Shown here: positions 1 through 51,317 of the stretch, one piece after another
Numbering within the stretch: position 1 is the first letter of the stretch
How the letters are laid out: each line of letters opens with the position of its first letter
Translations under genes and position numbers: made by a program
The notes under the pieces: generated by a model
Databases searched by the model: none
The model's input: only the letters and a program-made list of their open reading frames with translations
What the model was told of the DNA's origin: nothing
Source of the DNA: Patescibacteria group bacterium
Lineage (GTDB): Bacteria > Patescibacteriota > Microgenomatia > JAMCZE01
Reading direction: 5' to 3'
Assembly: GCA_023485845.1 (NCBI GenBank)
Contig: JAMCZE010000005.1
Location: 1 to 51,317 of the forward strand
DNA: 51,317 nt

Positions 1-67
1 CTTTCTGACCAGTTTTAACCTTCTCCAACACCTCCAGCTTTATTTCCTTAGGTACCGCTTTAAACAT
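1..67 (-). CDS. IS3-type transposase OrfA, N-terminal fragment
   Basis: An ATG at 67 on the minus strand opens a frame that runs off the contig after 22 codons. It begins MFKAVPKEIKLEVLEKVK, a basic alpha-helical start like those of OrfA helix-turn-helix subunits of IS3-family transposases, which bind the IS ends. The same 22 codons occur at 51251-51317. Only the start is present, so neither the helix-turn-helix nor the DDE domain can be checked. Confidence 0.6.
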   Translation of the reverse strand, partial: MFKAVPKEIKLEVLEKVKTGQK

Positions 68-127
68 ATGCACAAATTCTACATCTCAAGACGCAGAAAG
101 TGTGTCCAGTTTATCGGGTACCTATCA
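1..127 (-). mobile_element. IS3-family insertion sequence, left end (partial, runs off contig)
   Basis: Positions 1-127 are the exact reverse complement of 51191-51317; with one more matching base the identity is 128 bp. Read inward, the end begins TGATAGGTACCC and continues to TGGACACAC. This resembles the left ends of IS3-group elements, which begin TGAT, carry TACCC and then TGGACAC. A transposase OrfA start lies further in. The element body lies outside the contig. Its insertion cut a hicB gene. The IS3 assignment is by motif similarity only. Confidence 0.75.
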
Positions 128-249
128 TCGAGTGTTTTGCCTTGGGTATAGCAGCCGCGAAGATCAGGAACGGAGGCCACATAATACCCGTCCTCATCCT
201 GTTCAATAAGGACCCTGAAATTCAATTCCTTAATGTGTTTATCTTTCAT
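79..249 (-). pseudogene. hicB: HicB-family antitoxin, truncated by IS insertion
   Basis: The first 41 residues (MKDKHIKELNFRVLIEQDED, then GYYVASVPDLRGCYTQGKTL) are a typical HicB partial RNase-H fold, with the conserved ASVPDLRGCYTQG stretch around residues 25-37. HicB antitoxins neutralise the mRNA interferase HicA. The native frame ends at the IS junction near 127; the remaining residues and the TAG stop at 79-81 come from the IS. HicB proteins normally continue with a helix and a DNA-binding tail, which are lost here. No hicA is visible in the window; it may lie beyond the IS or be gone. The gene is divergent from infA. Confidence 0.8.
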
Positions 250-261
250 TTTCGTTGCCCC

Positions 262-270
262 ATTATACCA
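262..270 (-). promoter_or_regulatory. Extended -10 promoter of hicB
   Basis: On the minus strand TGGTATAAT (extended -10, TGn-TATAAT) lies 12 nt upstream of the hicB ATG. No good -35 is visible. The site sits back to back with the infA promoter. Confidence 0.5.
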
Positions 271-284
271 CTAAATTTCCACCC

Positions 285-313
285 TTGCATGAGGCGGAAA
301 GATATACTATAAT
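285..313 (+). promoter_or_regulatory. Promoter of the infA-rpsI ribosomal operon
   Basis: TTGCAT (285-290), a 17-bp spacer and a perfect TATAAT (308-313). Transcription should start near 320, giving a leader of about 44 nt before infA. Confidence 0.75.
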
Positions 314-321
314 GCTAATCG

Positions 322-356
322 CCTAAGAAATGTAATACTTGGGGGTTCTTTTTTTT
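322..356 (+). promoter_or_regulatory. infA leader: weak stem-loop followed by a run of eight T
   Basis: CCTAAG (322-327) can pair with CTTGGG (338-343), including one G-U pair. GG TTC and then eight T follow at 349-356, just before the infA ATG at 364. No Shine-Dalgarno sequence is seen. The U-rich leader may be an S1-type ribosome entry site or a weak attenuator. Confidence 0.35.
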
Positions 357-363
357 CGACTTA

Positions 364-582
364 ATGGCACATAGCGGCACAACGGAATTTGACGGCCAGG
401 TTTTGGAAAATCTGCCTAACACCATGTTCAAGGTGCAGTTGGCGGACGGACGGGTGATTTTGTGCCACCTTTCCGGCAAAATGCGCCTGCACTATATTAA
501 GATTTTGCCGGGAGACAAGGTCAAGGTCGAAATGACACCATACGACGAAACTAAAGGGAGAATTGTTTATAGATCAAAATAA
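364..582 (+). CDS. infA: Translation initiation factor IF-1
   Basis: 72 aa, the usual IF-1 length: a single S1-like OB-fold. The family landmarks [37 protein letters not shown] and [14 protein letters not shown] are all present. IF-1 binds the ribosomal A site during initiation and stabilises IF-2 and IF-3. The gene is first in the alpha ribosomal operon behind a strong promoter (285-313), with a U-rich leader in place of a Shine-Dalgarno. The start ATG at 364 matches the family N-terminus. Confidence 0.95.
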
Positions 583-684
583 GTTAAAAGTCAAAATTTA
601 AAAGTTAAAAATTCAAGTTAAAATTTTTAATTTTGAATTGTAATTTTGCATTTTGATTTTTGAATTTTAAATTTTAAATTATTT
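583..684 (+). repeat. AT-rich spacer of AAAAGTCAAAA / TTTTGAATTTT repeats
   Basis: Almost pure A/T with short iterated units (AAAAGTCAAAA, AAAATTCAAG, TTTTGAATTTT, TTTTGCATTTTG) on both strands, partly self-complementary. The same units occur near 3528-3580, 7995-8025 and 27735-27775. No Shine-Dalgarno precedes rpmJ. Confidence 0.6.
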
Positions 685-798
685 ATGAAAGTTCAAGCCA
701 GCGTTAAACCCAGATGTAAGAAATGCAAAATTGTCCGGCGCAAGGGCCGGGTTTATGTTATTTGCGAAAATCCGCGGCACAAACAGCGGCAAGGGTGA
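685..798 (+). CDS. rpmJ: 50S ribosomal protein L36
   Basis: A 37-aa frame between infA and rpsM. It starts [20 protein letters not shown] and carries the L36 zinc-ribbon ligands C11, C14, C27 and H32. L36 is the smallest large-subunit protein and binds 23S rRNA. The length is standard and the order infA-rpmJ-rpsM is the classical one. The stop (TGA at 796-798) lies 6 nt before rpsM, and GGGTGAAG at this stop could serve as a weak ribosome-binding site for rpsM. Confidence 0.95.
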
Positions 799-804
799 AG
801 ATTT

Positions 805-1227
805 ATGCCAAGAATCGGCGGGATCGATTTGAATAATGACAAACGGGTGGACATTGCTCTCACCCGGCTTTATGGTGTTGGCCGGTCTAATGTGGTCGGG
901 ATTTTAAAGATTGCCGGCATTGATCCGGCCAAACGGGTGAAGGACTTAACCGAGGAGGAAGTTAATCAACTGCAAAAAGCAGTGGACACGGTTAAGGTAG
1001 AGGGTGATTTGCGCGGTGAGGTGGCCGGCAACATCACCACTCTAAAACAGATTGGTAGCTACCGGGGCAGCCGTCATTCAAAAAATTTGCCGGGCCGGGG
1101 CCAACGGACCCGATCCAACGCCCGGACAAAGCGGGGCAAGCGGGTGACCATTGGCGCTATTAAAAAGGAAGCCGCCGAAAAATTAGGTATTGTTTCTAAG
1201 GAGCAGCCAAATGAAGACAAAAAATAG
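805..1227 (+). CDS. rpsM: 30S ribosomal protein S13
   Basis: 140 aa, slightly longer than the usual 120-125. It begins [20 protein letters not shown] and contains the helix-two-turn-helix stretch and the basic tail ([19 protein letters not shown], about residues 95-113) that contacts tRNA in the P site and 16S rRNA. The extra length is a lysine- and glutamate-rich C-terminus. The 3' end overlaps rpsK by 17 nt, which suggests coupled translation. Confidence 0.95.
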
Positions 1228-1573
1228 TTTTACCAACGGTCGGGTTTATGTGACTGCGACCTTTAATAACACGTTGGTGACAATAACCGACGATAAGGGA
1301 AATTCTTTGTTTTCCGGCAGTTCCGGCGCCTCTGGTTTTAAGGGAGCACGCAAGTCCACCCCATATGCTGCCTCGGCAGCAGTGGATAATGCTGCCCGCA
1401 AAGCCTGGGATGCGGGCATGCGTGAGGTGGAAGTGTACATTAAAGGACCAGGGGCGGGCCGCGATGCCGCCCTGCGGTCGCTTAAAGCAGCAGGATTCAA
1501 TATTAGTCTGATCGCCGATGTGACGCCGATTCCGCACAACGGCCCAAGACAAAAAAAGAAACGGCGAGTATAA
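1211..1573 (+). CDS. rpsK: 30S ribosomal protein S11
   Basis: 120 aa, typical for S11, which forms the platform near the 3' end of 16S rRNA. Recognisable stretches are [37 protein letters not shown] and the C-terminal [16 protein letters not shown] chose ATG 1211 rather than the in-frame ATG at 1190, because AAGGAG (1199-1204) sits 6 nt upstream of it and the family N-terminus begins there. It is one of the few clear Shine-Dalgarno starts in this operon. Confidence 0.95.
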
Positions 1574-1577
1574 CGAT

Positions 1578-2186
1578 ATGGCTAGATACACAGGACCAAA
1601 ACATCGATTATCCAGACGGGAGAAACAAAATCTTGGTGATAAGACCAGCGCTTCGCTTTCGCGCCGGCTTAACGTGCCGCCGGGAATGCATGGGCCAAAG
1701 GGAAGCCGCAATAAGGTGTCCGATTATGGTTTGCAACTGCGGGAAAAGCAAAAGGCCAAGCGAATTTACGGCCTTTTAGAACGGCAATTTCGTAAATATT
1801 ACCAGGCGGCGGCGGCCGTTAAGGGGAAAACCGGCGAGGCATTGCTGCAAACTCTGGAACGGCGTCTTGATAATGCCATCTTTCGGCTTGGCTTTGTTCC
1901 CTCCCGGACAATGGGCCGCCAGTTGGTTTCTCATGGCCACATTTTGGTTAACGGGAAAAAGGTGACGATTCCGTCTTATCTGTTGCGCGTTGATGAAGTG
2001 GTCACCATTTCACCAAGGGCAATGGAAATTCCGGCGGTCAAAAAGATGCTGGAAAAAGAGGAAGCTAAAGTGCCGGACTATTACGAGAAGAAAGCGGCAG
2101 CCGGCCGGCTGCTCCGTCTGCCCCCCCGGGACGATGTCCCCACCGATGTTAATGAGCAGTTAATTATTGAGCATTACTCGCGGTAA
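1578..2186 (+). CDS. rpsD: 30S ribosomal protein S4
   Basis: 202 aa, the normal length. It starts MARYTGPKHRLSRREKQNLG and contains the S4 RNA-binding module (RLDNAIFRLGFVPSRTMGRQ, then LVSHGHILVNGKKVTIPSY) around residues 94-133. S4 nucleates 30S assembly and in many bacteria represses the alpha operon by binding its mRNA. It lies 4 nt after rpsK with no Shine-Dalgarno. A strong hairpin follows the stop. Confidence 0.95.
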   Translation: MARYTGPKHRLSRREKQNLGDKTSASLSRRLNVPPGMHGPKGSRNKVSDYGLQLREKQKAKRIYGLLERQFRKYYQAAAAVKGKTGEALLQTLERRLDNAIFRLGFVPSRTMGRQLVSHGHILVNGKKVTIPSYLLRVDEVVTISPRAMEIPAVKKMLEKEEAKVPDYYEKKAAAGRLLRLPPRDDVPTDVNEQLIIEHYSR

Positions 2187-2197
2187 GGACGAGTGGC

Positions 2198-2220
2198 TAG
2201 GTTCTAGTGGCTAGAACCTA
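2198..2220 (+). other. Perfect 10-bp stem-loop between rpsD and rpoA
   Basis: TAGGTTCTAG (2198-2207), TGG loop, CTAGAACCTA (2211-2220). The stem is perfect and the loop is 3 nt. No T run follows, so a simple terminator is unlikely; an RNA-processing or mRNA-stability element fits better. The octamer GTGGCTAG occurs twice here (2193-2200 and 2207-2214). Confidence 0.6.
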
Positions 2221-2250
2221 ATCTCTAGCACCTTACACGTGATTTGTTTC

Positions 2251-3171
2251 ATGTTAGATCCAGTTTTTAAGGTTAAAAATGAAGAGCAGACCGACACCTA
2301 TGGGCGGTTTGTGATTGAGCCGTTGGAAACCGGCTATGCCCACACCTTGGGCAATGCCTTGCGCCGGGTGCTTCTCTCCTCGCTGCCGGGAGCGGCGGTC
2401 ACCAGTGTGGTGATTGACGGGGTGAAACACCAGTTCCAGACCTTGGATGGTCTTAAAGAGGACGTGGTGGAGTTTGTCCTTAACCTGAAGAAACTGCGGG
2501 TTAAGTTGACCGACAGCCCGAAAGCGGTGATCCATTTGGATGTCACCGGTCCGGGGGAGGTCACGGCGGCCGATATTGAAACCACGGCCGAAGTGGAGGT
2601 GGTCAATAAGGACCTGAAATTGGGGACCCTGGCGGACAAAAAGTCCCACCTCTCGGCGGAAATCACCGTCGAGCAGGGCTATGGCTATGCTCTGGCGGAA
2701 GAGCATAAAACCAGTGTCATTGGGGTTATCCCGATGGACGCCACCTTCACTCCTGTGGTGCGGGTGAACTATCGCCAGGAGGCCACCCGGGTTGGCCGCC
2801 AGACCAACTTTGACCGGTTGGTGATGGAAATTTGGACGGACGGCACAATTGCGCCGGCCCAAGCTATGCACTTGGCGGCCAAGATGTTGGTGTCCTATTT
2901 CCTCCAGGTTTATGAGCCAAAGGCGCAAGCCGGAGAAGCCAATGTGGCGGTGACGCCAACGGTCTCCGATGACGTCCTAAAGATGCTCATCGAGGAGCTG
3001 GATTTGCCGACGCGGCTGGAGAACGCCCTAAAAAACGGCGGAATCGAAACTGTCGGGCAACTTTTGGGGACACCCCGAAAGGAGCTGCTCAAGATTAAAA
3101 ATCTTGGCGGCAAGTCCCTGTCGGTGGTGGAAGAAAAGCTGCGAGAGAAAGGTGTGGCGCTAAATGTATGA
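2251..3171 (+). CDS. rpoA: DNA-directed RNA polymerase subunit alpha
   Basis: 306 aa. The N-terminal assembly domain (about residues 1-230) has the landmarks GRFVIEPLETGYAHTLGNAL and RRVLLSSLPGAAVTSV. A linker is followed by the C-terminal DNA-contacting domain (about 245-306; LPTRLENALKNGGIETVGQL, then IKNLGGKSL). Alpha dimers scaffold RNA polymerase. I chose ATG 2251 over GTG 2239 because MLDPVFKV aligns with family N-termini. The gene overlaps rplQ by 4 nt. Confidence 0.95.
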   Translation: MLDPVFKVKNEEQTDTYGRFVIEPLETGYAHTLGNALRRVLLSSLPGAAVTSVVIDGVKHQFQTLDGLKEDVVEFVLNLKKLRVKLTDSPKAVIHLDVTGPGEVTAADIETTAEVEVVNKDLKLGTLADKKSHLSAEITVEQGYGYALAEEHKTSVIGVIPMDATFTPVVRVNYRQEATRVGRQTNFDRLVMEIWTDGTIAPAQAMHLAAKMLVSYFLQVYEPKAQAGEANVAVTPTVSDDVLKMLIEELDLPTRLENALKNGGIETVGQLLGTPRKELLKIKNLGGKSLSVVEEKLREKGVALNV

Positions 3172-3557
3172 ACACTAACCAAGCCAAGGCCCGGCGCCGG
3201 GGCCTAGTTTCGGCGCTGTTTGAGCGGGGGAAAATTGAAACGACGGTGGCGGGCGCCAAGTCCGTTGCCGGGTTAGCAGATAAACTGATGGGGTTGGCTA
3301 AGAAAAACACGGTGGCCAGCCGCCGGCAGGCAATTAAGATCTTGGGTGGCGACCGGCTGATCGCGAAAATTTTTGGCGAGGTGGCGCCAAAATATGCTAA
3401 TCGCCAATCGGGTTATACCCGGCTGATTCGCCTGGGCCAGCGCTTTTCCGACACGGCAGAAATGGGAATTTTAGAGTTTGTTGAAGGGACGGAGCCAAAA
3501 CCGGAACCAACACAGAAAGCCAAAAGTCAAAAGTCAAAAATTAAAAGTTCAAGTTAA
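3168..3557 (+). CDS. rplQ: 50S ribosomal protein L17, short N-terminus
   Basis: 129 aa with the L17 core (LVSALFERGKIETTVAGAKS, then ADKLMGLAKKN). The usual basic N-terminal segment of about 15 residues, of the MRHRKxGRKLGR type, is missing: the protein starts MNTNQAKARRRG four nt before the rpoA stop. The C-terminal tail KAKSQKSKIKSSS is encoded by the AT-rich AAAAGTCAAAA repeat, so it is probably an unstructured extension of repeat origin. L17 sits at the polypeptide exit region of the 50S subunit. Confidence 0.9.
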   Translation: MNTNQAKARRRGLVSALFERGKIETTVAGAKSVAGLADKLMGLAKKNTVASRRQAIKILGGDRLIAKIFGEVAPKYANRQSGYTRLIRLGQRFSDTAEMGILEFVEGTEPKPEPTQKAKSQKSKIKSSS

Positions 3558-3582
3558 AATTATTAATTTTGAATTTTAAATT
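3528..3582 (+). repeat. AT-rich AAAAGTCAAAA repeat spanning the rplQ 3' end
   Basis: Iterated AAAAGTCAAAAGTC followed by TTTTGAATTTT, the same units as at 583-684. The first half is translated as the L17 tail; the second half fills the 25-nt gap before rplM. Confidence 0.55.
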
Positions 3583-3954
3583 ATGGTTACAAGATTATCC
3601 GATATTAAGCATGACAAGCAGGAAGTTAATGCCGAGGGTGAGGTGCTAGGTCGGTTAGCGACAAAAATTGCTAATTTATTGATGGGTAAAAATAAACCCT
3701 ATTTTGTTCGTCATCTTGATTGCGGCGATTTTGTCACCGTTACCAATGCCGCCAAGGTCAAGGTCACCGGGAAAAAAGAAGAGTTGAAAAAATACACCCA
3801 CTACAGTGGCTATCCCGGAGGACTGCGGACCAAAACCCTAAAAATGGTCCGCCAGGAAAAACCGGAACAAATTATTCATCACGCGGTGTCCGGAATGCTG
3901 CCAAACAATAAACTTAAGAAATTTTGGTTAGCCAGATTTAAAATCAATGCCTAA
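3583..3954 (+). CDS. rplM: 50S ribosomal protein L13
   Basis: 123 aa against about 142 in most bacteria. L13 landmarks are VLGRLATKIANLLMGKNKPY, HYSGYPGGLRTKTL and the AVSGMLPNNKL block near the C-terminus. L13 is an early assembly protein of the 50S subunit. The normal C-terminal extension is shortened. The gene overlaps rpsI by 8 nt, the usual L13-S9 pairing. Confidence 0.95.
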   Translation: MVTRLSDIKHDKQEVNAEGEVLGRLATKIANLLMGKNKPYFVRHLDCGDFVTVTNAAKVKVTGKKEELKKYTHYSGYPGGLRTKTLKMVRQEKPEQIIHHAVSGMLPNNKLKKFWLARFKINA

Positions 3955-4387
3955 AGAACCAACCGTCAAATACTATTTTGGCTATGGCCGGCGCAAAACC
4001 GCCACGGCTCGGGCACGGTTATATTTACCAACCCAAGAAATTAAAATTGCTGACCAAAATTTGAAGAAAGGCGATGTTTACGTTAATAATCTGCCGATTG
4101 AGAAATATTTTTCCGATCCGTTTGCCAAAGCGCAATATGAGGAAATCTTCCGGACAACCAATACGGCTGACCGATTCATCACCACGGTTTTAGTTGAAGG
4201 TTCCGGTCCTTCCGGCCAATTGGGAGCGGTGATTTTGGCCATCGCCCGGGCTTTAGTGAAAGTGGACCCGAAGTTTAAAATCTCACTGCGCAAAAAAGGC
4301 TTTATGACCCGCGATCCCCGGGCCAAAGAACGCAAAAAACCTGGCCTCATGGGCGCCCGCAAACAAAAATCCTCGCCAAAACGTTAA
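3947..4387 (+). CDS. rpsI: 30S ribosomal protein S9
   Basis: 146 aa. It has the S9 signatures YFGYGRRKTATARARLYL near the N-terminus, GGxxGQxGA-like SGPSGQLGAVILAIARALV near residues 86-104, and a basic C-terminus ending KKPGLMGARKQKSSPKR, which reaches toward the P-site tRNA. It starts inside rplM. The last gene of the operon; its stop overlaps the convergent DUF5652-like gene by 4 nt. Confidence 0.95.
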   Translation: MPKEPTVKYYFGYGRRKTATARARLYLPTQEIKIADQNLKKGDVYVNNLPIEKYFSDPFAKAQYEEIFRTTNTADRFITTVLVEGSGPSGQLGAVILAIARALVKVDPKFKISLRKKGFMTRDPRAKERKKPGLMGARKQKSSPKR

Positions 4388-4584
4388 GATTTCTTCTGAA
4401 AGAATTGGAGGTAGATGATTGGGAGAATGCCCAGGGAGTTGATGATTAAGATGGCAATAAACCAGCCTTTTTGCTTGTTCCCGGCCGCGTGCCACAGCCC
4501 AATCCCTTTCCACACAACATCCCAAATCGCCAAGGGAATTATAATCAACGGCAGGTAAGCGAGCATTTCCCAATTAAAGTGCAT
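4384..4584 (-). CDS. Small two-helix membrane protein, DUF5652-like
   Basis: 66 aa with two hydrophobic segments (about residues 8-27 and 43-60) around a short polar loop WHAAGNKQKGW. The pattern WKGIGLWHAA...GWFIAILIINSLGILPIIYL matches what I know of the DUF5652 family, common in CPR bacteria and of unknown function. An extended -10 (TGCTATACT) and GGAG 6 nt before the ATG support the start. The 3' end overlaps rpsI tail to tail by 4 nt. Confidence 0.75.
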   Translation of the reverse strand: MHFNWEMLAYLPLIIIPLAIWDVVWKGIGLWHAAGNKQKGWFIAILIINSLGILPIIYLQFFQKKS

Positions 4585-4611
4585 ATTATTCTCCAGTATA
4601 GCACATTGATA

Positions 4612-5142
4612 CTATTCGCTGCTACCCAGAAAATCTTTGAAGTCTTGGGCATAGGGGTAGTTGTGAGTGGCAGCAAATTCTCCGGTTTTCTTCATGATCT
4701 TGATTGCCGGATTGACCTTGGCTAGGAATCCTTTCGCTTCTTCAAAAGAACCATGCGGGTCAAGTTCATTTTGCACGACCAAAACGTTTTCCGCCGGCAC
4801 GGTTTTCAGAACCCGATAACAGTTAGTGATTTCTTCTAGCGGGAAATCTTTTAGGGGGATGCCACAGATGATAATTTTTCTCACCTGTTCCGGAACTCGG
4901 CCGACAGCGCTTAGGCCAATGAGGGAACCAACCGATTTAGCAATTAAATTGAATGGTTCGTGACCGACTTTCCCCAGCAATTTGCCAATCTCTACGTCAA
5001 AATCGATGTGGGCGTCATTGCCAGCCGACCAATCGTTATAGTAATTGGCCTCAGCCACAATTTCCGGGGCGAGTTGGCCTTGGGTCTGGTCAATCCAGGT
5101 TTGGTTCTTAAATGAACCACCGCCGAGAATTTCTGTCTTCAT
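4612..5142 (-). CDS. Alpha/beta-hydrolase-like protein
   Basis: 176 aa, small for this fold. A likely catalytic triad can be read: nucleophile S70 in AKSVGS (a G/AxSxG elbow), D128 in NELDPHG and H160 in ATHNYPY. This arrangement resembles small serine hydrolases and dienelactone-hydrolase-like proteins; the substrate is unknown. I chose ATG 5142, preceded by AAGG, over the upstream TTG at 5160. It overlaps nothing and follows a hypothetical gene whose stop is at 5153, so the two are probably cotranscribed. Confidence 0.65.
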   Translation of the reverse strand: MKTEILGGGSFKNQTWIDQTQGQLAPEIVAEANYYNDWSAGNDAHIDFDVEIGKLLGKVGHEPFNLIAKSVGSLIGLSAVGRVPEQVRKIIICGIPLKDFPLEEITNCYRVLKTVPAENVLVVQNELDPHGSFEEAKGFLAKVNPAIKIMKKTGEFAATHNYPYAQDFKDFLGSSE

Positions 5143-5152
5143 ATGCAATGCC

Positions 5153-5434
5153 TTAGACAAGTTTTTCCGGATGCTCAGCCAAATATCTCTTTACTTTTTT
5201 CCAAGTGCTTTTTCCAATGCCTTTAATATGAGTTCCCTTATCCATGGTTTCTTTTATTCTTGCCCAATCTAATCCCTGATGGACAAGAGCACCAGATGGG
5301 GCTTGCGTTGGTCCTTTGGAAAATCCACTACGAGAAAGAAGATTAAATGTGTTGTGACCCAGATCCGTCTCTTTCTCCATGAAACGGTCTTTGCTTATTT
5401 GTCGCAGTTCGCCAGCTACAGCAATTTCAGCCAT
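5153..5434 (-). CDS. Hypothetical protein, 93 aa
   Basis: I do not recognise this protein. It is soluble and charged, with a basic C-terminal segment (GIGKSTWKKVKRYLAEHPEK, about residues 72-91) that looks helical and could bind nucleic acid. It begins at ATG 5434 with TAAAAT about 9 nt upstream and ends 10 nt before the alpha/beta-hydrolase gene, so the two probably share a transcript. Confidence 0.5.
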   Translation of the reverse strand: MAEIAVAGELRQISKDRFMEKETDLGHNTFNLLSRSGFSKGPTQAPSGALVHQGLDWARIKETMDKGTHIKGIGKSTWKKVKRYLAEHPEKLV

Positions 5435-5463
5435 GACCCTTTTATTTTAAACCATTTTGTAGA

Positions 5464-5814
5464 TTAATGTTGGATTGAATTTATGGCCTCAATTAGCTGG
5501 CTAGGTCTCGGCTGACCGGTGGGGAAATTTATATCCCCAAAAGTTTGTGGCGCCCCAGCAGCGGAGATAATCGTGACGCCTTGGCGGTGGTCACGTATAT
5601 AGGCCGCGGCTTTGGTTCCCGCCTCGGCCTCGGGCATATTCTGGTCAAGAATGGCTACAGTGAAGTTTAGACCACTGTCCACAATGTCCATGACTTCCCC
5701 CAATCCAGATGCCTCGGCAACGATATCTTGTTCTTTACCAGTTAAATATTCGACCATTTTCTGACGAAGGTCGTCAGAATCATTAGCAATTAAAATCTTT
5801 TCGTGCAGGGCCAT
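5464..5814 (-). CDS. Receiver-domain (CheY-like) protein, degenerate
   Basis: 116 aa, about one receiver domain. The acidic pair appears as ANDSDD near residue 10, and the phospho-acceptor is the Asp in AILDQNMPE around residue 54. The switch Ser is in TIISAAG. The conserved Lys before the last helix is replaced: the expected KP reads GQPRPSQ. Phosphorylation may therefore not drive a normal switch. There is no output domain. I chose ATG 5814 (MALHEKILI) with GAGG about 10 nt upstream; the longer upstream frame runs through the tRNA gene and cannot be real. No histidine kinase is adjacent. Confidence 0.65.
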   Translation of the reverse strand: MALHEKILIANDSDDLRQKMVEYLTGKEQDIVAEASGLGEVMDIVDSGLNFTVAILDQNMPEAEAGTKAAAYIRDHRQGVTIISAAGAPQTFGDINFPTGQPRPSQLIEAINSIQH

Positions 5815-5832
5815 AAGTTGCATGCCTCTTTG

Positions 5833-5903
5833 TCGGGGAGTCGAGAATCGAACTCGAACTGCCAGACCCCCAGCCTGGCGCGCTACCACTACGCCACTCC
5901 CCG
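5833..5903 (-). tRNA. tRNA-Pro (anticodon GGG)
   Basis: A 71-nt cloverleaf: acceptor CGGGGAG / CTCCCCG with discriminator A, D arm GCGTAGTGGTAGCGC, anticodon stem CCAGG / TCTGG around loop CTGGGGG (anticodon GGG), and T arm TCGAG-TTCGATT-CTCGA. CCA is not encoded. It lies divergent from recA. Confidence 0.93.
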
Positions 5904-5920
5904 TTATTTTAATTGTTCTA

Positions 5921-5926
5921 ATTATA
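5921..5926 (-). promoter_or_regulatory. -10 box for tRNA-Pro
   Basis: TATAAT on the minus strand, about 17 nt before the mature tRNA 5' end. The -35 is weak (TTTTGT at 17-bp spacing). The promoter region overlaps the divergent recA -35. Confidence 0.5.
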
Positions 5927-5940
5927 CCTCTTTTGATCTG

Positions 5941-5969
5941 TTGACAAAACATCCCGTAACATATTTAAT
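5941..5969 (+). promoter_or_regulatory. recA promoter, leaderless configuration
   Basis: TTGACA (5941-5946), a 17-bp spacer and TTTAAT (5964-5969). The recA ATG at 5976 starts 6 nt after the -10, exactly where transcription should begin. No LexA-type operator was recognised. Confidence 0.75.
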
Positions 5970-5975
5970 GGGGTT

Positions 5976-7022
5976 ATGGCACAGGACTCCGGAAAGATGA
6001 CTTCCATCCGTTTGGCGATGGAGCAAATTGAAAAACAATACGGTAAAGGCTCCATTATGAAATTGGGTGAAGCGGCTCCAAAAATGGAAACCAGCGTTAT
6101 TTCCACCGGGATTCTTCCTCTCGACCTTGCCTTGGGAGTCGGCGGTTTGCCTAGAGGAAGAATCGTGGAAATTTATGGCCCGGAGGCTTCAGGCAAAACC
6201 ACGGTGGTTCTCTCCTGCATTGCCCAGGCGCAAAAAGCCGGCGGAGTGGCCGCTTTTATTGACGCCGAACATGCCCTTGACCCCCTTTGGGCGGAGAAGC
6301 TAGGTGTTAACTTAAATGACCTGTTAATTTCCCAACCGGACACTGGGGAGCAGGCATTGGAAATTGCCGAGACATTAATTCGCTCCGGGGGTATTGACGT
6401 GGTGGTTATCGACTCGGTGGCGGCTCTGGTTCCCAAAGCAGAAATTGAGGGGGAAATGGGTGATTCGATGATGGGGCTTCAGGCCCGGCTGATGTCTCAA
6501 GCTCTAAGAAAGTTGACTGGGGTGATTAATAAATCAAAAACGATTGCTATCTTCACTAATCAGCTGCGCCAGAAAATCGGAATCATGTTTGGCAATCCCG
6601 AAACGACCACTGGCGGTTTGGCCTTGAAGTTTTACACCTCCGTGCGCATGGATATTCGCAAGATTGAGCAGCTTAAAGAAGGCGATGTGGTTATCGGCGG
6701 CCGGCATCGGGTGAAAGTGGTTAAAAACAAAGTGGCCCCGCCGTTTCGGATGGCGGAGTTTAATGTTTATGGTGCCACCGGTGTGTCCTATGAAGACGGG
6801 CTTTTGGATGTTGGTTTGGAACTGGGGATCATTAGCAAATCAGGAGCATTCTTGAAATATAAGGAAACGATGCTGGGTCAAGGGCGGGAAGCGGCCCGGC
6901 TTTTCTTGGCAGAGAACAAAAAAGTGTCTAAGCAGATAGAAGAAGATATCAGCAAGAAAGTTAAATCCGGCGCCGTCGCTGAAAAAGTCGTCATGGGGGA
7001 AGAGGGAAAAGAGGAAGAATAA
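5976..7022 (+). CDS. recA: Recombinase A
   Basis: 348 aa, standard length. The Walker A GPEASGKT is at residues 68-75, and the Walker [11 protein letters not shown] and the loop L2 stretch ([20 protein letters not shown]) are intact. RecA forms filaments on single-stranded DNA for homologous recombination and the SOS response. The ATG at 5976 gives the family N-terminus ([20 protein letters not shown]) and fits a leaderless mRNA. The C-terminus is acidic (GEEGKEEE). The recX gene lies 0.7 kb downstream on the same strand. Confidence 0.97.
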
Positions 7023-7026
7023 CTTC

Positions 7027-7056
7027 TTGACAAACCTTGGTAAAGTTTGTTATCAT
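7027..7056 (+). promoter_or_regulatory. Promoter of RHH gene with embedded operator palindrome
   Basis: TTGACA (7027-7032), 18-bp spacer, TATCAT (7051-7056), ATG 6 nt later. Between the boxes lies ACAAACCTT-GGT-AAAGTTTGT (7030-7050): 9-bp arms with one mismatch, well placed for a repressor. Confidence 0.7.
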
Positions 7057-7062
7057 TTAGCT

Positions 7063-7242
7063 ATGAGCACTCTTAATATCTCTGTCACTGACCAGCAGGC
7101 GGTTTTGGTTGACCGGTGGGTAACCACATATGGCTTTGCCAACCGCAGTGAACTCTTTCGGGCAATTTTGAGATATGTTGACCAACACCCCGAGATTTTA
7201 AGAAAACTTGCCGGGTTCAAGGCAAAATCTCTAAATAAATAG
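7063..7242 (+). CDS. Ribbon-helix-helix DNA-binding protein
   Basis: 59 aa. The N-terminal strand MSTLNISVTDQQAVLVDRWV followed by two helices (FANRSELFRAILRYVDQHPE) is the RHH fold of CopG/ParD-type regulators, which bind operators as dimers with the paired strands in the major groove. ATG 7063 is chosen because the -10 box ends 6 nt before it; the upstream in-frame start lies inside the promoter. No toxin gene follows: the next gene is convergent, so a solitary autoregulator is more likely than a toxin-antitoxin pair. Confidence 0.75.
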   Translation: MSTLNISVTDQQAVLVDRWVTTYGFANRSELFRAILRYVDQHPEILRKLAGFKAKSLNK

Positions 7243-7262
7243 TTAATATTCCCTGGCTTTTC

Positions 7263-7724
7263 TCATTCAATTTTGTCAATGACCCCGGAAAATTCTTCGC
7301 TGGTTTGGTAGGAGAACTTGTCGCCAATTTTCTTGCCGGTGACGGCCAGACCGAGCGGTGATTTCTGGGTGATTAGCTGGACTCCCGGTAACTTGACATT
7401 GCTGCTTACCAAGAAAAATTCGGCGGTTTTTCCTGCCGGCTGGTTATAGCGGACCGACACGAAGCATGGTGGTGTGATTATTACTGAAGGTTGATCCGAA
7501 CTGGCAGTAATCTCTCTTTGCAATGATTCCGCATCCCAGAGCAGGGTTTTGGCAAAGTCTACTACGGCTTCTGCTGCTGGCCGAAAGGCGTTGATCGACC
7601 AGCTCTCTATCGATTGTTCAGCATAGCCCCGGGCAGTTGATTTGGCCGACTCAACATGTGATTTCTTGGTATTTAAATGTTGCTCAAGTAGTTTTAGGAC
7701 TTGTTTCTTTCTTTCGATTTTCAT
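7263..7724 (-). CDS. GreA/GreB-family C-terminal domain protein
   Basis: 153 aa. The C-terminal half contains the GreA/GreB FKBP-like landmark (LITQKSPLGLAVTGKKIGDK, around residues 118-137). In Gre factors this domain docks at the RNA-polymerase secondary channel, while an N-terminal coiled coil carries acidic tip residues for transcript cleavage. Here the N-terminal 75 residues look helical, but I cannot identify the canonical DE-containing tip. It may be a Gre-like RNA-polymerase regulator rather than a true cleavage factor. It is divergent from recX. Confidence 0.65.
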   Translation of the reverse strand: MKIERKKQVLKLLEQHLNTKKSHVESAKSTARGYAEQSIESWSINAFRPAAEAVVDFAKTLLWDAESLQREITASSDQPSVIITPPCFVSVRYNQPAGKTAEFFLVSSNVKLPGVQLITQKSPLGLAVTGKKIGDKFSYQTSEEFSGVIDKIE

Positions 7725-7738
7725 AGCATAGGTTGAAT

Positions 7739-7744
7739 TATACT
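7739..7744 (+). promoter_or_regulatory. -10 box of recX, near-leaderless
   Basis: TATACT ends 7 nt before the recX ATG (7752). On the other strand TATAAT (7735-7740) serves the GreA-like gene, so the two divergent promoters overlap. Confidence 0.55.
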
Positions 7745-7751
7745 GACATTT

Positions 7752-8333
7752 ATGCAGATAACAAAACTGGAGTATCAGAAGAAAGATCCTAACCGGGTGA
7801 ATGTTTATGTGGATGAAAAGTTTGCCGTGGGGTTGGAGACAAATGACATCATTAAACTTGGTTTAGCAAGGGGCCAGGAAATTTCTCAAAAGCAACTAAA
7901 CGGCATCATTGGCGCTAGTGAGTTTGGGAAATTATTTAATACGGCCTTAAATTTTTTATCTTACCGACCGCGCAGTGAATGGGAAGTGCAGCATAAATTA
8001 AAATTCAAAAGTCAAAATGCAAAATTGGTAGACGCGGTTGTCGAAAAACTTAAGGGTATGGGGCAAATTAATGACGAGGAATTTGCCCAATGGTATACTG
8101 ATCAGCGCCGAACGTTTCGGCCCAAAGGCAAGCGGGCAATTGAGATGGAACTGCGCCGTAAAGGGGTGCAAAGTGACACAATAAAACAATTAAGCAGTAA
8201 CCCAATAAATGAAGTTGAATTGGCAAAAAGAGCCTTGGAGAAATTTCGTGGGGAGAAAACCCGGCCGCGATTGGAAAGATTTCTGGCCAGCCGGGGATTT
8301 GATTGGCAAACGATTGAAGATGTGGTAAAATAA
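7752..8333 (+). CDS. recX: RecX-family regulatory protein
   Basis: 193 aa of tandem three-helix RecX repeats, with typical stretches FNTALNFLSYRPRSEWEVQH, DEEFAQWYTDQRR and RPKGKRAIEMELRRKGV. RecX binds RecA filaments and limits their extension. It is separated from recA only by two small genes. A short AT-rich repeat unit (AAAATTCAAAAGTCAAAATG, 7998-8017) is translated inside the second repeat as KFKSQNAK. Confidence 0.85.
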   Translation: MQITKLEYQKKDPNRVNVYVDEKFAVGLETNDIIKLGLARGQEISQKQLNGIIGASEFGKLFNTALNFLSYRPRSEWEVQHKLKFKSQNAKLVDAVVEKLKGMGQINDEEFAQWYTDQRRTFRPKGKRAIEMELRRKGVQSDTIKQLSSNPINEVELAKRALEKFRGEKTRPRLERFLASRGFDWQTIEDVVK

Positions 8334-8360
8334 TCACGGATATGGTAGAAAATACATTCT

Positions 8361-9674
8361 ATGTCATTATTCACGAAGCTTTCCAAAACCATAACCGGCA
8401 AGAAACGGCCGGAAACTAAGCCGGTTGTTCGCCCAGTTCAAGTTCAGGCTCAGGCGCAAGCCCAGGTTTTTCTTGATCTGGAGAAGAGTCTTGATGCCCG
8501 TCTCAAGACGGTGGAGGAAAAAGAAGCCCAACTTCTGGTCAAACTGCAAAAAGTTGCCGGACTTTCCAGCCAGGAGGCTAAAGAGAAGATTTTGGCGGCG
8601 GTGGAGGAAAAAAGCCGTGAGGAAGCCGGCCGACTGGCCAAGGGAATTTTGGATGAGGCTAAAGCAGAAGCGGCGCAAAAAGCCCGGGAGATTTTAATCT
8701 CTGAAATGCTTCACGGGGCCACGGATGTGGTGGCAGAATACACCGTTTCCAGTGTGGCCGTTCCCAACGAAGAAGCTAAGGGCCGCATTATCGGCAAGGA
8801 GGGCCGCAACATCCGCGCTTTTGAACAAGCAACCGGGGTGGATGTGGAATTGGATGAAGAAGGGGTGATTCGCCTGTCCAGCTTTGATTCCGTCCGTCGG
8901 GAAATTGCCCGAGTGGCTCTGGAACGGCTTATTCGCGACAGCCGCATTCAACCGTCCCGGATTGAAGAGGTTGTCGGCCAGGTTAGAAAAGAGATTGAGC
9001 GGATCATGTTTGAAGAAGGAGAAAAGCTCTGCCATGCCGTTGGCGTTTACAATCTCGCCCATCCGATTGTTGACCTCTTGGGAAAGTTTAAGTTCCGGTT
9101 CTCCTACGGCCAGAACATGATCGTCCACACCCTGGAAGAAACGAAGATCGGGCTGGCGATTGCCCAGGAAGTGGGGGCGGATGTTAATGTTGTTCGCCTG
9201 GGGTGTCTGCTTCATGACATTGGCAAAGTGATTGAGTCGGAAGAGGGGTCCCATGTCACCTTGGGGGCCCAATATCTGCGCAAGATGGGGGTTCCGGAAA
9301 AAGTGGTTGCTTGTGTGGAAGAACACCACGAAGACAAACCGTTCTCCAGTGTGGAGTCAATGATCGTTTACTTGGCCGATGCCATTTCCGGCAGCCGGCC
9401 CGGGGCCCGCTTTGAGGATCTGGAAAAATATCTGGCCCGAATGAAGCAGCTGGAGGAAATTTGCACCGGGTTTGCCGGGGTGACTCAGGCTTGGGTTTTT
9501 CAAGCCGGCCGGGAGATCCGGGTGTTGGTTGACCCGGAAAAAATGACGGATAACGAGGCAGTAGCGCTGGCCCAAAAGATCAAAGAGCGGATTGAAGCGG
9601 AAATTAAAGAATTCCCCGGCCAGATTAAAATCACGGTGATTCGTGAACTTCGGGTTTCCCAAACGGCCAAATGA
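8361..9674 (+). CDS. rny: Ribonuclease Y without N-terminal membrane anchor
   Basis: 437 aa against about 520 in Bacillus. The KH domain has GRIIGKEGRN at residues 141-150, and the HD domain has H285/D286 in CLLHDIGK plus the CVEEHHEDKPFS stretch; together they are the endoribonuclease that starts mRNA decay. The N-terminus is polar (MSLFTKLSKTITGKKRPE), then a QAQAQAQ stretch and a coiled coil (about 38-110). The transmembrane segment of canonical RNase Y is absent, so the enzyme is probably cytoplasmic. It overlaps the next gene by 4 nt. Confidence 0.9.
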   Translation: MSLFTKLSKTITGKKRPETKPVVRPVQVQAQAQAQVFLDLEKSLDARLKTVEEKEAQLLVKLQKVAGLSSQEAKEKILAAVEEKSREEAGRLAKGILDEAKAEAAQKAREILISEMLHGATDVVAEYTVSSVAVPNEEAKGRIIGKEGRNIRAFEQATGVDVELDEEGVIRLSSFDSVRREIARVALERLIRDSRIQPSRIEEVVGQVRKEIERIMFEEGEKLCHAVGVYNLAHPIVDLLGKFKFRFSYGQNMIVHTLEETKIGLAIAQEVGADVNVVRLGCLLHDIGKVIESEEGSHVTLGAQYLRKMGVPEKVVACVEEHHEDKPFSSVESMIVYLADAISGSRPGARFEDLEKYLARMKQLEEICTGFAGVTQAWVFQAGREIRVLVDPEKMTDNEAVALAQKIKERIEAEIKEFPGQIKITVIRELRVSQTAK

Positions 9675-10495
9675 AAAAAGTCCTTGTGGGTATAATACTG
9701 GTCCTGGTGGTTCTTCTGGTGGGCTGGTTTTTCCTTAACCACCGATCGGTTTCTTATGCGGCTATCAGGGTGGACTCATTTCCCAAAGCCACGGTGACTC
9801 TTAACGGCAAAAATGTCGGGACCACGTCCTACTCCAACGATAAACTAACTCCCGGATCATACTCTGTAATTTTATCCGCTCCCAGCGGGGCAAATTGGCA
9901 AACAAAGATTAACCTCACTGCTGACACATTAACCTATATCAGCCGCGACTTGGCCCTAACCGATGACCAGTCAGCCGGCCAAATGCTGTTTTTGGAAAGT
10001 CTCTCCTCGGGTCAGCCGGCCCAATTAGCCGTGGTTTCCACGCCGGACGCGGCCAAGATTGCCATTGACGGACTGGATAAAGGGGTGACCTCGACCCTGT
10101 TTCGTGACGTTCCCGCCGGCGATCACGAAATTATTATTTCCAGCCCAGGCTATTCCGACCAGGTGGTCCACGGACGGCTGATTGACGGCTACCGGCTTAA
10201 CGTTATCGTTAAACTTGCCCAGATGGCCCCGACGGCTGTCGGGACAGCCACTGCTTCCGCCGTTCCCATTGCCAGTGTCTCCGCCACCCCAGCCAAACCC
10301 TATGTGGTAATTAAAGACACACCAACGGGGTTTCTTCGTGTCCGGTCCGATCCGTCGGTGTCTGCCTCCGAAACGGCCCAGGTGAAACCGGGGGAAACCT
10401 ATCCTTATTTAGATGACCAAAATAATTGGGTGCAAATCAAACTCCCGACCCTCTCCGGTTGGGTCAGCGAAAATTACGTGACGATTGAAAGATAA
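9671..10495 (+). CDS. Membrane-anchored PEGA and SH3-domain envelope protein
   Basis: 274 aa. Residues 4-22 form a transmembrane anchor. Two PEGA-like beta modules follow (about 30-95, RVDSFPKATVTLNGKNVGTT; and about 118-175, VVSTPDAAKIAIDGLDKGVT). After a Pro/Ala/Thr-rich linker there is an SH3b-like domain (about 210-274, GFLRVRSDPSVSASETAQV ending GWVSENYVTIE). Such proteins usually bind cell-wall or surface glycans. Translation is coupled to rny by a 4-nt overlap. Confidence 0.75.
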   Translation: MKKVLVGIILVLVVLLVGWFFLNHRSVSYAAIRVDSFPKATVTLNGKNVGTTSYSNDKLTPGSYSVILSAPSGANWQTKINLTADTLTYISRDLALTDDQSAGQMLFLESLSSGQPAQLAVVSTPDAAKIAIDGLDKGVTSTLFRDVPAGDHEIIISSPGYSDQVVHGRLIDGYRLNVIVKLAQMAPTAVGTATASAVPIASVSATPAKPYVVIKDTPTGFLRVRSDPSVSASETAQVKPGETYPYLDDQNNWVQIKLPTLSGWVSENYVTIER

Positions 10496-10513
10496 AATAC
10501 CCCATGCTATACT
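10486..10513 (+). promoter_or_regulatory. Promoter of the 88-aa gene
   Basis: TTGAAA (10486-10491), a 16-bp spacer and TATACT (10508-10513) with extended TGC. The ATG at 10522 follows 8 nt later with AAGG just before it. Confidence 0.55.
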
Positions 10514-10521
10514 ATAAGGTA

Positions 10522-10788
10522 ATGAAGATACTAAACGGCGAGGTTACTAAAGACAAAATAAGTAAAAGCCTTGCGAGGTGGCATGGAGATCGGGAAATGG
10601 CTATTAGAGAATGTTGGGAAACAGCGCGAGCGTCAGGCCAGCTTTATGCTGATGCCGACCAGAACAGCCATCGGTTGGTGAATCGGTTATTGGGCGGCGG
10701 CGGTTGGGCGGAGAATAAACGTAAAGCGCTGCGTGATAAGGGGGCGGCTCTGGTGGCCGGTGAACGGATCGCTACCGGTCGGGCTTAA
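10522..10788 (+). CDS. Hypothetical protein, 88 aa
   Basis: I do not recognise it. It is a small helical protein (KISKSLARWHGDREMAIREC, then DADQNSHRLVNRLLGGGGW) with a basic C-terminus. It has no membrane segment. I start it at ATG 10522 because the -10 box lies over the alternative ATG at 10504. It is convergent with the UbiA-like gene and overlaps its stop by 4 nt. Confidence 0.5.
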   Translation: MKILNGEVTKDKISKSLARWHGDREMAIRECWETARASGQLYADADQNSHRLVNRLLGGGGWAENKRKALRDKGAALVAGERIATGRA

Positions 10789-11735
10789 TACTTCCCGATA
10801 ATGTAGATGATCGTGAAGAGCATGAGAGCGATGAGGACACAGGTGATCATCAGGGGCTTGTCGGACAAAAGAATTTTCTCCGGGGATTCCCCTTCATTTT
10901 TCTCATAGATTAATTGCAGATAGCGCATCACCGCATAGATGACAAAAGGAATTGTTAGGGTTAAATATTTTCGGTCCTGCCACAGGTCAAGATTATATTG
11001 GTCAAAGAGAATATTAATGGTTTTTCGCAGCACCGGTGGCCGCTGGAGAAAAGTGTAGAAAGCATAAGTGATCCAAGTGGAGTTGGCAAACATGGAGATG
11101 TAGACATCCAGCATTTTTTCGCTGTAGCGGGAAAGAGTGGCCCGGGTCTTGGCCGGAAGGGCCCCGTTCCAGCCGGAAAGCAGGGTTAGTTCGGAGCGGC
11201 GTTTTCCGATGGCCAAAAACAGGGCTCCGGAAACCACCGTGAGAAACATCCAAATGTCCAGGTGGTAGCCGGTGGCCACTTCTCCGGCAAAAACCCGCAG
11301 GATAAAACCGGCGGCAATCGCGATGATGTCGATTAAAATGATATTCTTCAAATAGAGAGAATAGGAGATATGCAGCGCGTAAAAAGCCAGGATCATCATG
11401 ACAAAGGCGAAGTTAATTTGGTTGGCGATTAAGAAGGAAAGAACCAGGAGGAGAACCAGGGTGACAACGGCCAGTTTTTTAGAAATTTTTCCGGAAGCAA
11501 GTGGGCGGTTCTTTTTAAACGGATGAAGCCGGTCTCGTTCAATGTCCGTGAGGTCATTGATTAAGTAGACAACCGAGGAAGCGGCGCAAAAGGCCAGGAA
11601 GGCCAGAATGCTGATGATGAATAGTTGTGGGTTAAGCAGCTGCCCAGTGAAGAAAATGGCGGCAAAAACCGTCACATTTTTTAACCATTGTCGGACGCGG
11701 ATTTCCTTAAGAAGATAGAAGAAAGTTTGAGCCAT
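10785..11735 (-). CDS. UbiA-superfamily prenyltransferase, DPPR-synthase-like
   Basis: 316 aa with about nine membrane helices. The N-terminal RVRQWLKN (13-20) and the Asp-rich NDLTDIERDRLHP (60-72), followed by KNRPLASG, match decaprenyl-phosphate phosphoribosyltransferases, which put phosphoribose on a polyprenyl phosphate as the first step to decaprenyl-phosphoryl arabinose. The second motif includes ISYSLYLKN. It overlaps the WecA/MraY-like gene by 55 nt, an unusually long same-strand overlap. The pair suggests lipid-linked sugar synthesis for a surface glycan; the actual substrate is inferred. Confidence 0.8.
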   Translation of the reverse strand: MAQTFFYLLKEIRVRQWLKNVTVFAAIFFTGQLLNPQLFIISILAFLAFCAASSVVYLINDLTDIERDRLHPFKKNRPLASGKISKKLAVVTLVLLLVLSFLIANQINFAFVMMILAFYALHISYSLYLKNIILIDIIAIAAGFILRVFAGEVATGYHLDIWMFLTVVSGALFLAIGKRRSELTLLSGWNGALPAKTRATLSRYSEKMLDVYISMFANSTWITYAFYTFLQRPPVLRKTINILFDQYNLDLWQDRKYLTLTIPFVIYAVMRYLQLIYEKNEGESPEKILLSDKPLMITCVLIALMLFTIIYIIGKY

Positions 11736-12787
11736 AAAATTAACATTAAGACAATCACTGCCACCATCACCACGGCGAAAAATTTCTGCCGGGCGTTGAC
11801 GGTGAGCGCCACCATTCCCAATATAGCAGACACGCCCCAGTAAAACAAGGCGATTTTTCGCTTACTCCAGCCGGCGTCCAGCAGGCGGTGGTGCAGGTGG
11901 TCCCGGCCGCTCCAGGTGGGATTTTTCCGGGCCAAAATTCTTGAGGTGACAACATAAAACGAGTCCATCAGCGGCACACCAAGGACTAAAATAGCAGTTC
12001 CCAGTTTGGCCACCGACAAAATGGCCAAGGTGCCCAGCAGAAATCCAGCCAACGATTTGCCGCCATAACCGGGCATGATTTTCTGGGGGAAAAAATTCCA
12101 GGGCAAAAAACCCAGATAAGCTCCGGCCGTGATAAACGCCAGGGCCGTGCCCGTCCAAACGGGAAAGTTATCAATGGAAATTTGTGAGAAAGAAAGGATG
12201 CCGATCACAATGGCGGAAATGGCCACAAAGCCGGGCATCTGTCCGTCCACCCCGGAACTCCAGCCAACGATGTTTGCCGTCCAAACCAACCAAATAATTG
12301 CCAGCAGATCGGCAATTGGTAAGATGCTGTGTTTACCCAAGAATTCAAACGACCAGCGAACAGTGTCAAAATGAATAATGCCGCCGCTCACCGGGTTAGT
12401 GATAAAACCAATCCCGGCCCCGCCGGCCACGGCCAGCATGGCGGCCACAACGTTCACCCCAAAACGAACATAGGGGTGGACATCGTGATAGTCGTCAATT
12501 AAACCCACCAGCATTAGCAGTCCCGCGCCAAGCAAAATGCCGGCAATCCCTTTGGCAAAAGGAATGAAAATGGCGCTGGCCAAAACGATGCCGAAATAAA
12601 GAGCCAGGCCACCGGCCCGGGGAATCACCCGGGTCTCGGTGTGGGCGGGATGGGAACGCTTTTTGGGGTCGTCAATCAACCCAAGATAGTTGGCTGCCTG
12701 GATGACGGCGGGAACACTGATGAAAGTTAAAAAGGCGGCGGTTAAAAGAGGCAAAAATCCGATGTTTTTTAGCAGGGGAACAATCAT
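11681..12787 (-). CDS. MraY/WecA-like undecaprenyl-phosphate sugar-1-phosphate transferase
   Basis: 368 aa with about ten membrane helices. Motifs of glycosyltransferase family 4 are present: GLIDDPKKRSHP (36-47), GLIDDYHD (about 95-102), and the C-terminal histidine motif GRDHLHHRLLDAGW (about 303-316). The NxxNxxDG-type loop reads ANIVGWSSGVDGQMPG, so one Asn and one Asp of the common pattern are altered. The enzyme would load UDP- or similar nucleotide-linked HexNAc-1-phosphate onto undecaprenyl phosphate at the cytoplasmic membrane. Neighbours on both sides are membrane proteins in the same transcript. Confidence 0.85.
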   Translation of the reverse strand: MIVPLLKNIGFLPLLTAAFLTFISVPAVIQAANYLGLIDDPKKRSHPAHTETRVIPRAGGLALYFGIVLASAIFIPFAKGIAGILLGAGLLMLVGLIDDYHDVHPYVRFGVNVVAAMLAVAGGAGIGFITNPVSGGIIHFDTVRWSFEFLGKHSILPIADLLAIIWLVWTANIVGWSSGVDGQMPGFVAISAIVIGILSFSQISIDNFPVWTGTALAFITAGAYLGFLPWNFFPQKIMPGYGGKSLAGFLLGTLAILSVAKLGTAILVLGVPLMDSFYVVTSRILARKNPTWSGRDHLHHRLLDAGWSKRKIALFYWGVSAILGMVALTVNARQKFFAVVMVAVIVLMLILWLKLSSIFLRKSASDNG

Positions 12788-13200
12788 GCGATTAAATTAA
12801 TGATGGAAAACACGGTGATGGTGGAAAGGATGGACACCAAGGCAGCGGTGCCGGCCAGAAGATAGGAAAGCACCTTATCCTTAGAATGGAAACTAACGGC
12901 AATGGCTAAATTAAACACTCCCAAAAGAACTGTCCCCAGTGTGGGCAGGAAAATGTAGGCCCGTTGGGCCAGTTGATCGTTGCCCCAGACCCGGCTGTAG
13001 AAAAGGGGAATTTGGTTGGGAAGACTGGCGTAGCTAATAACCGTAAAAAGCAAACTGACTAACACCGGGCCGGCCCAGCCGGCTAAAAAGGCAAGAAAAA
13101 TCCGATCGGTTTTGGCGCTTTGTGTCCAAACAGACAAAGATTGCGAGGCCGGGAAGCGGAATTTTTTGCCTTCAGGGATGGTGATGGTGGCAATCTTCAT
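12784..13200 (-). CDS. Four-helix membrane protein (DUF1648-like)
   Basis: 138 aa. A soluble N-terminus of about 30 residues leads into hydrophobic segments at roughly 34-56, 84-104 and 112-135. The loop after the first helix reads SLPNQIPLFYSRVWG, similar to the LPxxIPxHF motif of DUF1648-type proteins. Function unknown. It overlaps alaS and the WecA-like gene by 4 nt on either side, so it sits in a strictly coupled operon. Confidence 0.55.
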   Translation of the reverse strand: MKIATITIPEGKKFRFPASQSLSVWTQSAKTDRIFLAFLAGWAGPVLVSLLFTVISYASLPNQIPLFYSRVWGNDQLAQRAYIFLPTLGTVLLGVFNLAIAVSFHSKDKVLSYLLAGTAALVSILSTITVFSIINLIA

Positions 13201-14885
13201 GAAAGTTGGGCGTAAAGGCGCCGAATGCCGGCGGCCACCGCTTCTTCTTTAATAATCTTAAACCTTCCTAGAACTTTTGTGTGTTCCACATGCGGCCCGC
13301 CGCAGATTTCCCGACTGACATTGCCAAAACTGTAGACGGTGACTTTTTCCGGGTACCTCTCTTTAAAAAAAGCCATGGCCCTGGAGGAAATTGCTTCCTG
13401 ATAGGTCATCGTCTCCTTCTTTTGAGGAAGATCCTTGTCAATCCAATCGTTAACTAGCTTCTCGACTTTAGCGATTTCATCGGCGGTTAATTTGGCGGGG
13501 TGAGAGAAATCAAACCGCAGCCGCTCGGCGGTGAGATTTGACCCCTCCTGGCGAACATGGTCGCCCAAAACTTGCCGCAAAGCTGCCTGCAACAGGTGGG
13601 TGGCGGTGTGATATTTGGTCACCTGCTCCGAATGATCCGCCAGTCCCCCGGCAAACATCCCCGCCGCCGCCGTCCTCGAAAGCTCCTGATGGCTCCGAAG
13701 TTTTTCCTCGAACGATTTTTTACCAAAGGCTAATTTTTTTTCTTTGTATATTTCTTCGGTAATTTCAATCGGAAACCCGTATGTCTGATAGAGATCAAAA
13801 GGATCAATTTTCCCAACTAGTCCCAAGCCTTTATCCAGTGTTTTTTGGAATCGCTGAATTTCTTCGGCAATCGCTGCCAGAATTTCCTGTTGATGGGAAG
13901 AGAGCTCCGGATAAACCGGTACCATGATTTTAATAAAAGTGATGGCAATTTCGGATAACCTAACCGGATCAAAACCAAGCTGCTTGGCTTGAACGACCGA
14001 CCGGCGAATTAGTCGGCGAAGAGTGTAGCCCTGCTGCTTATTTGATGGAGTAACACCGTCAGCAGCGGCAAACACGGCCGCGCGAACATGGTCAGCAATA
14101 ATTCGGAATGGTTTTAGGTTTTCCTCATACTTTTTCCCGGAAAGCTCCCCAATTTTTTTGATGGCCGGTTGCCACAGTTCGGTTAAATAATCATCATCAA
14201 GTCCGTTTACCACGGCCAACGTTCGCTCAAGGCCCATGCCCGTGTCCACATTTTGTTGGGCTAACTTCTCAAATTTCCCATCGGCTGTCTTGTTATATTC
14301 CATAAACACGTTATTCCAGATTTCCGACAACTCGCCATTGGCCAAAACGTAGTGCATTTCCGTGTCCGGGCCGCATGGTCCGGTCTCTCCCGCCGGCCCC
14401 CACCAATTGTCCTTCTTGCCGAGAAATTTTATCCTGTCTTTGGGAATTCCTAACGACTCCCAAACCTTGGCGGAAAAATCATCTCTTGAAGCATCGGCGT
14501 CACCGGCAAAGCAAGCGACGTAGAGCCTTTTCGGGTCAAGTCTTAAGACCTTAATCAGAAATTCATAGGACCACTTAATAGCATCTTCTTTAAAGTAATC
14601 ACCCAGCGACCAGTTACCAAGCATTTCAAAAAAAGTGTGGTGAATGGCATCGCCAACTTCATTAATATCATCGGTGCGCAGGCATTTCTGGACGTCAACT
14701 AGTCTTTTGCCTTCTGGGTGCGGCTGGCCCAGCAGATAGGGAACGAGGGGATGCATTCCGGCGGTGGTGAAAAGCACTGAGGGGTCGTTTTGGGGGACCA
14801 GTGAAGATCCGGGGATCTCGACATGATTTCGCGGCGCTTGTTTCCAAAACTCCAAAAACTTTCTCCTTAGCTCCAAATGGGTCAT
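13197..14885 (-). CDS. alaS: Alanyl-tRNA synthetase, C-terminally short form
   Basis: 562 aa against about 870 normally. The class II catalytic core (FTTAGMHPLVPYLLG near 39-53, GPAGETGPCGPDTEMHY at 163-179) and tRNA-recognition region are complete. The editing domain has zinc-type ligands H426, H430, C528 and H532. The protein stops right after it (AGIRRLYAQLS); the DHHA1/C-Ala domain that aids dimerisation and tRNA elbow binding is absent. The 3' neighbour follows with a normal 4-nt overlap, so the short form is probably real. TATAAT (14893-14898) ends 7 nt before the ATG. Confidence 0.92.
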   Translation of the reverse strand: MTHLELRRKFLEFWKQAPRNHVEIPGSSLVPQNDPSVLFTTAGMHPLVPYLLGQPHPEGKRLVDVQKCLRTDDINEVGDAIHHTFFEMLGNWSLGDYFKEDAIKWSYEFLIKVLRLDPKRLYVACFAGDADASRDDFSAKVWESLGIPKDRIKFLGKKDNWWGPAGETGPCGPDTEMHYVLANGELSEIWNNVFMEYNKTADGKFEKLAQQNVDTGMGLERTLAVVNGLDDDYLTELWQPAIKKIGELSGKKYEENLKPFRIIADHVRAAVFAAADGVTPSNKQQGYTLRRLIRRSVVQAKQLGFDPVRLSEIAITFIKIMVPVYPELSSHQQEILAAIAEEIQRFQKTLDKGLGLVGKIDPFDLYQTYGFPIEITEEIYKEKKLAFGKKSFEEKLRSHQELSRTAAAGMFAGGLADHSEQVTKYHTATHLLQAALRQVLGDHVRQEGSNLTAERLRFDFSHPAKLTADEIAKVEKLVNDWIDKDLPQKKETMTYQEAISSRAMAFFKERYPEKVTVYSFGNVSREICGGPHVEHTKVLGRFKIIKEEAVAAGIRRLYAQLS

Positions 14886-14892
14886 GGGATCT

Positions 14893-14898
14893 ATTATA
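14893..14898 (-). promoter_or_regulatory. -10 box of alaS, near-leaderless
   Basis: A perfect TATAAT ends 7 nt before the alaS ATG. No convincing -35 is seen and there is no room for a Shine-Dalgarno leader. Confidence 0.6.
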
Positions 14899-14912
14899 CA
14901 ACGAAGCTGGGG

Positions 14913-15236
14913 TTAGCGGGCGTGGAGCGGGCGGCCGGATTTGAGGAAGGTGTGTTTAAGCTCCTTAACTTTCCTCCCCAGGTGGGCAACCTCTTCTTTC
15001 ATCTCTTCCGGGGCCTTTTCTTCAATCTTTTCCATCTCGGAAACCACGTCGCCATATTTTTCCTCTAGCCCTTCCAACACATCATCCACCCGGTCAAAAA
15101 GATCGGGATATTGGTCCTTAATTTTTTCCCGAACCTCCGCCCCTTTTTTGGTGCCAAACAGGAAGGTTAGTCCGGCCCCAATGGCGGCCCCAATGGCTAG
15201 CCCGGTTAAAAGCGTTCCTGAACGATCGTTATTCAT
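14913..15236 (-). CDS. YtxH-like membrane protein
   Basis: 107 aa. Residues 8-27 (LLTGLAIGAAIGAGLTFLFG) form a glycine-rich transmembrane helix, followed by TKKGAEVREKIKD and a long charged coiled coil. This is the layout of YtxH-domain proteins, of unknown function and sometimes stress-linked. ATG 15236 is preceded by AAGGAG. The gene overlaps the upstream DUF948-like gene by 8 nt. Proteins of these two families are often found together. Confidence 0.65.
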   Translation of the reverse strand: MNNDRSGTLLTGLAIGAAIGAGLTFLFGTKKGAEVREKIKDQYPDLFDRVDDVLEGLEEKYGDVVSEMEKIEEKAPEEMKEEVAHLGRKVKELKHTFLKSGRPLHAR

Positions 15237-15495
15237 GCTTTTTCTCCTTTTCCTTGGTGAGAGCCTGCATGATTTTGGTTCCCCCCCGCAGCCCAAGCAT
15301 AATGCTGGAAAGCATGCTCACTGGTTTGCTGACCGATTCGGAAATAACCCCGGTGTCATCCAGCACCTTGTTGGCCTTTTGGATGGTGGCGCGAAACTCT
15401 CTTAAAATAAGATAAACCTGGAAACCAACAATCGTCAAGAGTGAGGTTAGCACCAGGATCACCAGGGCAATGAGCAGCTGAGTTAAATCAATCAT
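15229..15495 (-). CDS. DUF948-like membrane protein
   Basis: 88 aa with one N-terminal membrane helix (about 6-28) and an amphipathic tail (REFRATIQKANKVLDDTGVI). This resembles DUF948 proteins, whose function is unknown. It lies between the RodZ-like and YtxH-like genes with close spacing, so it probably belongs to the ftsK transcript. Confidence 0.55.
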   Translation of the reverse strand: MIDLTQLLIALVILVLTSLLTIVGFQVYLILREFRATIQKANKVLDDTGVISESVSKPVSMLSSIMLGLRGGTKIMQALTKEKEKKHE

Positions 15496-15510
15496 AGAAT
15501 TAGTATAACA

Positions 15511-16140
15511 TCATTTTTCCAAACGCAAGTTGCGAGTGATGGTTGTTTGGCGATGGAATTTGTTGGCCGCCACGATGTTAAGGGTGTTGAGGCCAGGCTG
15601 AAGAGGAACGGTGACATCAAAGCTGCCGTTTTCGCTGGTGTCCACCAGTTGATTATTAATGGTTAGGGTTGCCCCGGGATCCGTTTTGCCGGTTACCTCA
15701 ATTTGCTGTTGCGACACAACAATATTATTAGCCGGAGCGCTGACCAAAAGAGCCGGGGCGCCGGCATATTTAAAATAGGCAAAAATTAGATAGGCAAAAA
15801 AAGTCAGCAGCAAGGCGGCAATGGAAAGGCCGGTGAAAAGCTGCGGGGTAAGAGCAAACCGATTCTTAATTTCCGGTTTAGCCTTAGGCAGAAGCCGGGG
15901 ATCTTCCTGGTCCATTTGGCGCCGGAAAAAAGCCAGGGTTTCCTCGGTGGACAGCCCCAAGAAGGTGGCATAGTTTTTAATAAAACCCCGGGAGAAGGTT
16001 CCGCCGGGCAGTTTGTCAAATTCATTGGCCTCCATGGCGGCAACGAACTTGGCCCGGATTTTGGTGGCCTTCTCCACTGCTTCGATAGTTAATTTTTTAT
16101 TCTCGCGCGCTTGGCGCAGGATTTCTCCGACGGTTGTCAT
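15511..16140 (-). CDS. RodZ-like HTH membrane protein
   Basis: 209 aa. An N-terminal HTH (VGEILRQARENKKLTIEAVE, then LPGGTFSRGFIKNYATFLGL; residues 4-65) is followed by one transmembrane helix (about 100-122) and an extracytoplasmic Ig-like beta domain (PANNIVVSQQQIEVTGKTDP onward). RodZ links MreB to the cell-shape machinery. No mreB is in the window. It overlaps ftsK by 4 nt, so it is translated with a division or chromosome-partition gene. Confidence 0.75.
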   Translation of the reverse strand: MTTVGEILRQARENKKLTIEAVEKATKIRAKFVAAMEANEFDKLPGGTFSRGFIKNYATFLGLSTEETLAFFRRQMDQEDPRLLPKAKPEIKNRFALTPQLFTGLSIAALLLTFFAYLIFAYFKYAGAPALLVSAPANNIVVSQQQIEVTGKTDPGATLTINNQLVDTSENGSFDVTVPLQPGLNTLNIVAANKFHRQTTITRNLRLEK

Positions 16141-18278
16141 TGTTGTTCAGGGGTTTGGCTTTGATTTTGATTGGCAAAATATTCATCGGCATTGCGCACT
16201 AAAACATCGCGCGGTTTGCTGCCTTCACCCGGGCCAACAATACCCAGCTCTTCTAGGGTGTCCAGAATCCGGGCGGCTCGGGCGTAGCCGATGGACAGTT
16301 TGCGCTGCAGCAAGGAAGCGGAGGCGCGGTCATATTGGCATACGATTCGGATCGCTTCATCAACCAGGGGATCACCGCCGCCGGCCGACGTTTGTTTGCC
16401 GCCGGGTCCGCTTTTAATAATTGTTTGCATTGTGGTGACCTCTTGAGTGTATTGCACCGGGCCGCCGCGGGCTTTAAGCCAATCCACTAATTTGTGCACT
16501 TCACCGTCGGAGACGAAGGCCCCTTGAATCCGGCTCGGTTTTGATTGATCGGGGGGAATATAAAGCATGTCCCCCTTGCCCAACAATTTTTCCGCCCCCG
16601 GGGTGTCAATAATCACCCGAGAGTCAATCATGGAGGTGACGTTAAAAGCAATCCGGCAGGGAATATTGGCTTTAATCAGCCCAGTAATGACGTCGACGCT
16701 GGGTCGTTGGGTGGAAAGGACCAAGTGAATGCCGGTGGCCCGGGCCATTTGTGCCAGCCGACATATAGCATCCTCAACTTCCACCGGGGCAAACATCATA
16801 ACGTCGGCCATTTCGTCAACAACAATGACTAAATATGGCAAGGCTTGAAAACCAGCCATTTCGTTATAGCCTTCAATGTTGCGCACACCGGCGGAAGCAA
16901 ATAATTTGTAGCGCCGCTCCATTTCGGCGATGGCCCATTTCAGCGAGGATAGGACCTTGTCCACTTCCACGATCACCGGGGTCAACAGGTGGGGGATGCC
17001 GTTATACAAAGACAATTCCACCCGTTTCGGGTCAACCAGAATTAGCTTTAGTTCTGACGGAGAATTACGGTAAAGCAATGAGGTTAAGAAAGCATTGATG
17101 CAAACCGATTTTCCGGAGCCGGTGGAGCCGGCAATCAGCACGTGGGGCATCTTGGCAATGTCGACCACTTGGGGGTTGCCGGAAACATCCAGTCCCAAGG
17201 AAACGGCCAGCTTGCTCTTGGCTTGCTGGATCCGATCCGATTCCAAAATGCTGCGCACGGTGACAAACTCCGGGGTGCGATTAGGAATTTCGATCCCCAC
17301 TAGGGCCCGGCCGGGAATCGGGGCCTCAATCCGGATTTGCCCCGGGGCGGCTAGAGCCAGGGCCAAATCATTTTGCAAAGTGGTAATTTTTGATAGCTTC
17401 GTACCCAAAGCAATTTCCAGAGCATATTGGGTGACAGCCGGTCCCTTATTCACCTCAGCCACTCGGGCAGTGATGCCGAAAGATTCCAGCGTTTTTTCAA
17501 TCACGGCGGCATTTTGTTTGATGTCTCCCCGGTCGGCCGTGCCACCGGAAGCGTCGGATAGAAGTGATAGCGGAGGATATTCCCAAACTTTGCTGTCCTG
17601 CTCCGGCGGGGTGTTTTGGATAATTTTATCATCGGTCAGCGTTCCTTCAGGGATAGGCAGGCGCGGCTGCTGGGGAGAGGGAACCTTAGGCTCCAGATTC
17701 TGGCTTGGCATTGCCGGAGCTGTCGCCGGCTTCACCTGGCTGTCCTTAACAAAAACCGGACTCGGTTTTTTAGTGAAAGAAAACAGTTTGTTAAAGAAAT
17801 CTTTAATTGCCTTGAAACTATCGGTGAAGATTTCAATTACTTCACCAATGGACAGGTTAAAAAGCACGGTGGCTCCCAAGATGGCCACTAATAAAAGAAC
17901 GAAAAAGACTACAAAACCAAGGGGAATCAGAGTGTAGATGGTGGCAAACAGCGTTTGGCCAAGATTGCCGGACTGGGAGAGACCTAAGAGAGCACAGAGA
18001 ATTAGAAAGTAGCCAATGACACTGTTAGGCTTAGCCGGCCCGATTTTGACCCGGGATAAAAGCAGAGCCAGTTGAACCAGGGTGATGGCAAAGAAGACTT
18101 TGCCCCAGCCAAAATAGAGATCAAATAACGCACTTAGTTTGGTCAAGATGGCACCTTGAGGGTAGAAAGTGGAAACCATGATCAATCCCGCGGTGGCCAG
18201 AAGACCGAGGGAGAAAATGGAATAAACCGTCTGCTTACGCAGTTTCAACCGAAATAAGCTTCTTTTGCGATAACGCAT
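16137..18278 (-). CDS. ftsK: DNA translocase FtsK/SpoIIIE
   Basis: 713 aa. Four N-terminal membrane helices (about 20-150) are followed by a Pro-rich linker, the alpha/beta motor and a C-terminal winged-helix gamma domain (about 640-700, DEAIRIVCQYDRASASLLQR). Walker A is HVLIAGSTGSGKSVCIN near residue 385 and Walker B is LVIVVDEMAD. FtsK pumps chromosome ends through the septum and activates dimer resolution. TATACT ends 9 nt before the ATG with GGAAG between them. Confidence 0.95.
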   Translation of the reverse strand: MRYRKRSLFRLKLRKQTVYSIFSLGLLATAGLIMVSTFYPQGAILTKLSALFDLYFGWGKVFFAITLVQLALLLSRVKIGPAKPNSVIGYFLILCALLGLSQSGNLGQTLFATIYTLIPLGFVVFFVLLLVAILGATVLFNLSIGEVIEIFTDSFKAIKDFFNKLFSFTKKPSPVFVKDSQVKPATAPAMPSQNLEPKVPSPQQPRLPIPEGTLTDDKIIQNTPPEQDSKVWEYPPLSLLSDASGGTADRGDIKQNAAVIEKTLESFGITARVAEVNKGPAVTQYALEIALGTKLSKITTLQNDLALALAAPGQIRIEAPIPGRALVGIEIPNRTPEFVTVRSILESDRIQQAKSKLAVSLGLDVSGNPQVVDIAKMPHVLIAGSTGSGKSVCINAFLTSLLYRNSPSELKLILVDPKRVELSLYNGIPHLLTPVIVEVDKVLSSLKWAIAEMERRYKLFASAGVRNIEGYNEMAGFQALPYLVIVVDEMADVMMFAPVEVEDAICRLAQMARATGIHLVLSTQRPSVDVITGLIKANIPCRIAFNVTSMIDSRVIIDTPGAEKLLGKGDMLYIPPDQSKPSRIQGAFVSDGEVHKLVDWLKARGGPVQYTQEVTTMQTIIKSGPGGKQTSAGGGDPLVDEAIRIVCQYDRASASLLQRKLSIGYARAARILDTLEELGIVGPGEGSKPRDVLVRNADEYFANQNQSQTPEQQ

Positions 18279-18335
18279 ACGGCTTCCAGTATAGCGCGAA
18301 GTCTAAATCTCCACAATCTAGGAGGAGATGAGAAA

Positions 18336-18743
18336 TTAATTTAGGTATCTACCTTGTTCCTTAAATTGCGCTTGGATCACATCGATTCTTTGTTGCAGGC
18401 TACGAGCGTCGCTGTCCTGGCCACGCAAGCGTAGCACCTCTGCTGCTTTCGGAAGAAATTCGGCCATAACCCTATTACTTAGGAAGCCCAAACCGTCAAT
18501 AGCACAGCGATAGCCGGGAGCAGTTGTTTCGACTATTACCTCATCCCCGGCGAGATAGCGCATCAGAGCAATTTCCATCGCTGCATGATTTGGATCAGCC
18601 AAACAATGAACAGCACTTGCTTTTAGATCTGCTGGTTTAACACCCACGTCAACATGCACAATCTCTTTTTTCTGCATCCAATCAGGAATAGCAAGAAGAT
18701 CTTCGGGCTCAAGTGGTTGTGTATCAGCATCAACAGGAAACAT
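18336..18743 (-). CDS. Hypothetical protein, 135 aa
   Basis: I do not recognise this protein. It is acidic at the N-terminus (DADTQPLEPEDLLAIPDWMQ) and ends in a helical, charged segment (LRLRGQDSDARSLQQRIDVI). It contains one hydrophobic stretch but no clear membrane helix. The ATG at 18743 has A/T-rich -10-like sequence just upstream. It is a single gene between ftsK and the REP transposase. Confidence 0.5.
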   Translation of the reverse strand: MFPVDADTQPLEPEDLLAIPDWMQKKEIVHVDVGVKPADLKASAVHCLADPNHAAMEIALMRYLAGDEVIVETTAPGYRCAIDGLGFLSNRVMAEFLPKAAEVLRLRGQDSDARSLQQRIDVIQAQFKEQGRYLN

Positions 18744-18793
18744 CGTATATTCATAATATTATGGAGGAAATTAAATTTCAAGTGGTCATCTAT

Positions 18794-18839
18794 AAGGAGA
18801 GACCCTGCGAGACCCTGCGAGCTCGCAGGGTCTCTCCTT
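18794..18839 (+). repeat. REP-like palindrome upstream of the RAYT gene
   Basis: The 18-nt arm AAGGAGAGACCCTGCGAG (18794-18811) is perfectly complementary to 18822-18839. Between them ACCCTGCGAG repeats the arm's last ten bases, so the inner part is itself a perfect palindrome (18812-18831). The arrangement is like a bacterial REP/BIME substrate. Confidence 0.8.
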
Positions 18840-18872
18840 GCGAAGGAGGAAAATTTATGCCATGATAAAACC

Positions 18873-19562
18873 GTGCCTGCCAAAAATTCCATAAAAACCT
18901 ATCGGGAAAACAGCTTTTACCACGTTTATAACCGCGGCGTCAACAAATCGGACATTTTTCTTGACGATCAAGATTATCAGGTGTTTTTATCGTATCTCAA
19001 AATTTACCTGTCCCCGAAAGATACTGAAAATTTAAAGAAAATCTGCTTGTCCACGAATTCTTCTTATCACGAAAAAGAAAAAGCTAGTAAGTTATTGTTA
19101 TTAAAAAACTATTCTGATGAGATTGACCTACTTTGCTATGCACTTATGCCGAATCATTTCCACTTTCTTGTTAAACAAAGAAGCAGCGACGGGATAAACC
19201 GTTTTCTGAGATCGCTGGCAACAAAATACTCCATGTATTTTAACAAGAAATATGTCCGCGTCGGCTCTCTTTTCCAGGGCGTTTATAAAGCGGTTTTAGT
19301 GGAAACAGAAGGACAACTTTTGCATCTTACGAGATATATTCACAAAAATCCCCGTTCTGGTTCGACCCAGCCCACATCATTGCCGGAATATCTTGGAGTG
19401 AGACGGACTCCATGGGTAAAACCAGGGGAGATCCTTAATTTTTTTAGCAAAACGAATTCGAACGATTCTTACCAGTCATTCTTAAATGAGTCGGCTGATT
19501 GGAGTTTAATTGCAGATTATATGGTTGACGTAGATTCACAGGGAGAGACCCTGCGAGGCTAA
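18873..19562 (+). CDS. REP-associated tyrosine transposase (RAYT, Y1 HUH)
   Basis: 229 aa. The HUH metal-binding motif is H95-F96-H97 in LMPNHFHFLV, and the nucleophile is probably Y119 in ATKYSMYFNKKY. The N-terminal YRENSFYHVYNRGVN is typical of the family. RAYTs cut and join REP hairpins as single-stranded DNA. Matching palindromes flank the gene (18794-18839 and 19542-19557), and the last codons (GETLRG) and stop lie in the downstream copy. I start it at GTG 18873; the longer frame upstream crosses the palindrome. The stop overlaps the RNase J gene by 4 nt. Confidence 0.85.
   Translation: MPAKNSIKTYRENSFYHVYNRGVNKSDIFLDDQDYQVFLSYLKIYLSPKDTENLKKICLSTNSSYHEKEKASKLLLLKNYSDEIDLLCYALMPNHFHFLVKQRSSDGINRFLRSLATKYSMYFNKKYVRVGSLFQGVYKAVLVETEGQLLHLTRYIHKNPRSGSTQPTSLPEYLGVRRTPWVKPGEILNFFSKTNSNDSYQSFLNESADWSLIADYMVDVDSQGETLRG
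19542..19557 (+). repeat. REP-like half-site downstream of the RAYT gene
   Basis: GGAGAGACCCTGCGAG matches 18796-18811 exactly in 16 bp, giving a direct repeat around the transposase gene. It encodes the last residues of the transposase. Confidence 0.75.
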
Positions 19563-21202
19563 GTTTCCACAATCACTGGTAAAATTAATGGGCGGCGGTG
19601 GGTTTCCTTAAACAAAAACTCGTCCAACTGGTCGGTGATGTGCCGGCGCAGGAAGCGAAAGTCAACCGCTTTGCCGGCGTGTTCTTTCAAAATTTTCTGG
19701 ACCACGCTTTTGGCTTCATTAATCAGTTCTCCGGATTCTTTCATATAGACAAATCCGCGGGAAACAATGTCCACTTCTCCAACAATTTCCCCGTTGGCCT
19801 TTTCCACCGGAACAACAACCATAACCACGCCGTCAGCCGACATTGTCCGCCGGTCCCGCAGCACCACCGTGCCCACATCGCCAACTCCCAGGCCGTCAAT
19901 TAGAACATTTTTAACTTCGGCTTTTTCGCCCCAGCGCATTTTTCCGTCTTCAAATTCCACAATTTCGCCATCTTCCGGCAGGATGATGTTGCTGTCTTTG
20001 TAGCCCATGCCCTGTGCCAGCCGGGCATATTGTTTAACGTGTTTAATTGTTCCACCGATCGGCCAGACATATTTCGGCGATGTCAGGGCGAGCATCAGCT
20101 TTAACCCGTCAGCGGCTTCATGGCCGGAAACGTGCAGGTCATCAAGGATGGCGGAGTAGAAAACATCCGCCCCGGCCTTAATCAGAGTGTTAATTAGCTC
20201 ATCAACGGCCGTCTCGCTGCCGGGAATCGGGTCCTGGGAGAAAACGACAAAATCCCCTTCAGCAATCTTGATTTTGTGTTCTCCGTTGGCAATTCTGGCC
20301 AGAGCGGAATTATCTTGGCCTTGGGAACCAGTGGCCAGGACCATAACTTTCCCTGCCGGATAACGGCTAACATCCTCAGCTTTAATAATTTTGTTTTTTG
20401 GCAAGGTGAGGTAACCCAGACGCACTGCCACCTCGGCAGATTGCTCAATGCTGCGGCCGGCAAACACAATCATCCGGTCGTGCCGTTGGGCCACATTAAC
20501 AGCCTGCTGAATGCGGCTAATATTGGATGATTGAGTGGTAATGATAAATTTTCCTGCGCATTTTTGGATCTGTGATTCAAAAGTTTGTTCAATCATGCGC
20601 TCTGAGAGGGTGTAGCCAGGTTTTTCAACCCGAAGACAGTCGGACAAGAGACAAAGAATGCCTTGGCCGCCGGCTTGGGCAATGCGCTGCACTTGGGTGG
20701 GGAAACCATCCACCGGGGTCCAGTCAAACTTAAAGTCGGAACCGTGATAGATAAGCCCCGCCGGGGTGTTAATAAGTAAATTAGCGGCGTCAGGGATGGA
20801 ATGGGTGACATGAATAAAATTAACGGTGAAATCACCAACGGAAATTGACTGACCATAGTTAACTTCCCGCCAATCAGCTTTGACCCCCGCCTCTTCCACC
20901 CGCATTTTTGAAAGGCCGATGGTTAATTTTGTGCCATAGATGGGAACCTTCGGCAAGTTTGGGAGAATATAGGGCAGGGCACCGCGATGATCTTCGTGGC
21001 CGTGGGTAAGAAAAATCGCCCGGATTTTATTCTTCTTGTTTTGTAAGTAGGCGGTGTCCGGGATAATCAGATCAATGCCGGGCATGTCCTCATCGGGGAA
21101 GGCGATGCCGCAGTCCACAATAATGATGTCGCGGTCCGTTTCGTAGACATACATGTTTTTGTTGACCGCGATTCCTCCTAAAGATAAGATTTTTAGTTTC
21201 AT
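19559..21202 (-). CDS. rnj: Ribonuclease J
   Basis: 547 aa, standard length. The metallo-beta-lactamase motif THGHEDHRGALPYI, the beta-CASP motifs and the C-terminal domain are present. RNase J has 5'-3' exonuclease and endonuclease activity and matures rRNA and degrades mRNA. It is last in a four-gene operon and overlaps the UDG gene by 4 nt. Its stop codon abuts the REP transposase. Confidence 0.93.
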   Translation of the reverse strand: MKLKILSLGGIAVNKNMYVYETDRDIIIVDCGIAFPDEDMPGIDLIIPDTAYLQNKKNKIRAIFLTHGHEDHRGALPYILPNLPKVPIYGTKLTIGLSKMRVEEAGVKADWREVNYGQSISVGDFTVNFIHVTHSIPDAANLLINTPAGLIYHGSDFKFDWTPVDGFPTQVQRIAQAGGQGILCLLSDCLRVEKPGYTLSERMIEQTFESQIQKCAGKFIITTQSSNISRIQQAVNVAQRHDRMIVFAGRSIEQSAEVAVRLGYLTLPKNKIIKAEDVSRYPAGKVMVLATGSQGQDNSALARIANGEHKIKIAEGDFVVFSQDPIPGSETAVDELINTLIKAGADVFYSAILDDLHVSGHEAADGLKLMLALTSPKYVWPIGGTIKHVKQYARLAQGMGYKDSNIILPEDGEIVEFEDGKMRWGEKAEVKNVLIDGLGVGDVGTVVLRDRRTMSADGVVMVVVPVEKANGEIVGEVDIVSRGFVYMKESGELINEAKSVVQKILKEHAGKAVDFRFLRRHITDQLDEFLFKETHRRPLILPVIVET

Positions 21203-21816
21203 ACCAGTTTTAATTGCTCTGCCTCGTTTTTTTTAGCTTCCGGTTCGGGTTCCGGTTTGGCGTCGGACATCTGCCGCAATTTTTGAAAGTCCTGTTCAAA
21301 GGCTTTCATCATCGTCCCGTCCCGCAGCGCTGCGGCCGGATGAAACATCGGAAATATAATGTGGCCGCCCACTGTTCTTGGCTGGCCGTGAATCTTACTA
21401 ATACTAACACCAATGCCCAGGAATTTATACATGGAAAATCGGCCCAGGGTGACAATGATCTTGGGATTTATTATTTCAATTTGTTTGTCCAGAAATGGCC
21501 GGAAAAATTCAATCTCCTGCGGGGTCGGGTCGCGGTTTTCCGGCGGACGAAATTTGACGATGTTGGTGATGTAAACTTCGTCTTCCCGCCAGCCGTTAAC
21601 GGCTAAGTTTTTGCGCAGCAGTTTTCCTGCCTGGCCGACAAAGGGCCGGCGCTCCTGGTTTTCGTGAAATCCCGGCGCCTCGCCAATAAACATGATCTGA
21701 GCGTCAGGGTTGCCTTCGCCAAAAACCGCATTTATCCCCGGCCCTCCCAACGGCCCGCCCCCAGAGACTTCTAACTCTTCAGCAATCTTATCTAGTAGCT
21801 TTTGCTTGTCTTCCAT
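21199..21816 (-). CDS. Family-4-type uracil-DNA glycosylase lacking Fe-S cysteines
   Basis: 205 aa. Motif A (GEAPGFHENQERRPFVGQAG, 45-64) and motif B (MFHPAAALR, near residue 155) match family-4 UDGs, which remove uracil from DNA. Canonical enzymes hold a 4Fe-4S cluster through four cysteines; the equivalent positions here are S18, G21, F89 and F105, and the protein has no cysteine at all. A charged Glu/Lys tail ends it. It overlaps the BRO-N gene by 29 nt and the RNase J gene by 4 nt. Confidence 0.85.
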   Translation of the reverse strand: MEDKQKLLDKIAEELEVSGGGPLGGPGINAVFGEGNPDAQIMFIGEAPGFHENQERRPFVGQAGKLLRKNLAVNGWREDEVYITNIVKFRPPENRDPTPQEIEFFRPFLDKQIEIINPKIIVTLGRFSMYKFLGIGVSISKIHGQPRTVGGHIIFPMFHPAAALRDGTMMKAFEQDFQKLRQMSDAKPEPEPEAKKNEAEQLKLV

Positions 21817-22612
21817 GCGATTCCAGATAACGGTTTTTTGTTACGATTGATCGGCCGAGGCGGTGTTCGAGTTTTTTTCTGGCGCCGCCAGCGACGCTGC
21901 CACCAAATTTAGCGTCGGCTTTTAGCTTGGGAACTCCTTGGGAATTTTCTGTGCGATGAATTTCTGCGGTTGACCTTTCGCCCAGCATGGTGAAGATTAA
22001 CTCGAAGTCATCCATATGATCGCGTAGGTTTTCTCTTCGCAGTCCTTTCAACTTTTTGTATTCGCTTGGGGTGACGCCGAAAGTGGCTTTGGAAATTTCT
22101 GCAGTTAAAATCTCGTAGTCTCTATCTTCCTGCGCCCCGCGTTTTTGCCATTCATCGGTTAGCTCGTCGCGAATAACGATCCCGCGCATCCGATTTTCAA
22201 TCCAATCGTCGGGATAGCCCTTTAATTTATAAAGCAGCCGCGTTCGTCTTTGTCCCAACTCCGGGTTTTCGATTTCCTGGACTCGCTCGTAGCCGACTCT
22301 AGCTAACCATCTTTTAAAAGGCTCGGCCTTTGGAGATGGGATTGACTGGACGAGGCGGAAGATTCCTTCGGTGTTAGCGCAAATCATCTTTTGCACTCCA
22401 CCGGCTGTTGGAATCTCAAGGGTATGTACAAGTTGTACCCATCCTTTAGCAAGTTCCGGATCGCGAAGTTTCATCCGCTGGATGTATTGTTTTGGGTCTA
22501 GCGAATCAATAAGGGCAAGAACAACATCCTCGATGACAAACCACCACTCGTTATTATATATAACCCTACGGATCTTTTTATTTTTAAAAATGGCAATTTT
22601 TGTTTCGTCCAT
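21788..22612 (-). CDS. BRO-N domain protein (antirepressor-like)
   Basis: 274 aa. The N-terminal BRO domain (about 5-115; KIAIFKNKKIRRVIYNNEWW, IEDVVLALIDSLDPKQYIQR) is shared with phage antirepressors and BRO proteins. The long C-terminal half (LTDEWQKRGAQEDRDYEILT, ARKKLEHRLGRSIVTKNRYL) is charged and helical. Function in cellular genomes is unknown; DNA binding is plausible. It starts 2 nt after the Lon-like ATPase stop and overlaps the UDG gene. A broken paralogue lies at 30405-30890. Confidence 0.75.
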   Translation of the reverse strand: MDETKIAIFKNKKIRRVIYNNEWWFVIEDVVLALIDSLDPKQYIQRMKLRDPELAKGWVQLVHTLEIPTAGGVQKMICANTEGIFRLVQSIPSPKAEPFKRWLARVGYERVQEIENPELGQRRTRLLYKLKGYPDDWIENRMRGIVIRDELTDEWQKRGAQEDRDYEILTAEISKATFGVTPSEYKKLKGLRRENLRDHMDDFELIFTMLGERSTAEIHRTENSQGVPKLKADAKFGGSVAGGARKKLEHRLGRSIVTKNRYLESHGRQAKATR

Positions 22613-22614
22613 AG

Positions 22615-23646
22615 TTACACAAGAAACTGTTGAAGATTAGTGTCGTCGATAATAATCTGTTGGCCTTTGCCCGAGACGACGGACAAGGCGGCCTTGCGGA
22701 CCATATTATTAATCGTTCGTTCCAGGGTGCGAATGCCCGAGTCAAAGCCTAGGGGTCGGACAATCTTGGGCCAAACGTCGGCGCTGATCTGCAGTGTTCC
22801 TTCCGGCAGCCCCGAATCCTTCAGGACTTTTGGCAAAACGAAATCCCGCCCGATGGTGATTTTCTCCTCATCGGTGTAGGAGGGCATTTGAATTGGTTCC
22901 AGCCGGTCCAAAACGGCGGTGCTAATGTTAGTGGTGTTGTTGCTGGTGGCAATAAACAGCACGTCGGAAAGATCAAAAGGATAATCAATATAGTGGTCAG
23001 CAAAGCGGCTGTTTTGTTCCGGGTCTAATAGCTCTACTAAAACTCCCATAATGGTGGCCCGGGCTTCCTCGGCCACCCGGTCGATTTCATCCAGCAAAAT
23101 TACTGGGTTTTTGGTCCCGGCCCGGCGCAGGGCCTTAATAATCGCCCCCGGTTCCGCGTCGGCAAAAGAACGGGACTGGCCCCGCAAAAATTGGGCATCG
23201 CCGATGCCACCAAAGGGAATCCGTTCAAATTTGCGGCCCATTGCCTGGGCCACCGAATAGGCCAGGGTGGTTTTGCCGGTGCCCACCAGCCCAACCAGGA
23301 GCAAAATTGGAGCCCGATTGCCGGCTTTGCTTAATTTTAAAACCGCCAGATATTCCAGAATTTTATCTTTGGCCTCTTTAAGACCATAATGATTTTTATT
23401 AAGAACCGTCTCGGCATTGGGGATATCTAGGATATCATCAGATTTTTTGTCCCAGGGAAGAGCGGTCACCCAATCCAGATAGCGGGTGGTGGCATCAAAC
23501 TCGGCCGCATAATTGCCCCCCAACTTAGCCATCCGGTCCAGCCGCACCACCATGGCTTTTACCTTTTGTGATAACTCCTCCGGCAGTTTTGCCTGCACCA
23601 CTTTGTCTTCCAGTTGTCTGATCTCATCAATTGCTGGAGTGTCCAT
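22615..23646 (-). CDS. Lon-like AAA+ ATPase without protease domain
   Basis: 343 aa. It corresponds to the middle of Lon: a short coiled-coil linker, then AAA+ with Walker A GLVGTGKT (119-126), Walker B LLDEID (184-189) and the sensor and lid regions (LDRLEPIQMPSYTDEEK). LLDPEQNS and YPFDLSDVLFIATSNN parallel the full-length Lon at 46551-48965. The N-domain and the Ser-Lys protease domain are both missing, and the frame ends cleanly before the BRO-N gene. A role as unfoldase or remodeller is inferred. Confidence 0.85.
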   Translation of the reverse strand: MDTPAIDEIRQLEDKVVQAKLPEELSQKVKAMVVRLDRMAKLGGNYAAEFDATTRYLDWVTALPWDKKSDDILDIPNAETVLNKNHYGLKEAKDKILEYLAVLKLSKAGNRAPILLLVGLVGTGKTTLAYSVAQAMGRKFERIPFGGIGDAQFLRGQSRSFADAEPGAIIKALRRAGTKNPVILLDEIDRVAEEARATIMGVLVELLDPEQNSRFADHYIDYPFDLSDVLFIATSNNTTNISTAVLDRLEPIQMPSYTDEEKITIGRDFVLPKVLKDSGLPEGTLQISADVWPKIVRPLGFDSGIRTLERTINNMVRKAALSVVSGKGQQIIIDDTNLQQFLV

Positions 23647-23653
23647 GGAGTTC

Positions 23654-23659
23654 AGTATA
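23654..23659 (-). promoter_or_regulatory. -10 box of the Lon-like operon, near-leaderless
   Basis: TATACT with extended TGC on the minus strand, ending 7 nt before the ATG of the Lon-like ATPase gene. Confidence 0.55.
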
Positions 23660-23667
23660 GCAGAGTT

Positions 23668-25896
23668 TTAATATCGGTTACGCCGGGCGCCGAAAGAGCC
23701 GGGGCGATATGGCCGGGGACCGCCAAATCTTGGCCTATTGCCCATTGGCGATTGCACACCCGCCTGCCGGCCAGGTAGGTTGCCCATTTCTTTCGGGCCC
23801 CAATACATGGCCAAATTAATTCGGCCCATTTCGTCAATTTCCGTCACTTTCACTTTCACTTTGTCGCCAATTTTAACAACGGTGTTGGGATCGGAAACAA
23901 ACCCGGCCGTCATGCGGGAAACATGAACCAGCCCTTCTTTGCCGGGGAGAATTTCCACAAAAGCGCCGAAGTTCAAAATTCGCTTCACTTCGCCATCAAA
24001 CTCTTCACCAACTTGCACTTCTCGGGTCATCCCTTCAATCCATTCCTTGGCGCGGGCGACTGCTTCTTCATTGATAGAGGCAATCGTCACCGTGCCGTCG
24101 TCTTCAATGTCCACCGAGGCGGTGGTGGTGGCGATGATGTTTTTAATGTTGCGTCCGCCCGGGCCGATCACTTCCCCAATCTTGTCCACCGGGACTTTAA
24201 TGGTGACCACTTTAGGAGCATATTGACTGACATTTTTTCGGGAAGCCGGCAATACAGCTAACATTTTTTCCATAATAAACATGCGGCCGTCTCGCGCCTG
24301 GGCAAAAATTTTGGGAATCATTTCTAAAGTTAAGCCGGAGAAGCCAGCATCAAGCTTAACATCCAACTGCAAAGCCGTAATTCCAGTTTCCGTCCCCGCC
24401 ACTTTGAAGTCCATGTTGCCGTAGAAATCCTCAAACGCGGCAATATCGGTGAGAATAACATAATCTTTTTCGTCCTTGGCCATGATGCCCATCGCCACCC
24501 CGGAGACAGGGGCGCTAATCGGCACACCGGCATCCATGAGAGCTAAAGTGGAACCACAGGTTGATCCCATTGAGGTTGAACCGTTACTGGAAAGCACTTC
24601 GGAAACCACCCGGATAGTGTAGGGAAACTTTTCTTGAGAAGGAATAACTGGTAAAAGAGCCCGTTCTGCCAGGGCGCCATGACCAATTTCCCGCCGTCCC
24701 AAACCGCCAAGTCGGCCGGTTCCCCCCAGGGCATAAGGCGGGTCGCTGTAGTGATGCAGATAATGTTTTTCCTCCATACCTTCGGCGGTTTCAATCCATT
24801 GTTCTAGCGAAGGTGAGGCCAGGGTGGCCACGGACAAAACCTGGGTTAGACCGCGCTGAAAAAGACCGGAACCATGAGTTCGCGGAAGCAGTCCCACTTC
24901 GGCGCTGATTGGCCGGACTTCGTCTGGCTTGCGGCTGTCATAACGTTTCTTTTTGTCCATGGTGGATGCCCGCACCATTTTCTTCATAATTTTCTCCACG
25001 ATTTCCGGGATCTGATTTTTATTCTTATGTTCCGGATATTTGGCAACGATTGCGGCCTTTAACTCTTCAATTTGGTGTGTTTTTGGTTTAGATGAGGGGT
25101 CATCGGAAAAAACTAACGGTTCCAAATCTTTGTGGTAACTTTTTTCAATTTCATTGACAAGTTCCTGGTCCAAAACCACTTGGGTGTAGGGATATTTTTC
25201 TTGGCCAATTTCGGCTGTCATCTCGGAAATGGCTTTAATGATTTTTTTATTTTCCGCCATTGCCTCAGTGACGGCGGCGGTCATCTTTTCCTCCGGCAGC
25301 TGCTTGGCTCCGGCTTCCACCATAATAATGTTAGCGGCAGTGCCGGAAACCACTAGGTCTAGATCAGAAAATTCCATCTCGGAGGTGGGAGGATTGATAA
25401 CGATGCTCTCTTCGGGGGTGGTGATATAACCAGCACGCACGGCGCCAATTGGTCCGTTCCAGGGAACGTTAGAAACGGCCAAGGCAGCAGAGGCAGCAAC
25501 AATAGACAAAACGTCATGATCGTTTTCGCCGTCAGTTGATAAGAGTGTCAAAGTTACCTGGACCTCATCCATGAAATCTTTGGGAAACAGGGGACGAATA
25601 GAACGGTCCACTAATCGGCCAGTGAGAATCGCTTCGTCAGTGGGTCGGCCCTCACGTTTCACCCAGCGGGAACCTTTGATGATGCCGCCGGCATAGAGCC
25701 GTTCGATAAAATCAACGGTTAGGGGGAAATAGCCCAGTCCCAGCTTGGCGGCGGCGGAAACCACGGTGGCTAACACCTCCGTGTCGCCATAGCGGGCAAT
25801 CACTGATGTGTTTGCCTGGGGTGCCAGTTTGTTGACTTCCAAAGTCAATTTTTTCCCGGCAACATCAATTTCCTTGGTGTAAACTTTTTTATTCAT
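23668..25896 (-). CDS. pnp: Polynucleotide phosphorylase
   Basis: 742 aa. Two RNase PH cores flank an all-helical domain; KH (VPVDKIGEVIGPGGRNIKNI) and S1 (GEVKRILNFGAFVEILPGKE, then GLVHVSRM) domains follow near residues 560-695. The C-terminal tail is Arg/Gly/Pro-rich (PRFGGPRPYRPGSFGARRNR). PNPase degrades RNA 3' to 5' with phosphate. It follows rpsO, the classical gene pair. Confidence 0.95.
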   Translation of the reverse strand: MNKKVYTKEIDVAGKKLTLEVNKLAPQANTSVIARYGDTEVLATVVSAAAKLGLGYFPLTVDFIERLYAGGIIKGSRWVKREGRPTDEAILTGRLVDRSIRPLFPKDFMDEVQVTLTLLSTDGENDHDVLSIVAASAALAVSNVPWNGPIGAVRAGYITTPEESIVINPPTSEMEFSDLDLVVSGTAANIIMVEAGAKQLPEEKMTAAVTEAMAENKKIIKAISEMTAEIGQEKYPYTQVVLDQELVNEIEKSYHKDLEPLVFSDDPSSKPKTHQIEELKAAIVAKYPEHKNKNQIPEIVEKIMKKMVRASTMDKKKRYDSRKPDEVRPISAEVGLLPRTHGSGLFQRGLTQVLSVATLASPSLEQWIETAEGMEEKHYLHHYSDPPYALGGTGRLGGLGRREIGHGALAERALLPVIPSQEKFPYTIRVVSEVLSSNGSTSMGSTCGSTLALMDAGVPISAPVSGVAMGIMAKDEKDYVILTDIAAFEDFYGNMDFKVAGTETGITALQLDVKLDAGFSGLTLEMIPKIFAQARDGRMFIMEKMLAVLPASRKNVSQYAPKVVTIKVPVDKIGEVIGPGGRNIKNIIATTTASVDIEDDGTVTIASINEEAVARAKEWIEGMTREVQVGEEFDGEVKRILNFGAFVEILPGKEGLVHVSRMTAGFVSDPNTVVKIGDKVKVKVTEIDEMGRINLAMYWGPKEMGNLPGRQAGVQSPMGNRPRFGGPRPYRPGSFGARRNRY

Positions 25897-25909
25897 CTAG
25901 TGTGGAGTT

Positions 25910-26179
25910 TTACTTCGCTAGTCCCAACGAGGCAACAAGCTTAGTATAGCGATCTTTTGCGTGTTTAGAAAGATAGTTTAACAGACGACGCCGCTTACTT
26001 ACAATAGTCAAAAGGCCCCGGCGGGAATGAACGTCGTGGGTGTGCTTCTTTAAATGATCAGTCAGCTTGCTGATCCGTTCCGTCAGCAGGGCCACCTGGA
26101 CTTCTGGTGAACCGGTGTCCCCCTTAGCTTGGGCAAACTTGTCAATAATCTTTTTCTTATCGTTGCTAATTAATGTCAT
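25910..26179 (-). CDS. rpsO: 30S ribosomal protein S15
   Basis: 89 aa, standard. Landmarks are [32 protein letters not shown] and the C-terminal [21 protein letters not shown]15 binds the 16S central domain. It lies 13 nt upstream of pnp and 12 nt after the small cysteine-containing gene. Confidence 0.96.
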
Positions 26180-26191
26180 AAATTGAGAGAG

Positions 26192-26398
26192 TTATGCGGA
26201 ATTAGCTGTGGCAGTTATTCTTGTACTTTGTGCTTGCAATCTTTTTTTGATTACTGTTAGAGCATCTTCACAATCTTTCTCATCACCCGTATCATCACAT
26301 GGTCGTGGATTTGATTTTGATCTTAATAAACAATTCCCCTCGGGGGTTTTAAACCGACACCCTTCATTATTAACAAGAACAGAATTTTTTAAAAACAT
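26192..26398 (-). CDS. Small four-cysteine protein, 68 aa
   Basis: I do not recognise it. Four cysteines (C14, C23, C34, C43, in CRFKTPEGNC and CDDTGDEKDC) could bind a metal or form disulfides, though the spacing matches no zinc-ribbon I know. On the minus strand TAGACA, a 17-bp spacer and TAAAAT end 5 nt before the ATG, so it appears to have its own leaderless promoter and may head the rpsO-pnp transcript. Confidence 0.5.
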   Translation of the reverse strand: MFLKNSVLVNNEGCRFKTPEGNCLLRSKSNPRPCDDTGDEKDCEDALTVIKKRLQAQSTRITATANSA

Positions 26399-26429
26399 AA
26401 GTTATTTTACTTGATTTAGTGGTCTTTGT

Positions 26430-27305
26430 CTATACAGTAGATGTTCCCCTATATGCTTTCGGTTGGGTCCAGTCGGCGGGGATGGAATTATCACGGGCTG
26501 ATTTTTGCGGCTGGGCGGGTTGAACCGGCTGGGGCTGGGCTTGCGGTTGCGGTTGAACTTGCGGCTTGCCTTTGGCTCCGGCGCGCAGACAAATGGCAGC
26601 CGCTTCAAAGGTGGCGGCGGCCACTTTGGGTGACTGGAAATGACTGGTGGCGGCCTCAATGCCCTGATATAGGTTGCCGGCAATGTCCGCATCCAGTTGG
26701 GCGTTAACCGCCCGCAAAAAGAAAGTGACAATTTCGCTGATGGAAGCCGCCTCCGGCTCCACCAAATTAAATCGGCCGTAGTCTTTATTTGGGTCGTGGT
26801 TATCAATGTTAATGATTGGCGTGGCGCTGAACATGGCCGGATCATAAAGGGTCCCCAACAACGACGGTTCCAAAACATCAACAGTAAAAATCAGATCAGC
26901 AGCCGTGCCGGTGGAACTGAAAGTGAAATTGGCCGGATCGGGAGCAAACCCGTCCCGCGGAGTAATGGTTAATTTAAAGCTATCCGCTAGATTTCCTTGT
27001 TGGCCAGGATCTTCCAGATAGCTGACTTTTTCAAAGTCGCCCAGGGTGTAGGGTTTATAGGTCAGCAGCAGATTTTTGCCGGAAAGGGTAGTCTTAACCT
27101 GATCAATACCCACCAAGTTTGCCACTTCCACTAGGGGTTGGGACTCCATGGCCACGGTCACGTCCTTACCCAACTTTCCCAGGGCCAGGGAAAGGGAAAG
27201 GGCGCTGGCCATCGTGTCCACCGAAGGGTTTTTGTGCGTTAAAACCAGCACCTTGTGGGTGCCGGTGACTAAAGCCTGAATTTGCTGTAAATCTTCGTTC
27301 GTCAT
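26430..27305 (-). CDS. DHH-phosphoesterase-like protein with altered motifs
   Basis: 291 aa. The N-terminal fold resembles the DHH phosphoesterase domain (NrnA type). Motif I HKNPSVDTMAS (24-34) deviates from HxNPDGDAxGS, and the DHH motif reads DNHD (168-171). No DHHA1 domain follows; a Gln/Pro-rich tail (QVQPQPQAQPQPVQPAQPQ) ends the protein. It may be a non-catalytic or re-specialised relative. An NrnA-like gene near infB is common in bacteria. ATG 27305 is chosen; the upstream frame overlaps the preceding gene. Confidence 0.65.
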   Translation of the reverse strand: MTNEDLQQIQALVTGTHKVLVLTHKNPSVDTMASALSLSLALGKLGKDVTVAMESQPLVEVANLVGIDQVKTTLSGKNLLLTYKPYTLGDFEKVSYLEDPGQQGNLADSFKLTITPRDGFAPDPANFTFSSTGTAADLIFTVDVLEPSLLGTLYDPAMFSATPIINIDNHDPNKDYGRFNLVEPEAASISEIVTFFLRAVNAQLDADIAGNLYQGIEAATSHFQSPKVAAATFEAAAICLRAGAKGKPQVQPQPQAQPQPVQPAQPQKSARDNSIPADWTQPKAYRGTSTV

Positions 27306-27309
27306 AAAT

Positions 27310-27531
27310 TTACAATCCTCTTCTTTCTCTCTCTTTTTGTACCTTTTCAATGCAGGCCATCAATGCGTCCCGGCGGTTTGCAGTGATATCTCCACCCTCA
27401 GTGTGCAACTGTCTATATAAATCACTTTCGTAGCTTAGTAAAGAATCATAATTTAACCGATCAACTCTCTTATGGGTTGGTCTTCCTACTCGTTGTCCGT
27501 CCTTATCTATTCGTGTACTAATCCGAAACAT
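27310..27531 (-). CDS. Hypothetical protein, 73 aa
   Basis: Not recognised. It occupies the place where rbfA often lies, between infB and the DHH gene, but shows none of the RbfA sequence I know. It is a charged helical protein (NYDSLLSYESDLYRQLHTEG, then IEKVQKERERRGL). TATAAT stands only 1 nt before the ATG, so either the start or the promoter call is imperfect. Confidence 0.45.
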   Translation of the reverse strand: MFRISTRIDKDGQRVGRPTHKRVDRLNYDSLLSYESDLYRQLHTEGGDITANRRDALMACIEKVQKERERRGL

Positions 27532-27558
27532 AATTATACCCCCTATAAAAGCTTGCTC

Positions 27559-27631
27559 GTGCCGACTTCGTCGGTACTGCGCTTCCTTTTATGATCGTGG
27601 TTTCGCAAGGGCGATCCTTTGCTCAACTACG
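27559..27631 (-). terminator. Stem-loops at the infB 3' end
   Basis: Two hairpins follow infB. One (27596-27631) overlaps its stop codon, pairing CGTGGTT with AACTACG and GCAAGG with CCTTTGC. The other is GTGCCGAC-TTC-GTCGGTAC (27559-27577). On the minus strand the second is followed after 8 nt by TTTTAT, so a weak terminator or processing site is possible. Confidence 0.4.
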
Positions 27632-29035
27632 ATTATAGGCTATTATATCATCTCCAATTCTAAAGTCAATCTGGGGATCTAAAAGAACGCCGCATTCTTT
27701 TCCTGCTTCCACTTTATTAACTTCGTCTTTTCCCACGCGCAGACTTTTGATTTTTGAATTTTGGCTTTTGATTTTTACGTTGTCCCCCCGCGCCAGCCGC
27801 CCTTGACTCACCCGCACCCCAACGACTCGAAGCTTCTCATAGGGAAACTCCGCCACGATTTGGCCGGTCCCCAGAATTTCTTCCGATTCTTGCGGCGCCA
27901 ATTGCCCAGCGGCCGCGTCGGTCAGCTCATCCAGCAGTTCATAAATAATCTTATAGGTGCGCACCAGAACTTTTTCCAGCTCCGCCAGTTTTTGCGCTTC
28001 GCTGGAAATTTTAATGTTAAAGCCCAGGATAATGGCCTTGGTGGATTTAGCCAACAAAACATCGGCGCCGCTGATTTCCCCCACTGAAGTCTGAATCAGG
28101 TTCACATTAACGGGCATTTGGGCGACGATTGCCTCTAGTGATCCGGCCGTGTCCGCTTTCAAGATGAGATTAAGAGAGTTTTCTTTGATTGTCATTCTGG
28201 CTTGTCCAGAATCAGTTTGTGGTTTGGCGCCGGCCGGATGATCGGCCAAGGCGGCCCCGACTGATGGCACCACACTAAGTCCTAAGATCTCGGCCGGGGT
28301 GCCCGGGCCGGCAACATCCAGTGGTTTGCCTTGGTAATCAATTAGGGCGCGGATTTTTGACTTTTTGTCTTCGATAAAAATCTCCTGCCCAACCGATAGC
28401 GTTCCATTTCTAACAACCGCCGTGGCCAATGGCCCCCGCCGGTGGTCCAATTCCGATTCAATCACAATCGCCTCCAAGTCCCCTTGGGGGTCATTTTTTA
28501 AATCGGCCATATCCGCCATTAATTTAATTAGGTCCAACAGCTCCTTAATTCCGGTTTTATTCTTGGCGGAAACTTTGGCAAAGGGAACATCGCCGCCATA
28601 GCCTTCCAACATCACTTCATGGCGCAGCAAATCGGAGGTCACCTTGTCAAAATTAGCTTCCGGCAGATCAATTTTGTTAATAGCGACCAGATAGGGGATT
28701 TTGGCTTCTTTAATGATCTTGATTGACTCCACCGTTTGGGGCATCACCGAGTCATTGGCGGCCACCACCAGGATGGCAATGTCGGCCACCGCCGCTCCCC
28801 GGGAGCGCATTTTGGTGAAGGCCTCATGGCCGGGGGTGTCGATGAAGGTGAGGCCGTCGGCCTGCCAGGCACCGATGCTTTGGGTGATGCCGCCATATTC
28901 GCGCGCGGCCACATCCGTTTGGCGGATGGCATCCAACAGGGTGGTTTTGCCATGATCAACGTGCCCCAGCACTACGATTATTGGCGGTCGGGAAGAAAGT
29001 TTCTCATGCGCTGGTGTCTTTTTGGTGGTATTCAT
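27623..29035 (-). CDS. infB: Translation initiation factor IF-2, minimal form
   Basis: 470 aa against 700-890 in most bacteria. It starts almost at the G domain: G1 GHVDHGKTT (residues 24-32), G3 DTPGHEAF and G4 NKID. Domain II, C1 and the tRNA-binding C2 follow. The N-terminal IF2N extension is absent. IF-2 positions fMet-tRNA on the 30S subunit. An AT-rich repeat unit is translated as [11 protein letters not shown] in C2. It overlaps nusA by 32 nt. Confidence 0.95.
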
Positions 29036-30011
29036 TTTTTCCTTTGATGTCGATTTTCCAACCGGTCACCTTGGCGGCCAGGCGAACGTTTTGCCCGTCG
29101 CGGCCGATGGCCAGGCTCAACTGATCGTCGGGGACCAGGGCAATGGCTGATTTTTCTTCCTGATTGGCAATCACTTCAATGTCCTTGGCCGGCGCCAGCG
29201 CGGCGGCAATCAACGCCGCCGCGTCATCGGTATATTGAATAATGTCCACTTTCTCACTGCCGCCCAGTTCATTAATAACGGCTTGGACGCGAACGCCTTT
29301 CTGGCCGACACAGGCGCCCACCGGATCCACTCCCGATTGGGTGGAGATCACCGCTAGTTTGGTTCGGCCGCCGGCTTCCCGGGCAATCAGTTTTATCTCG
29401 ACTGCGTTGGAGGCAAACTCCGGAACTTCCCGGCGAAACAGTTCCACCACCAGTTTTTCGTCGGCGCGGGAAACCACCACTTCCTGGCCCCGGGCCGAGT
29501 CGCGAATCTCTTTAATATAGAAGGTGAGGCGCTGATTAAGCCGGTATTGTTCGCCCGGATTTTGCTCCTGAGGGGGCATCACCGCTTCCGCCCGGCCAAT
29601 GTCCACAATCACATTGGGGGTGTCAAAACGTAGGATCATGCCCGAGGCAATCGTGCCGATTCGTTGAGAGAAATCCTCGATCACGGCTTTTTTCTCGGCC
29701 TCGCGGATTTTCTGGCGCAGCACTTGGGCGGCCGTTTGGGCGGCGATCCGGCCAAAACCGGCGGGAGTCACGTTTTCACCGACACTGCCGTTGGCTTTTT
29801 TGCGAAAAATTGAGGCTTCCCCGGAGTCCGGATCCACTTTGGCCAAAAATTGCTCAACGTCAACCATTTCTCCGGCCAGGGCCCGGTCTTTGCGGTAGGC
29901 CATCACCAGGGCTTCTTCAATGGTGGCAATAATCGCCTCCACCGGGATGTTTCTCTCGGCGGCTACCTGATTTAAGGCTAAGGAAAATTCTGATCTTACT
30001 TGTGCTGGCAT
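29004..30011 (-). CDS. nusA: Transcription termination/antitermination factor NusA
   Basis: 335 aa. The N-terminal RNA-polymerase-binding domain (about 1-125), S1 domain (about 130-200) and two KH domains (GVDPVGACVGQKGVRVQAVI and LVPDDQLSLAIGRDGQNVRL) are present; the C-terminal acidic repeats of proteobacterial NusA are not. NusA slows RNA polymerase and stimulates hairpin-dependent termination. The leader of its own gene carries a terminator-like hairpin. infB starts inside its 3' end. Confidence 0.95.
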   Translation of the reverse strand: MPAQVRSEFSLALNQVAAERNIPVEAIIATIEEALVMAYRKDRALAGEMVDVEQFLAKVDPDSGEASIFRKKANGSVGENVTPAGFGRIAAQTAAQVLRQKIREAEKKAVIEDFSQRIGTIASGMILRFDTPNVIVDIGRAEAVMPPQEQNPGEQYRLNQRLTFYIKEIRDSARGQEVVVSRADEKLVVELFRREVPEFASNAVEIKLIAREAGGRTKLAVISTQSGVDPVGACVGQKGVRVQAVINELGGSEKVDIIQYTDDAAALIAAALAPAKDIEVIANQEEKSAIALVPDDQLSLAIGRDGQNVRLAAKVTGWKIDIKGKNEYHQKDTSA

Positions 30012-30027
30012 ATTATTTTATTTCATT

Positions 30028-30049
30028 AAAAAAGTGGGACTTCTCCCAC
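30028..30049 (-). terminator. Terminator-like hairpin in the nusA leader
   Basis: On the minus strand GTGGGA-GAAG-TCCCAC is followed directly by six T (30028-30033), 16 nt before the nusA ATG at 30011. It lies downstream of the nusA promoter (30062-30090), so every nusA transcript must pass it. It could also end transcripts from the upstream 101-aa gene. Confidence 0.75.
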
Positions 30050-30061
30050 CAACCAACTTAG

Positions 30062-30090
30062 ATTATATGCTTTGTGTGAAGTTTCGTCAA
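30062..30090 (-). promoter_or_regulatory. Promoter of the nusA-infB operon
   Basis: Minus strand TTGACG (30085-30090), a 17-bp spacer and a perfect TATAAT (30062-30067). The -35 overlaps the stop codon of the upstream gene. Confidence 0.8.
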
Positions 30091-30392
30091 TGGTTGGAAG
30101 AATTGACTGTTGCAGCAATAATCATAAGCGATAAAGGGATTACTGGTAAAATTAGTGAGGCAGCAACAATCAACCCTGCAGTCTCTGGTCTCATTCCGAG
30201 ATTTTTTAGTGTCTCAAAAGTCCAACTTGGATTGATGGGTAAATTTAGGGCAAAATCGCGGATGCTTTCGGTCGCGGCCGGAAAAGCCTTAGCCACAAGT
30301 GGATAGGCACTGAAATGCATTAGATAAGTAAATGTCGCTATGGCGCCTGGTTTAACTGCCTTTGTAATTATGGGAGCAAGTTCTTTCGACAT
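30087..30392 (-). CDS. Small membrane protein, 101 aa
   Basis: Not recognised. It has a hydrophobic segment near residues 18-36 and a strong C-terminal one (AGLIVAASLILPVIPLSLMI, about 72-95), so two membrane passes are likely. It begins at ATG 30392, 6 nt after a near-consensus promoter, and ends at the nusA promoter. Confidence 0.5.
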   Translation of the reverse strand: MSKELAPIITKAVKPGAIATFTYLMHFSAYPLVAKAFPAATESIRDFALNLPINPSWTFETLKNLGMRPETAGLIVAASLILPVIPLSLMIIAATVNSSNH

Positions 30393-30398
30393 GGAGTA

Positions 30399-30427
30399 AA
30401 TATACTATAAGTTTACTATCTTGTCAA
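30399..30427 (-). promoter_or_regulatory. Promoter of the 101-aa gene, leaderless configuration
   Basis: Minus strand TTGACA (30422-30427), a 17-bp spacer and TATATT (30399-30404), then TACTCC and ATG. The -10 to ATG distance is 6 nt. Confidence 0.75.
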
Positions 30428-30890
30428 TCGAAAAGCTTGGTTTCGGAAATGACTGATTTACCCAGGCGGGATTCGAGTTTGTTGCGGGCGGCTTTGGCGA
30501 CACCACCGCCTTGTTGATGGCCAACTCCGGATCCTGCGATTCTTCCACTCGTTCATAGCCCACCCGGGCCAACCAAAGTTTGAACGGTTCGGCATTAGGA
30601 GAGGGAATGGATTGGATGAGGCGAAATAACGTCTCGGTATCGGCGGCGTCTGTCAAATAATACTTGCCGTCAGGCGCTAAAAGCTTCAGTTGGTGACATT
30701 TTGTCACCGACTGACTTCCCTCGCTCCGTAATCTCTCCGCCAGTTTATTCCAATATTTTCTTGGATTTTCGCTGCCGGTTAAAGCACCAACGACATCAAC
30801 AACGGAGAAATACCATTTCTCTTCTTTCTCCACCCACAATCGGCGGATTTGTCGGCCCTTAAAAAGTGATATTTTTGCGGTGTTTGTCAT
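30405..30890 (-). pseudogene. BRO-N paralogue with internal deletion and frameshift
   Basis: The first 120 or so residues parallel the intact BRO-N protein at 21788-22612 (FRLIQSIPSPNAEPFKLWLA, RVGYERVEESQDPELA). After INKA the open frame continues with unrelated residues. In another frame the same DNA encodes GGGVAKAARNKLESRLGKSV, the paralogue's C-terminus (ARKKLEHRLGRSI). So roughly 100 codons were deleted out of frame. The promoter (TATAAT at 30897-30902, 6 nt before the ATG) is still intact. Confidence 0.8.
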
Positions 30891-30896
30891 AGAGCC

Positions 30897-30902
30897 ATTA
30901 TA
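30897..30902 (-). promoter_or_regulatory. -10 box of the BRO-N pseudogene, leaderless configuration
   Basis: Perfect TATAAT on the minus strand, 6 nt before ATG 30890. The -35 is weak. It lies just beyond the dinB stop codon. Confidence 0.5.
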
Positions 30903-30904
30903 TC

Positions 30905-32101
30905 TTAGTTAAATCTCATCTTTGTTCTAATTCCCGCCACACGGCGGTCACGGGAGAAAACCGGCAGGGTGGCGGCGCGGAAAACGGCGTTTTCTCCAAA
31001 CCGGTCGTTCACAAAATCCAGGCTGGTAATAATTTTTTCCTCTTTTTGAACCTCTGGCAGCCAGCTGCCGCTGGTCCGGTCTTTTTTGACCAAGTTGCTT
31101 ACCCCAATGCCCACCACCCGGACCGGCAAATCAAAGTTCATCAACTGCCGGCCGACTTTATAAATCTCCAGGCCGTTGCTGGTGGCCTGAGGCAAACTTC
31201 TTTGGGCGGTGAGGGTGTGAATTGTCCGACCGCAAAAACCCTCCTGGCGCATCCGCCGGGCGGCTTTCTCTGCCAGATAAAGAAGAACGGCTTCGACTTG
31301 CTTCCGGTCAGAAGTCTCTCTTTCTAATGTTAAGGTGTGGGAAAACGATTTGGCCTCCGGCCCGGTGTCACTGGCCACCACCGGGGCATTATCAATGCCA
31401 AAAGCCATGTTAAAAATATCCCGGCCGTGGCGGCCAAAAGCAGCGGTGAGGCACTCCAACGGGACTTGGCGCAGTTGGGCGACGGTGTAGATCCCCATGG
31501 CTTGCAGGTGGGCCAGGGTTTGCCGGCCGATGCCGCAAAAATCGTCCAGTTTGGAAGAAAGCAGCATCGCATCTAAATTGTTTTCGTTGATAATTGTCAG
31601 CCCGTCCGGTTTCTTTTTCTCCGACGCCAGTTTGGCCAACAGCTTGTTTTTAGCAATACCGATGGAACAAGTAATCTTCTCTCCCAGCTCGTCTTTAATT
31701 CGTTGTTTTATTTCTCCGGCGATCCGAAAGGGTTGCACCCTGTCCGACAGGGTGCAACCATCCAAGGATGTGATGTCTAAAAAGGCTTCGTCAATGGAAA
31801 AAATTTCCACTGTCGGACTGAAATCCCGAAAAATTTTAATTAATCTTCCCGACAGGTCAATGTATTTGGCGGGGTTGCCGGGAACAAAAATCAGCCCCGG
31901 GCAAAGTTTTTTGGCTTCCCAGGTGCTCATTCCGGACCGGACCCCAAATTTTTTGGCTTCAATGGAGGCGGCGGCGACCACCGAGTGGATGTAGGGTCGG
32001 CCCGACACGGCAATCGGTTTGCCGGCCAAATGGGGATTGGCCTGCTGCTCCACGGAGGCAAAGTAGCTATTCATGTCAATATGCATAACTACTTCGTCCA
32101 T
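30905..32101 (-). CDS. dinB: DNA polymerase IV (Y-family)
   Basis: 398 aa. Palm motifs are intact: HIDMNSYFASVEQQ near the N-terminus and SIDEAFLDIT near residue 100; the thumb and little-finger domains follow. Pol IV performs translesion synthesis. A perfect palindrome (31733-31761) is translated in frame as GCTLSDRVQP directly after LDITSLD, in a loop of the palm. ATG 32101 has GGAG 5 nt upstream; the longer start overlaps the neighbour more. Confidence 0.93.
   Translation of the reverse strand: MDEVVMHIDMNSYFASVEQQANPHLAGKPIAVSGRPYIHSVVAAASIEAKKFGVRSGMSTWEAKKLCPGLIFVPGNPAKYIDLSGRLIKIFRDFSPTVEIFSIDEAFLDITSLDGCTLSDRVQPFRIAGEIKQRIKDELGEKITCSIGIAKNKLLAKLASEKKKPDGLTIINENNLDAMLLSSKLDDFCGIGRQTLAHLQAMGIYTVAQLRQVPLECLTAAFGRHGRDIFNMAFGIDNAPVVASDTGPEAKSFSHTLTLERETSDRKQVEAVLLYLAEKAARRMRQEGFCGRTIHTLTAQRSLPQATSNGLEIYKVGRQLMNFDLPVRVVGIGVSNLVKKDRTSGSWLPEVQKEEKIITSLDFVNDRFGENAVFRAATLPVFSRDRRVAGIRTKMRFN
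31733..31761. repeat. REP-like perfect palindrome inside dinB
   Basis: Arms GGTTGCACCCTGTC and GACAGGGTGCAACC, 14 bp each and perfect, around a single C. It is read in frame in dinB and adds about ten residues. A related hairpin sits in miaA (44445-44461). Confidence 0.8.
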
Positions 32102-32334
32102 ATCCGCTCCAATTTCCAAACCAAATTGTGGCTGTCAAAAGATAGTTCATAACTATTGCCGGCGGCAGTGACGGAGAAATAAAAAAGCGGGTCTGATCCC
32201 TGCCGTTCCTGGTGTTCTAAATTAATTTTCTCAACGATATATTTTCGCCCCCGCCAGAAAAAGGCCTTGGGAACGGCCTTCCCGCCAACAAACACCGCCG
32301 CCACCTCCACAAATTCTTTAATCTCTTCATACAT
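32089..32334 (-). CDS. Hypothetical protein paired with dinB (DUF6504-like?)
   Basis: 81 aa, beta-rich (KAFFWRGRKYIVEKINLEHQ). The FxWRGRxYxV pattern and the place next to a Y-family polymerase resemble the small DUF6504 proteins found beside dinB or imuB genes in other bacteria; this is a suggestion from memory of the pattern. It overlaps the dinB start by 13 nt, so the two are probably translated together. Confidence 0.5.
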   Translation of the reverse strand: MYEEIKEFVEVAAVFVGGKAVPKAFFWRGRKYIVEKINLEHQERQGSDPLFYFSVTAAGNSYELSFDSHNLVWKLERIWTK

Positions 32335-32389
32335 ATATAATATGAAGATATTCCGAACCTTTACCGAAAGTCAACTATGAAGAACTAGA

Positions 32390-33253
32390 TCAGAACCACC
32401 CACTGCGCTTGGAGTTGCCGCGCAGGGATTCGAGGGTTTCTTTTTGATCCCGGGAAAGTTTGGTGGGAACGCGGACGCGAATGCGGACATATTCGTCTCC
32501 GGCCCGAGAGCCGTGTGGTTCGGGGATGCCCCGGCCGCGCAGGCGAATAACGGTGTCCGGCTGGGTGCCGGCGGGAACTTTCAGGGTTACCGGCCCGTCA
32601 ATGGTCGGGACGTCAAGCGTCGTTCCGAGAGCCGCGTCGGCAAAATCCACTTCGGCGTCGACATAGACGTTGACCCCGTCGCGCTGGAAAGTTTTATCCT
32701 GGCCGACGGAGAGGACGACATCAAAATCGCCGAAGCGGACCCGGGAACCGTTGTCCACCCCGGCGGGAATTTTAATCGTCATCGTCCGGCCGCCGATTGT
32801 CACGCGCTTTTCCGTTCCTTTAGCCGCTTCCATGAAAGTGATGCTTAAAGAATAAACCTGGCGCCGGGGGGCACTGCGCCGGCCGGCGAAACTGCCGCCG
32901 CCGAAGAATTGCTCAAAAATTTCAAACGGGTCGGAAAAGCCACCGAAGTCCATGCCCTCGAAGGGATTTTGGCCGTTGCCATAGGTTTGATAGGTATACG
33001 TAAACGGTCCCTGCTGCGGCCCGCCGGCGTTTTGGCTGAAGGCCTCTTTGCCAAACTGGTCATATGTTTGGCGTTTCTGCGGATTGGACAAAACTTCGTA
33101 GGCCTCGTTTATCTCTTTGAATTTTTCCGCCGCCTGGGGGGATTTGTTACGGTCCGGGTGCCACTGAAGGGCTTGTTTTCGATAGGCCGCTTTAATCTCG
33201 GCATCAGAAGCGTTTTTTGAAACACCGAGGGTTTGATAATAGTCTTGGTTCAC
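32390..33253 (-). CDS. dnaJ: DnaJ-type co-chaperone without zinc fingers (CbpA-like)
   Basis: 287 aa. J domain 4-70 with the HPD motif ([10 protein letters not shown]), then a Gly/Phe-rich segment ([20 protein letters not shown]), then two substrate-binding beta domains. The four CxxCxGxG zinc-finger repeats of class I DnaJ are absent, so this is a class II J-protein serving as the DnaK partner. It overlaps dnaK by 4 nt at the end of the hrcA operon. Confidence 0.92.
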
Positions 33254-35112
33254 TTCACCACTTCTCCCTCCACGGGTTCTTCAGAAGATTTTGGTTGTTC
33301 TTCCGGTTGAGGTTGTTCTTGTCCTTTATACATGGCCGCGCCGATTTTTTGCAGGGCGTCGGAAAGATCCTTGGATTTAGTTTCAATGTCCTCTTTGGTG
33401 CCGGTGTCCAAAATGCCTTTGAGGGCGGCAATCTTATCTTCCACGTCTTTTTTAACATCGGCGGGCACTTTGTCGCCCGCGTCTTTAAGGGCCTTCTCGG
33501 CGGTGAAGATTAAGGAATCGGCAGCATTTTTAGCATCGATAGCTTCTTTTTTGACCCGGTCTTCCTCGGCATGCGCCTCGGCTTCTTTGGTCATCTTCTC
33601 CACTTCATCCTTAGAAAGTCCGGTGGAGCCGGTGATTTTAATGCTTTGTTCTTTGCCGGTGGCTTTGTCCTTGGCTTTAACCGCCAGAATGCCGGAGGCG
33701 TCAATATCAAAAGTCACTTCGATTTGGGGCATGCCCCGCGGTGCCGGGGGAATCCCGTCCAAAACAAACCGCCCCAGTGATTTATTGTCCGCCGCCATCG
33801 GCCGTTCGCCCTGGAGAACATTAATTTCCACTTGGGTTTGGTTGTCAGCGGCGGTGGAAAACACCTGGGACTTGCTGGTGGGAACGGTGGTGTTACGGGA
33901 AATAAGGGGAGTGGACACAGATCCCAGAGTTTCGATCCCCAAGGTCAGCGGGGTGACGTCCAAAAGGAGGACATCTTTAACTTCGCCCCCCAGCACGCCA
34001 CCCTGAACGGCGGCGCCGACGGCCACCACTTCATCGGGGTTAACGCTTTTATTGGGTTCTTTGCCGAAAAACTTACTGACCACCTCGACGACTTTGGGCA
34101 TCCGGGTCATGCCGCCGACCAGCACCACTTCGTCGATATCGCCGGTTTTTTTGCCGGCATCGCTTAGAGCTTTTTTGCAAGGTTCCAGGGTTTTTTGAAT
34201 CAGATCATCCACAATCTGCTCCAGTTTGGCCCGGGTTAGTTTCATCGTCAGATGGAGCGGTCCGTTGGCCCCCTGGGTGATAAACGGTTGGTTAATCTCC
34301 GCTTCCGTTGAGGACGAGAGTTCAATTTTGGCTTTCTCCGCCGCTTCGCGCAACCGTTGGAGAGCTTGTGGGTCTTTGCGAAGGTCGACATTGTTTTCTT
34401 TTTGAAATTCCTGGGCAATGTAGTCCAGAATTTTCTTGTCGAAGTCGTCGCCGCCAAGATGAGTGTCCCCATTGGTGGCTTTCACTTCATAAACACCTTC
34501 GCCCAGTTCCAGAATGGAAACGTCAAACGTGCCGCCGCCCAGGTCATAAACCACGATCGTGTGGGCGTTTTTCTTGTCCAGGCCGTAGGCCAGAGCGGCC
34601 GCCGTTGGTTCGTTAATAATGCGCAGCACTTCCAGCCCGGCAATTTCTCCGGCTTGCTTGGTGGCCTGGCGTTGGGAATCATCGAAATAGGCCGGCACCG
34701 TGATGACTGCCTGGGTCACTTTGCCGCCCAGGTAGGCCTCGGCATCAGACTTAATCTTGGTGAGAATCATAGCGGAGATTTCCTGGGGGGTGTATTGGTG
34801 ACCAGCCACTTCCACCACGGCCATGCCGTCCCGGCCGGATTTGATCGCGTAGGGGAGCCACTTGGCATCGAACTGGACGGAAGAATCGGTGAACTTGCGG
34901 CCCATCAATCTTTTGATGGAAAAAATAGTCTCTTTGGGTTTTAACACCAACTGCCGTTTGGCCACGTCACCGACCACATGGGTGACGGGGTCCACCACCG
35001 ACGGGATCACATTGCGCCCTTCCGCACTGTGAATGACTTTCGGCGCGCCGCCTTCCATGACAGCCACGCAGCTGTTAGTGGTTCCCAGGTCGATTCCTAT
35101 AATTTTTGCCAT
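33250..35112 (-). CDS. dnaK: Chaperone DnaK (Hsp70)
   Basis: 620 aa. The ATPase domain starts [17 protein letters not shown] and includes [14 protein letters not shown]; the substrate domain follows, with a C-terminal lid and a Glu/Pro/Gln-rich tail ending EGEVVK. DnaK binds exposed hydrophobic segments in an ATP cycle with DnaJ and GrpE. It starts inside grpE (16-nt overlap) and is part of hrcA-grpE-dnaK-dnaJ. Confidence 0.97.
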
Positions 35113-35510
35113 ACGACTACTTTTGCAACTCTAATAACCTTATCTTTTAATTTGTACCCTTTTTGTAAAACTTTAATGATCTTATTATTTTCCTGCCCCG
35201 GTTCAGTGCTTATCACTTCTGCCTGAGCCGGATCATACTCTTTTCCTTCCAGCTCCAACTCTTCCAATCCTTCGTCAGCCAAAATCTTTTTTAATTTTGC
35301 CAGAACCAGTTCCAATCCTTCATCCTTAATATGATCCTGCGCTTTTTCTAAATCGTCAAGTACCTCTAATAATTTTCTGATCAGTCCGACATTAGCATAT
35401 TGGCTAAATTCCTCTTTCCAATTGGCCGTTTGTTTTTCTAAATTCTGATAATCCGCCAACGCCCGCAAATACTTATTCTTTAACTCCTCTAACTCTTCCT
35501 GCTTTTTCAT
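35097..35510 (-). CDS. grpE: Nucleotide exchange factor GrpE
   Basis: 137 aa, short for GrpE (often about 190). The long N-terminal helix ([20 protein letters not shown]) and the C-terminal beta domain ([20 protein letters not shown], then [15 protein letters not shown]) are recognisable. GrpE drives ADP release from DnaK. It sits 9 nt after hrcA. Confidence 0.93.
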
Positions 35511-35519
35511 CTTTCCAGT

Positions 35520-36251
35520 TTACCAATTGCTTTCTAACTCTTCCAGTAGGCTGCCGAAATATTGCACGGTGGGAATCAGGCTGGGATAGTTGAGCCGGTA
35601 TGGCCCCATCACCCCAATGGTTCCCTGGTGCTTTTTCCCCCGGCCAAACCTAGTGAAAACTAGGCCGCACGGGGAAAGATAATCATAACCGAGATCGTCG
35701 CCAAGCATGACATAAATGTCACCCTCGCCGGTGGCCCGCTCGAAGATTTTATTTAAAAAAGCAAAGTTGTCAAGAAGAGCCAAAACGTTGCGAGTCAGGT
35801 CAATGTCAAAAAACTCCGGCATAGAAAGGATGTTGGCCGTGCCGGCGTAATAGACATCACCGGTGTCGTTGGTGGACAATGCTAGGGACTTGGTCGCCTG
35901 GGCCAACTCCCGGGTGGCGTCGCGCAGGGTTTTTTCAAACTCACTGCGGTGGTCCCAAACTTTTTCTTTAATCTTTACCTCGTCGGTGACGGACATATTT
36001 TTTGGCTGCATTAACTTGGTGACGTAATATTTCAAACCTTTTGGCGTCGGGCTGCGGCCGGCGCTGGTGTGCGGTTGAGACAGATACCCCAGCCGGGTCA
36101 GCTCCGCCATTTCGTTGCGCAGCGTGGCCGGAGAAACGCCCAAATTAAATTTTTTGTCCAGGGTGTCGGAACCCACCGGTTTGGCGGTTTCGATATATTC
36201 CTCAACAACATTTTTGAGGATTTTAATCTGGCGATTAGTCAATTCGTCCAT
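35520..36251 (-). CDS. hrcA: Heat-inducible transcription repressor HrcA, short form
   Basis: 243 aa against about 340. The N-terminal winged helix is clear (LTNRQIKILKNVVEEYIETA, SPATLRNEMAELTRLGYLSQ, HTSAGRSPTPKGLKYYV), and the C-terminal signature (IGVMGPYRLNYPSLIPTVQY) is present, so the shortening is internal, in the GAF-like part. HrcA binds CIRCE and is released on heat shock. ATG 36251 is chosen; a longer frame would read through the operator. CIRCE overlaps its own promoter. Confidence 0.93.
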   Translation of the reverse strand: MDELTNRQIKILKNVVEEYIETAKPVGSDTLDKKFNLGVSPATLRNEMAELTRLGYLSQPHTSAGRSPTPKGLKYYVTKLMQPKNMSVTDEVKIKEKVWDHRSEFEKTLRDATRELAQATKSLALSTNDTGDVYYAGTANILSMPEFFDIDLTRNVLALLDNFAFLNKIFERATGEGDIYVMLGDDLGYDYLSPCGLVFTRFGRGKKHQGTIGVMGPYRLNYPSLIPTVQYFGSLLEELESNW

Positions 36252-36265
36252 GATTTTCAGTTCAA

Positions 36266-36292
36266 TTAGCACTAAAATACCATGACTGCTAA
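36266..36292. promoter_or_regulatory. CIRCE operator between hrcA and groES
   Basis: TTAGCACTA-N9-GACTGCTAA, close to the CIRCE consensus TTAGCACTC-N9-GAGTGCTAA with the exact 9-9-9 spacing. It overlaps the hrcA -10 and spacer and lies 30 bp upstream of the groES -35. Confidence 0.9.
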
Positions 36293-36302
36293 GACCTGTC
36301 AA
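36274..36302 (-). promoter_or_regulatory. Promoter of the hrcA-grpE-dnaK-dnaJ operon
   Basis: Minus strand TTGACA (36297-36302), a 17-bp spacer and TATTTT (36274-36279). CIRCE overlaps most of it, so HrcA should block RNA polymerase directly. Confidence 0.75.
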
Positions 36303-36321
36303 GGGGGAAAAATTTGGTCCC

Positions 36322-36350
36322 TTGACAAATTTTGCTAACCTCCTTAAAAT
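36322..36350 (+). promoter_or_regulatory. groES promoter
   Basis: TTGACA (36322-36327), a 17-bp spacer and TAAAAT (36345-36350). The groES ATG follows after 8 nt, so the mRNA would have almost no leader. Confidence 0.75.
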
Positions 36351-36358
36351 CGCAATCG

Positions 36359-38861
<2,503 letters not shown>

Positions 38862-38867
38862 AGAAAA

Positions 38868-38873
38868 AGTATA
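38868..38873 (-). promoter_or_regulatory. -10 box of the four-helix gene, leaderless GTG start
   Basis: Extended -10 TGT-TATACT on the minus strand; the GTG start follows after TTTTCT (6 nt). The -35 is weak. Confidence 0.55.
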
Positions 38874-38936
38874 ACACGGGTGGCGGAACGGATTATTAAA
38901 ACTCTCCGCTTGTTCTGCCCAGTGACATTTCTGCAA

Positions 38937-39087
38937 GCGTTCGTGAACACCACAATAGGACTAAGGCATTATTCCTTAGTGTTTTGGTTTCTTGTGACTC
39001 TTCCCGGTCGAGATCAGAATAATTATGGCTGGAGGCAAAAAGAATACATTTTCCAGTTTCGAAACAAGAGCTGACTCGCCTTGGTGA
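38937..39087. other. Intergenic stretch with a 7-bp stem-loop
   Basis: No gene is recognised. ACTAAGG (38960-38966) pairs with CCTTAGT (38974-38980) around a 7-nt loop, followed on the plus strand by GTTTTGGTTTC. It may be a weak terminator. Confidence 0.35.
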
Positions 39088-39219
39088 CTAAATCAGCATA
39101 CTTTCAACTTCATCGGCGGCTCCTGAATCAATAAGAGCTAAAGGATCTTCTTCTAATCCCCTTGCAATCAATTCACATTGCTTCGGATAAACGCAGTCTT
39201 CAGGAACCTTTAGTTTCAT
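39088..39219 (-). CDS. Small hypothetical protein, 43 aa
   Basis: An ATG frame 9 nt downstream of the M23 peptidase stop, in the same direction. It begins MKLKVPEDCVYPKQCELIAR and ends with an acidic segment (DSGAADEVESML). Two cysteines sit six residues apart. It has no known family. Position and clean frame argue for a real small gene in the peptidase transcript. Confidence 0.4.
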   Translation of the reverse strand: MKLKVPEDCVYPKQCELIARGLEEDPLALIDSGAADEVESMLI

Positions 39220-39228
39220 AGCAATTGT

Positions 39229-39843
39229 CTATTTTACCCCCGGCACGATATCGGCTGGATTTACCGGCACGCCGTTGAGATGGACTTCGATGTGCAGGTG
39301 GGGACCGGTGGAAAAACCGGTGGACCCGGATTTGCCCAATTCGGTGGAAAGATCCACCATTTGTCCTTCCTTGACTTCCGTTTTTGACAGATGCCCATAG
39401 ATGGACTCGTAGCCTTCGTCATGTTTAACAATCACATGGATGCCAAAACCAAACGGGTCATAGGCCACTGTTTCCACTGTTCCGGGCATGATGGGAAAAA
39501 CTGGGGTGCCGGTGGGGGCGACCAAATCAGCCCCGGAATGAAACCACGAGAATCCCCGGGATTCATAGGTGAAATCAATAGGGGATTGCACCGTGTGAAC
39601 CGTGGCGGCATCAACCACCGCTTTCGGAGTGTTGACAGCCAGAACTAGGGAACCGCCGACGTTGGCAAAATTATGAATAATAGTGATTGCGGTGAGGGTG
39701 GCCACCAGGGTGATGCCCACGCTGCGACCAAGGCGGCGAACGGAAATGAGCCTGAGAGCGTGCTTACCCAGCACAGAGGTCCCGGACCTGGTGAAGCCGA
39801 AAATCTTCCTCAGATTTGCATAGATGACCATATATTTGGCCAT
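39229..39843 (-). CDS. M23-family metallopeptidase, membrane anchored
   Basis: 204 aa. A basic N-terminus leads to one membrane helix (about 42-62); the extracytoplasmic LytM domain follows. Zinc ligands are the His and Asp in FSWFHSGADLVAPTGTPVFP (near 98-117) and the HxH in GPHLHIEVHLNG (near 180-191). Such enzymes cut peptide cross-links in cell wall. The leader is almost wholly a hairpin plus six T ending at the ATG. Confidence 0.85.
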   Translation of the reverse strand: MAKYMVIYANLRKIFGFTRSGTSVLGKHALRLISVRRLGRSVGITLVATLTAITIIHNFANVGGSLVLAVNTPKAVVDAATVHTVQSPIDFTYESRGFSWFHSGADLVAPTGTPVFPIMPGTVETVAYDPFGFGIHVIVKHDEGYESIYGHLSKTEVKEGQMVDLSTELGKSGSTGFSTGPHLHIEVHLNGVPVNPADIVPGVK

Positions 39844-39871
39844 AAAAAAGTTCCCACAGAACTGTGAGAAC
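39844..39871 (-). terminator. Hairpin plus T6 directly before the M23 start codon
   Basis: Minus strand GTTCTCACAG-TT-CTGTGGGAAC (39850-39871, one G-T pair) followed by six T that abut the ATG. The predicted transcription start is near 39873, so the 5' UTR is this hairpin. It could be an attenuator or a 5' stability stem. Confidence 0.65.
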
Positions 39872-39879
39872 TAGATCGG

Positions 39880-39908
39880 AGTATATCATTTTGACTTTAG
39901 ATTGTCAA
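39880..39908 (-). promoter_or_regulatory. Promoter of the M23 peptidase gene
   Basis: Minus strand TTGACA (39903-39908), a 17-bp spacer and TATACT (39880-39885): a near-perfect vegetative promoter. Confidence 0.8.
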
Positions 39909-40003
39909 GTTGACCTATTTTGCTAACAATGTGATCTATTGCTTTTTTAGACAATCCAAACTAAATTGGTTGTCATAATAGGACGAAGGGAGGTGAAAGA
40001 ATA

Positions 40004-40276
40004 ATGACAAAAGCAGATTTGGTTGATTTAGTCGCGAAGAAAGCATCCCTAACAAACAAAGCCGCGAAGGAATCCGTCCAGGCAATGTTGGATGCCGTCC
40101 GTGATGCCCTTAAGAGAGGTGAAAAAGTGGTGGTGACCGGCTTTGGCACTTTCTCAGTGCGGTCTCGCGCCGCCCGAACCGGAAGAAATCCGCAAACCGG
40201 AGCTTCCATCCAAATTCCGTCCCGCAAAACCCCAGGGTTCACGGCCGGAAAAGCGCTGAAAAAAGCGATTCGCTAA
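40004..40276 (+). CDS. hup: HU-family DNA-binding protein
   Basis: 90 aa, the standard length of HU. It starts MTKADLVDLVAKKASLTNKA and includes the family signature GFGTFSVRSRAARTGRNPQT and the beta-arm (GRNPQTGASIQIPSRKTPGF). HU bends and compacts DNA as a dimer. GGGAGGTGA (39988-39996) lies 7 nt before the ATG, the best Shine-Dalgarno in the window and unlike the leaderless genes around it. Confidence 0.95.
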   Translation: MTKADLVDLVAKKASLTNKAAKESVQAMLDAVRDALKRGEKVVVTGFGTFSVRSRAARTGRNPQTGASIQIPSRKTPGFTAGKALKKAIR

Positions 40277-40328
40277 CTCCGTTTTTCAGCGGAGTCACCC
40301 AGTCCCGATGCCCTCGGGACTTTGGTGA
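40276..40328. terminator. Double hairpin between HU and nrnA
   Basis: First stem ACTCCG/CGGAGT (40276-40281, 40290-40295). Second stem AGTCCCGA-TGCCC-TCGGGACT (40301-40321), extended by TCACC/GGTGA outside it. No T run follows on the plus strand, but eight T (read on the minus strand, 40331-40338) follow the nrnA stop. It probably ends both convergent transcripts. Confidence 0.5.
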
Positions 40329-40339
40329 TTGAAAAAAAA

Positions 40340-41344
40340 CTACGGTTTCCCTAGTTCTGGATAAATTTTTGTTAAGGTATTAAGGAGGGTTTTCTTGGCT
40401 CGAGCGAATGGCTGATTAATTGTGGCTCCGGCCGCTCCGGGATGACCTCCACCACCAAGAGCCACCGCAATTTTGGAAACATCTTTCGAGTAGAATCGAA
40501 GACTGACATTGACTTGATCTTTCTCCTTCTCAATCAACATTGCCCCAATTTCCGTTCCTTCGATTGACCGCAGTGTTCCGGCGATCTCTCCACCGGAAGC
40601 ATTTTCTTTAGGGATTTTATGTGACAAAAGATTGGCAGCAGAGACAGCAGAGAAGGCCACTTTTTTAGAAAAGAGGATCTTAACTTTTGATAAAGCGAGC
40701 CCCAAGAATTCTAAATCTTTTGTCTGGGTGGTGTTTTCATAAACAAAGAGTGCCTGAACAAAATTCGGGTTGATTTTTGTCAAGGATGCTGCCGTGGTGA
40801 AGGTTTGCGATGTTGTCCCTGGATATTTAAATAATGTATCTGTATAAATTCCAACAAAGAGACATAGAGCGACGTCTGGATTAAGTTCTATGGACCAAAG
40901 TTGAAAAAGATCATAGAGTAATTGGCTGCAAGCAGGGTAGCTGCTGTCAACCAGATTAATTTTTCCAAAATTCGGGTTGCTGCCGTGATGGTCAATCACA
41001 ATTGTTTTCAGGCTTTTCGGAAGATTGAAATCCAATCGCGAAACCTGTTCAATGTTGCCGCAGTCAAGAATTAAAAAGAGATCAAAATCGGCGAGGTTGA
41101 TTTTGGTGATGTTTTTGTTAACAATGTTTTCAAAGCCCGGAAAGGCTTTCGTTGAGGCTGTCAGTGGCGAGTCACCACGGATCAAAGTCACATCTTTGCC
41201 GAGCTGGCGCAGAATATGGTAAACAGCGAGATTGGAGCCGAGACTGTCGCCGTCGTGGTTATAGTGCAAAGTCATCAGAATTTTCTGGGCTTTTTTGATT
41301 TCTTCCCAAATCACCGGCGCTAGCTGTTTGACCTTATCTGACAT
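40340..41344 (-). CDS. nrnA: NrnA-like oligoribonuclease / pAp phosphatase
   Basis: 334 aa. DHH domain motif I is HYNHDGDSLGS (27-37), motif III DHHGSN (118-123), and the DHHA1 domain carries GGGGHPGAAGATI near residue 297. NrnA degrades nanoRNAs left by other RNases and removes 3'-phosphate from pAp. TAAAAT (41351-41356) ends 6 nt before its ATG. Confidence 0.88.
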   Translation of the reverse strand: MSDKVKQLAPVIWEEIKKAQKILMTLHYNHDGDSLGSNLAVYHILRQLGKDVTLIRGDSPLTASTKAFPGFENIVNKNITKINLADFDLFLILDCGNIEQVSRLDFNLPKSLKTIVIDHHGSNPNFGKINLVDSSYPACSQLLYDLFQLWSIELNPDVALCLFVGIYTDTLFKYPGTTSQTFTTAASLTKINPNFVQALFVYENTTQTKDLEFLGLALSKVKILFSKKVAFSAVSAANLLSHKIPKENASGGEIAGTLRSIEGTEIGAMLIEKEKDQVNVSLRFYSKDVSKIAVALGGGGHPGAAGATINQPFARAKKTLLNTLTKIYPELGKP

Positions 41345-41350
41345 GGCAAT

Positions 41351-41373
41351 ATTTTAACAGATTGCGATATACT
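41351..41373. promoter_or_regulatory. Divergent leaderless promoters of nrnA and the ABC exporter
   Basis: Minus strand TGT-TAAAAT (41351-41356 is the -10) serves nrnA, 6 nt before its ATG. Plus strand TATACT (41368-41373) serves the ABC gene, 6 nt before its GTG at 41380. Both start codons fall on the expected transcription start. Confidence 0.65.
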
Positions 41374-41379
41374 TAGTCC

Positions 41380-42372
41380 GTGCCGACGATTATTGTTTCC
41401 CACCTATCAAAATATTACCGGGTCCACCAAAAAGAACCGGGGCTGGTCGGGTCGGTGAAAAGCCTTTTTGCCCGCAAATATTATGACGTTAAAGCGGTGA
41501 ACGATGTGTCTTTTGAAATTGAGGAAGGGGAATTGGTCGGTTTCATCGGTCCAAACGGTGCCGGGAAGACCACCACCTTAAAAACCCTTTCGGGACTTTT
41601 GTATCCCACCCGTGGCGAAGTGTCCGTTTTGGGCCATATCCCCTGGAAACGGGAGGCAGTGTTTCAAAAACAGTTTGCCCTGGTCATGGGCCAAAAGAAT
41701 CAACTCTGGTGGGATCTGCCGGCCATCGAGAGTTTTATCCTGAACAAAGAGATCTATGAAGTCCCGGATGAACAATACAGAATGACCCTAAATGAACTTT
41801 CGGAACTTTTGGAAGTGCAGGATCTCCTAAAAGTTCAAGTGCGCAAGTTATCATTGGGGGAGCGAATGAAAATGGAATTAATTGCTGCCCTGATTCACTC
41901 GCCAAGAGTGTTGTTCTTGGATGAGCCGACCATTGGCCTGGACGTGGTGGCCCAGAAAAAGATGCGAGACTTTATTAAAGTTTATAACCTGAAATATAAA
42001 TCAACGATTATCCTCACCAGCCATTACATGGACGATGTCAAAGAACTTTGTAAACGGGTTATCATTATTGATAAAGGAAAAGTTCTTTTTGATGGCCAGC
42101 TGGCCCAGATTGTTCGCCAGTTTGCCGACCACAAAATTCTTTCCGTCGTTTTGGAAAAAGAATTATCCCGCAAGCAGGTAGAAAGTCTGGCAAAACTCGG
42201 CGGCGTTCGGGAACTGGAATTTCCTAAGCTGGTTTTAGAAGTTCCCCGGGAACATTCCAACAAAGTGGCGGCCAAACTGCTGTCCGCTTATCCGGTGGCG
42301 GATCTAAATATTGAGGAGCCGGCGATTGAGGACATCATCCGCGAAGTTTTCACTGGGCGCGACATCTCATGA
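41380..42372 (+). CDS. ABC-2 exporter ATPase
   Basis: 330 aa. Walker A GPNGAGKTT (57-65), signature LSLGERMKMEL and Walker B VLFLDEPTIGLD are intact; a C-terminal extension follows. The set of one ATPase and two different six-helix permeases resembles the COG4586/COG4587/COG3694 exporters, whose substrates are unknown. GTG 41380 matches the family start and fits a leaderless mRNA. It overlaps the first permease by 4 nt. Confidence 0.88.
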   Translation: MPTIIVSHLSKYYRVHQKEPGLVGSVKSLFARKYYDVKAVNDVSFEIEEGELVGFIGPNGAGKTTTLKTLSGLLYPTRGEVSVLGHIPWKREAVFQKQFALVMGQKNQLWWDLPAIESFILNKEIYEVPDEQYRMTLNELSELLEVQDLLKVQVRKLSLGERMKMELIAALIHSPRVLFLDEPTIGLDVVAQKKMRDFIKVYNLKYKSTIILTSHYMDDVKELCKRVIIIDKGKVLFDGQLAQIVRQFADHKILSVVLEKELSRKQVESLAKLGGVRELEFPKLVLEVPREHSNKVAAKLLSAYPVADLNIEEPAIEDIIREVFTGRDIS

Positions 42373-43166
42373 AGAAATATCTCACAGTTTTTTCTGTTTC
42401 TTGGTCCAATGGTTTTGTCTACCGGCTGAATTTCATTCTCTGGCGGGTGCGCAGTGTCATTGTGATTCTCACCGTCTATTTTCTCTGGGATGCGATCTTT
42501 CGCAATGGTGGGGTGATCTTTGGCTACGATAGACAGCAAATCCTAACCTACGTCTTTTTAACATTAGTCCTGCGGTCGTTTATTCTCGGGGCCAGGAGTA
42601 TGGATGTTGGCGGAGATATTTCTGACGGAACACTGGCAAACTACCTTCTAAAACCGATCAACTATCATTTTTTTTGGCTCTCTCGAGATCTTGCAGATAA
42701 GCTTCTAAATATTGCTTTTTCAATTTTTGAAATATTTTTTCTTTACTTTATTCTCCAACCACCAATCTATTTTCAAGGAAACGTTCTACTGCTGCTTGTG
42801 ACTGTGTTAACAATTTTGATTGCCGTTTTTCTCAATTTTTTTATGGGTTTTATTGCCTCAACAACGACTTTTTGGACACCCGGAAACACTTGGGGTTTTT
42901 GGTTTATCTATCTAATAATTCAGGAACTTTTGGGTGGGGTGATGTTCCCCCTGGACATTTTGCCTAAGGCCGCTTATAACCTATTAATGCTTTTACCATT
43001 CCCATACCTTTTATATTTTCCCATTAATTTATATTTAGGTAAAATTCCGCCGATTGAAATTTTTCGGGGACTGGCAGTGAGTGGTTTTTGGGTCCTGGCC
43101 AGTTATTATGTTTTGGTTAAATTTTGGCAGCTTGGTTTAAAAACTTTTCAAGCCGAGGGGCATTGA
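42369..43166 (+). CDS. ABC-2 exporter permease, first
   Basis: 265 aa with about six membrane helices. A conserved loop reads GARSMDVGGDISDGTLANYL, followed by LKPINYHFFWLSRDLADKL, typical of COG4587-like permeases (the xGxLxxxLLxPI pattern). It likely forms a heterodimer with the next gene product. Confidence 0.8.
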   Translation: MKKYLTVFSVSWSNGFVYRLNFILWRVRSVIVILTVYFLWDAIFRNGGVIFGYDRQQILTYVFLTLVLRSFILGARSMDVGGDISDGTLANYLLKPINYHFFWLSRDLADKLLNIAFSIFEIFFLYFILQPPIYFQGNVLLLLVTVLTILIAVFLNFFMGFIASTTTFWTPGNTWGFWFIYLIIQELLGGVMFPLDILPKAAYNLLMLLPFPYLLYFPINLYLGKIPPIEIFRGLAVSGFWVLASYYVLVKFWQLGLKTFQAEGH

Positions 43167-43169
43167 AGT

Positions 43170-43949
43170 ATGAAAAGATATTTTAAGGTTTGGCGATTAC
43201 TGGTCACCGATTCGATCCAGTCTTTAATTGCTACTCGGTGGGCAATCTTAATTTTTGTTCTTGGCAAATTACTGCGATTAGGATTATTCTTCTCTTTTGC
43301 TTATTTCCTCTTCACTGGGACAAAGAGTTTCCTTGGTTATGACAATTGGACCGCTTTGTTGTTTGTCTCCACCTTTTATTTAATTAGTTCGATTGGGCAA
43401 ATGTTTTTTCGGGAAATCTATCGTTTTCGATCAAAAATTGTTAAAGGGGAATTTGATTTTGATCTAATTCGACCCATTCATCCGCTGCTGCGAAATGTTT
43501 TTGGCGACTTTGATCTGCAGGACCTTCTGACAATGCCAGTTTTATTACTAATTCCGGTTATTGTAATGAACCATCTCAATTTTGGCCCATTGGAATTTTT
43601 GCTATTCTTTGGACTATGTGTTAATGGGCTGTTAATTATGTTTTCCGTTCATGTTGTCACAGCGGCACTGATAATTTTTTCTCCAGAAGTAGACCATGGG
43701 CTTATGATGTATCGTGACATTGAAACCATGGCCCGATTTCCTGTGGACATATATAAGGAACCATTAAGAAGCATTTTAACTTTTGTTATCCCCCTAGGAA
43801 TTATTTTTACTTTTCCGGTGAAGGCACTTTTGGGACTGTTATCTTGGCCAGGTATCCTTGCCTCTTTTTTGGTGGGCATCGTTAGTGTTATCCTGGCGAT
43901 GAGAGTTTGGAACCTGGCTATCCGACGCTATTCTAGCGCCAGCAGTTAA
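43170..43949 (+). CDS. ABC-2 exporter permease, second
   Basis: 259 aa, six membrane helices. The loop RSKIVKGEFDFDLIRPIHPL is the counterpart of the same pattern in its partner (COG3694-like). It lies 3 nt after the first permease and 3 nt before miaA, so all are in one transcript. Confidence 0.8.
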   Translation: MKRYFKVWRLLVTDSIQSLIATRWAILIFVLGKLLRLGLFFSFAYFLFTGTKSFLGYDNWTALLFVSTFYLISSIGQMFFREIYRFRSKIVKGEFDFDLIRPIHPLLRNVFGDFDLQDLLTMPVLLLIPVIVMNHLNFGPLEFLLFFGLCVNGLLIMFSVHVVTAALIIFSPEVDHGLMMYRDIETMARFPVDIYKEPLRSILTFVIPLGIIFTFPVKALLGLLSWPGILASFLVGIVSVILAMRVWNLAIRRYSSASS

Positions 43950-43952
43950 AAG

Positions 43953-44756
43953 ATGAGAAAACTTCTGGTCATCACCGGGCCGACGGCGACGGGCAAAACA
44001 AAGCTAGGAATTGAACTGGCGCAAAAATATAACGGGGAGATTCTCTCGGCGGACAGCCGGCAAGTTTATAAAAGCCTGGACATTGGCACCGGCAAGCAAA
44101 CAAAATATTTCCAATGGGGCATTGACCTGGTGGCGCCAAACGCTAAGTTTAATGTTTCCGACTATGTCAAATATGCCAATAAAGTTCTGGAAGACATCTG
44201 GCGCCGGGGAAAACTGCCGATTGTGGTCGGGGGAACAGGGCTTTACATAAAAGCGCTGCTGGAACCATTTGACACGATTAATGTCCCCATAGACAAAGAA
44301 TTAAGGAGTAAGAATTATGAATTGAGGGAACTGCAGGAGAAACTGCAACAAACCGACCCCACTAAGTGGGCGGCAATGAACGAGTCTGACAGGCAAAACC
44401 CTCGCCGGCTGATTAGAGCATTGGAGGTGGCGATAGCAAGCTCCAAAACAGGGTTGCACCCTGTAATGGATGACACTAACAGCCTGATCATTGGTCTGAC
44501 GGCCTCAAGAGAATATTTAAATAGGTTGATTGCTAAGCGGATCGCGGCCCGGCCGGCGGTTGGGCAGGAGGCAGCGCGGGCGGTTGGACAGGCGGCGACG
44601 GCTTTGGCCTACCGGGGCAAAAGTGAGCAGGCCTATGCCCACCGACAAATGGCCTATTTAAAAAAGTTTCTGCCTCAGACAATTTGGTTTGACATCGGGA
44701 GCAAAAACTGGAAAGATAAGTTGTGCCCGACAATAAAAAATACGCTCGCTATCTAG
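43953..44756 (+). CDS. miaA: tRNA dimethylallyltransferase
   Basis: 267 aa, shorter than the usual 300. P-loop GPTATGKT (9-16), SADSRQVYKSLDIGTGK and VVGGTGLYIKALLE are present. MiaA adds an isopentenyl group to A37 of tRNAs that read UNN codons. The insertion domain is reduced. A hairpin sequence is read as KTGLHPVM (44445-44461), and a later Ala/Gly/Val-rich stretch (about 44545-44600) comes from a short GC-rich tandem duplication. Confidence 0.88.
   Translation: MRKLLVITGPTATGKTKLGIELAQKYNGEILSADSRQVYKSLDIGTGKQTKYFQWGIDLVAPNAKFNVSDYVKYANKVLEDIWRRGKLPIVVGGTGLYIKALLEPFDTINVPIDKELRSKNYELRELQEKLQQTDPTKWAAMNESDRQNPRRLIRALEVAIASSKTGLHPVMDDTNSLIIGLTASREYLNRLIAKRIAARPAVGQEAARAVGQAATALAYRGKSEQAYAHRQMAYLKKFLPQTIWFDIGSKNWKDKLCPTIKNTLAI
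44445..44461. repeat. REP-like hairpin inside miaA
   Basis: ACAGGGT-TGC-ACCCTGT, 7-bp perfect arms, read in frame in miaA. It shares GGTTGCACCCTGT with one arm of the dinB palindrome (31733-31761). Confidence 0.6.
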
Positions 44757-45262
44757 CTAACGGGGAAGAGATCGTGACCGTCTTTGGCATTGGCAATCGC
44801 TACTTCTGGCTCAATATCGCTTCATATCTCTTTTTAGTGACCTTCTTATTGATTTATCCGTTTATCCTCTCTCGTGTTTCCCTGTTGGTTGCCGGCTATG
44901 GCTGGCTAATTTATCTGCCGGCCGCTCTGGTAGCCCTAATCGGCCTGCCCTTTATCATTAAATTGATTCACTTGCGTCACAAAATGGCCTATATCTTCAC
45001 TAATCGCCGGGTGCTGATTAAAGACGGAGTGTTGTCCGTTAAACTCACTTCTGCCCCCTATGACAAGATTACCCATTTAACGGTCAAAGAGGATTTTCTT
45101 AAACGCATCAGTTATCAGATGGGCGACATCGTTATTCACACCGCCGGGCCAACCCCGATCGAAACCGACCTGTTTAAGATCCAACACCCGATGAAAATTA
45201 AAAATCTCCTGGAAGAGCTTATTATTAAAGAAAGGTCCCTCTTGTCAGATCGGGAAAGTTAA
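44723..45262 (+). CDS. PH-domain (DUF304-type) membrane protein
   Basis: 179 aa from GTG 44723. Two membrane helices (about 27-48 and 56-78) are followed by a bacterial PH domain (AYIFTNRRVLIKDGVLSVKL, YDKITHLTVKEDFLKRISYQ). Function unknown. It starts inside miaA (34-nt overlap). Confidence 0.75.
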   Translation: MPDNKKYARYLANGEEIVTVFGIGNRYFWLNIASYLFLVTFLLIYPFILSRVSLLVAGYGWLIYLPAALVALIGLPFIIKLIHLRHKMAYIFTNRRVLIKDGVLSVKLTSAPYDKITHLTVKEDFLKRISYQMGDIVIHTAGPTPIETDLFKIQHPMKIKNLLEELIIKERSLLSDRES

Positions 45263-45271
45263 GTTTACAAT
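45248..45271 (+). promoter_or_regulatory. Promoter of the response regulator, leaderless GTG start
   Basis: TACAAT (45266-45271) ends 6 nt before GTG 45278. A TTGTCA -35 lies 18 bp upstream, just outside this interval at its left edge (about 45242-45247). Confidence 0.6.
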
Positions 45272-45277
45272 GAAGTT

Positions 45278-45640
45278 GTGAAGATTCTTTTGATTGACGA
45301 CGATAATGCCCTTCGGGAGCTTTATGTGGCGGAACTGACTAGTCGCCACTATGAGGTGGTGGAGGCGGTTGATGGTGAAGAAGGAATTGTCAAGGCGCAA
45401 AAGGAGAAACCGGACGTGATCCTTCTGGACATTATGATGCCAAAACTCGATGGCATTGCCACCTTGACTCGTCTTAAACAAGAGCTAACCACTAAAGATA
45501 TTCCCGTGGTGATGCTCACCAACTTTGGCCAGGAAAACATGGTCCAACAAGCATTTTCTTCGGGGGCAACTGATTTCCTGATAAAATATAAAGTCACTCC
45601 GGCGGAAATGGCCGATAAGGTGGCCCAAGTGGTAAAATGA
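45278..45640 (+). CDS. CheY-like response regulator
   Basis: 120 aa, one receiver domain only. Acidic pair IDDD (7-9), phospho-acceptor Asp in ILLDIMMPKLDG (near 52), switch Thr in VVMLTNFG and Lys in FLIKYKVTP are all present, so it should be phosphorylatable. There is no output domain. It overlaps the kinase gene by 4 nt. Confidence 0.88.
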   Translation: MKILLIDDDNALRELYVAELTSRHYEVVEAVDGEEGIVKAQKEKPDVILLDIMMPKLDGIATLTRLKQELTTKDIPVVMLTNFGQENMVQQAFSSGATDFLIKYKVTPAEMADKVAQVVK

Positions 45641-46503
45641 ATTTACCTGACGTTCCCCTCATCTTTTTCCTCCTGATCACCTTTGTGACGGTGTTGGCGC
45701 TGCTGTTGATTATCTGGAAAACAGATAATGAGCTGGCCAAGATGCAAAAAAAGCTGGCATCATTGGAGGATTTCACCGCAAAATTAGTTCACGAGCTGCG
45801 GGCGCCGCTGACGGTGATTCGCGGGACGACTGATATGTTCACCCGGACGCCGGAATTGGCGGACCAAGATAAGGGCAAAGAACTTCTTAAAACAATGGAA
45901 ACGTCTGCCGGAGATATGTTAACAATGGTGAATAGTCTGCTTGATGTCTATAAGATTGAAGCTGGCAAATTTCAGGTTGTCAAAACCCGTGGTAACCTGG
46001 CTGATATTCTTACTGACCGGGTGACATTTTTTGGCGAATTGGCCACAGAGAATGGGGAGACAATCAAAGCCGACTTGCCGGATAAGAATTTAACGTTTAA
46101 TTTTGACAGGGATCGAATTATCCAGGTAATTAATAATTTACTGTCTAATGCGATCAAATTCACCCCTAATGGCGGCAGTGTCACCGTCAGCGCCAGCAAA
46201 ATAAATTCCCCTGCGGACATCAAATGGCGCTTCCCATCGGCATCCCGCTATTACTTTTCCGGGGTTTCTAAGCCCGCAGTGCTGGTGGCGGTTAGCGACA
46301 CCGGCGAAGGAGTCCCAAAGGAAAAACTGCCGGAGTTATTTACTCGGTTCAAACAGCTGGAGCCGGACAATCATGGAGGCACCGGCTTGGGGTTGGTGAT
46401 TGTTAAGGGGATTGTCGAGTCACATGGCGGCAAGGTCTTTTTGGAATCACAGCTCGGAACAGGGACGACATTTTACTTTACATTACCACTTGACCCCGAT
46501 TAA
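45637..46503 (+). CDS. Membrane histidine kinase
   Basis: 288 aa. One N-terminal membrane helix (about 5-27), then HisKA with the phospho-accepting His in KLVHELRAPLTVIRG (near 50), and an HATPase domain with N box NNLLSNAIKFTPNGG, G1 VSDTGEGVP and G2 GGTGLGLVIVKGI. No sensory domain is visible between helix and HisKA, so the signal is probably read at or in the membrane. Partner of the upstream regulator. Confidence 0.9.
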   Translation: MNLPDVPLIFFLLITFVTVLALLLIIWKTDNELAKMQKKLASLEDFTAKLVHELRAPLTVIRGTTDMFTRTPELADQDKGKELLKTMETSAGDMLTMVNSLLDVYKIEAGKFQVVKTRGNLADILTDRVTFFGELATENGETIKADLPDKNLTFNFDRDRIIQVINNLLSNAIKFTPNGGSVTVSASKINSPADIKWRFPSASRYYFSGVSKPAVLVAVSDTGEGVPKEKLPELFTRFKQLEPDNHGGTGLGLVIVKGIVESHGGKVFLESQLGTGTTFYFTLPLDPD

Positions 46504-46510
46504 ATCGGGG

Positions 46511-46539
46511 TTGACATTTAGCACATGATGGTTTAGACT
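46511..46539 (+). promoter_or_regulatory. lon promoter
   Basis: TTGACA (46511-46516), a 17-bp spacer and TAGACT (46534-46539), 11 nt before the lon ATG. The CIRCE-like element lies across it. Confidence 0.75.
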
Positions 46540-46544
46540 GCTAG
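46518..46544. promoter_or_regulatory. CIRCE-like operator over the lon promoter
   Basis: TTAGCACAT-N9-GACTGCTAG with the exact 9-9-9 layout. The left arm shares TTAGCAC and the right arm GACTGCTA with the groES/hrcA CIRCE at 36266-36292. It covers the spacer, -10 and likely start site. Confidence 0.75.
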
Positions 46545-46550
46545 CTTATT

Positions 46551-48965
46551 ATGGAGCAAACAAAAGTTTTGCCGGTGGCTCCCCTTCGTGACGGTCCGGT
46601 TTTCCCGGGCACGGATATCCCCTTGGTTTTCAGCCGCAGTCAAAGCGTGGCGGCCCTCAAAAGTGCGGCAGAAACCAACCGGTTGATCTTTGTCACTGCG
46701 CAGAAAGATCCTAATCTGGCGGAGACGGATAGCAGTAATCTGGAAACGGTTGGCACAATCTGCCAGATTAAGCACCTCTATCAAAATGAAGCGGAAGTCA
46801 ACGTTCTGGTGACCGGCATGTCCCGGGCCAAGGTAATTCGCTTTCAGAACCTTGAGGATTTTTTGGTGGCGGAGCTTGAAGAGGTTCCCGATCAATTTGA
46901 GGCTAATGACCCGGAAATTATTGCCCTGTCTGAGCACATTGTGGTGCAATTCCAAAATGCCCTGCGCATGGGGCGAAACTTTGATTTTTTTGTCCTTTTG
47001 AAACTTTCTTCGGGCCTGGGACCGATGGAACTGGCCAATCAAATGACCCAAGTTCTTGATTTCTCTGTGGCACAGCGCCAGCAGCTTTTAGAACAGGTTG
47101 ATGTCAAGTCCCGACTAAAAGTGGTGGCGGAACAGCTGGCCAAAGAAGTGAAGATTGTGGAGTTGGAACACAAGCTGATGGCTCAGAGTCAGGCCAAAAT
47201 GGAAAAGGGGACCAAAGAAAGCATCTTGCGGGAGAGGAAAAAAGCCATCGAGAAAGAGTTAGGGGAAATTGATGATGAGGAAAAAGAAACGGAAGAACTG
47301 CGCAAAAAAGCCAAGGAAGCGGGCATGCCGGAAGACGTTCTGGCCAAGACCTTGAAAGAAATTAAACGGTTGGAACAGATGAGTGGGGCCAATCCGGAGG
47401 CGGGCTACATCCGCACCTATGTGGAGTGGCTTTTAGACATGCCTTGGAATGTTAAGTCGCCTAATAACACTAACATCATTGATGCCCAACAAACTTTGGA
47501 GGAGGACCACTATGGTCTGGAAAAAGTGAAAGAGCGAATTATAGAATATTTGGCGGTTTTGAAATTAAAGCATGCCCAGGTGCAGGAGGAGCCCCAGAAA
47601 AAGAAAGTCACCACACCGACGATTATTTGTTTTGTTGGGCCGCCGGGAGTGGGCAAAACCAGCATTGGTAAATCAATTGCCAAAGCCCTGGGGAGAAAAT
47701 TCGTTCGCATTTCTCTAGGCGGGGTTCGCGACGAAGCCGAGATTCGCGGCCACCGGCGCACCTATGTTGGGGCGCTACCCGGCCGCATAATTCAAGGCAT
47801 TAAACAGTCGGGAACCAAGAACCCAGTTTTCATGCTGGATGAGATTGATAAGCTGGGTAACGACTTTCGCGGCGATCCTTCAGCGGCTCTTTTGGAAGCT
47901 CTTGATCCGGAGCAAAACTCCGCTTTTTCCGATCACTATCTGGAGGTTCCCTTTGACCTCTCGGAAGTGATTTTTATCACCACCGCCAATGTTTTGGAAA
48001 CCATCCCCCCGGCCCTGGTGGACCGGCTGGAAATCATTGAGTTCCCCGGCTACACGGCCGAGGAAAAATTTCACATCGGTAAAAAATATCTTATTCCTAA
48101 ACAGTTGGAAGTAAACGGCATCAAGCCGGAGCAGGCAACTTTCTCCGATGAGACCCTAAAGACGATTATCGCCCGCTACACTCGGGAGGCGGGGGTGCGC
48201 AATCTCGAGCGGGAACTAGCCACGGTGCTGCGAAAGATTGCCAAGAAGATTGCCGAGGGCAAAACCAGCGAAACGATTTCCATTCGCCCGGCCGGACTGC
48301 ACAAATATTTGGGACCGTTTAAGTTCACCTCCACGATCGCGGAGCGGCGGGACGAAGTGGGATTGTCCACCGGGCTCTATTGGTCTGCCGCCGGCGGGGG
48401 AATTATGCTCATTGAGGTGGCGACGATGCCCGGTAAGGGTGGGTTAACCTTAACCGGCCGGTTGGGTGACGTGATGCAGGAATCGGCCCGGGCGGCAATG
48501 TCCTATGTCCGCAGTCGTTGGAAGCAGTTGGGCTTGGATGAGAAGTTTTTCCAAAAATTGGATGTTCATGTCCATGTGCCGGAGGGAGCCACCCCCAAAG
48601 ACGGCCCGTCGGCTGGGGTGGCCCTGACCATTGCTCTGGCTTCGGCTCTCACCAAAATCCCGGTGAAGAAATTTGTCGGGATGACCGGGGAAGTGACCTT
48701 GCGCGGCCGGGTGCTGGAGATTGGGGGACTTAAGGAAAAAGTCATTGGCGCCCATCTGGCGGGACTCAAAACAGTGGTTATTCCTAAGGAGAATAAAAAA
48801 GATTTGGAAGACATTCCCAAAAATATTCTCAAAGATTTGGAGTTTAAGTTTGTGGAGAACATGGACGAAGTTCTGGACATTGCCCTGGTAGCCCACCCCC
48901 AGCCGAAAGCCGCCAAGATCATCTCCGGCCGCCACCAATTTGCCCGCCTGGAGCTGCCGGAGTAA
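46551..48965 (+). CDS. lon: ATP-dependent protease Lon
   Basis: 804 aa, standard. N-domain and coiled coil (1-310), AAA+ module with GPPGVGKT (near 364) and MLDEID, then the protease domain with catalytic dyad S687 (PKDGPSAG) and K730 (GGLKEKVIGAH), the same spacing as in other Lon proteases. Lon degrades misfolded and regulatory proteins. It lies behind a promoter with a CIRCE-like operator. It ends 2 nt before a convergent gene. Confidence 0.97.
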   Translation: MEQTKVLPVAPLRDGPVFPGTDIPLVFSRSQSVAALKSAAETNRLIFVTAQKDPNLAETDSSNLETVGTICQIKHLYQNEAEVNVLVTGMSRAKVIRFQNLEDFLVAELEEVPDQFEANDPEIIALSEHIVVQFQNALRMGRNFDFFVLLKLSSGLGPMELANQMTQVLDFSVAQRQQLLEQVDVKSRLKVVAEQLAKEVKIVELEHKLMAQSQAKMEKGTKESILRERKKAIEKELGEIDDEEKETEELRKKAKEAGMPEDVLAKTLKEIKRLEQMSGANPEAGYIRTYVEWLLDMPWNVKSPNNTNIIDAQQTLEEDHYGLEKVKERIIEYLAVLKLKHAQVQEEPQKKKVTTPTIICFVGPPGVGKTSIGKSIAKALGRKFVRISLGGVRDEAEIRGHRRTYVGALPGRIIQGIKQSGTKNPVFMLDEIDKLGNDFRGDPSAALLEALDPEQNSAFSDHYLEVPFDLSEVIFITTANVLETIPPALVDRLEIIEFPGYTAEEKFHIGKKYLIPKQLEVNGIKPEQATFSDETLKTIIARYTREAGVRNLERELATVLRKIAKKIAEGKTSETISIRPAGLHKYLGPFKFTSTIAERRDEVGLSTGLYWSAAGGGIMLIEVATMPGKGGLTLTGRLGDVMQESARAAMSYVRSRWKQLGLDEKFFQKLDVHVHVPEGATPKDGPSAGVALTIALASALTKIPVKKFVGMTGEVTLRGRVLEIGGLKEKVIGAHLAGLKTVVIPKENKKDLEDIPKNILKDLEFKFVENMDEVLDIALVAHPQPKAAKIISGRHQFARLELPE

Positions 48966-48967
48966 TG

Positions 48968-49408
48968 TTATGGTCCGGTGGCAACACCGGTGATTTTCCA
49001 GACCCCGGCGCTATTTTTGACGATCGTTAGCCAACGGGTTTCTTCGCCACCACTGGTGGAAAAAGTGGCTTGCCAAATGTCCTGCCCACCAGTTAGTTCT
49101 TGATTGGTAAAAGGCTTTAGATCCTTAATAGCCACGTTCCCCCAGCCGGAAAACTGGACACCCCAGGCTTGTCTGGTGGCATCATCGGCGGCGATGCTGG
49201 CGTCCAGCATGGAAACAGCGTCTGGGACCCTTTTTTCCGCAATCAGGGCAAAAAATGTTCGGACGGCATCCTCGTCGGTTGGCCGGGGGACAGCCGCTGT
49301 TTCCGGCGCCACGGCAGTCTCCGGCCTGGTCATCCTAAATATTAGTGCCCCAGCCGCAATCACCACTCCAGCGCCAAGAACCAGAAGAATTAATTTCGCG
49401 TTTGTCAC
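48968..49408 (-). CDS. Membrane-anchored small protein (DUF4878-like)
   Basis: 146 aa from GTG 49408. One N-terminal membrane helix (about 6-25), a Pro/Ala linker, then an NTF2-like domain (VRTFFALIAEKRVPDAVSML ... EETRWLTIVKNSAGVWKITG) similar to DUF4878 proteins. Function unknown. It is convergent with lon. Confidence 0.55.
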   Translation of the reverse strand: MTNAKLILLVLGAGVVIAAGALIFRMTRPETAVAPETAAVPRPTDEDAVRTFFALIAEKRVPDAVSMLDASIAADDATRQAWGVQFSGWGNVAIKDLKPFTNQELTGGQDIWQATFSTSGGEETRWLTIVKNSAGVWKITGVATGP

Positions 49409-49421
49409 AGTTTTTCAACTA

Positions 49422-49973
49422 TCATTTTAATCTTTTTGTCCAAATGACAAGGGTGTCAAGCAGTTCCTTAATTTTTTCCCGGGTGTGGGGGTCGGTCACT
49501 TGGCCATCTTTAATTTTGTCCATGGCGTCAGGGACGATCACTTCCGGCTTATTTAAGGGGTGCATATTCAGAAAAACCATCGCTTGGCGCAGGGCATATT
49601 GGGCTTTAACGCCACCCATAAAACTGCCGGAAGCGCTCATGATTGCCGCTGGTTTGTCGTCGAAACTGTTGTCCCCATAGGGCCGCGACGCCCAGTCAAT
49701 GGCGTTTTTCAAAAAGCCGGGCAGGGAAAAATTATATTCTGGGGTGGAAATTAAAATGGCGTCGGCGGCCTTGATTTTTTTCTTAAAATCCACCACCACG
49801 GCCGGCGGGGTTTTCTCCTGATCTTGGTTAAAGACGGGAATGGCTCCGAGGTTTTCAAAAATTTCCAATTCGGCTTGCGCCGGGGCCAATTCTTTGGCCG
49901 CATAAAGGAGGGCCTTGCTAAAACTGCCGGCCCGCAAACTGCCCCCGAATCCAAAAATTTTAACCTTTTCCAC
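49422..49973 (-). CDS. NADPH-dependent FMN reductase
   Basis: 183 aa flavodoxin-like fold. FMN-binding loops GGSLRAGSFSKALL (9-22) and TPEYNFSLPGFLKNAIDW (near 77-94) match the family that reduces FMN, quinones or azo compounds. GTG 49973 is the start: TTGACA (50002-50007), a 16-bp spacer and TATATT (49980-49985) end 6 nt before it. Confidence 0.88.
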   Translation of the reverse strand: MEKVKIFGFGGSLRAGSFSKALLYAAKELAPAQAELEIFENLGAIPVFNQDQEKTPPAVVVDFKKKIKAADAILISTPEYNFSLPGFLKNAIDWASRPYGDNSFDDKPAAIMSASGSFMGGVKAQYALRQAMVFLNMHPLNKPEVIVPDAMDKIKDGQVTDPHTREKIKELLDTLVIWTKRLK

Positions 49974-49979
49974 AACGCC

Positions 49980-50007
49980 AATATAGACTTATTTTTTAAC
50001 TTGTCAA
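49980..50007 (-). promoter_or_regulatory. Promoter of the FMN reductase, leaderless GTG start
   Basis: Minus strand TTGACA (50002-50007), 16-bp spacer, TATATT (49980-49985), then GGCGTT and GTG. Confidence 0.65.
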
Positions 50008-50049
50008 TATGGTATCCTGATATTGCAGCCGGAGAAGGAGGTGAGAAAC

Positions 50050-50241
50050 GTGTATAAAAAAGCCCTAAAATATTTTTCGGCGCACCCATACTACAACAGC
50101 GCGGTTCATTTGTTGATTGGCATCGGCATCGGGATTTTGATCACCTATCCGTTGGTGGTGACCCACCCGATCCGCTGGGGACTACTATTCCTGGGCATCG
50201 GCCTTATCGCCCATCTCTACCCGATGTGGGGGAAGAAGTGA
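50050..50241 (+). CDS. Small two-helix membrane protein, 63 aa
   Basis: Starts at GTG 50050 behind AAGGAGGTGA (50035-50044). It has two hydrophobic segments (about 20-39 and 42-58). It ends HLYPMWGKK; the DNA for this end is repeated at 50890-50916. An extended -10 (TGGTATCCT, 50010-50018) may serve it. Confidence 0.6.
   Translation: MYKKALKYFSAHPYYNSAVHLLIGIGIGILITYPLVVTHPIRWGLLFLGIGLIAHLYPMWGKK
50211..50237 (+). repeat. 27-bp direct repeat, copy 1
   Basis: The 27 bases that encode the end of the 63-aa protein recur exactly at 50890-50916, framing a 652-bp insert with the MFS-like gene. Confidence 0.8.
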
Positions 50242-50277
50242 TTTTTGTGTTTGTTTGTATAATATTCTTAATGTTGG

Positions 50278-50880
50278 GTGAATAATACTAGAAACTTATT
50301 AGTCCTGGATGCACTGGTGTGGTTTTCGGTGTATTTGTTTGTCTCCATGCTCAGTGTTTATTTTGCCAGCTACCTACGGCAGGGAAGCATTGCCTTGGCA
50401 GGAATTGCATCTGGAATTTTCTTCTCAGTGCGGGCAATCACCGACTTCGCATCACCAAGGATTTTTTCTGATAATAAATCTTTGCGGTGGCAGATTGTGA
50501 TCGCGTTAATTTTGCAAATCTCCAGTTTTGTCTTGTTTTTTGTTCTAAGAACCATTTATGCGGCCTTCACTGCGGTGGTGGTGTTGGCTGTGGCATTAGG
50601 GATGTATAGTCCAGCCGGCCTCACACTTTATTCGTTGGTTAACAGGCATGTTAATGAACGACGGTGGGGAAATCTTTCCGGCATTGGTTTGCTGGCAGTG
50701 GCGGGAGGGGGATTTACCAGCGGTCTGCTGATTAACTTTGGTGGGTTTAGCCTATTATTTGCCGTGGGAATCGCCACCTCGCTGATAACATTGGGTTATG
50801 TTTTGCTGTTGATAAAAAAACGTCTTCTGGTAGTTGCTCTCTTGGAGTTGTCGGGCACGAAGGTCGACAACAAAGATTAA
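50278..50880 (+). CDS. MFS-like half transporter, 200 aa
   Basis: About six membrane helices, half of a major facilitator superfamily transporter. Landmarks are VSMLSVYFASYLRQGSIALA, a loop ITDFASPRIFSDNKSLRWQI and a GIGLLAVAGGGFTSGLL helix. It may be a truncated MFS gene or one that dimerises. TATAAT (50258-50263) lies 14 nt before GTG 50278. The gene lies between 27-bp repeats. Confidence 0.6.
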   Translation: MNNTRNLLVLDALVWFSVYLFVSMLSVYFASYLRQGSIALAGIASGIFFSVRAITDFASPRIFSDNKSLRWQIVIALILQISSFVLFFVLRTIYAAFTAVVVLAVALGMYSPAGLTLYSLVNRHVNERRWGNLSGIGLLAVAGGGFTSGLLINFGGFSLLFAVGIATSLITLGYVLLLIKKRLLVVALLELSGTKVDNKD

Positions 50881-50889
50881 TATTATTGT

Positions 50890-50916
50890 CCATCTCTACC
50901 CGATGTGGGGGAAGAA
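50890..50916 (+). repeat. 27-bp direct repeat, copy 2
   Basis: Exact copy of 50211-50237. Here it carries the same frame ending (HLYPMWGKK) but no gene start upstream. Confidence 0.8.
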
Positions 50917-50943
50917 ATAGTTATGTGATAGAATCCGGATAGA

Positions 50944-51207
50944 ATGGGGCAGTTAGTTGATCAGAAAGAGCTTTGGAACAATCAGTTCAGGAAACCGACT
51001 ATGCTTCTTAAGGTCCATGGGGACGAACCTACCACGCCAGCGGCTCAATTTCTGCATAAATTTAGAAGTCGTGTCTATTACGCAGTGGACACTTTTGTCC
51101 TAGATGCTGGTTGCGGGGCAGGGAGAAATAGTTATTATGCCGCGTGTGAAGAAGGGTTTCTCACTGTCGGCTACGATTTTTCAAAAGCAATGATAGGTAC
51201 CCGATAA
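50944..51207 (+). pseudogene. SAM-dependent methyltransferase, truncated by IS insertion
   Basis: The N-terminal 82 or so residues of a class I methyltransferase remain, with motif I VLDAGCGAGRNSYYAA (about 52-67) and VGYDFSKAMI at the end of strand two. The native frame breaks at the IS junction near 51190; the last residues and the stop (51205-51207) come from the IS. The catalytic remainder is lost. Confidence 0.8.
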
Positions 51208-51317
51208 ACTGGACACACTTTCTGCGTCTTGAGATGTAGAATTTGTGCATATGTTTAAAGCGGTACCTAAGGAAATAAAGCTGGAGGTGTTGGAGAAGGT
51301 TAAAACTGGTCAGAAAG
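51191..51317 (+). mobile_element. IS3-family insertion sequence, left end (partial, runs off contig)
   Basis: Inverted copy of positions 1-127. It begins TGATAGGTACCC right after the methyltransferase codons, and the element continues past the end of the contig. Confidence 0.75.
51251..51317 (+). CDS. IS3-type transposase OrfA, N-terminal fragment
   Basis: ATG 51251 opens the same 22-codon start as at 1-67 (MFKAVPKEIKLEVLEK...). The rest lies outside the contig. Confidence 0.6.
   Translation, partial: MFKAVPKEIKLEVLEKVKTGQK

Follow-up and report, generated by a model that had tools for sequence, protein, structure and literature searches.

Sigma-70-type -10 elements next to start codons suggest leaderless or nearly leaderless messages as a main mode of initiation in a Patescibacteria genome

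Sequence analysis of a Patescibacteria genome indicates that many of its genes are very probably transcribed from sigma-70-type promoters, which are placed such that transcription would start at the start codon or 0-3 nt before it; the resulting mRNAs would be leaderless or nearly leaderless. Genes whose start codon lies next to a -10 box are the largest recognizable class of genes in this genome. The window, i.e. the whole stretch of 51,317 nt that was analyzed, is contig 5 of an 883-kb genome in 14 contigs. The original prediction had placed a -10 hexamer 5-8 nt before the start codon of a set of genes in this window; the hexamer is present in all 14 genes named, and each time it matches TATAAT in at least five of six positions. 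The named products were checked against Pfam where possible.

On the plus strand of the window the recA gene has a -35 sequence TTGACA (5941-5946), which is separated by a 17-bp spacer from the -10 sequence TTTAAT (5964-5969); the latter is followed by GGGGTT, which makes 6 nt to the ATG at 5976. A tRNA-Pro gene (GGG) is located just upstream of recA on the opposite strand (5832-5903, minus strand). The same strand as recA carries TATCAT (7051-7056) 6 nt before the ATG of the RHH gene at 7063, TATACT (7739-7744) 7 nt before the ATG of recX at 7752, and TAAAAT (36345-36350) 8 nt before the ATG of groES at 36359. On the minus strand, boxes at 7 nt precede alaS (PF01411; TATAAT, 14893-14898, ATG at 14885) and a Lon-like AAA gene (TATACT, 23654-23659, ATG at 23646), while a gene for a 68-aa protein has TAAAAT (26404-26409) 5 nt before its ATG at 26398. 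In three further minus-strand genes the box ends 6 nt before an ATG, namely in those for a 101-aa protein (TATATT, 30399-30404, ATG at 30392), a BRO-N protein (TATAAT, 30897-30902, ATG at 30890) and an nrnA-like DHH protein (TAAAAT, 41351-41356, ATG at 41344). The statement that several of the genes use GTG also held, and all four of these have the box at 6 nt: the gene of a four-helix protein similar to the 23S-IVP family (TATACT, 38868-38873, minus strand, GTG at 38861), an ABC gene (TATACT, 41368-41373, plus strand, GTG at 41380), a response regulator (TACAAT, 45266-45271, plus strand, GTG at 45278) and an FMN reductase (TATATT, 49980-49985, minus strand, GTG at 49973). The ftsK gene, which was absent from the earlier list, has TATACT (18288-18293, minus strand) 9 nt before its ATG at 18278. 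The HU gene had been described as led by a Shine-Dalgarno (SD) site instead, and it does carry GGGAGGTGA.

The statistics for the own genome are based on 370 kb of stretches from the 883 kb. Gene calling relied on a dicodon model, in which upstream signals are not used for the choice of the start; this yielded 435 genes and 86% coding sequence. A strict -10 box was defined by a fixed rule (TATAAT with at least 5/6 matches, or TAnnnT with at least 4/6), and all box counts rest on this rule and not on an EM mixture. The caller recovered 30 of 43 annotated E. coli starts, so that individual genes may be miscalled and the box fractions of the own genome are probably underestimates. As a control, 250 kb of E. 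coli were passed through the same pipeline.

A strict -10 box at 5-9 nt from the start codon occurs in 84 of the 198 genes that are first in a transcription unit (42%), compared to 9% in background windows of the same width that lie farther upstream (p=3e-35). The value is 21% for operon-internal genes and 3.4% for internal in-frame ATG/GTG decoys. The concentration in unit-first genes is also evident when the analysis is limited to own genes with a start column common to at least two relatives; the box is then found in 10 of 16 unit-first and in 3 of 21 internal genes. If leaderless starts were widespread, a genome-wide histogram of the distance between -10 box and start was expected to have a sharp peak at 6-7 nt. 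Such a peak is present, with its mode at exactly 6 nt: this distance is found in 46 genes of the own genome compared to 6.0 expected per position (7.6-fold, p=4e-26). A secondary peak of 22 genes occurs at 9 nt, and further genes have the box at 11-12 nt. The arrangement corresponds to a TANNNT-type box whose distance from the start is sharply defined at ~10-12 bp, i.e. with a gap of 6-7 nt. The E. coli control had the box in 5% of genes versus a background of 10%, and not a single gene at distance 6. The Deinococcus megaplasmid MP1, taken as a positive control, has 1 gene at distance 6, but this replicon is too small and GC-rich for the strict rule to be meaningful.

A trivial explanation for these data would be that A+T-rich upstream DNA, combined with imprecise start calls, generates TATAAT-like hexamers near ATG by chance. 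The upstream DNA of unit-first genes is indeed A+T-rich. Furthermore, an EM mixture fit with three classes (-10, SD and background) assigned 40-60% also to shuffled upstream DNA, there with other motifs; its class fractions were dropped, and only the likelihood, the weight matrix and the alignment were kept from this fit. The log-likelihood, however, is 215 for the real upstream DNA and 40-52 for the shuffles. The excess of boxes is restricted to 6-9 nt and falls to the background level farther out; it does not occur in the decoys or in E. coli. The box peak is present even in relatives with a GC content of 63% and 54%, and in the own genome it is accompanied by TGn, -35 and -1 signals. We therefore consider chance and composition to be already refuted by the position-specificity of the signal, and assign this explanation practically no probability.

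The accompanying signals were obtained from upstream sequences aligned on the hexamer. The extended TGn positions are occupied by T (.54) and G (.54), and TTG has its maximum at offset -23, which is equivalent to a 17-bp spacer; neither of these was a selection criterion. The TG extension is found in 36% of the near matches as opposed to 11% of the far matches. A pyrimidine, the usual initiator context, is present at position -1 in 78% of the distance-6 genes and in 55% of genes without a box. Hence -35 spacing, extended -10 and initiator context of a sigma-70 promoter element are all found, albeit with a weak -35 signal. Features outside the selection (TGn, TTG at 17 bp and the pyrimidine at -1) mark the hexamers as likely promoters, which would fire at the start codon. 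An alternative view is that the A/T motif has no promoter function and serves translation as an unstructured or S1-binding stretch. Start regions that are rich in A+T and have little structure are common to non-SD genes in general (PMC5397173), and most relatives encode a protein with an S1 domain. A translation element would nevertheless explain neither the identity of the hexamer, the extended TGn and the -35 sequence at 17 bp, nor the enrichment in unit-first over internal genes and the bidirectional symmetry in divergent gaps; we regard it as very improbable.

With promoters as the preferred interpretation, the following scenario can be proposed. RNA polymerase would recognize TAnAAT, often together with an extended TGn and with a weak TTG separated from the box by a 17-bp spacer. 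Transcription would begin 7 nt downstream of the box, with the purine of the ATG or GTG codon. Initiation of translation at the 5'-terminal AUG or GUG would then take place without an SD helix, most likely by a 70S ribosome together with initiator tRNA. Operon-internal genes would mostly use other means, namely stop/start overlap and, in a minority, SD sites. The statistics of the sequence demonstrate the identity and the geometry of these predicted promoters, while we infer from them the exact transcription start, the 70S initiation and the translation of the leaderless message. Since the mode is exactly 6 nt, canonical -10 spacing would put +1 on the A or G of the start codon; for boxes at 9 nt and 11-12 nt the same reasoning predicts leaders of a few nucleotides rather than none. 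The promoters could also be real while transcription generally starts 2-6 nt upstream of the start codon; the very short 5' UTRs would then behave in a leaderless-like manner or represent a minimal non-SD mode. Such short leaders agree with the secondary counts at 8-12 nt and with the positions of the box in recA of relatives (9-11 nt), ftsK (9 nt) and the greA-like gene (12 nt). They do not predict the mode at exactly 6 nt, and the pyrimidine at -1 is strongest at just this distance. As a general explanation short leaders are unlikely, although they are the most serious competitor to starts on the codon itself.

The choice of start codons was also informative. In mycobacteria, about a quarter of the transcripts are leaderless; a 5'-terminal ATG or GTG is both required and sufficient for the translation of such messages, and TTG fails (Shell et al. 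2015, PMC4633059). Judged by codon usage only, the genomes examined here follow the same rule. TTG starts are rarer in the presence of a box, both in the own genome (3/119 versus 20/249 without box, p=0.04) and in the pooled other Patescibacteria (8/505 versus 86/1249, p=2e-6); GTG starts are not depleted. This bears on the idea that messages begin at these codons and translation at an internal codon farther downstream. Some of the genes do have alternative downstream starts, but the depletion of TTG points to selection of the 5' codon as a start, and in several of the proteins a Pfam domain begins only a few residues after the start (for example at residue 5 for LexA and Epimerase and at residue 8 for UvrD). 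Internal initiation is thus hardly probable as compared to initiation at the 5' codon.

Next to this, the own genome has little SD signal. A search for SD-led initiation revealed no excess of anti-SD matches in this genome (10-14% versus 10% in decoys), and anti-SD duplex energies agree with a signal at the decoy level; the same analysis gave 43-70% in E. coli. Among box-bearing unit-first genes the value is 7%, with a decoy level of 10%. The contig with the own 16S rRNA gene stops before the anti-SD, and the 3' end of the 16S is absent from the assembly. A canonical anti-SD motif was found in 34 of 40 relatives; bS21 is kept in 36 of 40 and IF3 in 39 of 40. Most relatives also have an rpsA-like protein matching approximately the first 340 positions of the family, none of them above the curated cut-off. 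The initiation machinery of the relatives looks ordinary.

The net excess of boxes amounts to at least ~37% of the unit-first genes and ~27% of all genes, while about half of the own unit-first genes have no recognized signal. The original prediction had called leaderless initiation a main mode in this organism. This wording appears fair in view of the net excess and because no other recognizable class is larger; to speak of the main mode would go beyond the evidence, because of the half of unit-first genes without a recognized signal and because the analysis draws on sequence alone.

The pattern is, as judged from the genomes sampled, not peculiar to one of them. From each of the other genomes ~100 kb were sampled; G023 and G038 are largely N-masked and carry little weight. 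An exact 6-nt peak (p<0.05) occurs in 18 of 20 other Patescibacteria genomes from the same and from other classes. The strongest one is in G063, where 27 of 101 genes have the box at exactly 6 nt; in G060 and G075, which belong to other classes, the distance-6 peak is below significance. The use of SD sites varies: it is near the decoy level in the own genome and much of its class, and clear inside the operons of G047 and G055. The named RecA relatives are Levybacteria, Gottesmanbacteria, Curtissbacteria and other Microgenomates, which identifies the organism as a Microgenomates bacterium of the Candidate Phyla Radiation. Among these close relatives the recA gene changes its mode: many Levybacteria have a -10 box at 7-11 nt from the ATG, and many Gottesmanbacteria have an SD site and a longer leader. 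Ortholog pairs with a shared start column are few; in these, only 28% of the relatives of own box-bearing unit-first genes have the box as well, which suggests that single sites turn over quickly.

A consequence of leaderless starts is that back-to-back genes can sit very close to each other. Divergent pairs with start codons at most 45 nt apart account for 17 of 47 in the own genome and for 1 of 33 in E. coli. When all sampled genomes are considered, 16 of the 47 pairs with a gap of at most 40 nt (34%) have a -10 match of at least 5/6 on both strands, compared to 1% at random positions. The 17-nt gap AGAGGTATAATAGCACT of G063 contains TATAAT and TATTAT on opposite strands as a single symmetric element that includes TATAATA. 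Each box is 6 nt from its own start codon, so the two transcription starts would be 18 bp apart; bidirectional promoters most often have this spacing (PMC10268837). Another example of a symmetric element is a gap of 20 nt on C2 of the own genome. In such pairs one compact element may serve as a promoter in both directions and give rise to two leaderless messages. By sequence, a symmetric promoter of this kind is found in a few pairs; most short divergent gaps are 24-40 nt long and contain two separate boxes. The smallest gaps of 0-8 nt probably reflect wrong start calls.

Own examples are the pairs of a recJ-like and a polyA-polymerase-like gene (14 nt between the start codons), a release factor and a HicB-like gene (20 nt), and a P-type ATPase and a dihydroorotate dehydrogenase (29 nt). 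The divergent pair lexA/uvrB (L013:11811-14429) has 30 nt between the start codons, with no strong box for uvrB; the gap could have room for a LexA site common to both promoters. The window contains two pairs of the same type. The start codons of the nrnA-like gene and the ABC gene are 35 nt apart; those of the greA-like gene and recX are separated by 27 nt, and the greA-like -10 box (TATAAT, 7737-7742, minus strand, 12 nt to the ATG at 7724) overlaps the recX box on the opposite strand. Pfam domains begin near several of the divergent-pair starts. Together, these gaps suggest that some head-to-head pairs share a promoter of only 14-36 nt.

It is established that Actinobacteria and Deinococcus-Thermus have leaderless genes with an adjacent -10 box (PMC3160421, PMC12340547). 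Zheng et al. 2011 (PMC3160421) described a TANNNT box at a sharp position ~12 bp from the start in more than 20-30% of genes, as here; in contrast, the leaderless groups that they list from 953 bacterial genomes name no lineage of the Candidate Phyla Radiation, and compared to their TA-led groups the own genome has, in addition, an SD signal near background. In Deinococcus, leaderless mRNA is likewise driven by a -10 box that is only a few bp away from the ORF, and the -35 is optional and enhancing (Zhong et al. 2025, PMC12340547); that work concerns another phylum, does not mention Patescibacteria in its text and used reporter tests, unlike our sequence comparison. Leadered genes of mycobacteria are SD-dependent (PMC4633059), whereas the own genome shows little SD signal. 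The opposite-strand starts of Warman et al. 2021, as related in PMC10268837, are also 18 bp apart with a common -10 region. The divergent RNA is often non-coding there; here both inferred starts coincide with the start codons of real genes, 14-36 nt apart.

Our literature search, which omits most subscription papers, found no report on leaderless genes in the Candidate Phyla Radiation, Patescibacteria, Saccharibacteria or Parcubacteria; for this reason novelty is provisional. GeneMarkS-2 reportedly includes a model for leaderless genes, and it may already handle some of these genomes in this way. A large part of bacterial diversity belongs to the Candidate Phyla Radiation, which is almost entirely uncultured, so that experiments on how its ribosomes find start codons are scarce. 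A wider generalization is tentative, and we would stop just short of calling it probable: leaderless initiation may be the default, and possibly the ancestral, mode for unit-first genes across much of the Candidate Phyla Radiation, with SD marginal in some lineages in spite of a kept anti-SD and with many divergent pairs running from a single bidirectional leaderless promoter of 14-36 bp. If a widespread leaderless mode with little SD is real, it would help to explain the poor start prediction in these genomes and change the way in which genes from the Candidate Phyla Radiation have to be expressed in laboratory work; it would also be relevant to the long-standing debate on an ancestral origin of leaderless initiation. 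For annotation, an ATG or GTG with a -10 box at a distance of 6 nt can be taken as the likely true start.

The own 16S rRNA gene (L012:1-1200, G000:C11, minus strand) has an apparent intron-like insertion near position 1400, with an open frame that, judged by eye, resembles a homing endonuclease. The four-helix protein of the window (38313-38861) has its match in PF05635, the family of 23S rRNA intervening-sequence proteins, and its gene is located outside an rRNA gene.

Follow-up and report, generated by a model that had tools for sequence, protein, structure and literature searches.

The window analyzed here, a 51,317-nt stretch of DNA belonging to an 883-kb genome of the class Microgenomatia (CPR) assembled in 14 contigs, carries lon (46551–48965, + strand), which encodes an 804-residue ATP-dependent protease with LAN, AAA+, Lon lid and Lon_C (protease) domains. 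A CIRCE-type operator, TTAGCACAT-N9-GACTGCTAG (46518–46544, + strand; hereinafter designated the lon element), was identified by sequence, conservation and matrix scans; its full sequence is TTAGCACAT-GATGGTTTA-GACTGCTAG, in which GATGGTTTA is the N9 spacer. The first ATG of lon, at 46551, lies 6 bp past the operator. A promoter of the form TTGACA-N17-TAGACT overlaps the element. Its −35 box (TTGACA, 46511–46516, + strand) is located 1 bp ahead of the left arm, and its −10 box (TAGACT, 46534–46539, + strand), separated from the −35 box by a 17-bp spacer, occupies element positions 17–22 and extends into the right arm. An earlier reading of the sequence alone (hereinafter designated the sequence-only reading) had placed a CIRCE-like operator over the lon promoter at 46518–46544. 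Both the position and the overlap are confirmed, with the promoter hexamers lying inside and beside the element and not apart from it.

A short G+C-rich inverted repeat, CCCCGATTAAATCGGGG (46494–46510, + strand), read directly from the sequence, overlaps the stop codon of the histidine kinase gene that lies upstream. The repeat is not among the entries of the terminator scan of the window and is a possible end of the upstream transcript. Since it ends where the −35 box starts, the arrangement suggests that lon forms a separate transcription unit.

The window also contains the two chaperone operons. The hrcA operon comprises hrcA (35520–36251), grpE (35097–35510), dnaK (33250–35112) and dnaJ (32390–33253), all on the − strand, and its promoter (TTGACA at 36302–36297 and −10 box TATTTT at 36279–36274) carries a CIRCE operator at 36266–36292 (− strand). 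The genes groES (36359–36658) and groEL (36664–38316) lie on the + strand, and a weaker CIRCE-type operator of groES (36349–36375, + strand) ranks as the third locus with the hrcA- and groES-trained matrices described below. This operator spans the ATG at 36359 as well as the position where transcription is expected to begin, and the same element precedes groES in two relatives, G002 and G003; the region 36322–36375 suggests that the groES transcript, too, is leaderless. The sequence-only reading had assumed one CIRCE shared by hrcA and groES. The site at 36266–36292 is indeed a CIRCE on the hrcA promoter, but groES has an operator of its own.

The genome encodes a compact HrcA repressor of 243 residues with a conserved winged-helix DNA-binding domain. 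Its N-terminus matches T. maritima HrcA (1stz) with an E value of 8e-20 over the winged helix, and the Pfam HrcA domain falls on its C-terminal part, with only positions 98–215 of the 215 in the domain covered. For the predicted fold (mean pLDDT 85), 1stz is the top match (TM score 0.77 on the query), and a stretch of 1stz is missing from the window protein. Small size is typical of the class, in which HrcA spans 230–271 residues with a median of about 242 (38 genomes read), compared with 338 in T. maritima 1stz. We found hrcA in 56 of 59 class genomes; G001, G006 and G022, the three that gave no hrcA match, nevertheless have intact lon operators. Because groES was likewise not found in G001 and G006, assembly gaps are likely in these two genomes; G022 keeps its lon operator all the same and counts against the HrcA reading.

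Judged by its consensus match alone, the lon element is a weak and unconvincing CIRCE. Of its 18 arm bases, 14 fit the consensus, the palindrome is imperfect, and owing to its four arm mismatches the element is missed by a strict CIRCE scan (≤3 mismatches), the sole match of which is the hrcA operator at 36266. A loose 14-base pattern (≤3 mismatches) gives 38 matches genome-wide, the same number as its reversed control. What makes the site convincing is its overlap with the promoter, its recognition by matrices trained on hrcA and groES operators, and its conservation before lon in relatives. With matrices trained on hrcA-only or groES-only operators from other families, 46518 is the top locus in the window outside the hrcA/groES region, and none of 20 shuffled windows scores equal to it with either matrix. 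A matrix derived from the lon operators of other families likewise ranks the site first. The element has the layout of CIRCE, an inverted repeat TTAGCA...TGCTAA with a 9-bp spacer, and, as expected of a CIRCE, it overlaps the promoter of the gene it would control. It shares its motif with the organism's own hrcA operator, as indicated by the hrcA-trained matrix and, in one family, by the joint N9-to-N10 change described below. Other 2-mismatch matches in the genome were dropped, two of them lying inside long reading frames and one having no gene start in reach.

In 58/58 lon regions of the class Microgenomatia, representing about 31 families, the 350 bp upstream of lon hold a CIRCE-type element that matches 10 or more of the 12 core bases, compared with 4/176 control windows from the same loci. 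Conservation before lon, on which the sequence-only reading had staked its proposal, is thereby borne out. The spacing is N9 in 54 of these operators and N10 in four. In the latter (G008, G032, G047 and G018) the element seemed missing at N9 spacing and is present with N10, and in G043, where it also seemed missing, it sits at a longer distance from lon. Positions T2, C5, A6, T22, G23, C24 and A26 are invariant in all 53 aligned N9 sites; spacer positions 10–13 and 16 vary. Within the window's family (four genera), the −35 box (TTGAC followed by A or T), the left TTAGCA and TAGACTGC are identical, and the spacer differs. All named class members that we found, namely Levybacteria, Gottesmanbacteria, Roizmanbacteria, Amesbacteria and Woesebacteria, bear the element. 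It is absent from approximately 70 lon genes of other phyla in which it was looked for. Sampling of the rest of the phylum gave a strong Lon match in 25 of 116 genomes, class members counted in; two genomes from other classes (G085 and G064; loci L140 and L143) have a weaker CIRCE before lon, with its right arm over the −35 rather than the −10 box. The exact core pattern occurs at 117 sites in the 59 genomes versus four control sites. In relatives, many additional exact core sites are intragenic and were set aside.

The relation between operator and promoter is equally regular. A 17-bp spacer combined with a −10 box starting at element position 17 is found in 41 of the 50 lon regions with a readable −35 box; the embedded −10 box is most often TAGACT, and 42 of 53 −35 boxes read TTGACA or TTGACT. 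The −10 box lies about 3 bp further left in hrcA operators than in lon operators, and at or before the left arm in groES operators, so the point at which a bound repressor would block the promoter differs among the three kinds of operator. In most relatives, an in-frame lon start codon follows 0–12 bp past the element, so the predicted transcript is almost leaderless: judging from promoter geometry, lon mRNA would have a very short 5′ leader or none. The N10 family is the exception, with 120–256 bp between the element and the matched Lon start.

This family also provides what is, at the level of sequence, the strongest link between HrcA and lon. In G008, G032 and G047, three genera of one family, the spacer is N10 rather than N9 in the hrcA operator and in the lon operator alike; the remaining hrcA operators examined (46 genomes) have N9. 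A joint change of this kind is expected if one repressor reads both operators. The three genera are related, so the change was probably one evolutionary event. G018 is a counter-example, with an N10 lon operator and an N9 hrcA operator, and indicates that the spacing is not always shared between the two.

Three other explanations of the lon element were weighed against control by HrcA. One is that lon is transcribed constitutively from a strong promoter and that the element there resembles CIRCE by chance. The agreement at only 14 of 18 arm bases and the loose genome-wide scans, which do not exceed their control, are compatible with coincidence, but the conservation in every relative as against very few control windows refutes it, as does the persistence of the arms while the spacer varies, and we regard chance as extremely unlikely. 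The inverted repeat might instead function at the RNA level, forming a 5′ stem that influences the stability or translation of the lon message, as CIRCE repeats can occur in the 5′ leaders of other bacteria. With the −10 box in the right arm, however, the predicted transcription start in most relatives falls no earlier than the end of the element, so that the repeat would not be transcribed there; a role as an RNA stem was rejected on this ground and retains hardly any probability.

It is also conceivable, though improbable, that a repressor other than HrcA shares the inverted repeat, or that the lon site has drifted to a specificity of its own. A C at position 21 (GACTGCTAA) is preferred in lon sites and less so in hrcA sites, three genomes keep the lon site where no hrcA was found, and the spacing in G018 differs between the two operators. 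The preference at position 21, however, fits the −10 box that lies there, and a separate specificity is at odds with the recognition of the lon site by hrcA- and groES-trained matrices and with the shift of both operators to N10 together in one family. Nor was CtsR found in the 59 class genomes.

The inventory of proteases and regulators in the class bears on why lon might be joined to the chaperone genes. A search for CtsR in the 59 class genomes returned 0/59, which gives no indication of a CtsR regulon. For sigma-70 region 2, one match was obtained in the window's genome, and further, shorter matches occur in several relatives. Of 20 class genomes searched for ClpP, two gave a match; the window's genome did not. 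With ClpP mostly not found and CtsR not found, Lon is probably the main soluble ATP-dependent quality-control protease, in agreement with the sequence-only reading, which had assigned it this role. Given this probable role, and HrcA being the only heat-shock repressor found, joint control of protease and chaperones is plausible. Next to pnp, the window also encodes a 343-residue protein (22615–23646, − strand) that is 39% identical to Lon residues 246–587 (stalk, AAA+ and lid). The product has neither the substrate-binding nor the protease domain and is thus a protease-less Lon-like ATPase; nearly all class relatives have a match of comparable length.

Exact core CIRCE sequences were also observed before other genes. 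They lie right before M48 (HtpX-like) protease genes (L255, 2068–2094; L259, 2013–2039), before peptidyl-tRNA hydrolase genes (L251, 2047–2073; L253, 2045–2071) and before a small metallopeptidase-like gene (L240, 1959–1985; L241, 1982–2008), each time in two genera of one family, and before hsp20 in one genus. The metallopeptidase-like call on the L240/L241 gene was made by eye from an HELxH-type motif, with no Pfam match.

Taken together, the sequence evidence makes it very probable that the lon element is a genuine HrcA operator placed in the sole obvious lon promoter, and that HrcA represses lon along with hrcA-grpE-dnaK-dnaJ and groESL. The suggestion of the sequence-only reading that HrcA may also control the protease gains support from the class-wide conservation of the element. 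HrcA on the lon operator would mask the −10 box together with most of the −35/−10 spacer, in which case RNA polymerase could not bind and lon would stay low. GroEL is an established co-factor of HrcA in Bacillus. If the same holds here, misfolded proteins would occupy GroEL, HrcA activity would be lost, and lon would be induced along with hrcA-grpE-dnaK-dnaJ and groESL. We infer HrcA binding, repression, GroEL sensing and heat induction of lon.

On a broader scale, we lean towards the view that in Microgenomatia, with few sigma factors, no CtsR found and no ClpP found in most genomes, HrcA is the general protein-quality regulator, controlling chaperones and Lon via promoter-fused operators, with extra proteases and chaperones in single families, and that Mollicutes reached the same wiring independently. 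The HtpX-like M48 protease, the small metallopeptidase-like gene and Hsp20 are suggested as such extra targets and belong to the same reading. Very little is known of gene regulation in CPR bacteria, and here a regulon can be predicted from sequence for a whole class, with its repressor, its operator logo and a defined set of targets. The short operator, the fixed promoter geometry and the small HrcA make the prediction testable in vitro without culturing.

The predicted regulon resembles the classical HrcA/CIRCE regulon of Bacillus subtilis and many phyla, with TTAGCACTC-N9-GAGTGCTAA at hrcA-grpE-dnaK-dnaJ and groESL, in operator layout, repressor family and the inclusion of both chaperone operons, both of which lie in the window. 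It differs from the classical regulon in the addition of lon, in an HrcA of about 242 instead of about 340 residues, in the N10 spacing of one family and in looser half-sites (TTAGCA, then C/G/A, then T). Control of proteases by CtsR or sigma-32 likewise co-regulates chaperones and ATP-dependent proteases under heat; here, by contrast, no CtsR was found in 59 class genomes, only one match to sigma-70 region 2 turned up in the window's genome, and the operator is of the CIRCE type. Our literature search, which included few subscription papers, found nothing on HrcA or CIRCE in Patescibacteria. CIRCE/HrcA control of lon has been reported in Mycoplasma pneumoniae (PMC7737663), M. gallisepticum (PMC4245973) and Spiroplasma melliferum (PMC5138195). 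The extension of the HrcA regulon to lon put forward by the sequence-only reading is therefore supported for this class but is not new to biology; what is new is its predicted class-wide occurrence in Microgenomatia. M. pneumoniae has no ATP-dependent proteases besides Lon and FtsH (PMC7737663), and its lon is additionally transcribed from the trigger factor promoter. Like Microgenomatia, Mollicutes have a CIRCE before lon, a reduced genome and lon joined to the chaperone regulon. They are an unrelated lineage, and the evidence there includes expression data, whereas that for Microgenomatia is from sequence. The comparison suggests a repeatable outcome of genome reduction, in which the soluble protease that remains, the same one in two unrelated reduced lineages, came under the repressor of the chaperone genes in both. 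Compared with Mollicutes, Microgenomatia carry the site before every lon examined, with the −10 box at a fixed offset inside the right arm.
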